Source: Spirogloea muscicola (lineage: Eukaryota > Streptophyta > Zygnematophyceae > Spirogloeales > Spirogloeaceae). From it: a DNA stretch of 50,906 nucleotides. Below, piece after piece: positions 1-50,906 of the stretch. The notes under the pieces were generated by a model that searched no databases, had not been told where the DNA came from, and saw only the letters and a list, made by a program, of their open reading frames with translations. Numbering within the stretch: the stretch's first letter is position 1; each line of letters starts with the position of its first letter. Made by a program: the position numbers and the translations under genes. The stretch spans positions 92,784-143,689 of the forward strand of contig WELB01000202.1 of NCBI GenBank assembly GCA_009602725.1, in the 5' to 3' direction.

Positions 1-42
1 CGGCGTGGCCTGTGCTGAGTGCACGGCACGGCGCGGCCGCAG

Positions 43-1343
43 CCGAGCCTCGGGTGGAGCAGGGCGGCGCTGCTGGAGGGCGCTCGGGCCGCGGCGCTGT
101 CGCCGGCCATCCTGGGCGCCTTCCCGCGCCGCGAGGCCGAGCTCGTCGAGGTGAGCGCCCGCCGCCGCCGCCGCCGCCATGAAGTTGCGTCGTGGACACC
201 GGGCCAGCGGCGGCTCTCAGGCTGCTCTCGGCGCCGTCTCCGCCACCGCTGCGGCGTTGGCACACAGCCGCCGGGCTTGCCTCGTGGCAGTAAGGCGGCA
301 TTCTAAACCCCCACTGAAACCCCAATCCCCTCTGGCGTTGCGGCGGCAGTACTTCATGGACAAGTGCTTGCGGCAGCTGGAGCAGGACTTTGGCGCTGGT
401 GGGGCCAAGAGTGCGGAGCTCAGCCGCCTGGTGCTGCGCCAGCGCGTCGCTGCGGTCGCTCGTGCGCGCCTAGAGATGCAGCTGCCGTACGTTGCTACGT
501 GGCCCACGGCGCTCAGCATCCAGGTCCTGCGCGACAACGAGCGCTGCCCACCTTGGTTGTACCACCCAATCTCCGTCGTCGTCAACTCCGGCAGGCGTAT
601 GCAATGACAGCAACTGGATTGGCCTCCAGGTGGCCTGATGGCAGCATGCGCCGAGCTCGTCGCGGCGGCCGCCCCTCCGCAGGCAAAGCCGGCGAACCTG
701 CCGACGAGCGTGAGCCAGCGCTGGCAGCTCCTGAGCGCCATCTGGGGCCTCGTTGGTGACCAGACGGCGGAGGGAGAGTACTACGCGCGTCGGGCGCTGC
801 TTGGTGGCGTCTACCACGCCACTGAGCTCTACATGCTCACCGACTTCTCCCCTGGTACATGCCACCACCTATTGCCAAGATTGGGCCATGCATTAGATCA
901 GAGGATTCAGGGCTCCACTATATGGCATCCGCCCTCTGTATGAAATAGGTGATGGTAAGCGCTGGCTCTCCTCAGGGGGCTCGTATCGACACTTTTGCCG
1001 GTGGCATGCAGCATATAGGGACACATGGATGTTCCTAGATAGACAGATTGAGGGTGTGCTGGAGCTGCGCAAGGCTGCAGACGAGGTGTGCTGCTACCCT
1101 CCTCCCTCTGGAGTCACTTTCACTGGACAACCATTGCGAGATATTGAAATCTGGTACTCAAGAAGTAGCCAACAGAACATACCTAAGTGTAGGCAGGAGC
1201 CTCATGCGGTGCTCATGCAGTTTCCCGCTGGCTTGGAGCTCTTGCACCTGCAGGCAAGCCACCTGGTGGCGACAATCGGAGCTGGCCTTGGCAGCACGCT
1301 CAACGGTTTCATCCAAAGGGGCCAGTTCCCAGGCTCTCGATAG
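43..1343 (+). CDS. COQ9: Ubiquinone biosynthesis protein COQ9 (5' partial)
   Basis: COQ9 is a mitochondrial lipid-binding protein that delivers the quinone precursor to COQ7 in coenzyme Q synthesis. Exons read as <43..150, 350..523, 683..854, 1012..1085 and 1254..1343, and all phases close. The joined protein carries family landmarks in order: GWSRAALLEGARAAALSPAI with FPRREAELVE; RLEMQLPYVATWPTALSIQ; LPTSVSQRWQLLSAIWG; ATELYMLTDFSP; YRDTWMFLDRQIEG; and the C-terminal IGAGLGSTLNGF. Plant and bacterial-type COQ9 share the same order. A stop at 16..18 in this frame and an AG at 41..42 suggest the first visible exon begins at 43, so the mitochondrial presequence lies outside the window. Intron 1 opens with a CCG run. 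Motif reading is direct; function is family knowledge. Confidence 0.9.
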
Positions 1344-1963
1344 CAGCCAGATGTTGCCCGTGGGCAGTGCTTGCTTGTCATCCCTGGACTTGAGGCTCAC
1401 GATGGACATTGCAGTAGCTTGTATGACCAGCCCAGCCATGTCAGCACAACAGGCCATTAGAAGCTTGAGCTTAGTGACCTTGTTGTCCCGTGAGCTGCTG
1501 GGACAGATTTGCTAGCATTTGCTGGCATCTGCTGGCATATTTCATGAGGACACAAGAGCAGACCTGCTCAGCAGTCAGGCATATCAGCAGGTAGCATGCT
1601 TAGGTGCTGCCCAGCAACCTAGCTACCAGGCAACTCAAGCGCATGAGTCCTGATATTTGCCAGCAACCCGAGACTGCTGCGACAGATGGTCTCTGGTAGA
1701 TTGGTCGCATTGCATACAAGATCCCTAGTAGAGTTACTGAGTCTCCAGTGGATGTGCGTGCTTGGTGTGTACAATGTTTGCGCTTGTGCAATGCACAACT
1801 GACATGGCCACTAATATCGACCTCTACATCATGTAGCCCTACCTTTATGCGCAGACCGTTCAAGTCTTTGCTGGGCCCTTCACGAAGGACCCTATACATA
1901 ATATTTACAGCATTCAAGAAGGGCGTGATAGCTTGACTCCCGATATGGATAGATACTGCAATA
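1344..1963. other. Convergent intergenic spacer COQ9 / CCCH gene
   Basis: The space between two stop codons facing each other. A 125-codon open frame on the minus strand (1600..1977) has no recognisable domain and sits where the CCCH gene's 3' UTR would be, so I do not call it a gene. I see no repeat or RNA gene. Confidence 0.4.
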
Positions 1964-2830
1964 CTACTGGCCAGCAACCTCAGAAGGACAGGCTTCCCCC
2001 CGACGAAGCCATGCAGAGGAGGCCGAAGCCTCTTGGGGCGTGAGGGTGTGGCGAAAGTGGCATCGGTGGCCGTAGAGGCACACTGCCCCGCTGGCCACCA
2101 TGCGGCAGAGCTCCGTTTTGTATCTGGGGTGGCGCAGCACCGGCCTCAGCTGCTCAACTCCGTGCGCAAACTGCCACAGAGAGGAGATGCACATACATGC
2201 ATGTGTGAATGCTAACTACAAAAGCTTGCAAGCTGCTAGGTGGGCAGAATCATCTTAGGTTGAGGCCCACGAAAACGTGATCCCACCTGACAACGACTAC
2301 CATAGGGGCAGGTACCATGCTCCTCCCACTTATTACATAGCTCGGTCTTGTACGTGCCTTGGTTGTACACATCCCACTGCTCTTGCAAGCTTGCCATCAA
2401 ATCTGGCCCCACGAGGATACCCTTGCTTAGGGGGGGCGGTTTCAGGTGGTGGTCCTGCAAAGCATACAGCAAGCACGTCATCATGTGCTTCTCGCTACAT
2501 GTGTACTTGTCCTTGTGCTTGCCTGTGCAGTGTACCCCATGATAAATTGGGCTCTAGATGACTGGTGTAGTGCTCAAAGACAGTGCAAATCAGATGCAGA
2601 TCCATTTTGAATACCTCATCACTATTGTTGTGCGCCTCCAGATATCCTGGTCGTCCAATTGTATGGTCAGAGTTGGTTGGAGCCAGATTAACATACTCCC
2701 CAGGCTCGAATGGAGGAGCATCAGGAGAAATTGCCCTCTTCCGATCAGCAGCCTTCAACAACGAGCTTGCTCTTACTGAGATGCTCTTGGGTAAGCCACA
2801 TTGCTGCAAGAGGTCGGTCACCCAGGTCAT
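1964..2830 (-). CDS. Tandem CCCH zinc-finger protein, tristetraprolin type
   Basis: Three exons, 2830..2507, 2454..2287 and 2170..1964, join in phase 0 to a 232-residue protein starting at the ATG at 2830. The C-terminal third has two CCCH fingers, [20 protein letters not shown] and [20 protein letters not shown], each C-x8-C-x5-C-x3-H. Each is preceded by YKTEL, and they are separated by exactly 18 residues. That lead-in and spacing are the signature of the TTP/ZFP36 class, which binds AU-rich elements in mRNA 3' UTRs and recruits deadenylases. The first finger is split by an intron directly after its third Cys (RCQ|FAH). The N-terminal 160 residues are not recognisable. mRNA binding is inferred from the family. 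It converges with COQ9. Confidence 0.88.
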
Positions 2831-4311
2831 AGGGACTCATCTACGACCTACCTCATGCATGCCACGACCTCATCTATATATGTACGCATCGACACCGTAG
2901 AATCATGAGCAGGTATGAGAAAGTTTTGAACACGTATGCTACTCAAGTAGAACGCATGTCAGATAACCCTGTAACTTGCCTGGCGAAAGGGTATGGATAA
3001 GCTTGAGGCCATTCTCCCTGCCATTTACGACCCTTCAATTAGACCATTTCTTAACTTACTGAAGTTGTTGGCTTGCAATTCAGTCATAATTAACATATTT
3101 TACAGTGTCAAGTCTGGTCTTGTGTAAGACTCTGCAGAAATCTGCCAATTGCCTCTGTATCAAGTGTACGCGCACCACGCAATGGTGGACTTCTCGTACA
3201 TATTCTGCATCCTCAAAGTGCAGTTGATAGCTTAGACCCGAGTCACCTTGATTAATCGGCAGACAAATCCCAAGCTGCAGTGAGCTTTCCCTGTGCGTTG
3301 TGCTTTCCATGTTAGCTATCTCCGTGTCCATGTTGCTCTCACGGGCATCATGACCTACTTGGGTAGCTCTCTGCGTCCAAGCCAAGACGCCCACAGACAG
3401 GGAGATCAAGTCGAGGATATAAAATTTTGTTCATTCTCAGTCCAAAGCATCGTGAAGCCTCGCACGCTTACACACATATTTGTGGTAATCATGACGCTGA
3501 CAAAGATCTATACGAAGGCGCACCTGTGCAATTTGACGTTGTCGTCTTGTGCTGTTGCGATCACCTCTGTGGCTCTTTGATCTTACTCTCAAGCGCGCCC
3601 TGCTGCCTTCCTGCCTTCTTTCATGCTCGGCAGAAGGTTCTCCACCAGTTTGCGGAGGTGTAGTACATGGCTGAACAAAAGCAGGAGCAGGACTTGGTCC
3701 GTGGACAGGTGGGTAATCGGCCCTAGCTCTTTGTCCGTGATCCTTAGTAACATGTAGGCCTTCTTTCCCTAGGCTTGAGCATCGCTTCAAGCCTGGCTTC
3801 TCAACATGCTGTGAGACCACGTATTTCTCCGCCCCAGTCGAACCAAGATGAATAGCTCCAGCATTGCTTGTGAACTGTGACTGTGCGTCAGACGGTAAAC
3901 CACCTCCTGAAGCACCTTTTAGCAAAACTGCAGCAGCTGCAGCCAGAGCAACCCATTTCAGGCATTCGTGTCATTTGTGTCTGTCACAAAGTAAGCAAAG
4001 TAGTCTTCTTTGGCAGCCTTGGCGCATACACAGACCATATACTGAAGTACTAGGTTATAACGGCCATAGTATCCCCAGGTGTGGATTATGTGGTTACCAG
4101 GCTTCCACTGTCTCGTACTGTGTTCATCAGAATGTATGACCTGCCATGGCCATGCCCATCATCTTAAGCTGCAGAGCTGCGGTATCAACGATACTCGTTT
4201 TGCTTTCATGAACTACAAGGACAGCATGAATATGAGGAAGATGACAAGAAGGGATGATATGGTCAGCCACAAAGACTCCTGACATGATATTGATCTCTTA
4301 GTACCAAACGA
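2831..4311. other. Upstream region of CCCH gene with unresolved minus-strand open frames
   Basis: About 1.5 kb between the CCCH start and the end of the coiled-coil gene. Minus-strand open frames exist at 3925..3437 (Arg/Ser-rich, with an Ala-rich hydrophobic stretch just upstream) and about 4145..3976 (ending KEDYFAYFVTDTNDT), but I could not join them with acceptable splice sites and recognise no family. They may be exons of a small unknown gene or the 5' UTR/promoter of the CCCH gene. Confidence 0.3.
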
Positions 4312-6002
4312 CTAATACTCAAATACAGGCGAAGCTGCCGGTGCCATACACGCCTCAGTTGTATCACTAGTGCTCACTTCTGATGGCATCACTTGGAGGA
4401 GTCCATCCTGCTGACTCCTCTGGGTTTGCAGCTCTGCTGCTTGACACCTACTACGTAACTCAGCAATACTGGCATGAAGAAGGAGGTTTTCCTCTCGTAG
4501 CTGTACACAATGGCCACACAAGTGTCTGGTTGTCATGTCTGAAGTCTAGCACAGGGTTGTAATGACATAGAGTTCCGTATTGAGATGTACAGGGACTAAC
4601 AGTGGGCTTCTTGTCCGCTTGAGCTATGTACTGCAGAAAGGCAAGTAATGGTGGCCGAGCATGTGAGCCTGCACTGCTCCTGTCAGTCTGAATCACCTCA
4701 TGAACCTCCACCTGAGCACGTTGGAGATGCTGTGTCACATTGTTGTAAGTAGCAGCCAAGCTCTCAAAAGTTTCTGTCAACCTTTCAAGCTGGCTTTCAA
4801 CCTCAGTGACCTTCTCTTCAGCGTGTTCCCTTGCGTGACTGCACAGGTCAGGCCAAAGAATGGAAGCATGAGCTAGTCGATGTGTCAATTTTATACGGCA
4901 ATAGTGAAAGGCTAACACGTCGTTCTGGGGGTAGTCTAGTTGTCAACTTTACTGGGCACCCTGTGTACACACAATCTAAGCAACTTTGTCGTCCATTGCT
5001 TCACCTGCTTAGGACAAGACTTAGGTACCTGTGAAAGTCCCCAGTGATGGCAATAAGGCGGGATGCTACAGCACCTTGACCCTCACTTAGAGCTGTTACT
5101 CGTGGCTGGTCGATTGGCCAAAGGTCCAGGTATGAGAAATTCTCACTCAATGTAACCGAAGTCAAGCCTACTATCAAGCCACAAGACACCTATGATGCAT
5201 GCAAAAGGACTGCATGAAGATGCAAGGTCGGCTTTGACACGCGATCCAGCTCTATTGACACCTGACTCAACTTTTCTACCTGGGTGACTTGAAGATGCTC
5301 AGCAAGAGCAAGTTCTGAATTCAACTTGCACTTCATCGCCCATTGTAGTTCTGCAGCCATGCATGCCACTGACGTAAATGAAAGAACATAGATATCCACC
5401 TCAAGAGAGAATCTTCAATTGCATGCTTGAGGGAGCGCATGTGTCGATAGTAGAAAGTAGCTATGTGAGCTTAAGGTAGCATATCTTCAAAGCTAACCGG
5501 AAAATTCTTAACAGTGCATCTGCACGGTCAAACTTGCGAGCATCAATCAGCCTGACATCGTGTCAGATGTAGTAGAGCTCAAGACGTCTCACCTGATTCC
5601 AGCGCAGCAAGATTTATATCCTGGTCTTTCAGCTCCATTATTAGCCTCTGTTTCTCCTCCTCGCACGTTTTATAGCAGCAGATACTGACATGATTGCCAT
5701 GCATCTTAACGTGCTCCTGGTGAAGCTGCTCTCCGTCGATGTGGGATCTCAGCATCGGTATGGTTGGCTGTATACAGCCTTAGCATCAACAGTATATGCA
5801 GATGGCTTCCCAGTCGTCTCGCTGTCGATTAAACACGTCGTAGGCTGCAGATGCGAATTTGCATGGCTTGAAGCTCTGCCAAAGCGACAGTAGCTCTGTT
5901 TCGATGCTCAGCAGCCTGTAGAAGTCATCAGCCTAAGTCCGCAGAAGCCTGCGATATGCCACTCAGACCGTCCGGACCCGCCGGAGCGACAGCTTCCGTC
6001 AT
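4312..6002 (-). CDS. Coiled-coil protein of unknown function
   Basis: Several minus-strand exons encode amphipathic, Glu/Leu/Gln-rich helix. Probable pieces in order are: a possible start at ATG 6002; a segment just after an AG near 5913 containing ATVALAELQAMQIRICSL; CEEEKQRLIMELKDQDINLA near 5660..5590; MAAELQWAMKCKLNSELALA and following heptads (5360..5230); EEKVTEVESQLERLTETFES (4830..4770); and a last exon with CVQLREENLLLHASIAELRS ending at the stop at 4312. I did not find a phase-consistent set of splice sites for all junctions, so the span is firmer than the exon list. There is no catalytic domain. A cytoskeletal or scaffold role is possible but is inference only. The start is the least certain part. 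Confidence 0.5.
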
Positions 6003-6131
6003 GGCAGCGCCGGCGGCTGCATGCGTGCCTCAGACGTCTGGCCCGCAGCGGCCGCCCGTTACCCCGCCAGTTCTGCCATGCAGACGACGTCACAAGGACA
6101 AGCCGGTGCCACGGCGGCGCGGCGCCAGTGA

Positions 6132-6159
6132 CCGCCGCCGCCGCCGCCGCCGCCGCCGC
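6132..6159. repeat. CCG trinucleotide tract
   Basis: An uninterrupted run of about nine CCG units just upstream of the putative start of the coiled-coil gene. Similar tracts mark several gene starts in this window, which suggests 5' UTR or promoter DNA. Confidence 0.8.
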
Positions 6160-6617
6160 AGTGGCGGAGTCGCCGTGAGTGTCTTTGATCAAAGTCAGTG
6201 ACACTCCCGGCCCGACCGTCCGCACCCCAGCCTGCAGGCAGCACGCCAGCCGTCCGATCGCGGTGGACCGCCCCTTGCAGCCGTCGATCGCCCGACAGGC
6301 CGCCCACGCGGCGCCCTCGGTATCCCCGCTCCCGTCCCCAGCAGGATGGGATGGGGGACCCGCCAGGGAGGGCATCTGTTGGCGGTTCCCTTCACGCCCC
6401 GTGCGCACCGACGGTCACGAGAGCGGGAGAGAGAGTGACTGTGGGGCTCGACCAGCACCCTCGTCCGGGCCCTCCATCGCTGGATACACGCTCCCCGTTT
6501 CCTCCTTGGAAAATAGCTCTACCAAATTGACAGCAGTGGCTGTGAGAGGCCAGCCCATAGGTTGGAAGAGCCCCTTCATTCTGACCAGCACCCTCGTTCG
6601 TCGACCCATTCCATGTT

Positions 6618-7047
6618 CCCGCTGGCAATGGACGTGCACGGGGCGTTTGGCAGTCGGTGGCTGGACCCCCTGCAGCGGCTTGCGCAGCGGGGCCACCAGT
6701 GGTTTTCAAGGATAGCAAGATGAGCAACCCGGCCTCTTTGCCGCCAAGTCGCTAGCCCAGGTGTTTCGCATACGGCTCTTTATCTCATTTCAGCGTTCCC
6801 AGGCTCATGCATTTGCACTTGCGGGCAGGCTGTGCCTTGGCTGCTGCTTCTGGCTTCGTCAGGGTGGCTCTTTTACGGCAAGTCACACCGTCGGGCGGCT
6901 GCTGACTAGGCTTTACTATGCTCCCGTCCGCTGTAGCCACTTGCATAGCTGTGTGGTTATGACCCCTTCCGCCCCTGCCTTTGTCCTTGTCCCGTTATCT
7001 AGCCTGGCTTTCCACAGCCCTCGCCCCTTCTGAAAGAGCCACTTTCT
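6618..7047 (+). mobile_element. Degenerate LINE 3' fragment with tail hairpin
   Basis: The plus strand encodes remnants of the C-terminus of the LINE at 24193..27621: LAMDVHGAFGSRWLDPLQRL (LINE: LAIDTHGALGARWLELLTQL), then, after frame damage, SLAQVFRIRLFISFQRSQAH (LINE: SLAQVYRMRLAVSLQRSMAR), then LLTRLYY (LINE: LLSRGY-stop). The usual tail follows about 75 bp on, at 6998..7047 (CCTGGCTTTCCACAGCCC...). A separate minus-orientation tail lies just upstream at about 6538..6562. There are several frameshifts, so this is an old copy. Confidence 0.8.
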
Positions 7048-8363
7048 TCCCAACGCCGCTGCTCGACACCACCCAGAGCTCCGTCGGTTGCATACAGACT
7101 GACAGATACCTCGCCTAGAGGGGGCGATGGCTGTTCGAGGCTAGCCCAGAAGGAGTGTACAAGGGCCAAAGGGGCCAGAAAGCGCATAGTGATGAATTTT
7201 GGCTGGCCATCCACAGCTACCATGAGTCTGTTTAAAAGTGCTTCTTTAAACAGTGCCGTGCACACCGGGCTACCACATTGGTGCACTGCCTCGACTATGC
7301 AGGAGAAGAGGAGGACTAGTCTCTTGTCATTCCGTGCAGTCAATAGAACTTCAGGCCATGGCTGTATAGATCACAATAATCGCTTGCGGACTGTATTTCA
7401 TATCTTCGGACTCATAGTGCTCCTTTGAACTGATCATGTAGATGAAAGCAGGGGACCTACACCTATCTGAGTCAACTAAATAGGAGAGCTTCATGCTCAC
7501 AGTAGCGTTTGCAGGGCTTGGAGGTCAAAAAGCCTGTAACTTTGCTCAACTAAGCTGGGCATGGTCTTCGAATAATATCTCTCTGTATAGGTGATAATGA
7601 TACGCGGCAGCTCATGTTGACTCTTATCAGGCTGTGATCGGGCTGTGCATCCTAACCTACCCTGTTGTAAGACATCACATTGTCTGAAGTGCAAGAAGGC
7701 AAAGTCTACAAGAGTAGGCTGCACTAATGCACCTCAATGTTATGTGCTTTCAATATGATGCTGCTTTATCAGCAAACCTGCGCTTGCAAATATGCACCAT
7801 GATATGGCATTGAAGGGGTTGGAACCAGGCTCAAGGACATCCCAAAAGGGCTGCCTGGAAGGAGGGTGCCCGCCTACAGAAGGTCAATACCACACTGAAA
7901 ATTGGGCGAATAATGACTGACCAACAGAGCTGCGGACTATAGTCTCCTCCAGAGGCTCATATGGCTGTGCAGGCGAGTAGCTTCCAAGGTCCTAAACAGG
8001 TGGTCAGCTAGCTGCAGACACTGAAGGCCCCAGCATAATATGTGCCTGATGTAGAGATGTCGCACTCTGATGTTCTGAAGCAAGGGGTCTGAGACAGGTT
8101 CGACAGCAAGAGATAGATTGCCGATACTGTGCTTTGCCTAGCTAGACCAATGGAATGTCTCCTTTCATAAGTTGGTATCACATGTACTCGTTGAATTTTA
8201 CAAAAGTAGACACAGCTCCCAAAAACCAGCTCAATCCACTCCTTACATTGATGACTCGATTTACGTTCTGGGAGGAGGGGGGATTGGGTGGGGGGGGGGA
8301 GGTGGCGGTAAGGACTTGAAGAAAGGCATGTCATGTGGATGCTGAACAAGGACAGCAATAATT
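7048..8363. other. Gene-free stretch with a minus-orientation LINE tail
   Basis: No supported gene. A minus-orientation copy of the LINE tail is recognisable at about 7120..7175 (GGCTGTTCGAGGCTAGCCC followed by ACAAGGGCCAAAGGGGCC). The rest is unassigned, low-coding DNA that probably includes the permease 3' UTR. Confidence 0.4.
8269..8304 (+). other. G-rich tract, possible G-quadruplex
   Basis: Four or more runs of three to nine G within 36 bases, about 60 bases beyond the permease stop codon. The G-rich strand is the non-template strand for a plus-strand transcript, so the permease mRNA would carry the C-rich complement. Confidence 0.5.
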
Positions 8364-10633
8364 TCACAATGTCAGCACATTCTTGGCAAGCTCGCTAATT
8401 ATAACAGTGCTTGCTGCACCCATGACAATGGCCAGGGTGAACTTGCCGCCTGGTACAATTTGCGGCATAGTTGGTGGCAGACAAGTCCCAGAGTACCTCT
8501 CTGACCAGGCCATAGCAGCGGGAAGAATGCCAAAGAGTACCAGAACTGGGAAAGAGAATGCGGAGTCGGAATGTAAGTCGCATGCTGCTTGCAGAGCTTC
8601 TTCTGTATCTTGCGAACATAATGAAACACTCAGCAGTCTCAATATGAGGCAATATCTGTAGATGGAGTGATACAAAAGACTTTCCTACAAATCTCCATCA
8701 CAATACAAGGGCTTCACACTGGAGCCAACATACCTCCATAGGTCCCTGCAAAGTCCAATGCCTTATAGAATATGTCGGGGCTTGCCAGTGCCAAGACAAG
8801 GGGTGGAAGGAGAGTCAGCAAGTAGGGCAGGCCTTGACTCTCTCGGCTTGTTGGTAATTTGAGTAGGTCGGAGAGGAAGTCAGTCAAGCCAAGAACAAAG
8901 CCAATGTAGGACGTGGCCACTGCCAGGAGAGAGAAAGCCTCAATCACAGGCTGCAAGGATGCAAACAAATGTGCTCAGCACAAGGTCAAGCAGGTCACTA
9001 GCATGCGGAAGAGTACAAGTCAAATGTATCCAAAATAGCAGGAGCTCACACTCTGCAAGCAGCCTAGCAGCCCCAGAGCTGACTGTGTGTTGTTGAGCTT
9101 AAGCTTGCTTGTTTGACAGTGCAACTTGGATGTTTTGCCTCACCCCAACGGCTCCGCTGGACTCCCTCAATCGCGTCAAGGGATCATTCTCGATCAAGCT
9201 CATTCCTGTGGTTGTCATGTTGACTGGGATGCTCCCAAGGATGACAGCATCCCATGCAAGAAACATCACAAGAGGGATAGCTGTGCCAAGGACAATTGCC
9301 CATCGTACTCTTGGCAAGTTGCCTTCAAGGTTGGTTGTTACAACAGGGACCACATTCTGATACACAAATGAGAGTGCAATGATAGGGATGCTGCCCGGAA
9401 CAGCCGAGATGTTTCCCTGTACAAGCGCTGCTGGATTCACATCACCAGCAGCAAGCACCTGCAAACAAATTAAGGATCAATGACTGTAGAACAAGGGGTT
9501 GAAGAAGATGCCTGTCAACGAACCTCTAATAATGCACAATGAAGACATGGAAGAAGTTGATTAAAATGTCAAGATATGAACAGTGGAGACAGTGGGCTAC
9601 TCTGAGAACATGAGTCACACCACGAGTGCTAGGAAGCTGGCCACAACTCCAGCCACAAGTAAGCCGTTCGTGGCACCAAGCAACCTCTGACTGCCAAAAT
9701 AGCAGAGGCCTCCAAGGCAGCTGGTGAAGATGAACGCACTGACAACTGGCGGTGTGCCCAGCGCGCCTGAGAGTATGTCAGAGGACCGTGCAATGTACGC
9801 CACCAGCAGAGCATAGTGGATGAACAAGTATGTTGCCAGCGAGATCCTCACACCCACCTTCCCAAGTGTTCGCTCTGCCATAGAGACAAGGGAGACCCCC
9901 CCAGAACCAAGCTCACACATCGTGTTCACATTGACCTCTGCGATGAGCAGCCCTGTTATGACCTGCAATGAGGACATCTTTCTTATCATTCTTGTGCATT
10001 GATCCACCAAAGCAAGCCTCCAACTAAAGAGGTTGCAGAAGGAGAAAGGGCAGGATTTATGGGCTGGGGCTTATTAACGAGCTTGTGCTAGACTAAGTGA
10101 CCCGCGATCAAACTACTCATGCTACGCAGTAGTTGGAATCTGAAGCTCCTCACAAGTAAGCCCCTGAGCAAAGGGGAGGGGGGTGGGGGTGGGAGTGTTT
10201 ATGAAGGTGTTAATTGGTTAGGTGCTGCAGTCTAGATGTAAGCTCATTGCCGTAAGTGATGCTCAAGGCATACCATGAAAAGCCAGCACCCAATGCAGGC
10301 TGCCGCCGAAGGGAGGAAGCCAGCTTCTTGAGTAACAGCGGGGATCGCTAGGATGCCAGCTCCAACTGTGGTGCCCGCCACGAGGAGGACTGAACTGGTG
10401 AGGCTCCCCGGCTCGTGCTGCAACGTAGCCTCATTGACATTAGAGAAGAGGCGCTCCACTGCGCTCCTGCGCTGTGCGTAAGAGACCTCGGCTTGGTTGT
10501 CGATCCTCGCGTCTCTGACAGAGGTCGCTTGTGACGGAGCTGAAGTGGGGGCCTGCTCTGCTCCAGAAGATGCCAGATTAGGACATGCAGCGAAGGTGGC
10601 CCACTGGTCAAGCTTTGAGGATAACGATGCCAT
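8364..10633 (-). CDS. Tryptophan/tyrosine permease family transporter (HAAAP)
   Basis: Five exons, 10633..10274, 9962..9621, 9458..9144, 8950..8734 and 8545..8364, close in frame to 471 residues. A polar N-terminus of about 90 residues is followed by a hydrophobic carrier. TM1 contains SVLLVAGTTVGAGILAIPAV, the GTTVGAGILA(I/M)P helix break typical of the aromatic amino-acid permease family (TyrP/Mtr) and its plant/algal homologues. Later segments include ITGLLIAEVNVN, IPIIALSFVYQNVVPVV and IEAFSLLAVATSYIGFVLGL, all characteristic of the family. The role is proton-coupled uptake or organelle transport of Trp/Tyr. The long N-terminus could be a plastid transit peptide, as in plant members, but this is not proven. 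It stands head to head with the GT23-like gene at 11694. Confidence 0.92.
10173..10195 (+). other. G-rich tract in permease intron 1
   Basis: Four G runs of three to six within 23 bases inside the first permease intron. It is a second quadruplex-type motif in the same gene, again on the strand opposite to the transcript. Confidence 0.45.
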
Positions 10634-11162
10634 TGCAACGATCTCAAGAGGAGATGCTTTCCACTTAGCCTCAAAGTGCGGGGTGAGGGCGACAACCTTT
10701 CCTTGGTATCCAATGTAACTGCTTTCATCATGAGAGGTGCTATCACTGCATATTGAGCAATTTACGTGCTTGACCTGTCGGAAGGAGGCGCCTCACCAAG
10801 CTCGAGCTCCTTGATGGAGCCATCCCTGTCCTGGCTTGCAGCCGCCATGACTCTTGAGCTCCGGCTTGGCGCGTGGCAGAGCGGCGGCAGTGTCTGGGTC
10901 TCGCTGGAGGACCCAACCCTGATAGCCAGCTCGAGTCTCGTCAGCGGCAGACCAGCTGGCGCATCGCGAGACGGCCTCCCGCCTCTGGTCGCGCCGCTGG
11001 AGGTCGCCCGCAAGTGGCAGGCGACTTGTGCGCAGAGCGGGGTCGAGGCCAGCCGCGAGCCGGGGCCACCACTGTGCACCCGGCCGCGAGACGATGCGAC
11101 GCTGGAGATATTGCTGACAGCGTGCCCTGCAGACATAGTGGCGAGGCCTCGCCTCCACCCCT

Positions 11163-11194
11163 GCCGCCGCCGCCGCCGCCGTCGCCGCCGCCGA
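11163..11194. repeat. CCG trinucleotide tract
   Basis: A run of CCG units with one GTC interruption, in the divergent promoter region. Confidence 0.75.
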
Positions 11195-11317
11195 CGACGA
11201 GCTCGCGAGCTGCCTGCGAGGCTGGTGTGGTCGCCGGTCGAGCGAGCCCCGCACTTCGCTGTTGACCGAATGCGGCCAGGAGGAGCACGTGCCGAGTCTT
11301 ATTGCAGGATGAGCCAC

Positions 11318-11346
<29 letters not shown>
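11318..11346. repeat. CGG trinucleotide tract
   Basis: An uninterrupted CGG run. Together with the CCG run 125 bp upstream it forms a potential inverted repeat. Confidence 0.75.
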
Positions 11347-11353
<7 letters not shown>

Positions 11354-11693
11354 GGCCTGCGGCGGCGACGGGATAACCCGTCACATCCCTTCCCTGGCTT
11401 CGCGCAACCACCTCAATAGCGCCATCAGCCTGCCGCGCCCCGCGGCCGCCGCCGCTGGCGCGGCGTGGTGCGCGCGGCGCGAGAGCGCCAAGCGGCAAGG
11501 TCTCGCTGGCAAGCGGAGCCCTGGGATGCTGCATTCACCGGCGCCGCGCCGGCGGCGGATTGCGCCGGCGCTGCGCTCACCAGCCAGAGCCGCCTGCGAA
11601 TGGCATGAGGTGCCACAAGGACTTGCCGTGAGCAAGCGGAATGGTGCACGCGGTGTCGCCGGCACGGCGATGGTAGCATAGGCCGAACGTCCG

Positions 11694-14600
11694 ATGAAGA
11701 GCACCGGGTCATCTCGAGAGTACCGGGGACGCCCCACGAGGGGGCAACTGGTGGTGATCACTCTCCTGGTCATCCTCGCGCCCCTCAACCTCTATCTCCT
11801 ACTCAACGGAAACAGGTAAGCTCTTCTGGCAGCATCTACGCACTCTTGTGCACGTCAGCGAGCTTGCATTGCTGCTTTGAATGCATGCTGCGGGAGCAAT
11901 GCAAAGTGTGGTAATCACGTTCCAATTGCAAGTGGTCGAGCAGGCTGCTTTGTACCAGAGGCCGCGAAGCTTTACGACAAATGTGCCCTCGTTGCAGGCA
12001 GAGCGCCATAAGGTCGCACTTGCGGGACGAGCTTGATGCAGTCCTAGCCAAGAAGGAGGTTCGTGCCTGTGGAGTACTTACATGCCCCCGTAGTGATTCG
12101 GACGTGGATCTGGGCCCCTCCATACAAGCTCCTGCAAGTAGAGCATGTTGACGACTATGATGCAGGCGCTGCCAGTCAAGAGGCCACTGTGAGGCTTGCT
12201 AGGGCGCGCGTGTTTCTACTTTGAGTGACTTGGCCTGCTCATGATAACAGAAAGCAGATGCATTCTCCTCCAAGGAGATCTCCAGGCTGGACGAAGAGCT
12301 GAAGAGTACAAAGACTAGGTGAAGCTTCCAAAAGCCTCCGCGATGTTCTTACTTGGCCAAATTTTCAATACGGTCTGGACAAGTGAGCTTTGGAAGTGGC
12401 AGCAGGCACGGAATTGTGCTTGGGTGTACGGTCACTTGAACACTTTGCACTGCAGCTTGTGCAGACACCGGTGTCACAGAAGCTGGCCAAGTGTTCTGAC
12501 ATAGTTGTCATCTGTGCGTGCTTGGCTTGTAGTCTGGATGTTGTATCGAACTCTGCACACAGTCACCAGAGAGCAGCGGAGGATGCCAAGGTTGCCCTGC
12601 AGACTGCAGAGTTGGAAGCAGAACAACTGAGGCAAGAAGTGTCTTTGTTGAAGAATCAATCGTCAGCGCTACGCAGACCGTCTGGTATGTCCTAGGAAAG
12701 GAACAATGCAGATAGTTGAGTGCCTATTGTATTGGCTTCTGATGGCTCTCAGGCAGGAACATGTGAGGGTAACTTCACCTACTTACCTCCAGATGGTTGC
12801 AATCCTCACAGATCAGGTAGTACAGCAGCTTTTGGCACTCTGGGAAGCGAGTACTTTTTTGGACTTGCGAGCTGAGGACGACCAGGCTCTGCCAACAAGA
12901 GCAGGTGGAGGCCACTGCCCCTGCCTGTACTTAAAGCACCTGTGCTCATGTTGGACTTTCAATGTAGGAGCTATTGGTCATTCAAATGACTGTGGCTCGG
13001 TCATCTGCAGCAGCTTGGTTGTAGCTGAGACTATCTGCAAATTCTTTCATATCATAGATGTCAGAGAATTCGGGCAGAAATTGAGCTTCATAGATGAGGC
13101 CACAGAATACGACCCGAACAAAGAGGTGCTCTAGCTTGACTATGCTGGTCTAGCTCCTCACCACACTCTCTAGGCTGCAGATGGCTTGCCAGTTTTCGTC
13201 CCCCACCCGCACCACCTGCAGGACTGTAAGAGAATGAAGGAGATGCAGGATGCACAGGACTTTCGGCAGCAGTCAAGAAGTCGCCCAATTTGGTCCGTCT
13301 GGGGTGGACAGGTATGATCTGAGGTTGGTATATGCTCACAGCCGTTGCCTTTGTTTGGTTGAGTCGAAGTTGTCCACTAATGTCCATGATGCATACGAAA
13401 AGCGAATCCATTGTCTATCAACAGTGAAGGAAGCCTCCCTTTCATGCAACCTCAGTGCGATACAAGTTGGATGATGAGTACGTTGGACAAGGTGAATCTC
13501 GTCTAGGAGCTCACTGTTGTCCACCTTTGTCCACTTATGGCCTTGTGGTTGAGTCCTGTTGTTCAGCTTGCCTTTGCCATGGGGAAAACCTCACTTGGTC
13601 CAGATGATTGGGTGGAAGCGTCTGAAGACGTCCTTGGGGCAGGAGATCGAGTGATATTGGGACCTTATCCCCCCTGGGTAAGCTCATCTTCTTCTGACCT
13701 CTGCTTGGAAAAAAGGATTGCTTTGTTGCATTGTTGGCCAGTAGGTGTCATGCCTCTACTTCATATGCACAACATTTTGACCCTCATGTATTAGGCACGT
13801 TGCGAACGACCATGACTAGGTTGACCATGATAAGGCAGTCAGTGGCATGGCACGAAGTAGACTGCTCATTGCGTGCCTCCCACTTCTGGGATGGCTGTTG
13901 ATGGCCAGATTGGCAACAGTCTACTGGGTGTCATATCTTTGTGAGTGCATGATAGGATACTCACCATGTATTGTGAGGAGGGTATGACAGGTGAAAGGCA
14001 GTGACGAGGATAATCTGGTCTTCACAAGGAGAGCACAGAGAGACCTCTGGTTAACCCAGCACCCTCCAGATTGTTACGATCCTAGGGTGAAATTGCTAGT
14101 TTTCCCCATAACACGTGGTAATAGTGACGACATGGGCAACGGGGCTACCGTGAACATGCTCTCAGGAGCCTGGTATTATGCTATGCAACAGCAGCGCGTG
14201 TTCGTGATACACGACAATGAGAAGGCCAATCATACTGGCTGCACAGGTCCGCCTGGTTACTCTCGACCTGCAACAGCAGCTGTGATGCAAATTGCCCTGC
14301 TTGACTGGTACCATTGACACAAGTCACAAAAGACTTCCTTGGACAACTTGGAAAAACTTTTGAGACATCTTGCAAGCATTGACAAGTTTTTAACACTACA
14401 TTCAATGGCCTGCAATACCAGGCAAAGATAAGTTGCGGTGGAGCTGCTACTTTGCACCTGAGACATCCCCGGAGTGTCAGGCCAGAGTGGACGCACTGCC
14501 GCAGGACCTATTTGAGGACACTAATTACCAGAATATTGAGTACAATGAGACTTTCTTCATTCTGAAAGACAAAGGGTCAATCTGGAGACCAGGCGTGCCA

Positions 14601-16307
14601 TAGTGAGTGCTGCTTATCTTCTCCTCTACCTTGGCCCTCAACTTTTCATGAGTAGATGCTCTGGCCTCCTGTTGTCACTAGTCCTGCTTCTGCTTTGTAA
14701 TCACTATTATGTAGCACTGGTGCACACATGCCATGAGCAAGGCGCAATGGTGAACACTGATACTCACGATCATGGTACAGCATTTGGGGAGAACCCTACC
14801 GTGACCTTCACCCCACAGTGGAGATGTTTGGCAAGATGGTACGCGAGACCAATGTTGACTGGCACCGGTGGTGGTTTGCCCAGGTCTATCCCTACCTTCA
14901 CAAGATTTTGGTTCTGCCCAATTCCAGTGCTTGCTTGGTATCAGCAAGTGAAATGCAGACAGACTTGGCAAGCTGTCACTTTCATTTAGTTATCCCTGCA
15001 CTCTCAAGTTGCAACATTTACATATATGAGTCAGAGCTCCATGCAGAGAGAAGTGACCTGAACTAATTTCAGGTGCAACCTGAGCACATTGAAAGGCTGT
15101 CTTTGTCTTTTGCTGCAGGTTACACAATACCTCACTCGGTATCCGTCTGAAAGACTCTGCTTGCTCCTCAACCGAGCACGACATGCTGCATTTGGCATGG
15201 AGGCTGCTTTGGATGCTGCAGCAGGACTTCCAGCTGGATGGCCAGAGGTTGTGCTCTCTATTTGTCATGACCAAGCTGGACGTGCATTCACCTGCTGCTG
15301 TGACACTGCCACGACACTATATACCACAACATTTCTGACACGCAAGATTGTTACCTCGGCCTTACATTTGCTGCACAGTTACAGCCTGAACCACAGTGTT
15401 CACATGCATAAATTCCACCCATTATGAGATTTTCAACCACCACAAATGTGTGTATGACGCGAGAAAGAAGCTAACCTCCATTGAGGCGCATTTGAACTTG
15501 CCCCTATGGGTGCACTATCAAGTGTATACATCTGCCCGATATGGGCACATCAAGATCACTGGCAGCAGCATAGACTCTTGCTTGCATCCAGTGTGAAATG
15601 CTTTCAAATGTCTGTATCTGCAGGTTGATGCCCCAGTTGTGGGAGAGGCGGAGGAGCTTGTCTGGCGCCTTGCAGACCCTTGGATGCCCCCCATCATCAG
15701 TGTGCATGTGAGACAAGGGGATAAATCTCAGGAGATGAGGATTGCGGAATTTGACGAGTACATGGTGCTGGCCAATCGCATTCGCCGCAGATACCCACAT
15801 GTCAAGAGTATCTGGCTTTCCACCGAGATGCAGGTCAAGTCTCCATTCCTGCGTGCAGACATCAAGTGTGCTACCATGCATACCTTGGAGTGCCTGCTGC
15901 GTTACTTAGTGATTATCTGCGCTACAGACATACTGATGAAAGTTTGCAAGCAACACTGCACAAGCTGAGCTCTGACCAGAACTTGCATGCTGCGCAAATC
16001 TTGGAACGTGTATCAAATGCAGAGTGTGGTTGATGAAGCGCTTCAGCACGAGGACTGGAAGGTCTACTTCACAAACACCTCTAGGCAGGCTCACGATGGA
16101 GAAAGCATCACCAAATACGAGCACAGCATAATTGGGAGGCAGGCCAGCCAGGAGAATGCTTGGGTGAATTTGGTGATAGCGGCGGATTGCAACTACTTTG
16201 TCGGCGCCCTGGGCTCCACATGGTCGATCATGATTGACAACCTTCGCGTCACAAGCGGCAAGCAGATGTCTGCCTTCCTCACCGTCAATGGTGATCGATT
16301 TTGGTAG
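11694..16307 (+). CDS. GT23 / FUT8-like glycosyltransferase, type II membrane protein
   Basis: Exons 11694..11815, 11998..12058, 12251..12318, 12563..12684, 13058..13125, 13222..13311, 13567..13677, 13991..14246, 14422..14602, 14781..14883, 15119..15247, 15624..15833 and 16023..16307 close in phase to 601 residues. An optional 24-nt exon at 12793..12816 would also keep frame. The protein begins with a short cytosolic tail and one membrane span (LVVITLLVILAPLNLYLLL). A coiled stalk follows (RSHLRDELDAVLAKKE, AELEAEQLRQEVSLLKNQ), then a catalytic region with RDLWLTQHPPDC, a donor-site-like SVHVRQGDKSQEM and NLVIAADCNYFVGALGSTWS. TM, coiled coil and HVR-type GT domain is the order seen in alpha-1,6-fucosyltransferase FUT8 of the Golgi. 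Donor and acceptor are not provable here. It converges with its paralogue at 17111..19939. Confidence 0.85.
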
Positions 16308-17110
16308 CATGCAAGTCTGACTTGGGATGCCTTCAATATTCCCCTTCACTCGTGCTTAATCTGGTGCAGCCACTTTCCCCTCATAGTAAAGGTACCACAT
16401 ATTCTTTTATCATAGATAACAGGCATGATGAACGTAGTGGGAGTGAATATATTGCAGCTTTGAAAAAGCTGTGGCTGCTGTGATCATGCTCTCACCAGCC
16501 TGGAGTTGGCTTGATGAGAGCCCTGCCCTTATGCTAGTTTTGCATGCATGATCATGGAATGCAAATTTAGCATGGGTAGTGCCCACTTCTCATATTTATC
16601 ATCAAGTTTAGCGACCTTAGGGTAATCTAGGGCAACACAGGGTCTCTCTTGGAGGTTATGTGCAGCAGGATTATTCTGCAGTGGTATGTAGTGTGGAAAA
16701 GCTGCTTATTATTGCACTTATGACGAACTTGCATATCAAATGGATCGATCTACCTCAGTAGGCGAAGGCAATCCGGCTCACATGCAATCATGCGTCATCT
16801 GAAAGCATGGTAAAAACAACGCACTGATTGACAATGTGACTGCAAGATGCTTAACAATCAGCAACCATCGAGAACCCTGGCCAATCAGCAAACCAAGAGC
16901 CAACCGGGCGCCAGTAACAAACAACATTCAAGTTGAGCTTGCATTTTGAGAGGAATGTGCTCCTGTTGCACCTGCCCCTGTGGCACTAGTGTAAATGGAC
17001 AACCACCCTCAAGCTGACCGCCGCACGGGAAAGTCCTTTGCAATGTGCGAGACAAAGTGCAACAACATGAGTGCAAGGTGTACTTTGCAAGGGCGCAATG
17101 TGCGCAGCTA
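16308..17110. other. Spacer between convergent glycosyltransferase paralogues
   Basis: About 800 bp of AT-richer DNA between two facing stop codons. It probably holds both 3' UTRs. I see no gene, repeat or RNA structure that I can support. Confidence 0.4.
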
Positions 17111-19939
17111 CTACCCCTCAGAGTAGTCCAGCGTGAGAAAGCCCCTTCTGAGTTTGCCGCCGGTGAGTCGCAGCTCATTGATGAGGCGGTTCCAATTGGA
17201 GGCGAGCGTCCCTATGAAGTAGCAGCACTCGGAGGCAATGACCAGGTTGACGAAAGCGTTGCCCACTGCGTCGGCGAGGCCGACAGACTGCTCATAGTCC
17301 TGGACAGACATGGAGAGATTTGTCAGCCGAGGAAAGTCGGTAGCGAAGACAGTCCAGCCCTTCACCGCCTTTGCAGCATCGACCACGCTCTGCATAGGAC
17401 AAGATACCACAATCCGAGGTCAACAGCTCTCTCTGTGAGAGCAAGAGCAGTATAGAAAGTCTCTCGGACAGATTGGTCTATACACCCTGCAAACATTCGT
17501 TCACTGTGTCCTTCTACACCCTGCTGCTAAGTACTTCGAACTGGTAAGTCTGTGCAGAAATTGAAGGCGACGCTATCCTGGACAGTACTCAAGACCATGT
17601 GCCACCTGTGAGACATCCGCAGAAATTAATGACAAAGACATAAGTCAAAACCCAGCTTGTGCACCTGCATCTCCGTGCCGAGCCAGGCGTGTGAGATCCC
17701 TGGGTCATGAAGCCGCAGCCGCTCGGCAAGCTGCAGGTGCGCGTCCAGCGAGAAGAGCTCGGCCTCCTGCCACTTGTCGCCCTGCCGCACGTAGATCGAC
17801 ACTATGGGCCGCGGCATGTATGCGCCAGCATCCACCCACGCAGTGGTCTCCAGTCCCTGCTGGACTGTGCCGGCAAGGTCGAGGCTGAACGACAGCGCAA
17901 ATTTCGAAGCTGGGTCTTCAGTCTCCAGTCTTGCAAAGGCGTCCCGCCGCTCCACAACCGCTTCGCGCTTGCTTGTCCGACGAGGAGGGCACATGGAGTG
18001 GCTAAGCTGGCGTGCCACAGAGCGGCCGAAAGCCCGGTGTCGTGCACGATTGCAGAGGCGGCATAGATACCGCGACGGCCACCGCAGGAGGTAACGTACA
18101 GACTGCGCGCGCCACCAGCTGAGCCGACCGCCCACCTCCTCCGCTGTGTATCCGTAAGCCTTTCCAAGCACTTCCACAGACGCTGCTGCAGCGGCCAGGC
18201 CATTGGTGCTTGCACTGTCGTGTTCAAGCCAGCGGTCAGCTGCATCCCACTCTGTCATGTGGCGATCCAGCCCCATCCGTCCAACGAGGACAAAGCGGTC
18301 CTCCGAGTCAAGGTCGGCTGTGTCCGCATGCAACAATGGCAATTGTTGCATTGCGGCAGCCGTGCAGTCTGCCGAGGTGGCTGGCCAGAAGTAGCAGTCC
18401 AGGCTTGCCTGGTGGTCGCCCTCGCACTCAGCATGTCGAGCCCGCTCGAAGGTTGGCGTCAGCACAAGCACACGGCCCGATTTTACCACGGCGCTCATAA
18501 CGCCAGAAATCATGTGGATCTGCGAGCCTATGCCGTGGCCGTCCGCGCTCGGCCAGGCCACGAGCGCCATCTTGACGCTTGGTGCAAAGCAGTCGACTGG
18601 GTGCTGCTGCACCCAGAGGTCCCGCTGGACCTGGCGTGTCAACAGCAGGTTGTCATCATCCCCTCCCACAATCTGCAACAGAAGGCCAAGTCCGTCGCCT
18701 CGGTAAATATCACATTGGTAAAGGGCTTCTAAATCCAGAATCTAGGATTGAGGACTCACATCTACGCTTTCGAGAATGTAGCTTTGATCCCAGTCTCAGG
18801 CATCTGAGGTGGTAGACAACTGACACTTGAATCCGACCTTCAATTGCTTACTGCAGGCCCTACCTGCCTAGATATTAAATACCCGTTGCCCTCATGTGTC
18901 CTTGAGCCGAGCACGCAAGGGCCAATCACCGCTGCTGAACATGCCTCACAGTCAAACCCATGTATTTCTCTCACCATGACAATCTTATTTTGCAGGCTTC
19001 TTGCCGGCTCCCAAAAAATGCCAACTATTCAGCTTGAAGAGAATGCGGCCTGAATTATCTGAACTGAAGCTAGGGGTCAGTTTGTGAGGATGGGCTCAGA
19101 GGAGTTCTGAGTTTAGACTTAAGCTCATAGCATGCTCAGGCCAACCTCAAGCCAGAACTGCGGTCAAAATGGACATCAGCTGCTAATGTTAGGCCTAGGA
19201 TCTAGAGAGTTGGACTGGGGTCAATTGGGGCTCACCCAAGGAGGATGGGGCCCCAGCACGCCGTCAGAGGCCCAGGCCGGAAAGCCTCCATTGCGGTCAC
19301 GCCTGTCCAGGTTCAGTCGGACGCTAGCGAGCCGCTCGCAGTCCTGCCACAAGATAGAGCAAGGGGGAGGGCCACTAAGAGCGGTAAACTGCGCTAAACC
19401 TGCAACAATCTACAGAAGGCATATTTCATCCTACAAAACCTGATCCAAATTGCTCAACCTCCTGTGCAGACTCCATACATGAGTGCAAATGCAGCAGCAC
19501 CACTCTGCATCGGCAGCCGCAGCCACAGTCGCAGCGACAGCCACAGCCACATGTGTGACTAGTACACAGCTTGAGGCCGATTGTTGCTGCGAGTCCTGCT
19601 TGAGCAAGACTACACCATGAACTGTGCTGCACGAGGATGTAGCTCGCAAGCTCTTCAGTGTACCTGCAGGTGAGGTGCTGGGGGAGCCCAGTCGAGCTGC
19701 AATTCGCCGCCACTGCTCCAGCCTTTCTCAAGGATGCCATGGTCGCGGGACCACCGAAGGAAGAGAGCATCCGCCGTGGACTTGCAGGAGTGCCCGGGAA
19801 ACAGGGCGGCCCAGAAGCCCGGCGGCTTGGCTGACGGCGGGAGGGCACAACCCAGCAGCAAGGCGCTGGCCAGCAACGTCTGTGCCACTGTGGCGACAGC
19901 GAGTGCCGCAGCAAGCGGCGTGCGCAGCAGTCTCATCAC
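17111..19939 (-). CDS. GT23 / FUT8-like glycosyltransferase paralogue, intron-poor
   Basis: Exons 19939..19664, 19343..19236, 18672..17665 and 17389..17111 close to 556 residues. The N-terminus is a signal anchor (PLAAALAVATVAQTLLASAL). Residues after about 130 align throughout with the neighbouring gene: LLLTRQVQRDLWVQQHPVDC, GHGIGSQIHMISGVMSAVV, SIYVRQGDKWQEAELFSLD, AWLGTEMQ, and LVIASECCYFIGTLASNWN. The GxGxQ(I/L)H pattern and the VRQGDK loop correspond to nucleotide-sugar-binding elements of GT23 enzymes. One 1008-bp exon here replaces five exons of the paralogue, while three introns, after PPW, after TEMQ and before DC(E/K)R, are at identical places. It lacks the long coiled stalk. Golgi location is inferred. 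It is head to head with EMG1. Confidence 0.85.
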
Positions 19940-20615
19940 AGTCTCTTGCGGCCCACTACACGCCAGGTCTGCTGCCAGACGGCACAGCCGTCAGATCGCC
20001 CACTGCGGCCGCGGAGGTATGGTCTCTGCTGTGCCATGGCATTTGGCTCAGGTTGTTGTGTGACTAAGGTGGCTGGCAGTCGTACTAGACCTGTTTTGAG
20101 GGTACTCTGCCTGCCCATAGAAGTGGCCAAACCTTCTTGGTACAAGTCTGTTACAGTTTGGCAGTCATTGTAGCCTGGAGCTCAATGTCGTCAAGTTGCG
20201 CCCTTGTGTCTTCACCTCCTGCGTGGCTACCACTACTTCCGAGGAACGGCTTCGATGCGTCTCACAGAAACGTCAGCCTCGTCTCTGCTACGCACATCGA
20301 CTGACACCACAACGTCGGAGCTGGACGAGGTGTATGCCTGGTACGCGGTCGGGCGCCCTGGTAGCTTGACGTGCTGGTCCAAGGCCATCCAGCTGGCCCT
20401 GGCAGCTGCTTATGGCCGTCCCACAAGGCTCGCCGTGTGGACAGTCCGGCCCCGGACTTGGGCTCAGAAAGCAGCACTTTGGTATATAAGGCAGTGGCTT
20501 TTTATTTTAAAAAAACCTTAAACCCTGCAGCCCACTTCACCCCCCCAGCTTAAACCCCTCTCACTGGGTTCACCCAGTCCATCTCCCCGCGCTCATGGCC
20601 TGAGGTGGCGGCGCC
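19940..20615. promoter_or_regulatory. Shared upstream region of glycosyltransferase paralogue and EMG1
   Basis: About 680 bp between divergent start codons. No supported gene. A TATA-like TTGGTATATAAGGC lies at about 20480..20493 and an A-run at 20512..20517, about 100 bases upstream of the EMG1 ATG. A promoter role is inferred from position. Confidence 0.4.
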
Positions 20616-22635
20616 ATGGCCGCCGGCGCCGCCCTGCCGCCGTCGTCGCCTGAGGCCGTGGCTCCGACCGAGGGCGGCGACGGCGGCACCGGCGGCGGCA
20701 AAGACGGGGGCGAGGTCATGTTCATCCTGGAGAAGGCCTCGCTCGAGGCCGCCAAGGTTGGCAAGGTGCGCAGAGCAACGCCAGGAGGTGCCGGCTTCCG
20801 CGACTCTCCCCGTTGCCGTGAGCTCTTTCTGGGCATGAGACGGTAGCCAGCGGGCCCAGGAGCTGAGGTTGCTTCAGTCGGAGCTCCTGAGCTGCTTCCC
20901 AAGTTCCTGGAGCAGGCAGCCGCTTAGCTCTCATGCTGAAGGCACTGATGCTGCCGTCGTTGTGTGAGCCTTTCCTCACGAGACGGAGCTTCTTTGCCGC
21001 TTTGTTATGTCGTAGACGTACCAGCTCCTGAACTGCGACGACCACGCCAACTTCCTCCGGAAGCACAAGCGCGACCCTGCCCTGTACCGCCCTGACATCG
21101 TGCATCAGGTGAGAGCTCACTGCGGCTTGTCGGGCTCCTGACTTGATTGATCAACTTCGTCGACCCGCACAACGCATCTCACAGCGTAAGTTGCAATGCT
21201 GTGGTAGCCTTATTGTCGGAAGGTGCCCTCACTCAGCTGGTTTCATCAGATGTCATTAAATTTGCCTTTGTGCTCTACATGAGGAGTTTTTCCTTCTTTG
21301 TCGAGCGGTTCCTGCCCCAGCTTTACAGAGAGTGCTATGTACGAGGACCTTTGACTCCTGACCTTGATCAGCTCAAAGGAAGTTCTGACGTAATTTGCAA
21401 CGCACTGATGGAAATTAAGTACACACATGGGCAGACACTGTTGTCCATTCTGGACAGCCCTTTGAACAAGGCGGGATATCTCAAGGGACTGTACGTGCTG
21501 ACTGATCGCAACGTGCTCATACAAGTGAACCCTCACATTCGGATACCTCGCACCTTCAAGCGCTTCTGCGGCCTAATGGGTCAGTGCCCCCAATTCACTC
21601 ATGCCTTGGCTGTTCTTGTGCCATGCACCTCACTTCTGAATACATGTGCAGAAACATCTGCATGTTGAACACCAGGTCGCAAGCTGGCGTCCAGGTCTGC
21701 TTGTACCAAGGCTTACCTTCGAGACCCTTTGACTGGACCCTGGCGGCTTGTTCTCGTTTTTGTGTCAAGCAGTCCAACTGCTCCAAAAGCTTAGCATAAG
21801 AGCAACCAATGGCCCAGACAAGCTCTTACGGGTCGTCAAGCAACCAGTCACCAAGTACTTACCAGTTGGTTGTCGCCGCATAGGTCTGCCCAATGAACAT
21901 CTTTGCTTATTATGCAACTCCAGATATTAAGCATGACGACCCTGATCATTCCTTGGCTGGCCAGTCTGCCCGTAGCATTCGACAAAAGCGTCGTTGTCGG
22001 AGTGAGTAGCACTCCAGGTTGTTGATGCTCAGCAAGGCTTGACCACTCATGAGCTGGGCTGTTTGTAGGCTTATCCGTCAGTGCTCCAAAGGTTGTGACC
22101 TTGAGAGACTATGTGGCCATTTGTGGCAATGCACCTCTTGTATTCGTGGTGAGCTTTGAAATGGACCATGTCCTCCTGGCTTGATATGCAAAACTCTAGG
22201 CCCCAAGCATGAAGCCTTGTAGTGGAGCTTGGAAGCGTGCATAACAATGACCGACGATCTTTGCATCCGCATCTTCATTGTGTTTCAGTGGTTCAATTCC
22301 AAGCGCCATCTGATCCAGTATCAGTCTAACATCCTAGGAATTGACTCGTCAAGGCGTGTTGTCATCCAGGTAGGAGCTATGGCCCATGGCAAGATTGAGG
22401 CAGATTACACAGACGACTTTGTGGCAGGTAAGCAAGTGGTTTTCCTCCTCTAGTCATGCATGCAAGTGCTTGGTAGGAGGAGGAGTTATTTCTGCTGGAT
22501 GGAGAGAAGAGGGGCTGGGCTAACACCTGCCTTGTGCAATGGTGCCATGCTGCAGTCTCCGAGTACCCTCTAAGTGCAGCCTGTTGCGTCGGTCGCATCT
22601 GCAATGCCTTGGAGCTTAAGTATGGCATCCTTTGA
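20616..22635 (+). CDS. EMG1: 18S rRNA (pseudouridine-N1) methyltransferase EMG1/NEP1
   Basis: Seven exons (20616..20765, 21016..21108, 21435..21579, 21773..21883, 22069..22148, 22370..22427, 22556..22635) close exactly to 238 residues, near the roughly 240-250 of eukaryotic orthologues. Motifs in order: [35 protein letters not shown] with [85 protein letters not shown]; and [20 protein letters not shown]. These are the SPOUT-fold landmarks of NEP1, which methylates a pseudouridine in 18S rRNA and is needed for 40S assembly in the nucleolus. The Gly- and Pro-rich N-terminal 30 residues are not conserved. All introns are GT-AG. Identification is near certain. Confidence 0.97.
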
Positions 22636-23384
22636 TTCGGTTATTGGATGTCAAATTGTCGGCGTATCATCTGAAGACAGTCCCGACCTGTACAAATTAG
22701 GGATAGGCCTCCCCATTTTATTTATCCCTTTCTTACACACAGCTTGATTTGCTCTCACCTGTATACCAGTTAGAAGTCAGCTTAGCGATGTGGCATGTTC
22801 ACCAGGTGTGGTGAGTGTGGCGGGATTAAAGAGGGGCGGGTTGACAGAAACCTCTCCTTCATGTGCCACATAGCTGATGCTTTGACGATCACAATGGCCC
22901 TCTCTGTCTGCCCTTGCATGGGATGCTTGGAGCTCGATTTCAGAGTCTCTTGCCACTTTCTCCAAGCGAGCGGTCAAGGGGGCCACATGTGTACCTTCTG
23001 TCTATCAAGTGGCTAGGCGTTACTCCCATTGATGCTGTCAGGTGCCAGCAAAAGGTGACATGGAAATGCGTGGAAGGTAGAAAGTGGCTGGGAGAGAGCC
23101 AGCCTAGTGTGCACAAGAGAAAGAAATAGCACTGTGAAAGTAAGGCGATGACTGTGAGAGGCCAGCCCAGAAGAATAAATATGTCCAGAAGGGCCGGAGT
23201 GTGCAAAGACACATCTACTCGCCATGACTTCTGGAAACGGACGCTCAATGACCTATAATCAACAATCCACATCGCAGTAACTAAATGCCGGAGAAGAGCG
23301 TTGCTCTGTCAAAAGTTGGAGGCAGCAGCCAAGGGGCGGCCTGCACCTGCAAGTGCATGGCAAATGCTGAGGACCACCGCAGAA
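22636..23384. other. Spacer with a possible minus-strand exon and one LINE tail
   Basis: A minus-strand open frame at 22986..22777 begins with a helical stretch (LEKVARDSEIELQASHARAD) but has no partner exons that I can identify. A minus-orientation LINE tail lies at about 23146..23185 (GACTGTGAGAGGCCAGCCC). Nothing else is supported. Confidence 0.35.
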
Positions 23385-23396
23385 AGTTGTAAGGAG

Positions 23397-23583
23397 CATT
23401 CTAATCAAGAAGGGCTCGCCCATTGTGGATAGGGGCTGGAAAAAGCCAGCCCAAAAACGAATGAACAAAGGACGAGAAGGGGCCAGGGGAAGCACTAAGA
23501 TAGACAAGCACAAAAAGAAACTAAGCAGCTACGAAGCACTCAGTAACCCCTGCTAAGCAACAACACATTCTAAACACCTGTGC
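23397..23583 (-). mobile_element. 5'-truncated LINE insertion with 8-bp target-site duplication
   Basis: A 171-bp minus-orientation insert (23405..23575) contains only the last LINE codons (LLSRGY, stop), the 3' UTR and the tail hairpin (GGGGCTGGAAAAAGCCAGCCC in plus sense). It is bounded by direct repeats CATTCTAA at 23397..23404 and 23576..23583. The 3' UTR resembles that of the long LINE copy (24067..24192) but is diverged. The repeat pair fits target-primed insertion. It lies about 600 bp beyond the 3' end of the long LINE copy. Confidence 0.75.
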
Positions 23584-23744
23584 GAGCGAAGAGAGGACAA
23601 GGGCTGAGAGCGCGGCTGGCTCCCTCAGAAGATGTCCGGTGGTGGTGCATGCTTAGTGACAGTCTGCCTGGTAAGCTGAAGCTCTTCCGCAAAAGAAGAA
23701 AAGAAGAATATCAGCGGCTGCTGATATCAAAAAGCCAGCCAGAT

Positions 23745-23998
23745 GCAGAAGGAGATGGTGGCTGTGAAAGGCCATCCCAGAAATTGTCCATCAAAAGGGT
23801 GCGTTGGCTGTGGAAAGGCCAGCCCAAAAGGGATGGACAAGGTCCAAAGAAGCAGCTGATTCAAAGAAGGTGAGGGCTGCGAATGGCCCAGCCCACAAAC
23901 TATTGATAGCCCGGAACAATGGAAGCTCATCTGAAGAGCTGAAGACTCTTGCAGTGAAAGCGGCTGCTGATAGAAAAGCGCGGCCGAATTGACTGGTG
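23745..23998 (-). repeat. Cluster of minus-orientation LINE tail segments
   Basis: Three successive partial copies of the tail lie at about 23757..23785, 23808..23848 and 23875..23905: GGCTGTGAAAGGCCATCCC, GGCTGTGGAAAGGCCAGCCC and GGGCTGCGAATGGCCCAGCCC. They are followed by a 27-bp segment (23972..23998) that recurs inverted at 27990..28016. No coding capacity is evident. Confidence 0.7.
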
Positions 23999-24066
23999 AT
24001 AGGGGCAGTGGAGGGAGCGATGTTTGCGATGGTCAGCCCAGCGAACAAGCCAGGCCGAAAATTCAG

Positions 24067-27000
24067 GAAGAAGAAAGTGCTCGCCCATTGAGAATAGGGG
24101 CTGGAACAACCAGCCCGAAAAAGAATGAACAGAGTACGAGAAGGGGGCCAGGGGAAGCGCTAAGTAACAGAAACAAAGCTGCTACGAGACACTCAGTAAC
24201 CCCTGCTAAGCAGCCGCAGATCAGAGATGCTGGGCTCCTGGAAGTGGGTCCCCTGGCCAGAGCCAGAGGCAGCAGCGAGGGCTCTGCCGGCACGAAGGTG
24301 CAGCGCCCGGGCCATGGACCTCTGCAGCGAGACGGCCAGGCGCATTCGATACACTTGCGCCAGCGACCCGGCTGCAGGGAAGTCAACCGGCTCCCCATGG
24401 AAGCGCCGGGCGATGGTGTGGCGGGCGAGCTGGGTGAGCAGCTCGAGCCACCGAGCGCCCAGCGCCCCATGTGTGTCGATGGCCAACGGGAAGAACTCGT
24501 CTTCCCGCGGATGATCCGCGTACTTCAGCTCTTTGGCCCGAGCAGCGCAGGCGACCGCATACCCAGCCGTGGTGGCACATTTGGCTGGGTGTGAGCGGTC
24601 ATAGGCATCAGTAGTCACCACGTCCAGGAGAAGACGTGGCCCGCCGGCCTGTCGGGTGGCCACCAGGTCTACACGCCTGGCATGGAGACCGTCGGCCCTG
24701 TGCTGGATTGGCATGATTCCGGAGTGCTCTGCTGCCACGGAGAAACCAGCCTCCAACAGGATGCCATGCATTACGTCGCGGAGGCGGTCGTGGGCCGCTG
24801 TCCGCTCTCCGCCGTGGGAACAGCGCAGAACATGAGCAGCCAGCTCTCCAGGCTCGGTCCCGCGCTCGCCACACTCACATTGACGCACACCCTGGAGACA
24901 TGGCGGCAGTAGGCCCAGGAGCCGGTGGACGGCACTTCGGAATACCTCGTCCGGGAGGGTGAGGGCGTCGTAGAGGGGGAGGGCCTGGAGCCACGCCGCA
25001 GCCCCCGGGGAAGAGGCCGAGTGGAGTCTCGCGCGCCCGCGCAAGTCGGCCTCGGGGAGCTGGAGCACGGCGGTGGTGTAGGCGGCCTTGTCGACCACTG
25101 CCGCGATGCGCGCTTGGACGCGCAAGTCGGCGGTGTGCGCGAGGTGCGCAAAGGATACCGCCTGGCCGGCCAGGTCCGGGTGCGCCGCGAGCAGCTCCTG
25201 GTGGGCGGAGCGAAGCGACACCTGGAACGGCAGCGGGCCCATGTCGACCTCCGCCACCGCCTGCTCCAGTGCCCGCCGGCCGTGGACCAAGAAGCGCTGG
25301 GCCACGGAGGCGGCAGTCTGCGCCCAGCTGCCGAGGTATGCCGCCCGGCAAGAACGAGCGAGCGGGCGCAGGCCGAGACCACCGTGGCTGAGGGGTAGCG
25401 CCGCCTGGTGGATAGCTGCTGGCGACTGGAGGAAGCCCTGGTGGCGGACCAGGGCCGCCAAGCTCGCCACCATGCTTGCATCGAAATCTGCATACGCTGC
25501 CAACGCCCCAGGGGACGGCGGAGTGGCCCGCGTCAGGTACTGGGGCCGCTGCCCAATGGCCCTGGTCAACATGGCCAGCGATAGTTGCATGTCGTCCAGC
25601 TCGGGAAGCCGGGCCGCAGGCTGAAGGTGCTCCGCCAGGCGGGCTCGCAGCTGCCCCTCCACGAAGGACGGCGCGCCGATGGGGACCCCCAGCAGGGTGA
25701 AGCCATCTGCTGGAGTTTGGCAGCCGGTGGGCAGCGTCAGGTTGGGTGGGAGGCCGCTGGGAGACCAGGCCGCGCACTTTGACGCCCGGGTGGACAGGCC
25801 GAGGGTGGCCAGCTGCAGCTCAAGGGTGATGAAGGCCGCCGCCACGTCTTCCGGAGGGCCGACGATGGTGGTGTCGTCCGCGAAGGAGGGGAGTAGGACT
25901 CCTGGGTGTGCCGCGGCGGTTGCCTGCAGGGCCCGGTGGTGAGCGAGCGCAAAGTAGAAGCCGGCGAGGGGGTCTCCTTGCCGCGTGCCCGCTTGGGACT
26001 GCAGGACCTCCACTTGATCTCCCCCTGTCCGCCAGAGGAGGTCGCTGGGCTGACCGTACCCCAAGCGGAAAAAGGGTACCAGGGAGGGGAAGGATGCCCG
26101 GAGCTCCTCCGCAATGCTGGCGCGCTCCACAGTGTTGAAGGCATTCTTCACGTCAACGGCCAGCACCAGCCACCCCGGGTGCTGGTCCAAGGTCGCACGA
26201 ACCCCATGGACGACGGCCTCGCCCCCACTCCGCAGCCCCGCGCCGTACTGGTGTGGCGCCATGTGCACCTGCGCCGGCCCCGCATGCTGCTGCCAGAGTA
26301 CGCGGCTCACCAGGCGGTACAGGACCTCCCCAATGGCAATGGGCCTGACTCCCCCGCTCGGCTTGTCGAGGGCGAGCAGCGTGCTGGTGCACAGTACGCC
26401 GCGGATGCTGGCCGGCACATTGTCGCGGGCCATATGCTGGCAGATCTGCAGCAGCGCGTTGAAGTCTGTTGCCTCACCCTCAAGGAAGATCTCCCGCAGG
26501 TGCTCAGTTAGCATGCGGGAGGGGCCGCCGGCGGCTGCGCGACGGCTGGTCTGGAGAGCCTTCATGAGGGCGTCGGCGTCCAAGACCACCTCCTCCGGCG
26601 GGGCGAACGCGGCCAACCACGGTGGCAGGGGGGAGCTGGACGGGGGGTGGAGGGAGTCCAGAGCCGCCCGGGTTGCCGCATTGGTCGGCGCCAGCATCGC
26701 ATCGTCCAGGGCCTGCACAGCCCGGGAGAGCTCGCCCGCGTGGCCGTAGCGAAGAGCCCTGCGGACGCTGGCGGCCCGGTCGTGTGTTGCCCCTCGACCA
26801 CCACGGTTGGCTTCGGATGCCGCCACGGCTGCGTCGTGCCTCGCCAGGAGCTCCTCCCAGTGCCCGCTCTCGAACAACTGGACGCGTTCCAAGAGGGGCT
26901 GCTGGCCCTGCTTGCGGCTGTCGAGAGAGACCCGCCCGAGCAACAGCCGGGGGAAGAGGATGAACAGCTTCCACGCCGCCTCGTCTCTGTGGTCCACGAC

Positions 27001-27640
27001 GATCCGCTGTGTCACCGGGCGGAGCGCGCGGCGGAGGTGTGGGCGTGCCCAGCGTGGAACATGGCGTAGGAGCGGCAGGGCCGCCTGGCGGTGAACTGCG
27101 GCCAGGTCAAGGTCGGCCTGCCACTGCCAGTGGTGAGGCGTGGGCGGGGACGGCGCGGGAGGCCTGCCTGGTCTGCCCCGACGACCACCCGCCGCCGCTG
27201 CGCTCCGCGCCTGCTCCGCACGGTTGATGTTGCCCGCGCAAGTTCGCTGGTGGTTGGACCGGCCGGACCGCGTGGTGAAGGTCCTCTGGCAAAGCTGGCA
27301 CCGAGGCGGGTCGGGCGAGGGAGGAGAGGGCGACGGCGGTGGAGCCGGCTCGCTCGGCGGGGGTGGAGGCGGCGGAGATGGGGGGGGCGTCGATGGCGCC
27401 GACTGTGGAAGGCTGGGCGGCTCGAGAGGCGGGATGGCGGATGATCGGGAAGGCGGCGTCGGAGGAGGTGGGGGCGGTGGGGACGTCGGCGGCTGTGGTG
27501 ACGTGGGAAGGGGCCCGGCGCAGCTGGTCGTGCGTACGAGCCGCGGCGGCGGCGGCGCGGGGGAGGGGGCCGGCAGGCGGGAGCCGGGGGGCTGGGATTG
27601 CCGGGCAAGCCCCCGTAGTGGTCAACACGTTCTCCGGCCC
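24067..27640 (-). mobile_element. LINE retrotransposon, restriction-like-endonuclease type
   Basis: The longest element copy: one long reading frame, a 126-bp 3' UTR and a terminal tail hairpin (24105..24125) ending near 24067 at AAGAAGAAAGTGC in plus sense. The 5' boundary is uncertain. Coding potential stops at 27621, and the sequence from about 27636 is a plus-orientation LINE tail, so the 5' end is either truncated or joined to older repeat DNA. I found no target-site duplication for this copy. Confidence 0.85.
24193..27621 (-). CDS. LINE polyprotein: C2H2 finger, reverse transcriptase, RLE endonuclease
   Basis: The frame is open from 27621 to the stop at 24193 (about 1142 codons). No ATG occurs near its 5' end; the first GTG is at 27015, so annotations starting there would lose about 200 residues. 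Order: a Pro/Ser/Thr-rich segment; a C2H2 finger with CQLCQRTFTTRSGRSNHQRT (about 27300..27240); a reverse transcriptase with DVKNAFNTVERASI, GTRQGDPLAGFYFAL and FADDTT (in place of YADD); then a Cys/His knuckle (CECGERG...HVLRCSHGG) and a PD-(D/E)xK-like region (RRVDLVA...LLLDVVTTD). This is the layout of R2/NeSL/CRE-type LINEs, which often target specific sites. There is no internal stop or frameshift. Catalytic activity is inferred. The C-terminus, ISDLRLLSRGY, recurs in many fragments nearby. Confidence 0.88.
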   Translation of the reverse strand, partial: PLRGLARQSQPPGSRLPAPSPAPPPPRLVRTTSCAGPLPTSPQPPTSPPPPPPPTPPSRSSAIPPLEPPSLPQSAPSTPPPSPPPPPPPSEPAPPPSPSPPSPDPPRCQLCQRTFTTRSGRSNHQRTCAGNINRAEQARSAAAAGGRRGRPGRPPAPSPPTPHHWQWQADLDLAAVHRQAALPLLRHVPRWARPHLRRALRPVTQRIVVDHRDEAAWKLFILFPRLLLGRVSLDSRKQGQQPLLERVQLFESGHWEELLARHDAAVAASEANRGGRGATHDRAASVRRALRYGHAGELSRAVQALDDAMLAPTNAATRAALDSLHPPSSSPLPPWLAAFAPPEEVVLDADALMKALQTSRRAAAGGPSRMLTEHLREIFLEGEATDFNALLQICQHMARDNVPASIRGVLCTSTLLALDKPSGGVRPIAIGEVLYRLVSRVLWQQHAGPAQVHMAPHQYGAGLRSGGEAVVHGVRATLDQHPGWLVLAVDVKNAFNTVERASIAEELRASFPSLVPFFRLGYGQPSDLLWRTGGDQVEVLQSQAGTRQGDPLAGFYFALAHHRALQATAAAHPGVLLPSFADDTTIVGPPEDVAAAFITLELQLATLGLSTRASKCAAWSPSGLPPNLTLPTGCQTPADGFTLLGVPIGAPSFVEGQLRARLAEHLQPAARLPELDDMQLSLAMLTRAIGQRPQYLTRATPPSPGALAAYADFDASMVASLAALVRHQGFLQSPAAIHQAALPLSHGGLGLRPLARSCRAAYLGSWAQTAASVAQRFLVHGRRALEQAVAEVDMGPLPFQVSLRSAHQELLAAHPDLAGQAVSFAHLAHTADLRVQARIAAVVDKAAYTTAVLQLPEADLRGRARLHSASSPGAAAWLQALPLYDALTLPDEVFRSAVHRLLGLLPPCLQGVRQCECGERGTEPGELAAHVLRCSHGGERTAAHDRLRDVMHGILLEAGFSVAAEHSGIMPIQHRADGLHARRVDLVATRQAGGPRLLLDVVTTDAYDRSHPAKCATTAGYAVACAARAKELKYADHPREDEFFPLAIDTHGALGARWLELLTQLARHTIARRFHGEPVDFPAAGSLAQVYRMRLAVSLQRSMARALHLRAGRALAAASGSGQGTHFQEPSISDLRLLSRGY

Positions 27641-28230
27641 CTCTAGACATTGTCCATTCTTTTTGGGCTGGCTTTGTGGGCGAGCACCTACTTCTAGACC
27701 ACGCTGTGGGCTGGCATCTCAACAGCCTCGCCCCCTGCGAAAGAGCTGCTACTTGTGGACCTGGCTCATTTTTTTGTGGGCTGGCTTTTACCCTGCAAAG
27801 AGCCTAGTTCTCTGCTCAGACCTCGTTCTTCCCTTTGGGCTGGCCTCTCACAGCCATTGCTGTGCATCGGAAGGACTCTTCCTCTCTTTCTTTTGGGCTG
27901 GCCTCTCACTTAGCACTTAGTCCCCTGCTTTCTGCGCCATTCGGCTCTTCTTGACCTTGTCCATTCCTTTTGGGCTGGCTTCTCCCAGCCACCAGTCAAT
28001 TCGGCCGCGCTTTTCTCACACAGGAGAGCCACTTTCCTTTTTTCCTCACAGCCATCGCCCTCTACTGGAAGACTCTAATCTCTCTTACAGGCACTGCCTT
28101 ACATTGCATAAGCTGTTATTTTCTTCTATAAAACCCTGTTCATTCAGTTGGGCCTTTGGACCTTGTCATTTTCCCTGAGCGGGCTTTTCACAGCCGTCGC
28201 CCCCCTGGGAAGAGCCCTTTTCTTTCGCAG
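27640..28230 (+). repeat. Array of plus-orientation LINE tail segments
   Basis: About six partial tails in a row, each starting with T-rich sequence and GGGCTGG, for example near 27657, 27705, 27775, 27835, 27893 and 27970. Spacing is irregular (roughly 50-80 bp) and most are diverged. They point away from the minus-strand LINE. A segment at 27990..28016 matches 23972..23998 perfectly in inverted orientation. Confidence 0.7.
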
Positions 28231-28309
28231 CCCTTGCACTATCGGGAGGTTACCTTAGCCACTTTATCATAAGCTTCGTTGGACGTAGCCCCACTTTCTG
28301 CACTAGCTT

Positions 28310-28530
28310 TGCCTGAACAGTGCATTGGGGTAGATTGGCCTCCCTTTCATGTGAAAACGCACCGCGCGCGTGCCTTATCTCCCTCGGGAAGAGGAATGCA
28401 GTGTGTATTGAGCGGTTGGAAAAGAAAGTGGCTCTCTCAATGGGGGCAAGGGCTGTGAAAAGCCAGCCCAAGAGCGGTTGGAGGGCCTGAGTGGCCAAGT
28501 ACAGTGGCAAGCACAGTGACAGATTGTACA
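28310..28530. repeat. SINE-like repeat and inverted tail
   Basis: 28313..28378 (GCCTGAACAGTGCATTGG ... CACCGCGCGCGTGCCTTA) belongs to the short repeat family also seen at 39490, 48030, 48098 and 48560. It is followed by a minus-orientation LINE tail at 28436..28482 (GGGCTGTGAAAAGCCAGCCC) and a block (GAGTGGCCAAGTACAGTGGC) shared with 35500..35535. Confidence 0.6.
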
Positions 28531-29133
28531 TCCACCTGCTGCAATGCTGACGCTCGGTAAGCACGAGTCGGCACGTCAATCGGGCCGCACGTGGGGCTTG
28601 AGTGGGCGGGCGTGCTGGGGGCCCAACCATGCGCATTGATGTGGAGGGCGGGGGGATCGATTCTCCCCACATGCGCGCCGTGCGCCCACGTCCGCCCGCC
28701 CGCCCCGCGCCCCCCCGGCCACCCCCCCCGCGGCTCGCCCGCGGCCACGCCGCGCCCCACTTGTGGCTCCGCTGACCTCGTCACGAACACCCATCTATCT
28801 GTATCCTCCATCTGATGCGCATCTGTCGATGTCCTTGCCTCCGTAATGTGGGCACTCAGGCCCGCCATCACCTTCAGGCCACTGGCCTGCGCAGCGGGGT
28901 TGCTCGTCCTCCCCTCAGCTCATCTGATATCTACTTCCCTTACAATCCATTTCCCACCATCTGGCCTTCACAGCCGGCCCTGTTCATGTCGGCAGCCGCA
29001 GCCTCTCTCCTGCTCCTGCGCTCCTCCGCCCTCACTCCCACCATTTGCCTTGTGCCGCCGTCGCTGCGCTCGTCCCGCCCCGACATCCCTGCTCCTAGCA
29101 TTCCCGAGAACCCCCGTTTGCCGCTCTGCCGCC
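28531..29133. other. GC-rich upstream region of the USP gene
   Basis: It contains a very C-rich stretch (28690..28745) and pyrimidine-rich sequence before the start codon at 29134. This is probably promoter and 5' UTR; no gene is supported. Confidence 0.35.
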
Positions 29134-31135
29134 ATGACGCTCCGCTTCGCCTGCTCCGCCGCCCGAGAGGCCAAGCCCGACACCATCCTGATCGCCGTCG
29201 GCAGCGACCCGGAGGCCAGCATGACAACCATCCGCTGGGTGCTCACCAACCTCCGCAAGCCGAACGACCTCATCACGCTGCTCTATGTCGTCAGCAGGGT
29301 GCCAGTCGAAGGTGAGCTGCGGCTGCCTTGCTCCTACTACAGGACGGTCCGGACCTCTCCCTACAAGTCGTGCTCTTTCAGCCATTACTGATGTTGGGTT
29401 CTTGGAGTAGACCTTGGTGAGGATGGTGCCCCTCATTGCTCGCATAGGCAACCTGTGCTGTAATCTCAGTAGTCAATTCGTACACTGACTACACGGCCCA
29501 GCATTCCCAAAGTAGCGTGTTGTTGCACCAACCAAGGCTGCCCACAGCAAGACTGTCATGCAGCACCTCTGGATCTTGTGCATGCTGGCAAAGCTTGTGC
29601 TCATCTGGGTAGGCGACCACCCATGTGAGCAGAATCTGGTGATACTGACAGCCCAATCTGTGTACCTGCAGGGAGAAGGTGGGTGAAAGTAAGCCGCGCA
29701 AGACTTGATGGCTTGGGAGAGCACATCCGGAATGTCATCCAACCATATCTGCATCAGCTCAGAACCCTCTGTGAAAAACTTTTCGTAAGTGCCCCACGCC
29801 CCTCTTACCTATCTGCCATGAGGATTAGTGAGTATCCGGACCTTTGCCCCTGCTTACTTGCTGTTGTGTGCTCACTTCATGGGCAAGCCACTGCGTACCC
29901 TCATTCTCTGCAGGTTTGACCATGAAATCAGCTGCAAGCACTTGTTGACAGAGAACTTGACAATGCATGCCTTGGTCGGCAGATCCCGCACGTTGATATC
30001 AAGATTGGGATAAATAACGACAAAGGGGAGGGCATTGTGGAGCACATGAAGCTTCAGGAGACCACAAAGCTCGTGCTAAGCTCACCAATCACCTTCATGA
30101 GTCACTCCAGCCACCTTCTTTTCGGATCTAGCAATCAACCAACATGGTGAGCTTGTTATGCGCCATCTGCTTCGTAGCAAGTGCTGCAAGGAGATAGAGT
30201 GCTTGTGCGGAGTTATTGTAATCTCTTGGTGCATAGGAGGACCACATGATGGTTGTGTTGCTGGTCGAGGACCAAGCAACTTGCACATGTACATGCCTTT
30301 TGACTTCATGAGTACTATAAACAGGTCGCTTGGGCACTCGGTGGCACACTGCATCAAACATCGCTCCCGTACCACATCAATATACGTGCTTCAGAATGAT
30401 CAGCTCTTGTATCACAAAGGAGCAGTCAGTCACAAGGAGACAGTATCAATGCAATCTACTGCTGACACGAGTAGAGAAGGTACAACGATCACAATCAGCA
30501 TCCATATCCCTTCACCTGTCAGCAGTAGCTTGTGTGCTGGCTTTGTGTAGGAAAAGACATGAATCAGGCACAGCTTTTTGGCTCTTTGCGGTTGGCATGC
30601 TGCACTTGCCATAAGAGGAACAGCAGTGCAAGTGGTCTAATATGTTGTTTTTACTCATCTTGCAGACAATGCCCTGATGGCCGTACACAATCTCCAGGTG
30701 CCTGCTAAGCAAACAAAGTGGTCCAGCCCACCTGCCACCTGCCTTCCGTCGTTCCATTTGGAGGAGGGTAATGGTACTATTGCTCAACCACCGTGGGGGG
30801 AGTCCTTGACCCCGAAGTCAACCGCACTCGAGCGGCCGCCTCACCCCAGCCTCTCGTCTGGTGTCACGGCCAGCCTTGCTACTGTGCCGCGGTCAGGCCT
30901 TGCTAATACGACCTCTAAGTCCTGCCAGCCGCTGCCTCCCTACAGCCTATCCTCTCCGACGACAGTACGCCTTGCCGCTTCGGAGGAGTCAGGCTGTGCC
31001 AGTATCCATAGGGATGTGGATATGGAGGGCCCCAGGGACGAGTTGTGGTATACGCTCAGGCGGAGCATTGACACCCGGCAATCCATCGAAATGAGGCACA
31101 GCAAGAGCAGCAAGCCACTAGTCTCATGTAGATGA
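29134..31135 (+). CDS. Universal stress protein (UspA) domain protein
   Basis: Exon 1 (29134..29311) gives TILIAVGSDPEASMTTIRWV ... LITLLYVVSRVP, the beta1-alpha1-beta2 opening of the USP fold. Exon 2 is 29672..29784 (ARLDGLGEHIRNVIQPYLHQ). Exon 3 starts at 29932 (LQALVDRELDNAC ... VDIKIGINNDKGEGIVEHMK, TTKLVL). A further exon near 30250..30440 carries GRGPSNLHMY ... LGHSVAHCIKHRSRTTSIYV, the ATP-loop-like G-x2-G/S-x9-S region and last strand of USP domains. The final exon (about 30667..31135) is a Ser/Pro-rich tail of about 150 residues ending at a stop. The donor of exon 3 and the acceptor of exon 4 are not resolved. Similar USP domains occur alone or fused to kinases in plants; no kinase is seen here. 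Ligand and role are unknown. Confidence 0.72.
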
Positions 31136-32114
31136 GCCCTGATATCCAGTTTCATCAGAGGTCCAAGGGCCTTCCTACACCCAAATCGTCCTGCATCGAG
31201 TTGTCAATGTGTCGAGAAGTGCCTCAGCTTGATAAGTGTGCTCCGTCACCTTGGGTGCTCATACATTTAGGAACCATAAAGTCACCCACATTCATTGGCA
31301 TAATCCCATTACAAGCTTCCTGCAGGTTCCCTTATACTTATTGCTACATACATTTACTACAGACGGTTAATTTATACACCAGCAATTCTCAAACCGATCA
31401 ACTGCACCTGTAATTATCCCCATTTTTTCTTGCTGATGTATACGATTCAAAGACATACCAACCAGATGTCGATTACTCCTGACACCTGGAGTGGAGGAGG
31501 CTCATTGCTTGTGGGGAATTGTGCCTTCGATTTGTAATACTGGGTGGTGCTTCCATGGACCTAGCAATTCTCAGGCATATAAGGGCACGTCCAAGTTGAG
31601 ATTCTTTTGCAGAGTCACCGACTCTTGTTGTGATGGACATACACCGAGTACATGCAAAAGCATCCTGATTTGCACCTCAAGGAACTGTGTGCAAGTAGTC
31701 TGGGTTGTGCAGCTGCAAATGGACATTCAATCTTGCCTGTGTTTTCCGCGGATGTGCACCGAGTGCCCAAAGAGCAAGATGTACTTTAAAGAGCTAGCGT
31801 AATGGGCCCGTTAATACCATTATGATGAATGTGAGCATCACTGCCTGGCCATGTGAGGCCAATGTCCAGATGTTTAAATCAAGCCAGAACTTGCGATGCC
31901 AATGAAATGCGGGCCAACAGAATTCCTTCCTTGACACAGCAGCCTCACCCTACCTTTCAAGACCTGACTGTGACTGTTTGCTTTGTTTGCTTGTAATCTC
32001 CAAGCACACAGCAGACTAGCAGTGTCTGACATCTTTGATGCCATTGGCATACAGTCAGTGTGCAGTCTTGGTGGAAAGGATACATGTACGTCATTGGGCC
32101 CAGCATGAATGTGC
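31136..32114. other. Convergent spacer USP gene / HAD gene
   Basis: About 980 bp between facing stop codons. It is AT-richer than the genes. No repeat family of this window and no credible exon was found; it probably includes both 3' UTRs. Confidence 0.4.
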
Positions 32115-34206
32115 CTAATCTAGCTGGAGGATTGCAGCCTGCACATGGAGAGCATGCTCCACCTCGGCCCAATCTTTCACCCGCCCAATGAGTGGATGCT
32201 GCGGACCACACTCTGTCTTGCTCCACGCATAATCGAGGTTCCAGTCAAAGAGGAGGGCTCGGATGCCATGCTCGGCACACTCCACGGCATACCTTGGATT
32301 GTCATCAATAATTACGTCGATCCCAAGGGACCTGTTTGAAGAAGCCAGAGAGTTGAAAGCATGAGCATGAGCCATCTTGTCACATGAGCCATCTTGTCAC
32401 AATCCTGCTCGGAAACACTTAGACTATAATGCTCACTCCCACAAGATCCAACAATTGTCTAACGAGAAGCTGGTTACGACGAATATCTTGTTGTGAATGA
32501 CAATGACACCAAGTCTCACTGCACTGGGCAGCATTGAGGCTTTGGTGTTGCTATGGCCAAGTGCGCACTTCATTGAGCAATAGGTAAGCGGAGGACTTAC
32601 TTGCAAATCTCTGACTTAGGCCTTGCCACACCCTCCAGAGCAAAGTGATTACCGAAGTGGACAGCATCAAACGTTTGGGGAAAGTGTTTATTCAACCACT
32701 CCAGGGTTGGCTGTCTGATCACGTGCTGCCTGGACCTGCCATTGAAGGAGTGGCTGGGCGTCACATCTACGCATCAGGAACCAGCTGCGCCCAAACACCT
32801 AGCGCATGATGCGCCAAGTACCTAGCTCAAATTGCAGCAACGCAGCTCTTATGACAGCATAGTGCGCACTGCTTACGTGACAACAGTCAGCTGGCAGTAG
32901 GACGACAGTCTCTGAAGCGCCTCACGCGCGCCAGGAATAGGTGGGATGCCATTGTTGAAGTGGTCCGACTCAAAGAAAGCGTGAACCCGGTGGTTGGCTG
33001 CCAATTGCAGACAGAGCTGGCGATTGGAGAGAGCAAAAGCATGCAGTGCAGATAGTTGCTTTGCAGAGCAAGACAGTCAAAGTTGGTCGTTGAAAGAGAG
33101 CTGTCTTTCGTTATAGCTGTCATTGGCTTACAAAAGCCAAGGCAGCTCAACAGGACTTACCCTCCGCTTGAGTGCAGTCCCATATCTGGCAGGCCAGGCC
33201 AAGTGACAACAGGTAAGCCAGACGATTTGAGCATCAAGGAATGGTTCTAGACACGGAACTTGCCTTTTGACTAACAACAGGGAGAGCTCAGATCAAGGTG
33301 TATAAGCTGAGAACAACTTGCACAACCCGAATCTACGATGCAAATGCAAGAGAAAATTGCCAGAAGAGCATCGCGAGGCCAAAGTATTTCACTTGAGGGG
33401 CTCTTCAAGAAATCCAAGGGTCAATGACAGAAGGACCTAGCTGTTTGTAGCTCACACAAACGCACAAACCTCTCACCTTCATAAAATCGTAAACATGGAA
33501 CTCCGACAGGTCATGCTTGACGTTGTACGCCTCAGCGGTGAATGCATTCAACGTCGACAGGAAGCTCCCAAGCACTGCCATCGCGCCACAGCCCACCGAG
33601 AGCAGTCAAAACCCCTGACAGATACTGGCCAGCTGGGCTTCGGGCACACCATCCATCGCGCTGGACTGGGCACTTGCACACAGGTAGGTACACAGCTCAC
33701 GGCACGGTGACAGCGGAGGCCAGTCGTGCTGCCGCACCTTCGTCAACGTCCACGGCGACGTGCAGCTTCCGCGCGGCAGCCGGTTGGTGTCCCAGGCGGG
33801 ACACCGCGGCGGACAGGAGCTCGCCGGTCGCGGCGGCCGCGGCATCGGCGGCCTCGCCGGCGCCGTGCGAGGGGGCGGACGCCGGCGTGTCGNNNNNNNN
33901 NNNNNNNNNNNNNNNNNNNNNNNNNNNNNNNNNNNNNNNNNNNNNNNNNNNNNNNNNNNNNNNNNNNNNNNNNNNNNNNNNNNNNNNNNNNNNNNNNNNN
34001 NNNNNNNNNNNNNNNNNNNNNNNNNNNNNNNNNNNNNNNNNNNNNNNNNNNNNNNNNNNNNNNNNNNNNNNNNNNNNNNNNNNNNNNNNNGACGCCGGCG
34101 TGTCGGGGCGGGCCGTGAAGGACGACGGCGCCGGCGCGGGGGGCGCCAGGCGCTCGGTGTCGGCGCGCCTCGCAATGGCGACGGCGGCGCAGAGAGGCTC
34201 GAGTCG
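32115..34206 (-). CDS. HAD-superfamily hydrolase, NT5C-like
   Basis: Exons: first exon ending at 33738, then 33574..33477, 33016..32877, 32735..32601 and 32331..32115, all in phase. HAD motif I is LHVAVDVDEVLG (D-x-D) at the first junction. Then come FLSTLNAFTAEAYNV and SEFHVYDFMK, FFESDHFNNGIPPIPGAREA, LQRLSSYCQLTVVTSRQHVI (motif II, Thr/Ser), AVHFGNHFALEGVARPKSEI CK (motif III Lys), and IDVIIDDNPRYAVECAEHGI (motif IV acidic pair) with LLFDWN. The cap and motif order resemble cytosolic 5'(3')-deoxyribonucleotidase (NT5C) and its plant relatives, so a small phosphomonoesterase is likely; the substrate is not known. Upstream of the first motif the frame is Ala/Pro-rich and interrupted by the N gap, so the true start and length are unknown. 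A transit peptide there is possible. Confidence 0.82.
33893..34090. other. Assembly gap (198 N) inside the first HAD exon
   Basis: A run of N flanked on both sides by the same 15 bases, GACGCCGGCGTGTCG (33878..33892 and 34091..34105). The frame before and after the gap encodes the same short peptide (DTPAS). Confidence 0.95.
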
Positions 34207-34388
34207 TGGTGCTGGGACTGAGCCGACGACCCGGCCGCGGCGGCCGTCGCCGCTGCTGCGGCGAGCCGCGAATGCCGCGGCAGCGGGCCGCCGCCGCCGG
34301 CGCCGTCGCCGCCGCCGGCGTCGGGAGGGCGGGAGCGGCGGGAGTTGGTCAGCTGGGCCGCTTGGCGGCCAAGGTGACAGTGTGACGT

Positions 34389-34830
34389 TTAGTACCCACG
34401 GTTGAGCACATACAAATTCAAGTCTTTTGTAACCGAGGAGGCGGGCTGGCCCCCCCGTCTCGGAGCGACGCCGGGGTCGTTGTCAAGGCGCCTTCTCGAC
34501 GGGGCCGGTGGCGGCAGTGGCCAGCAACGGGCGGGCGAGCGACGCCAGGCGGGCGGCCGCAGAGGCGGCTTCTGGCGGCCCGAGAAGAAATTCGTGTATT
34601 TGATACAAACGAAGGCCAAATGGCCAAGAGGAGAAGTGGCCCTCCCAATGGGGCAAAGGGCTGCGAAAAGCCAGCCCAAAAAGAATTGATATAGGTTCGG
34701 AGGGGCCTACATGCGTGTAGCAGCCACAACGAGAAGGCGCGGGGTGCGTGCGCATGGAATGAAAGGGAGGCTGATTCAGGCCATAACATCATTCTCCGTC
34801 ATTTTGGCCCCCTCGAACCTATCTCGGGCT
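34389..34830 (-). repeat. Composite of SINE-like and LINE tail repeats
   Basis: At 34389..34410 the minus strand reads a LINE-like end (LNRGY, stop). 34595..34628 carries a 34-bp block shared with 35484..35517 (one mismatch). A minus-orientation LINE tail lies at 34645..34690 (GGGCTGCGAAAAGCCAGCCC), followed by the SINE-like block at 34720..34775 (GGCGCGGGGTGCGTGCGCAT). The order tail, spacer, GGCCCC, SINE-like block is the reverse complement of 36166..36290. Confidence 0.6.
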
Positions 34831-34832
34831 GG

Positions 34833-35275
34833 CTTTTCGGCCTTGGCTGTGGACGTACACGGGGCTCTCAGTTCCCAGTGGCTTGACCTGCTGGCCAGGC
34901 TTGCGCGGCGGGCTGTGTCCCGTGGGCGCGGCGAGCCGGCTGACTTCAACGCCGCTGGCTCCTGGGCCCAGGTCTACCGTATGAGACTGTCTGTATCCCT
35001 TCAGCGGTCCATGGCCCACGCTCTGCATCTGCGTGCTGGCCGTGCTCTCGTGCGGCCACTGGCTTTCGTCAGGGGGATAGTTTTCCGGCAGCTAGTCTGT
35101 CGGATCTGAGGCTCCTCACTCGTAACTACTGAGTGATCCATCCTCCCCCTGCTCTACCATAGCATCTTCAGACCCCTTTGTAGCTGCTCAATGCTTTTCT
35201 GCCCCTTCGAACCTTTGTCAATTCTTTTTTGGGCTGGCTTTTTGCAGCCCTTGCCCACATTGGGAGTGCCATTTC
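34833..35275 (+). mobile_element. LINE 3' fragment, second subfamily
   Basis: Encodes LAVDVHGALSSQWLDLLARL, GSWAQVYRMRLSVSLQRSMA, HALHLRAGRALV and, after a one-base frame change, SDLRLLTRNY with a stop at 35130..35132. It is clearly homologous to the LINE C-terminus at 24193 but diverged (for example VRGIVFRQLVC in place of SGSGQGTHFQ). The tail starts about 98 bp after the stop: TTTTTTGGGCTGGCTTTTTG then CAGCCCTTGCCCACATTGGG. Confidence 0.8.
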
Positions 35276-35287
35276 TTCTTCTTTTCG

Positions 35288-35345
35288 CAGCCCTTGCCCC
35301 CATTTGGAAGAAGTAGTTGGTTCTTCCCAATGGGGGCAAGGGCTG
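35288..35345. repeat. Near-perfect inverted repeat of two LINE tails
   Basis: Arms 35288..35312 and 35321..35345 are 25 bp with one mismatch around an 8-base loop. Similarity continues outwards (GTGCCATTTCTTC against GTGCCACTTCTTC). It is formed by a plus-orientation tail meeting a minus-orientation tail head to head. Confidence 0.85.
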
Positions 35346-35965
35346 TGAAGAAGTGGCACTCCGACTTCGAAGGGGCCAAAAAAGCTGGGAGAGCAGAAGC
35401 TGGGAGAGCCACTTTCTTTTCCTCTGGCCCCTTCGGAACTTTGTTCTTTTCTTTCCTTGGGCTGGCCAAACAGGAGAACCTCATGTATTTGAAACAAACG
35501 AAGGCCAAATGGCCAAGTACAAAGGCAAGCACATCTGAAGACCTACATAAGCCTACAGCAGATTGACCCGCTCAGTAACCACGGTCAATACATAAAGGAA
35601 GAAAGTGCTCGCCCACAGAGAAGGGGGGGCTAGCACAAGGTCGCTAATCGATGCCTGAATACTAGATGGCAGATACGAAGCCCTTTCTGCCACCAACTAG
35701 AGCTCGCCCAGCTTTCTGGTGCAAAGCATTAGCGTGAGCACGCTGCAAACAGGCCGAAACTCGTCGTCGCAAGAACGACAGATATGCAGCTCGCAAGCCC
35801 ATCTCAGCCGGGAACACATTTGCATGTCGTGTGTAGCCTAGCTATGTCTTGAAGGAGAGGAAGGAAACGAGGACTTCAGCAGCCAAAGATGTCGACTGCC
35901 GCTGGCAGGAGCTGATCACAGTGGGGGTAATCGGAGTAGTGCCAAACACAGCCACCGCCCTCAAC
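35346..35965. other. Repeat remnants and unassigned DNA
   Basis: It contains the shared 34-bp block (35484..35517) and a minus-orientation LINE end near 35565..35640 (the stop of an RGY end, then GAAAGTGCTCGCCCACAG). 35645..35960 shows no supported gene or repeat. Confidence 0.45.
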
Positions 35966-35974
35966 TGGAAGTCT

Positions 35975-36165
35975 TTCTTCCAGGACCCTAGCATCGCTGA
36001 TCTGCGGCTGCTCAGCAGGGGTTACTGAGTCAAATCGTAATTGCTTTGTGTCTTCTTGTGCTTGTTTTTCTTAGCGCTTCCCCTGGCTCCCTTCTCGTAC
36101 TTTGTCCGTTCTATTTTGGGCTGGCTGTTCCAGCCCCTATCCTCGATGGGCGAGCTCTTTCTTCT
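35975..36165 (+). mobile_element. 5'-truncated LINE copy
   Basis: Encodes SIADLRLLSRGY with a stop at 36026..36028, then a 3' UTR very like that of the long copy (CTTAGCGCTTCCCCTGGC) and the hairpin GGGCTGGCTGTTCCAGCCCC about 90 bp after the stop, ending in GGGCGAGCTCTTTCTTCTTC. Confidence 0.8.
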
Positions 36166-36295
36166 TCTAGCACCGCGCGCCTTCTCTCTAGCACGCCTAA
36201 ACGCTTGTCGGCCCCTCCGAACCCTTGTCAATTTCCTTTTGGGCTGGCTTATCACAGCTCTTGCCCCCATTTGGAGTGCCACTTCTCTAGCAGCC
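36166..36295 (+). repeat. SINE-like repeat joined to LINE-type tail
   Basis: CACCGCGCGCCTTCTCTCTA, then CGGCCCCTCCGAACCCTTGT, then TTTTGGGCTGGCTTATCACA and GCTCTTGCCCCCATTTGGAG. It is the plus-strand version of 34645..34775 inverted and the clearest full-length example of the short family. Confidence 0.65.
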
Positions 36296-36546
36296 AAATT
36301 CTCTGATACCAGCAGTTGCTTCCTCCACGCGCCCGGCCCGCTGGCTCGCATCGCAAGGCGGGCACCGCGGCGCGGGCTCTCCGGCGGCGGCGGCGGCGGC
36401 GGGCGACTACTGCCACGGGAAGCGGAGTCACATCCGGCGCACGTCTGCGCTCTGCCGGCCGCACGCTGGTCGTCACGAAAGCCGGCTCAGTGGTCGCGAT
36501 CGACAGGGAGGAGCGATCAGTCGAAGAGTCCGCTGCGCCCGCTGGG
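36296..36546. promoter_or_regulatory. Upstream region of the SCI1/HEL117-like gene
   Basis: About 250 bp between the repeat block and the start codon. It is GC-rich with a CGG run (36382..36399). Promoter or 5' UTR by position only. Confidence 0.35.
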
Positions 36547-38629
36547 ATGAGCTCCTCGGAGGAGGACCGGGGCCATCGCCGGCGCCGGCACCACTCCGCG
36601 CAAGATGACGGCCTCGTCAAGCGGCGGAGGGCGAAAGGAGGCGAGGACGCGGCTCCTGCGCAGGAAGAACAGTTGCCGCCACCCGCTGCCAGAAAGCGCA
36701 GAAGGGAGCGCGAGGAGACGAGCGATCGGTCGGGCAGCGACGGCAGCGGGAGCGGCGGCAGCAGCAGCAGTAGCGAGAGCTCCTCCGAAGGTGCCTGCCT
36801 CGTGTCGTGGCGCTGCCGCAAGCGTCTGCCACATCGACCCAGGCCTGTCAGTCCGCCAAGCCCAGAGGCCTCTAACCACTGCTGCAGCTGTTGCTTGCTG
36901 CCAATTCCATTCTATAGAAGCTTAGAGTAAGTAATTCTGATTGGTACACTCCATGGTCAGATTCAAATCCAGCCAGTACCTGTGCGTCTTGGCAGTTTCA
37001 ATTGGACTACAGACTAGGTATGACTGGGTTGCCGTTCAATCCTGCTGCTGAGTTGAAGCTGCAAGATTAGTAAGAATGCTCACGTATAGACCTGTGCTGC
37101 TGCGGCGCTCTTGTGTCACAAAGATGAGAAGCGAAAGAAGCGGAAGAAGGATGAGAGACGACGAAGGAGGAGGGAAGAGAAGGAGGAGCGTAGAAGGAGG
37201 AGGAGTAGAAAGGAGGAGGACAGAAGCAGCGGAAAGAAGGCCAAGAAACCTGACAAGCACATGAAGAAGGATAAGGAAAAGCTACGTCTGCTTGGAGAGG
37301 CAAAAAAGTTTCTGCTAGGTAATGTTCTCAGTGGATTGCATAGCCTGTTGTGAAGCAGAAGGACTTATGCACAACACATCATAGGTGTATTGCTTCTTCC
37401 TTGATTCAGGCATTTCTTGCAGCTGTCATCAAGTTCAACAAGAGCTGCCATGTTGCTGCTGAGGTGCTCTAGATTTTTTGATGGAGAGGTCGTAGTGATG
37501 AAAACGGTTGTTCTTCCATGCACTTATGTAGTTCTCCTGCCTCTTCCTGCCTGCTCAGAGCATCAAGCTGAGCTTTCATCAAAGAGAGAACCTAGTCTCC
37601 CTTCTATGGATCCAACAAAGGTATGACTGTTGACCCCAGCTTTTAGTGGCGCCAAAATATGAAGGAGCCAATTGCAGTAATACATTAGCTGGTGATGGAG
37701 GTTGCCCTTCTTGTCTGCATTTGCAGATTGACAAAATAGCTGAGGACGACTACTTCCTCAAGAATGCCGAGTTCTCGACCTGGTTAAAAGAAGGTCGCGG
37801 TGTATACTTCTCAGACCTGTCCTCGGAGCAGACGCACGACCTTTTCCAAACTTTCACAACTCTCTGGAACTCTGGCCATCTGCCAGTGAAGTACTACGAA
37901 GGCATCGAGAAGGCACCACGTACAGCGCATGCTTGGGCTATCAGAGGCAGAGGAGACAATGGTGCACTTGGTAGGCTGATAATCACGGCTGAAGCTCTGC
38001 AATCGCTTTAGAACAGTCCTGGAAATCAAGGTTTGCCAATTGGGTCTTGCACTGACCTTGGAGTGGATACATCAACTTCTCTGCAGATGCTGCTGAGGAG
38101 GAAGACGGCAAGTTGGCCCAGAGGGCATTGGATAAACGGGAGATGAAGAAGGTGCAGAAGGAACACAATCTGGCCATGGATGAGCTTCTGCCCAAGGCGA
38201 CAGGAAGGGAAGCCCTGCTTGAGAAGAAAGCCATCCGAAGGGAGCAGTCCCGTGCCAGAGATGTGAGCCCAGAGCTCATGCGTGAGAAAGATCTGCTTGG
38301 CGGCGGCGATGACTTCCAGGCCAGGTACACCTCCTCCTGGACGATTTTGACGTGCCATCTGTTTGTCAGCAAGCCAGCTTCTGATTTAGCAAGGTATGAT
38401 TGTTATCTTGGTGGTCAGTTATCGAGAAGTCTGAAAGGATCTTTTACCTTGTAGACTGGCACGAGAGAGGGCATGGCGGGAGAAGAAGGCGTCACAGAAG
38501 GTGGAAGCTCTGCAGTCGAAGCAGGCAGATTTCCGAGACAAAGAGTCTGCCAAGATGGACATATTCAAGAGCATGGTGAATGCAGCCGGAGGAAGGATCG
38601 TGATACCAAAGCGAGCAAACCCTGGATGA
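36547..38629 (+). CDS. SCI1 / HEL117-like nuclear protein
   Basis: Six exons (36547..36790, 37124..37318, 37559..37620, 37727..37970, 38087..38324, 38455..38629) close exactly to 385 residues. The N-terminal 150 residues are charged: a Ser/Glu and Arg-rich head with a poly-Ser stretch, then a Lys/Arg/Glu block (KRKKRKKDERRRRRREEKEE), probably nuclear localisation. The central domain, EDDYFLKNAEFSTWLKEGRG, VYFSDLSSEQTHDLFQTF, LPVKYYEGI and APRTAHAW, is the conserved core of plant style cell-cycle inhibitor 1 (SCI1). The C-terminal part (MDELLPKATGREALLEKKA, DLLGGGDDFQARLARERAWR, then helix) is found with that core in fungal proteins annotated as HEL117. These proteins are nuclear, and plant SCI1 restrains cell division. 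Its biochemical role here is unknown. The 62-nt exon 3 is the weakest junction but fixes phase on both sides. Confidence 0.88.
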
Positions 38630-39440
38630 TAGCACAATTTGGGCATAGTTTGTGCAGATTGCAACTTATGTTGCAGGCTGAAAGCCATTTGTCCTTAGGT
38701 TGTGCGAGCAAGTGCAGCATGTGTGTCCCTGCAAGCCTTGCCTCGCTTACTCGTGTGACCTTCTGGGATCAAGGGTCATGGTGACATTTCTAGTAGGAGC
38801 TGCATAGGCTCTTGCCCAATCCTCCATGACTATTGTGTTCCTCTTGCTGCAAGTAATCTGCTAACCTCCATGCCCGTGGATGGTAGGATGTGCATTGCTA
38901 TGAGAGGGAGGCGCAGCCCTTGTGCAGGTCAGAGGCAGGTGGCTGAGAAGCAGGGAGCTGCTGGGAGCTTCTGAAGGCTTCGCTGGGCCCAGATTCAAAG
39001 GATGTGTTACAAAGGTGCTCACAAAGGTGAGCACCTGTGCCACCGGGAGAAGAGCTGGGGCCAGGGTCTCTGTTGTTGAGTATGGTTGTTTGCTGAAACA
39101 GCAGTTCGGCTGAGGAATAATAGGACTCAGCCCAGTAGACCGTGAAAATGTTGCCTTAAAAACGGGGGTGACCCCGGGACATCAGACTCATTCTTGTTCT
39201 GAGGCAACTGCGCCTGCTTCCATGCCTTAGCTATGGTCGCCACTCATCCTGGGTGCGGGTTGAAGCTGTGCTACTCTCAACCATGAGCAAATCTGCGTCT
39301 GTATTCGTGGAAGGGGCGGATTTCTGGTACTTTGAAGAGCACTTCTTCGTAGAGGCGCAAATGCCCAGCCGGTCACGAAGTGGGCCGAGAAGTAGTGAAC
39401 TATAGCCAGAGGTGCAACATCAACAGTTTTGGAGGAGCTT
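38630..39440. other. Intergenic stretch without supported features
   Basis: Downstream of the SCI1-like gene. It contains the short local direct repeat AAGGTGCTCACAAAGGTGAG near 39011..39030. No gene or named repeat family is supported. Confidence 0.4.
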
Positions 39441-39449
39441 ATTCCTCTT

Positions 39450-39860
39450 GGGCTGGCCTCTCTGGAAGATTAGCAGTCAGTCCAAGGGGGGAAGAAGGCG
39501 TGCGGTGCGCATGACATGGGAAGGAGGCAAATGCATGCCGGTACACTGTTTGTAAGAGGTAAGCTCATCCAAAGGTGGCGAGGGCTGTGACAATCAGCGC
39601 AAAATAAGTGGACAAGGTCCAAAGGGGCCGAAAAGTGCTGACACATTATTGTGCGAGTAACACAAAAGGGGTACTTTGGTGGCTCGCTATGCTGCCTTTG
39701 TCGGTGGGAAACAGCAGGCCGTGCAAGTCGGTGGAGTAGGTCGAGCCACCAAATCTCGAAACGCCCCGTGGACGTTAACTGCAAGCGCGACAAACTCGCC
39801 GCCAGCGGGGCGCTTACAGCACACCGACTCAAGTTGCTACTGGATGCTCAATACCCCTGG
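39450..39860 (-). mobile_element. Nested SINE-like repeat and degenerate LINE fragment
   Basis: 39490..39556 is a minus-orientation SINE-like copy (GGCGTGCGGTGCGCATGACA ... ACACTGTTTG). 39575..39625 is a minus-orientation tail (GGCTGTGACAATCAGCGC, then GGACAAGGTCCAAAGGGGCC). At about 39800..39700 the minus strand encodes LTSTGRFEIWWLDLLHRLAR, matching the LINE segment DTHGALGARWLELLTQLAR. There are several disruptions. Confidence 0.6.
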
Positions 39861-39949
39861 TGAGCAGCCGAGAGCTCCTCCTCTTGTACGAGCTTCGTTG
39901 CTTTGGAGTAAGGAGCGCAAGTACTTTGACCAAAGACCTTGTCCATTGT

Positions 39950-40290
39950 TCTCGGCTTGCCATGAATTCTGTGTACCGACGGCTGGTCTTTCTGACTTGC
40001 GGCTCCTGACTAGAGTTTATAAGTGATTACCCTACTGGGAAAATTTGAAGTGGGTCTCCCACTGGGGCCAAGGGCTGTGAGAAGCCAGCCTGAATAAAAT
40101 TGACAAGGTTTGAAGGGGCCAAACTACGAAGGGGCCAAAAGCGCTAGCACAGAACTGGTGTATGATGAACCACTCAATAAGTACGAGTGAGGAGCCTCCA
40201 ACCCGACAGACTAGCTGCCGGTAAACAATCCCACTGTCGAAAGCCTGAGGCTGCAGCGAGAGCACGGCCAGCACCCGATCCCCTCCCACC
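39950..40290. mobile_element. Two LINE ends in opposite orientation
   Basis: Plus strand near 39985..40025 reads LSDLRLLTRVYK, stop. Minus strand 40290..40174 reads RALAAASGFRQWDCLPAASL then GWRLLTRTY, stop. Between them a minus-orientation tail (40050..40130: GGGCTGTGAGAAGCCAGCC and two copies of GAAGGGGCCAAA) follows the second end in its own orientation. These are therefore remnants of at least two insertions. Confidence 0.65.
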
Positions 40291-40549
40291 GCCGGGCGGC
40301 GACCCGAAGCGGCGGAACTCGGACGGCCGGACGAGACGGTTCGGTTGGGGGCGTGAACGTGGCGGCGCCGCACGGGCCGCGGGTGCCCGAAGCTTCCGGC
40401 CCGTCAGTCGAGCAGGCCGGTGACGTCGGCGGAGGGGGGGGGCGCCCTGGAGACAGCCCTCGCCCCCGCGTTGTTCCTTTCTCTTGGGCGGCGGGCCTCT
40501 CACTGTCAATGCCTTATAGCGGAAAAGAAGAAGGGCTAGCCCATTCTTC

Positions 40550-40605
40550 GTTTACCTTCTCTCGCCCATTGAGGATAGGGGCTGGAAAAGCCGTCTCCTC
40601 CACAC
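40550..40605 (-). repeat. Solo LINE tail
   Basis: In plus sense TCTCGCCCATTGAGGATAGG GGCTGGAAAAGCCG, the hairpin end with no coding part. It lies upstream of the small membrane-protein gene, before a CGG-rich stretch (40720..40745). Confidence 0.6.
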
Positions 40606-40986
40606 TGAGAAAAGCCTTATTGTTCTGGTCCCGTTATTAGTCATCGGCGAGGCCACCGTAAGTCGGCGCCGCGGCGGTCGGGCGGCCAGTCTCTGCGACC
40701 AGCGGCAGGCGCGTCGGAGTCGGCGGCGGCGGCGGCGGCGGCGGCGTTTGCGGCGGCCGCGTTTGCGGCGGCCGGCGGGCAGGCCAGCGGCCAGCGGCAG
40801 GGCGAGGCGGGAAAGCGGCACTATTGCCGACTGCAGCCAAGCGCAGGGAGGCCCGGCGCCGTCGTGCCGAGTCGCCTCTGCCCGCTGGCGGAGGAGGAGG
40901 AGCGGCCATCGCAGTGGCGGCGCTTGCCGCTGGCGCACTTAGTGGGGCAGTCCACTCGCCGGCCTCCCTGCCATGTCTGGCAACCC

Positions 40987-41487
40987 ATGTCAGGAAAGCC
41001 TGGAGGAGGAGGCTCATCGCCAGTAGAGAGTACCCGGGTTGTTGTCGCAAGCGATAGGCGCAGTTGGTTGCGGCTGCCGAGGCGAAGGCGAATCCTGTCC
41101 ACGAACAAGTCCTTCTTGGAGCTCCCTCTGCGTCCACGCTCCAAGCCCGTAGCAGAGGACCAGGATGGGGAGGCCAGAGACTCAGTGGAAACGGAGAAGT
41201 CAAGGGCGAAGCAAGCCATGGCCTTCTTGGCGAGAGCTGTAAGGCAGGCCTGCAAGTTGCCAGGCTTGCTTACGCGTACGGCAGGCGAGCTGCTGCTCAG
41301 CCTCCTTGGATTTGCAGCCGCTGTTGTAGGTATTGTCGTGGCAGCCCTTGGCATCTGCTGTGTTGGGTTGATCCTCTCCATCTACATTCTCTTCCTAATG
41401 ATCCTTCAGAAAGTAGGGCTTGCCCCTGCTAGGCTAGAGGAGAAGAAGAGGTCGTTGTGGAGTAAATTTCATTCCATTGTCGATTAG
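40987..41487 (+). CDS. Small membrane protein of unknown family
   Basis: A single open frame of 166 codons from the ATG at 40987; the frame is open further upstream (to 40864) without an ATG. A basic, Ser/Arg-rich N-terminal half is followed by about 40 strongly hydrophobic residues, LLLSLLGFAAAVVGIVVAAL then GICCVGLILSIYILFLMIL. These are long enough for a helical hairpin or two spans and end in a charged tail (RLEEKKRSLWSKFHSIVD). The basic N-terminus could be an organelle-targeting sequence. The clean boundary between charge and hydrophobicity and the low chance of such a run at random favour a real gene. I recognise no family. An upstream 5' exon is possible. Confidence 0.55.
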   Translation: MSGKPGGGGSSPVESTRVVVASDRRSWLRLPRRRRILSTNKSFLELPLRPRSKPVAEDQDGEARDSVETEKSRAKQAMAFLARAVRQACKLPGLLTRTAGELLLSLLGFAAAVVGIVVAALGICCVGLILSIYILFLMILQKVGLAPARLEEKKRSLWSKFHSIVD

Positions 41488-42329
41488 ACCCTTTGTCGAT
41501 GCGGTCCTCCAGAAGACATGACAAGATGCTTAGAGAGTAAGCTTAGGTAGCTGAGACACAGTGCATACCAAGGCATGCTGCTTCTTGTGTTCCCTTGCAG
41601 TTGCCCTTGTACAATAGTCGGGATTGAGAGAAACTTTTCATTACTCTAAGCTGTTACAAACGTCGACAGACTTTTACTACCTTCTTGAAATCCTGCAAAG
41701 TTGTTTTAGATTGGCAGTGTTAGTGTGGACAGCCATTGGTTGTCCATTGTTTCGGAGATTGTACGTGGGACACTTTATAGCAACTCTTGAGGCAACAAGC
41801 TGGTGCTAAGTGGCTTGCTTCTGAATGCATCTGCTTGCTGTACATTCATCCCATTTACCATTGCCGTTGGACATTGACAGTGGCCTATGTTGTGCTTGCT
41901 TGCTGGGCACCTTGGGCACAGTATCACAGTATCACCTTGTTTGAAACCAGTGATTTCATTTGCAACAAGTTGTTTCAAGTTGAATCTAACAGTGAGTGCG
42001 GGAAGAGCTTGCAGTGATATAGCATGTCTGACAGTAGCGCAAGTGTGATACACTTTGGACTTGGCGCTAACATTTGGTGCCATCCATTTTGAAAAGCTTT
42101 TGCTCAGTAAGTGTTGCTTGCTCCTTTGTGATTGGCCCCAAATTGTGCAATCTGTGATCGTCCTTGGGGCTTTTGGCAGCTCTTAGGGCAGACTTCCCTT
42201 ACAGCACGCAAAGAGATTGCGTGCCTCTGAAGAAGCAAACGAAGTCGCTGAGCTGGGATGGGATTTCCGGCCCATTTTCCAGATACGGTAGTCTCCTCCT
42301 GCCCGAGGTCATCCCCACTGCCTGACAGC
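41488..42329. other. Intergenic, no supported features
   Basis: AT-richer sequence after the membrane-protein gene. Short open frames on both strands lack any recognisable domain. Probably 3' UTR and spacer. Confidence 0.4.
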
Positions 42330-42552
42330 TCTGCATGTCACCGCGCCTCTGGCTCTGGCCAGGGGACCCACTTCCAGGAGCCCAGCATCTCTGATCTGCG
42401 GCTGCTTAGCAGGGGTTACTGAGTGTCTCGTAGCAGCTTTGTTTCTGTTACTTAGCGCTTCCCCTGGCCCCCTTCTCGTACTCTGTTCATTCTTTTTCGG
42501 GCTGGTTGTTCCAGCCCCTATTCTCAATGGGCGAGCACTTTCTTCTGCATGT
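42330..42552 (+). mobile_element. Recent 5'-truncated LINE insertion with target-site duplication
   Basis: The insert (about 42339..42543) carries the last 24 or so LINE codons (ASGSGQGTHFQEPSISDLRL, LSRGY, stop at 42420..42422), the full 3' UTR and the hairpin GGGCTGGTTGTTCCAGCCCC. Read by eye, from the CCTCTGGC near 42346 to the end it matches the reverse complement of 24067..24277 with no difference that I found. Direct repeats TCTGCATGT flank it (42330..42338 and 42544..42552). Six bases (CACCGC) at the 5' junction are not in the parent. It is a dead-on-arrival copy of the long element's subfamily. Confidence 0.88.
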
Positions 42553-43021
42553 GGACTGAGCACGCAACTGCTGCACAAGGAGCAGGTCTGAATAGAGCGT
42601 TCTTTCGTGAAGAGGCAGTGGCCGAGAGCTTCCAGCCCGGGAGGGAAGAGACAAGCGAGCAGCCCAAGCAGACGGGGGCCGATCAGAGCAAAAGGCCGTC
42701 AGAAAGTCCCGAGAAACATGAATCCATGGAAGGGATGTACAACTGTCCATGTGCTGGTCTTTGGACTCGGCCACTCAGGCCATCCACCACTCAAGACACA
42801 CTTCATTGCCCTGCTCGCAGGCCGGGCTCCCCTCTGCCGCCGCCGCCGCCATTGCCGCTTCCGGCGCCGGCGCTGCGGCATCCGCCGTGCGAGCGCCCGC
42901 TGCGCGCCCGCTTTGCTCGGCCTGGCGGCGTCCGAGGCCCGAACTCGGGCCAGCCACGACCACGACGGCCCGCCGTCAGGGCTGCCACGCCTGGCCAAGG
43001 CCGGCGCCGGTCCTGGCGGCG

Positions 43022-46000
43022 ATGGGGGCCGCCGGCAGCGCTCCGACGCCGTCGGAGCAGGCGGAGCCTGTGCGCGAGCCGCTGCTGGGGGCCGCCTCGG
43101 GGAGCCACGGAATCGAGAGGGCGAGGAAGGACGATGAACTCGCTGCTCCTGATCCCGAGAAGCAGGAGCGTCCTGGCGACTCCATCCAACGGGCCACGGT
43201 ATGTTGTTCAGTCAGGTGTTCCAATCCCAAGCGAGATAACACGAGCCCTGAGAGCCGTTTGAGTGGACACAGAGTCTGTATGGCATTTACATTGCAGCAT
43301 CATTGCAGCATTGCCTGCGTCACTGTGGCATTCAGAACTGTGGGAGTGCAGCACACATTGACGACGTCTAGGCGAAATGTGCCCTGTGCTGCTTCTGCAT
43401 GGGCTATTATGAGATGACTGGTCTGACATGAGGACCCTCCCGCTCCTGGCGTCACTAGGGAGTAGGAGTGGAGAAGACATCAATTGGGAGCGTCGCATTT
43501 CTGATGCTTGTCTCCTTGACAATTGCCCTCGGCCCGTTTTCCTTTGGTTACTCGGTCAGCTCTCTGGTCCAGCATGTGATCCACAAAGCGTGCGTTGCAC
43601 CTCTGGTGCAACTAAATTTCAGCACATACATAGACTATCAGTCGATGCAAGCTGAATGAGACCTAGAGTTGTGCTACGAGAAGAACTTGTGTTTCAAGAA
43701 AAGTGATGAAGCTTCTCTTGCTGTAGATTGTTGAGATTGCTGAGATCAGAGCAGGAACTCTGTCCATGGTGTGAGTCTCTGTGCTGTGGTGTTACTGATT
43801 AGGTACCCACTCTGTCTGAAATGTTGACCAGTTGGGCTACACTTCACCTGCTCTTCCGGAGATGACCGATGATCTAGGCCTCAGCACTGGGCAGGCGTCA
43901 CTGTTTGCAGCCTTGGTTACAGCTGGTGCCATGCTGGGGGCACTGGCAAGTGGCAGCTTAGCTGACAGATTGGGACGCAAATTCTGCCTGGCTGCGGCAG
44001 CAGTGCCCAACATTGGAGGTTGGCTTATGATTGCTTTCACCAAGGTTGTTCTAAGCTCCCACTCCTGATCGAGAATCTAAAGTACTAGAGTGTGACTGGA
44101 GTCAGAGCCAGAGCTTCGCTGCAGTTCTTGATCCTGCAGCTTGTCTCCCCTTCCTCTGTACAGGCTGTAAGCTTGAGCCTGGTGCCAGTTAAATTCATAT
44201 GGTGTGAAACGTGTAAATGTAGTAGCAGGCTGACAAGCTTCCTGTCCTTCTGCAGCACGTTCCACCACTGTATGTTGGACGCGTTCTTGTTGGTTTTGGG
44301 ACTGGTGTATTCTCCTTTGGGGTAAGTCGCCCAGTATTAGCGCCGAGAATAACAGAGAAGCTGTTAGTCTCTGGTATGGGCAGGTACTTTAGGAATTTCA
44401 TTGTAGCAAGCTAAACAAGCTTCTGCCGAGAATGGATGATGCTTTTGCTTCTGCACGGGCTCAGGCTGCCTGACTGAGTAGCAGAATACTCAACTGCTGG
44501 TGCTACAGTAACTTTTTTGCTCTTTTAACTGTCAAGACTTTGTACATGAGAACTAGCAGGTTGAACATTGTGCAAGTGCATGTTGTTCAGAAGTGCTCAT
44601 TAGTTGCTGTTCTCTTGTGTAGGCACCCGTTTACATTGCAGAAGTTGCACCTGCAGAGTGGCGTGGCACTATGGGGACTGTCAATCAGCTTGCGATTACT
44701 TTGGGCATCATGGCTGTATATGCACTTGGAATTGCATTATCTTGGCGTGCGCTAGCCTCTGCAGGTTGTGCAATGGCCTACATTTGCTACTGATCTGAGA
44801 TCTATAGCAAGTCATTTACACTCCTTTGTATACACTGGATTCCTTAGCTAAGACCATGCTCTGCATACACAATATGGCCCAACGGCTGGTCCTCCATAGA
44901 TGCCAATATTTAAGAGGATTAGAGGTGCTTATGACACAAGTCAAGCTTTGTCTCACACGTCGGCACTCCATTGTTGCAATGCAGGTACCATTGCACTACT
45001 TCTACTTCTTCTCGGCCTCCTCATCATACCCGAGACACCAAGGTGGCTTGCACGCCATGGCACCAAGGAGCAGCTCATTGCCTCACTGCAGATCCTTCGT
45101 GGGAAGGGGCATAGCATACACGCTGAGCTTACCGAAATACAGGTCAATCACGCAGGTGTCCAATGCTCTTGACATGGACATGCTGTATTCATTAACCAAA
45201 GAACATGCTTCATCCAAAACACTTTCAAGCTGCACAATTGCCACTCAGTATCTTTGTGTCACTGAGGTAACCACAAATTCTAGCTTTTGCTCTCATACTA
45301 TGGCTTAGTTGTTGCAGGACACTGTGGAAGCTTCCAAGGCGCAACCCAGAGCCAGGCTGACTGACCTCTTTTCACCATCTCTGCGCAAGCCACTGGTGGC
45401 TGGCATAGGTCTCATGGTGTTTCAGCAATTCAGCGGCATAAACTCAATCATCTTCTACGCAGGATCGATATTCAATGACTTCAATCCCGAACTTGCCAAT
45501 CAGTTTGCATTCTACTTGACAGCATTGCAGGTATCTTATCCTTCGAAGTCTGAAGCTCCTTCGTTCATCTGAGTGTCTGTAAGCGTGCTGCCCAGCTTTT
45601 CTCAGCGACAAGGCTTCACGGGCTGACTGGTGGGGCGGTCTTTTCGGCAGGATGACTTTATGAAGTCGCTCCAGTGCAGGTGGTCTTGACGTGCGTGACT
45701 GCTGGCATCATGGACAGGATGCCACGGCGCACTCTTCTCATGGTAAAGCTCGTCACTTCGTGGCTGCTCATGCATGACTCATGGTCATGCCTGCACAAGA
45801 CTTGCTGTACTTTCTGCTTTCGCAAGAGGCCTGTGCGATTTGCCTATCTATGTAGCAAAGTATGTGCTCTTGCTGTGTCTTGTTCTCTCTTCCGTCAACC
45901 GGCTCAGCTGACTATGGTGGGTTACTACACCGTGCTCCACATTAGGGAGAAGTCTGAGAATCTCTCTTGCTGTAATGACATGAGCCAGCTATCAGGAACA

Positions 46001-46906
46001 GGAATGGCTCTCAGCATGTTCGTCTTTGTTTATGCGCTACATTCACAACCTTCTCCACATGAGGGTCGCAAGCAAGCAGGAAATCAAATGCTCATGCTTG
46101 CCAGCCTTTTGGTTAGTAAGTCCTTTAGTATACATCATGAAGCTTGTTCATGACCCCTTAGCCTTTGTGATAAATTACTTTGACAGAAGAAGTCTCTTTT
46201 AACACGAGCTCATGGCTTGGTACGCCACATTATGGGCACATGTTCAATACGAGCAAATAGGCACTGGAGATCGGCCATTGTACTACCTGTGTGCTGTTGA
46301 ATCAAGACTGATCTTTTTGTGACCGCTGCAGATGTACATATCATCATTTGCTTTGGGTCTGGGAGCAGTACCGTGGATTATTGTATCTGAAATATTTCCA
46401 GTGCGTGTCCGGGGACTGGCTGGCAGTCTGGCTGCCCTGTTCAATTGGTCCAGCGCATTTCTGGTTACACAGACCTTTGGTTGGCTGCGCAAACGCAGTG
46501 CTACAGGTTGTCATCTTGCTACTCAGCCACTCCTGCAACAGTAGCAGTTGAATGCGCAGACCATCTTGGTATCAGTTGTTGTTGAGAATGCCATTGCCTG
46601 CAACTCAGTGCTCAACTTTGCACTACTTTCTCAATAATTGTGCCACTCAAATGAAACATAGTGGTTGCGGAGCAATAACTGCTACTTGCACTTTGAGCTT
46701 GGGCACCAAGCATTGCACACCAACCTATAAGTTGGTCAAGGGCCAGCTTTGATTTCTGCTGCTGACACATTGCTTTTGATTGCTCAGGAACATTCTCCGG
46801 CTATGGCGTGCTGTGCTTGTTACTGGTGGCTTTTGTGGCACTCTTTGTGCCAGAAACACGTGGGCGCACCTTGGAAGAAATTGAGGCCTTGTTTGGCATC
46901 AAATAG
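43022..46906 (+). CDS. Sugar transporter, MFS, ERD6-like / SLC2A8-like
   Basis: Eleven exons (43022..43198, 43459..43554, 43832..44044, 44256..44321, 44623..44764, 44985..45142, 45318..45530, 45680..45742, 45989..46111, 46332..46479, 46788..46906) close exactly to 505 residues. After an acidic N-terminus with EPLLGAAS come the 12-span sugar-porter signatures: [116 protein letters not shown] and [17 protein letters not shown]. This matches plant ERD6-like and animal GLUT6/8 carriers, often located on vacuole or lysosome membranes and moving monosaccharides. Location and substrate are inferred. Every intron is GT-AG. Confidence 0.95.
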
Positions 46907-48029
46907 TCCATACCCACATTTACAAAGAATGACCACACCATCCCGGGCAGCTTCTGTCTTGTCACACCCGTGGCATTCAGCCAGGAACTCACGCGCTAGG
47001 CAGTTCTGGCATGGTTGAGGTGCCAGAGTTGTAGTCCTGCAGCAAGCAAATCATGGGGAAGCAAACCCAATATCTGCAGTGAGCACACCATCTCAGATAT
47101 CCAGGAATCAGCCGTGTCCACCACTACTTTGACCACCATTGGAGAGTCGACTCCCGCGGGTGCAAGCGCCTATCACTCTTTGACAATGTTTTAGAAGCAG
47201 CAGCTAGTGGAACTGGAGTGTCGACCGGTGGCCATGCCAGCCACGCTCATAGAACAAGCGCATGAGTGATGACAATTACCAGCCACGCCCAGGCAAGCTG
47301 TGCAGGTGGAGAGCTGCCCAGAATTGCAACTGGTGGGTGTGTTGTGGAGAGGAAAGCCAGGACAGCCAAGTCCAGCAGGTGAAGCGCGCCTTTTCAAACT
47401 TATTCAGACTCTCACTCAAGCTCAATGCAGTATCATGCTGACCCGCAGTAAGGGGCGTGCAAGTCACCACAGAGCAGAACTGTGAGGCGTGGGCCCTGTT
47501 CTTGATCAGCAACAGGTTGGCAGCCTGGCAATACAGCCGCGCTGTAGGCAGACTTACACTCGGCCAGGAGAGAGAGTTCCCATCATGGAAGCGCGAAACA
47601 CTTGGCAGGACAAGGGCTACCTGCGGGTAGCGACTCAGTAAGCCCTAGTCAGCAGCCACTCGATGAGAATCATTCTCCAAAGCTCTTACAGTAAGGGCGA
47701 TGGCCGGAAAGTAAAAGAATCTCTTGGCTGTGAAAGGCCAGCCCAGAAGGATGCGGCGGCGGTGGATGGCCAGCCGGAAAATAGGATGAGCATAGTGTGG
47801 AACGAGGGGGCCCCCGACGGCGCCCGGCGTGGGCCCCGCCGCGGCGGCTTCGGGCGCGGGGCCTCGCTCGCCTCTGCGCGCTCTAAGTCAGGCCTCCGGC
47901 TTTCGTGGCGGCGCTCCAGCTCCCCAAGTTAGCTTGTCAGATTTGTTTGTGCTCACCCGTGGGTACTAATGTCATCTTAGGTACCTTAGATTAGGTCTCC
48001 GTATTATGTAGCATTGTTTAGTCTGCACT
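46907..48029. other. Repeat-rich spacer after sugar transporter
   Basis: No supported gene. 47632..47665 in minus sense reads LLTRAY, stop (a LINE end). Two minus-orientation tail pieces follow at 47725..47750 (GGCTGTGAAAGGCCAGCCC) and 47765..47785 (GGATGGCCAGCCGGAAAATA). 47800..47930 is very GC-rich. Confidence 0.45.
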
Positions 48030-48170
48030 CGACTCTGCCTGAACAATGTATTGGCTTGAATTGGCCTCCCTTTCAATTCATGCGCCCCGCGCGCCTTCTC
48101 TCTCTGCATGAACAGTGGATTGGCTAAATTTGGCCGATTCTCTCATTCCATGCGCACCGCGTGCCACCTC
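48030..48170 (+). repeat. Two tandem SINE-like units
   Basis: Unit 1 (about 48036..48098) reads CTGCCTGAACAATGTATTGG ... GCGCCCCGCGCGCCTT. Unit 2 (48102..48170) reads CTGCATGAACAGTGGATTGG ... GCGCACCGCGTGCCACCT. The family is the same as at 28313 and, inverted, 39490 and 48560. Confidence 0.65.
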
Positions 48171-48200
48171 CCCCCATCATGTCGCAGCGGCGGGCCCGCA

Positions 48201-48496
48201 GGAGTGGGAGGCAGCAGCAGTGGAAGGAGGTATAGCGGGTGGGGAAAGGACGGCCTGACGTGCCACAGAGCTAGGGGTGCCGTGCTGACAGGGGCCGTGT
48301 CGACTCGTGGGCTGGCTTTGCCAGCCCCTCTTCTCTATGGACGAGCAATTCTCTCCACTCGACCTGCACCGCTTCTGGAGCTGCTCGAGGAGTGGGAGGC
48401 AGCAGCAGTGGCTAGAGCGATGGCGGGTGGGGGAGAGGGGTGCCGGAGGTGCCACAGAGGGGGGGGAGCCGTGCTGACAGGAGCCATGTCGACTCG
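48201..48496. repeat. Diverged direct duplication (about 107 bp units)
   Basis: 48201..48307 and 48389..48496 share GGAGTGGGAGGCAGCAGCAG, GGTGCCACAGAG and CCGTGCTGACAGG, and end in GTCGACTCG. A 22-bp segment after each unit is identical (48364..48385 and 48499..48520). The first unit is separated from its 22-bp neighbour by an inserted LINE tail. Confidence 0.75.
48303..48361 (+). mobile_element. 49-bp LINE-tail micro-insertion with 5-bp target-site duplication
   Basis: Insert 48308..48356 starts TGGGCTGGCTTTGCCAGCCC, the tail hairpin with an 8-bp stem, and ends GACGAGCAATTCTCTCC, the LINE 3' end. ACTCG flanks it on both sides (48303..48307 and 48357..48361). The duplicate copy has a single ACTCG at 48492..48496, with the same left and right neighbours and no insert: the empty site. 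Confidence 0.75.
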
Positions 48497-48559
48497 AACT
48501 GCACCGCTTCTGGAGCTGCTAGGGGACCCAGAGCTCCATAGCCCGCCCCCGTAAGAAGC

Positions 48560-48640
48560 GGAGTAGGTGCGCTGAGCGCATGATATGGAAGAAAGGAGGC
48601 CAGGGCAAGCCGGTACATTGCTCACGCACAGGAACGCAAG
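48560..48640 (-). repeat. SINE-like repeat, inverted
   Basis: In plus sense GGTGCGCTGAGCGCATGATA ... GGCCAGGGCAAGCCGGTACA TTGCTCACGCA, the reverse complement of the family at 48030. Confidence 0.6.
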
Positions 48641-49005
48641 GGCCAGAGAGTTGCAGTTGGGCGAAAGAAAAGCGCCCCCCTTCCGCCACCACCAAGCTTC
48701 TAGTCCAAGTATATGTACATATTATCCACTGCTCACAGGCGCCCTGAGTCCAGTGTGGTCGTCATAGAGTCCAATACAGCACATGGAAAGTGGCCCCCTC
48801 CAACCACAAAATGTAACGTCCAAGAGACCTGCTAGTTGCTCGTGTAGTGGGAACCTCTATATAAGCACACAGCCACCATGCCTGTGCACAACGCCGTGCT
48901 CAAGACCCTGCAGACGTCATACCTAATCACAATGCCCATGCTTTACTATCAGCAGCCGCTTTCTTTTATGCTTGTACACATCCGCGTGCCTACAGCCCAG
49001 CCGAT
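48641..49005. other. 3' flank of the dehydrogenase gene
   Basis: About 365 bp with no supported feature apart from a TATA-like CTATATAAGC at 48855..48864, which has no gene behind it. Confidence 0.35.
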
Positions 49006-50898
49006 TTAGAAGGTCTCCGTGTACGGCCGGAGGTCAAGCTCTTGAGTCCAGGCGGATCTGTGCTGCTGATGCAACTGCCAATAGGCCTCAGCAACTGCGT
49101 CAGGGCTCAATAGTTTCTCCTCGTCAAAGTTGGCAAGGTATTCCTTGGCCCTGCAAGGGCCAGTGAGAATGCCGCAAGTGAGAATGCCGCGAATGCCACT
49201 ACGATCATAGGGCGCATATACACAAGCGCGCAATACAGAGTGAGGCTTGATGCAGGCCGCATCACACATGAGGCGTGCTCGTCTCATCGAGCCAAAGGCC
49301 CATGCAATTAGCCTCAGCAGATAGTGTGCGAAAAGGTACTGAAGACAGCAAGCTTGAAGCAATCTAACATAGAAAGTGTGTACTTGTATCACAAGAGAAC
49401 TCAGAGGAGATGGCCACCCACAACATAGAGAGCGTCAAGGTGATTCAGTCATACCTTGGCGTATTTATGGAGCCATCAATGATGACATGGCTGACGTGAA
49501 TGCCCTGCGGCTGGTATTCTCTTGCCAGGCTTTGCGCCAGCCCCCTTAAGGCAAACTTTCCACAGGCTACACTAAGAAGCCAACAATTTTGTCAGTAAGG
49601 ATGACAGGGCTATTTCCAGCAAAAAGGCATTATAAATGCAGATGGACAAATCTCAATATCAGTCCCCAAGAAAAGCTTCAACATTAAATCAAATACGTGA
49701 TCCTTTGGAAGAGCAAGGCAGTACAAGTCCTCGTACCGAGCTCGCTAAGGCCAGCCCCTCCTCGCAGCGAGCCTGTGGCACCTGTGAAGATAATGGTGCC
49801 CTTCTTAGCTGCCTCCATCACGGGCAATACCTGCTTTTTAAGAGAGCAGCAAAAGACTACTTTGTTAAGGTAGGCAGCTCATCTCTGTATCAAATTTAAT
49901 TGCAATGATACCTGAACAATATGCAGATGCTCAACATCACCTCCAGCTGTGACAGTACGTAAATGCAACTGCCCTGTTTCATATATCTACCATCTTGACA
50001 CAACTGTCTAAATGTCTTGTGGTTGTGTGAAGGAGCAATGAGGACATATAGCTGTGTAGGCAATAGCTGGCCCACAGATAGCTGGCAGCAGGACATCAGA
50101 GCAGCTGGAATCACGTACCTCTTGCGCACAACAGAATGCACCCAAGCATAGTGCTTTGAGAGCACTCTCAAAGCGCTCTACAGGGATGTCAGTAAACTTC
50201 GGTTTTGGCTGAGGGAATGGTGCATTTGCATTGTACACCTGCAAGGCTGTTGCACGTCAGACCTGAGCTCTCGCAAGCTTGCTCTCACTTAGCCGAACGA
50301 AAGCGGGACATTTGAGCCGAAGACGTCCAATCCACACAAGCTTACAGCTGGACGTATTGCCTAATCTTTGATTGTCTGTTTAGCTGAGCAGCTTCCAGGA
50401 CTACAGACATGCAAAGGATTGGTCGAAGAACGCGCACGCTCGAAGAACGCGCGCTCGCGCTGTGAAGCGGGTGCCCACCAGAACTTGGACAGAGCCCAGG
50501 CTGCGCACGGCTTCAAACGCCTGCTTCACAGCGGCCGGGTTGGTGGCGTCGATCTCAATGGCGTACGCTTGCCCCTGCACCTCGCTGATCACCTGCTCCG
50601 CCAGCTTCTGGAGCTTGTCTGTCCGAAAGGCAAGGAGCCGAGGAGCGGATGAGATTCCGAGCGCGCCACAATTGTAGTGCAAGCGTGAGCAAAGATAAGG
50701 CTTCCGATTGTAATCCAGCATTCAGAAGCATCGTTGAGAACGAGGCGACGGTGGCGCCTTGCCTTGGCTGCGAGAGAGGAGCGCCACCTGGAAGCCGCCG
50801 CGCGCGAAGCGCTTGGCGACGGCGAAGCCCAGGCCGGGGCCTGCGCCGACCACGACCGCCACAGGCGGCGACTGGCCGCCGCCGGCCGAGGCGGCCAT
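49006..50898 (-). CDS. Atypical short-chain dehydrogenase/reductase
   Basis: Six exons (50898..50763, 50618..50479, 50238..50119, 49830..49737, 49566..49455, 49150..49006) close exactly to 248 residues. The N-terminus is a Rossmann fold: AVVVGAGPGLGFAVAKRFAR (TGxxxGxG-type), then VALLSRSQDKLQKLAEQ. IEIDATNPAAVKQAFEAV and VQVLVYNANAPF (NAG-like strand) follow, then KGTIIFTGATGSLRGGAG, ACGKFALRGLAQSLAREYQP and GIHVSHVIIDGSINTPR. The active-site Lys of YxxxK is present (CGK), but the position four residues earlier is Leu rather than Tyr. A subgroup of SDRs with the FALR(G/A)LAQS(L/M)ARE segment is known to lack that Tyr. Intron 1 is GC-AG (AG|GCAAGG), which joins in perfect phase. Cofactor NADP(H) or NAD(H); substrate unknown. 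Confidence 0.92.
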
Positions 50899-50906
50899 GG
50901 CGGCGG

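What the first reader, a model, noticed from the sequence alone, without database searches (positions are those of the whole stretch)
48303..48496. A 49-bp retro-insertion made of little more than a LINE tail hairpin, with its empty site nearby
48308..48356 is a clean LINE 3' tail (8-bp stem hairpin plus CGAGCA...TCTCC end) bounded by ACTCG direct repeats. The neighbouring duplicate unit carries the same flanks with one ACTCG and no insert (48492..48496). The duplicated DNA thus acts as a built-in before/after comparison, showing that extremely short tail-only pieces can integrate with a target-site duplication. That would explain the solo tails spread through the window.
Basis: partly seen in the sequence, partly recalled or inferred. 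Interest (0 to 1): 0.78.

Follow-up and report, generated by a model that had tools for sequence, protein, structure and literature searches.

The report
Tiny 49-base LINE retrotransposon insertion
A 49-base scrap from the very end of a mobile element (a LINE) was pasted into one copy of a repeated unit and duplicated five bases of its target; it is a clean but ordinary example of a genome in which this element often inserts only scraps.

Summary
48308-48356 is a 49-base LINE 3' tail between two ACTCG copies; the neighbouring unit aligns with one 54-base gap, 49 plus one ACTCG. That 'duplicate' is a unit of a 135-base tandem repeat; of 57 junctions read on 13 contigs only the window's holds the insert, so empty is the older state. 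The tail belongs to an abundant non-LTR retrotransposon: 3419 core matches, reversed control 0. In 60 copies picked by the core alone, 5' ends are spread along the 3'UTR, median insert about 110 bases, 6 of 60 tail-only, no pile-up at the hairpin. Direct repeats of 8 bases or more flank 10 of 57 copies, 0.5 expected. A second short piece (55-57 bases, 10-base duplication) has its own empty site (L079/L110). Three pieces of 24-26 bases without the hairpin sit in repeats with known empty forms, so the hairpin is not the unit of insertion. Best reading: target-primed reverse transcription that aborts early. Only 3 of 7 tails of this type in the window lack upstream 3'UTR.

The parts
48308..48356 (+). 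49-nt LINE 3' tail insertion, 5'-truncated one base before the hairpin
48309..48327 (+). tail hairpin GGGCTGGC-TTT-GCCAGCCC
48303..48307 (+). 5' copy of target-site duplication ACTCG
48357..48361 (+). 3' copy of target-site duplication ACTCG
48200..48387 (+). filled copy of the tandem-repeat unit (135-bp period elsewhere in the genome)
48388..48526 (+). neighbouring empty copy of the unit
48492..48496 (+). single ACTCG of the empty site
24193..27621 (-). open frame of a sister LINE: reverse transcriptase, and a weak N-terminal C2H2-finger match below the curated cut-off; the kind of machinery that would make the insertion
24070..24192 (-). 3'UTR and tail of that sister LINE (GGGCTGGTTGTTCCAGCCCC...GGGCGAGCACTTTCTTC)

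Best explanation
The 49 bases are a severely 5'-truncated copy of a non-LTR retrotransposon (LINE) with an R2-like reverse transcriptase. Its protein nicked the target at or beside ACTCG, primed on the pyrimidine-rich RNA 3' end, copied only 49 nt of cDNA through the terminal hairpin, and then stopped. The staggered second nick and repair produced a 5-bp duplication. Shown here: the insert, its boundaries, the duplication, the older empty state, the family's 3'UTR joined to a LINE coding end, and the size continuum. Inferred: the TPRT steps and the early abort.
For: Single 54-nt gap against the neighbouring unit. Insert absent in 56 of 57 junctions read, on 13 contigs (55 by the strict pattern, 1 variant ACTCAAC). 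Longer copies run from the same tail through a 3'UTR into a coding end homologous to the window LINE's C terminus (8 of 8 long copies chosen for this). That LINE has RVT_1, and its 3 matches among solved structures are all R2 proteins (best E 4.7e-7). 60 copies chosen by core only: 5' ends occur all along, 6 of 60 tail-only. Repeats of 8 bp or more at 10 of 57 against 0.52 expected from mispaired flanks; for the 8 shortest, 3 against 0.02. Independent empty site for L079 with a 10-bp duplication.
Against: A 5-bp repeat alone is weak when flanks are scanned freely (29 of 57 copies have 5 bp or more, but 13.1 are expected by chance); the case rests on the empty site. Four of the 8 shortest copies show no repeat of 6 bp or more, and tail-only L010 shows no clear one. 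19 of the 57 junctions lie in one array, so they are not all independent. Pattern searches count copies only approximately. No other strain was available, so the event was not seen directly.
Confidence: 0.88

Rival explanations
1. The insert is old and the neighbouring unit lost it by exact deletion between the two ACTCG copies.
For: An exact deletion between short direct repeats would leave the same single ACTCG (general knowledge).
Against: 56 of 57 junctions read on 13 contigs lack the insert; they or their ancestors would have to have lost it. Even so, the insertion with duplication would still have happened.
Confidence: 0.04
2. A dedicated tail-only RNA (a minimal SINE-like RNA beginning at the hairpin) is the template, rather than an aborted copy of a long LINE RNA.
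For: Several copies begin within 14 nt of the core (6 of 60).
Against: No excess of ends there: 0.0067 per nt for 0-15 nt against 0.0037 and 0.0157 for the next two bins. One exact match has three non-T letters before NTGGGC against 514 with TTT, although that pattern would catch only about four in ten random flanks. Starts are scattered.
Confidence: 0.06
3. The hairpin is the tip of a DNA element (Helitron end or MITE) and not a LINE tail.
For: GC-rich hairpin near an end.
Against: Longer copies lead into the coding end of a reverse-transcriptase LINE; 29 nt follow the hairpin to the end of the insert; the 5' end varies while the 3' end varies little.
Confidence: 0.02

Closest known systems
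5'-truncated LINE copies made by target-primed reverse transcription
   Same: Nearly fixed 3' end, variable 5' end, short target duplications, a 3' hairpin in the tail, LINE coding end upstream in longer copies.
   Different: Typical truncated members are given as 100-1,000 bp (passage of PMC3747384); here the median is about 110 and pieces of 24-57 nt occur.
R2-type (restriction-like-endonuclease) non-LTR retrotransposons
   Same: Reverse transcriptase most like R2 proteins among solved structures, a weak N-terminal C2H2-finger match.
   Different: No single target site is apparent: flanks differ among copies; the endonuclease domain could not be confirmed.
Stringent LINE/SINE pairs sharing a 3' stem-loop
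   Same: A terminal stem-loop in the 3'UTR; passages of PMC3747384 and the start of the abstract of PMC5135761 (search listing) describe its recognition by the reverse transcriptase.
   Different: The pieces here have no SINE head; recognition was not tested.

Membership tests
5'-truncated non-LTR retrotransposon copy | 3' end shared with a longer element that encodes reverse transcriptase | tested here: met
   3'UTR upstream of the tail joins a coding end homologous to the window LINE frame (8 of 8 chosen long copies), which has RVT_1; the reverse transcriptase of the exact tail family itself was not read
5'-truncated non-LTR retrotransposon copy | nearly constant 3' end, variable 5' end across copies | tested here: met
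5'-truncated non-LTR retrotransposon copy | target-site duplication at the insertion | tested here: met
   5 bp at the window copy against its empty site; family excess over mispaired flanks
5'-truncated non-LTR retrotransposon copy | priming on nicked target DNA | not testable with these tools
   needs biochemistry
R2/NeSL/HERO-type LINE with restriction-like endonuclease | reverse transcriptase of that lineage | tested here: inconclusive
   its 3 solved-structure matches are R2 proteins; no tree was built
R2/NeSL/HERO-type LINE with restriction-like endonuclease | C-terminal restriction-like endonuclease domain | tested here: inconclusive
   no Pfam or PDB sequence match for the C-terminal 303 aa at E up to 1; single-sequence fold model pLDDT 35.6
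SINE | a head of its own (small-RNA-derived) before the LINE tail | tested here: not met
   the insert begins one base before the hairpin; nothing else lies between it and the target copy

The most novel reading that the evidence does not exclude
In this genome a LINE completes integration, with target duplication, after copying as little as about 24-26 nt of its RNA end, so that many 25-60-nt insertions, shorter than usual repeat-annotation limits and partly without the terminal hairpin, may be hidden LINE events. L132 (26 nt, 12-bp duplication with one mismatch), L151 (24 nt, CTCAA) and L167 (25 nt, CAT) would be such micro-insertions.
Probability: 0.4. Interest if true: 0.55.

Novelty: new member of a known kind. 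Interest (0 to 1): 0.38.

Why it matters
Second-strand capture after so short a first strand bears on how far reverse transcription must go before a LINE insertion is completed. The genome offers a young sister family (20 of 130 scored relatives, the window's included, are full identical matches over 303 aa), nested insertions with paralogous empty sites, and a size continuum, so the minimal cDNA length could be measured. It also warns that insertions of 25-60 bp may go uncounted in repeat annotation (inference).

Tried and rejected
Tail-only pile-up at the hairpin: not seen.

Hairpin as a requirement: doubtful. A pattern for tails lacking the hairpin gave 63 matches against 894 with CCAG in place; a pattern lacking only the 5' arm gave 8, an upstream comparison pattern 10; their denominators were not searched, so no rates are claimed from them. 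60 of the 63 were fetched (the last 3 were left out to save calls); 8 were dropped as near-duplicates, leaving 52, which a rough automatic sort put as 16 tail-on-tail, 13 indel remnants, 5 after a shared ACACGAA sequence, 3 onto another tail, 15 other flanks. The labels are loose: L132 fell among the ACACGAA five and L167 among the indel remnants. Repeat lengths exceed mispaired controls only a little (all 52: mean 4.65 against 4.18; the 15: 4.8 against 3.81). Only L132, L151 and L167 have convincing empty forms. L151 and L167 lie inside tails of sister LINEs, so template switching between tails is a live alternative for them.

Automatic empty-site pairing: 43 of 147 copies had a spanning hit, but many overlaps are negative, or come from duplicated copies that hold the same insert (overlap -12), or look like chance matches. 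Only the cases read by eye are used. One search, the first try, returned no rows; an unsupported gap-penalty setting is suspected but was not checked.

Tail-only L010 lies in sequence resembling the LINE coding frame and shows no clear duplication.

Endonuclease domain: sequence searches gave nothing, and the fold model was of too low confidence to search.

Literature: the listings of searches (at most 12 titles each, some capped) show no title or abstract start on 24-60-nt LINE insertions with duplications; passages were read in PMC2718515, PMC4640811 and PMC3747384, no paper whole. That it is absent from print is not claimed.

Full report
What is there. Reading the window gives ACTCG (48303-48307), a 49-base insert (48308-48356), and ACTCG again (48357-48361). 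The neighbouring unit has one ACTCG (48492-48496). A global alignment of the two units has a single long gap of 54 bases, exactly the insert plus one ACTCG; without it the flanks align straight through, with one 1-base gap. The insert starts with T, then the exact hairpin GGGCTGGC-TTT-GCCAGCCC, and ends TTCTCTCC; its RNA fold energy is -19.6 kcal/mol.

The empty site. The neighbouring unit is one member of a 135-bp tandem repeat with 147 matches in the genome. In the 20 loci cut out, 57 distinct junctions on 13 contigs could be read: 55 are empty by a strict pattern, one is empty with a variant (ACTCAAC), and one, the window's, is filled. 19 of the 57 lie in one array on contig C218, so they are not all independent. 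The empty state is therefore taken as the older one. On C218 one frame stays open for 708 codons with a 45-aa repeat, so the window's units may be a fragment of a repeat-protein gene.

The family. A 43-nt tail pattern matches 33 places (reversed control 0) and a 34-nt core, up to 3 mismatches, 3419 places (control 0); the tool warns that counts of repeats are approximate. Longer copies carry a common 3'UTR. In 8 of 8 long copies chosen for this, the 3'UTR follows a coding end homologous to the C terminus of the window's LINE frame 24193-27621, two of them with a frame shift. That frame has a reverse-transcriptase domain, and its 3 matches among solved structures are R2 retrotransposon proteins. 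The window LINE's own tail is a sister version (GGGCTGGTTGTTCCAGCCCC). Of 130 scored relatives of its last 303 residues, 20, the window's included, score as full identical matches, so that family is young. The reverse transcriptase of the exact tail family was not read.

Size of insertions. The first 60 exact core matches listed (contigs C1 to C12) were fetched without regard to flanks. The distance from the core to the 5' end, judged by the third-best match to other copies, is at most 14 nt in 6 of 60 and at most 77 in 33 of 60, with a median of 68. With the 42 bases from core to end of the window's copy this is a median insert of about 110; one search printed 115 with a slightly larger offset. 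The rate of ending per base is 0.003-0.016 along the 3'UTR, with no peak next to the hairpin (0.0067 for the first 15 bases). So tail-only pieces are the short end of a continuum.

Duplications. With flanks scanned in a fixed range, repeats of 8 bp or more flank 10 of 57 copies against 0.52 expected when 5' and 3' flanks of different copies are paired; of 6 bp or more, 20 against 4.6; of 5 bp or more, 29 against 13.1 (3 of the 60 were dropped because their 5' end lay too far upstream). Among the 8 shortest, 3 have 8 bp or more (expected 0.02) and 4 have 6 or more; the other 4 have 5 or fewer. A wider scan that adds copies picked for likeness to the window's tail gave the same direction (11 of 87 at 8 bp or more against about 1.6% in mispaired controls). 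The repeats are a family trait, but not in every copy.

Other cases with empty sites. L079 (contig C7) is a tail with 17 more bases; its insert is 55-57 bases depending on how the repeat is assigned. L110, 97% and 94% alike on the two sides, has the empty site, and the duplication is CTCCCAGGGG. Three shorter pieces without the hairpin sit in repeats whose empty forms are known: L132 (26 bases, TTTTAAGCAGCC/TTTTAAGCAACC; 25 loose matches to the empty form in the fetched DNA, L132's own left side probably among them), L151 (24 bases, CTCAA; 17 exact empty forms) and L167 (25 bases, CAT; 21 exact empty forms) (overlapping loci were not removed from these counts). They were found with a pattern that fixes where they start, so their common start means nothing. 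By a rough sort, 37 of 52 hairpin-less matches fall in classes other than insertion into unrelated flanks. Template switching could explain L151 and L167, which lie in sister tails.

The window's other tails. Of 7 tails of this type found in the window, judged by eye, 4 continue upstream into 3'UTR (36130, 42511, 24079, 23414) and 3 do not (48321, 35607, 40560). Seven matches to two other tail types (4 and 3) were not judged.

Mechanism. The plain reading is target-primed reverse transcription from the RNA 3' end that stops early, followed by second-strand completion with a small stagger. The steps are inferred from the anatomy. A review passage gives 100-1,000 bp for truncated LINE members and describes stem-loops in stringent LINEs (PMC3747384, passages); target duplications of 2-14 bp at R1 insertions outside 28S are described in PMC2718515 (passages). 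The endonuclease type could not be settled; an R2-like lineage is suggested only.

Verdict. The case is a good specimen of a known kind; the 24-26-base pieces are the part worth more work. The organism was not identified; a green alga is my guess from the sequence alone and was not tested.

Noticed in passing
L104 (G000:C218) and window 48200-48526: The 135-bp unit is an open 45-aa tandem repeat (708 codons in one frame on C218), so it may be a repeat-protein gene with a degenerate copy in the window.
   Followed up: partly
window 27580-28020, + strand: Several pieces carrying GGGCTGGC, some of them LINE-tail-like, lie in a row just upstream of the LINE frame and in the opposite orientation; on the LINE strand they would be complementary to the tail family's 3'UTR motif around TTGTCCATTCTTTTTGGGCTGGC.
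   Followed up: partly
L115, L133, L145, L157, L159, L171 and others: Tail-on-tail arrangements: a tail end of about 22-30 bp follows directly on another tail, as if reverse transcription restarted at the RNA end or a new copy landed at the end of an old one.
   Followed up: partly
L135, L144, L147, L150, L155: Copies in which 3'UTR or hairpin-arm sequence joins directly to the last 22 bases, with the rest of the hairpin skipped; template jumps are one possible cause.
   Followed up: no
window 42401-42545 and 24070-24214 (-): A second copy of the sister LINE's 3'UTR, identical over the 110 bases printed upstream of the tail.
   Followed up: no
window 33542-34405: Unknown letters (shown as X in the translations) inside several mechanical open frames.
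   Followed up: no
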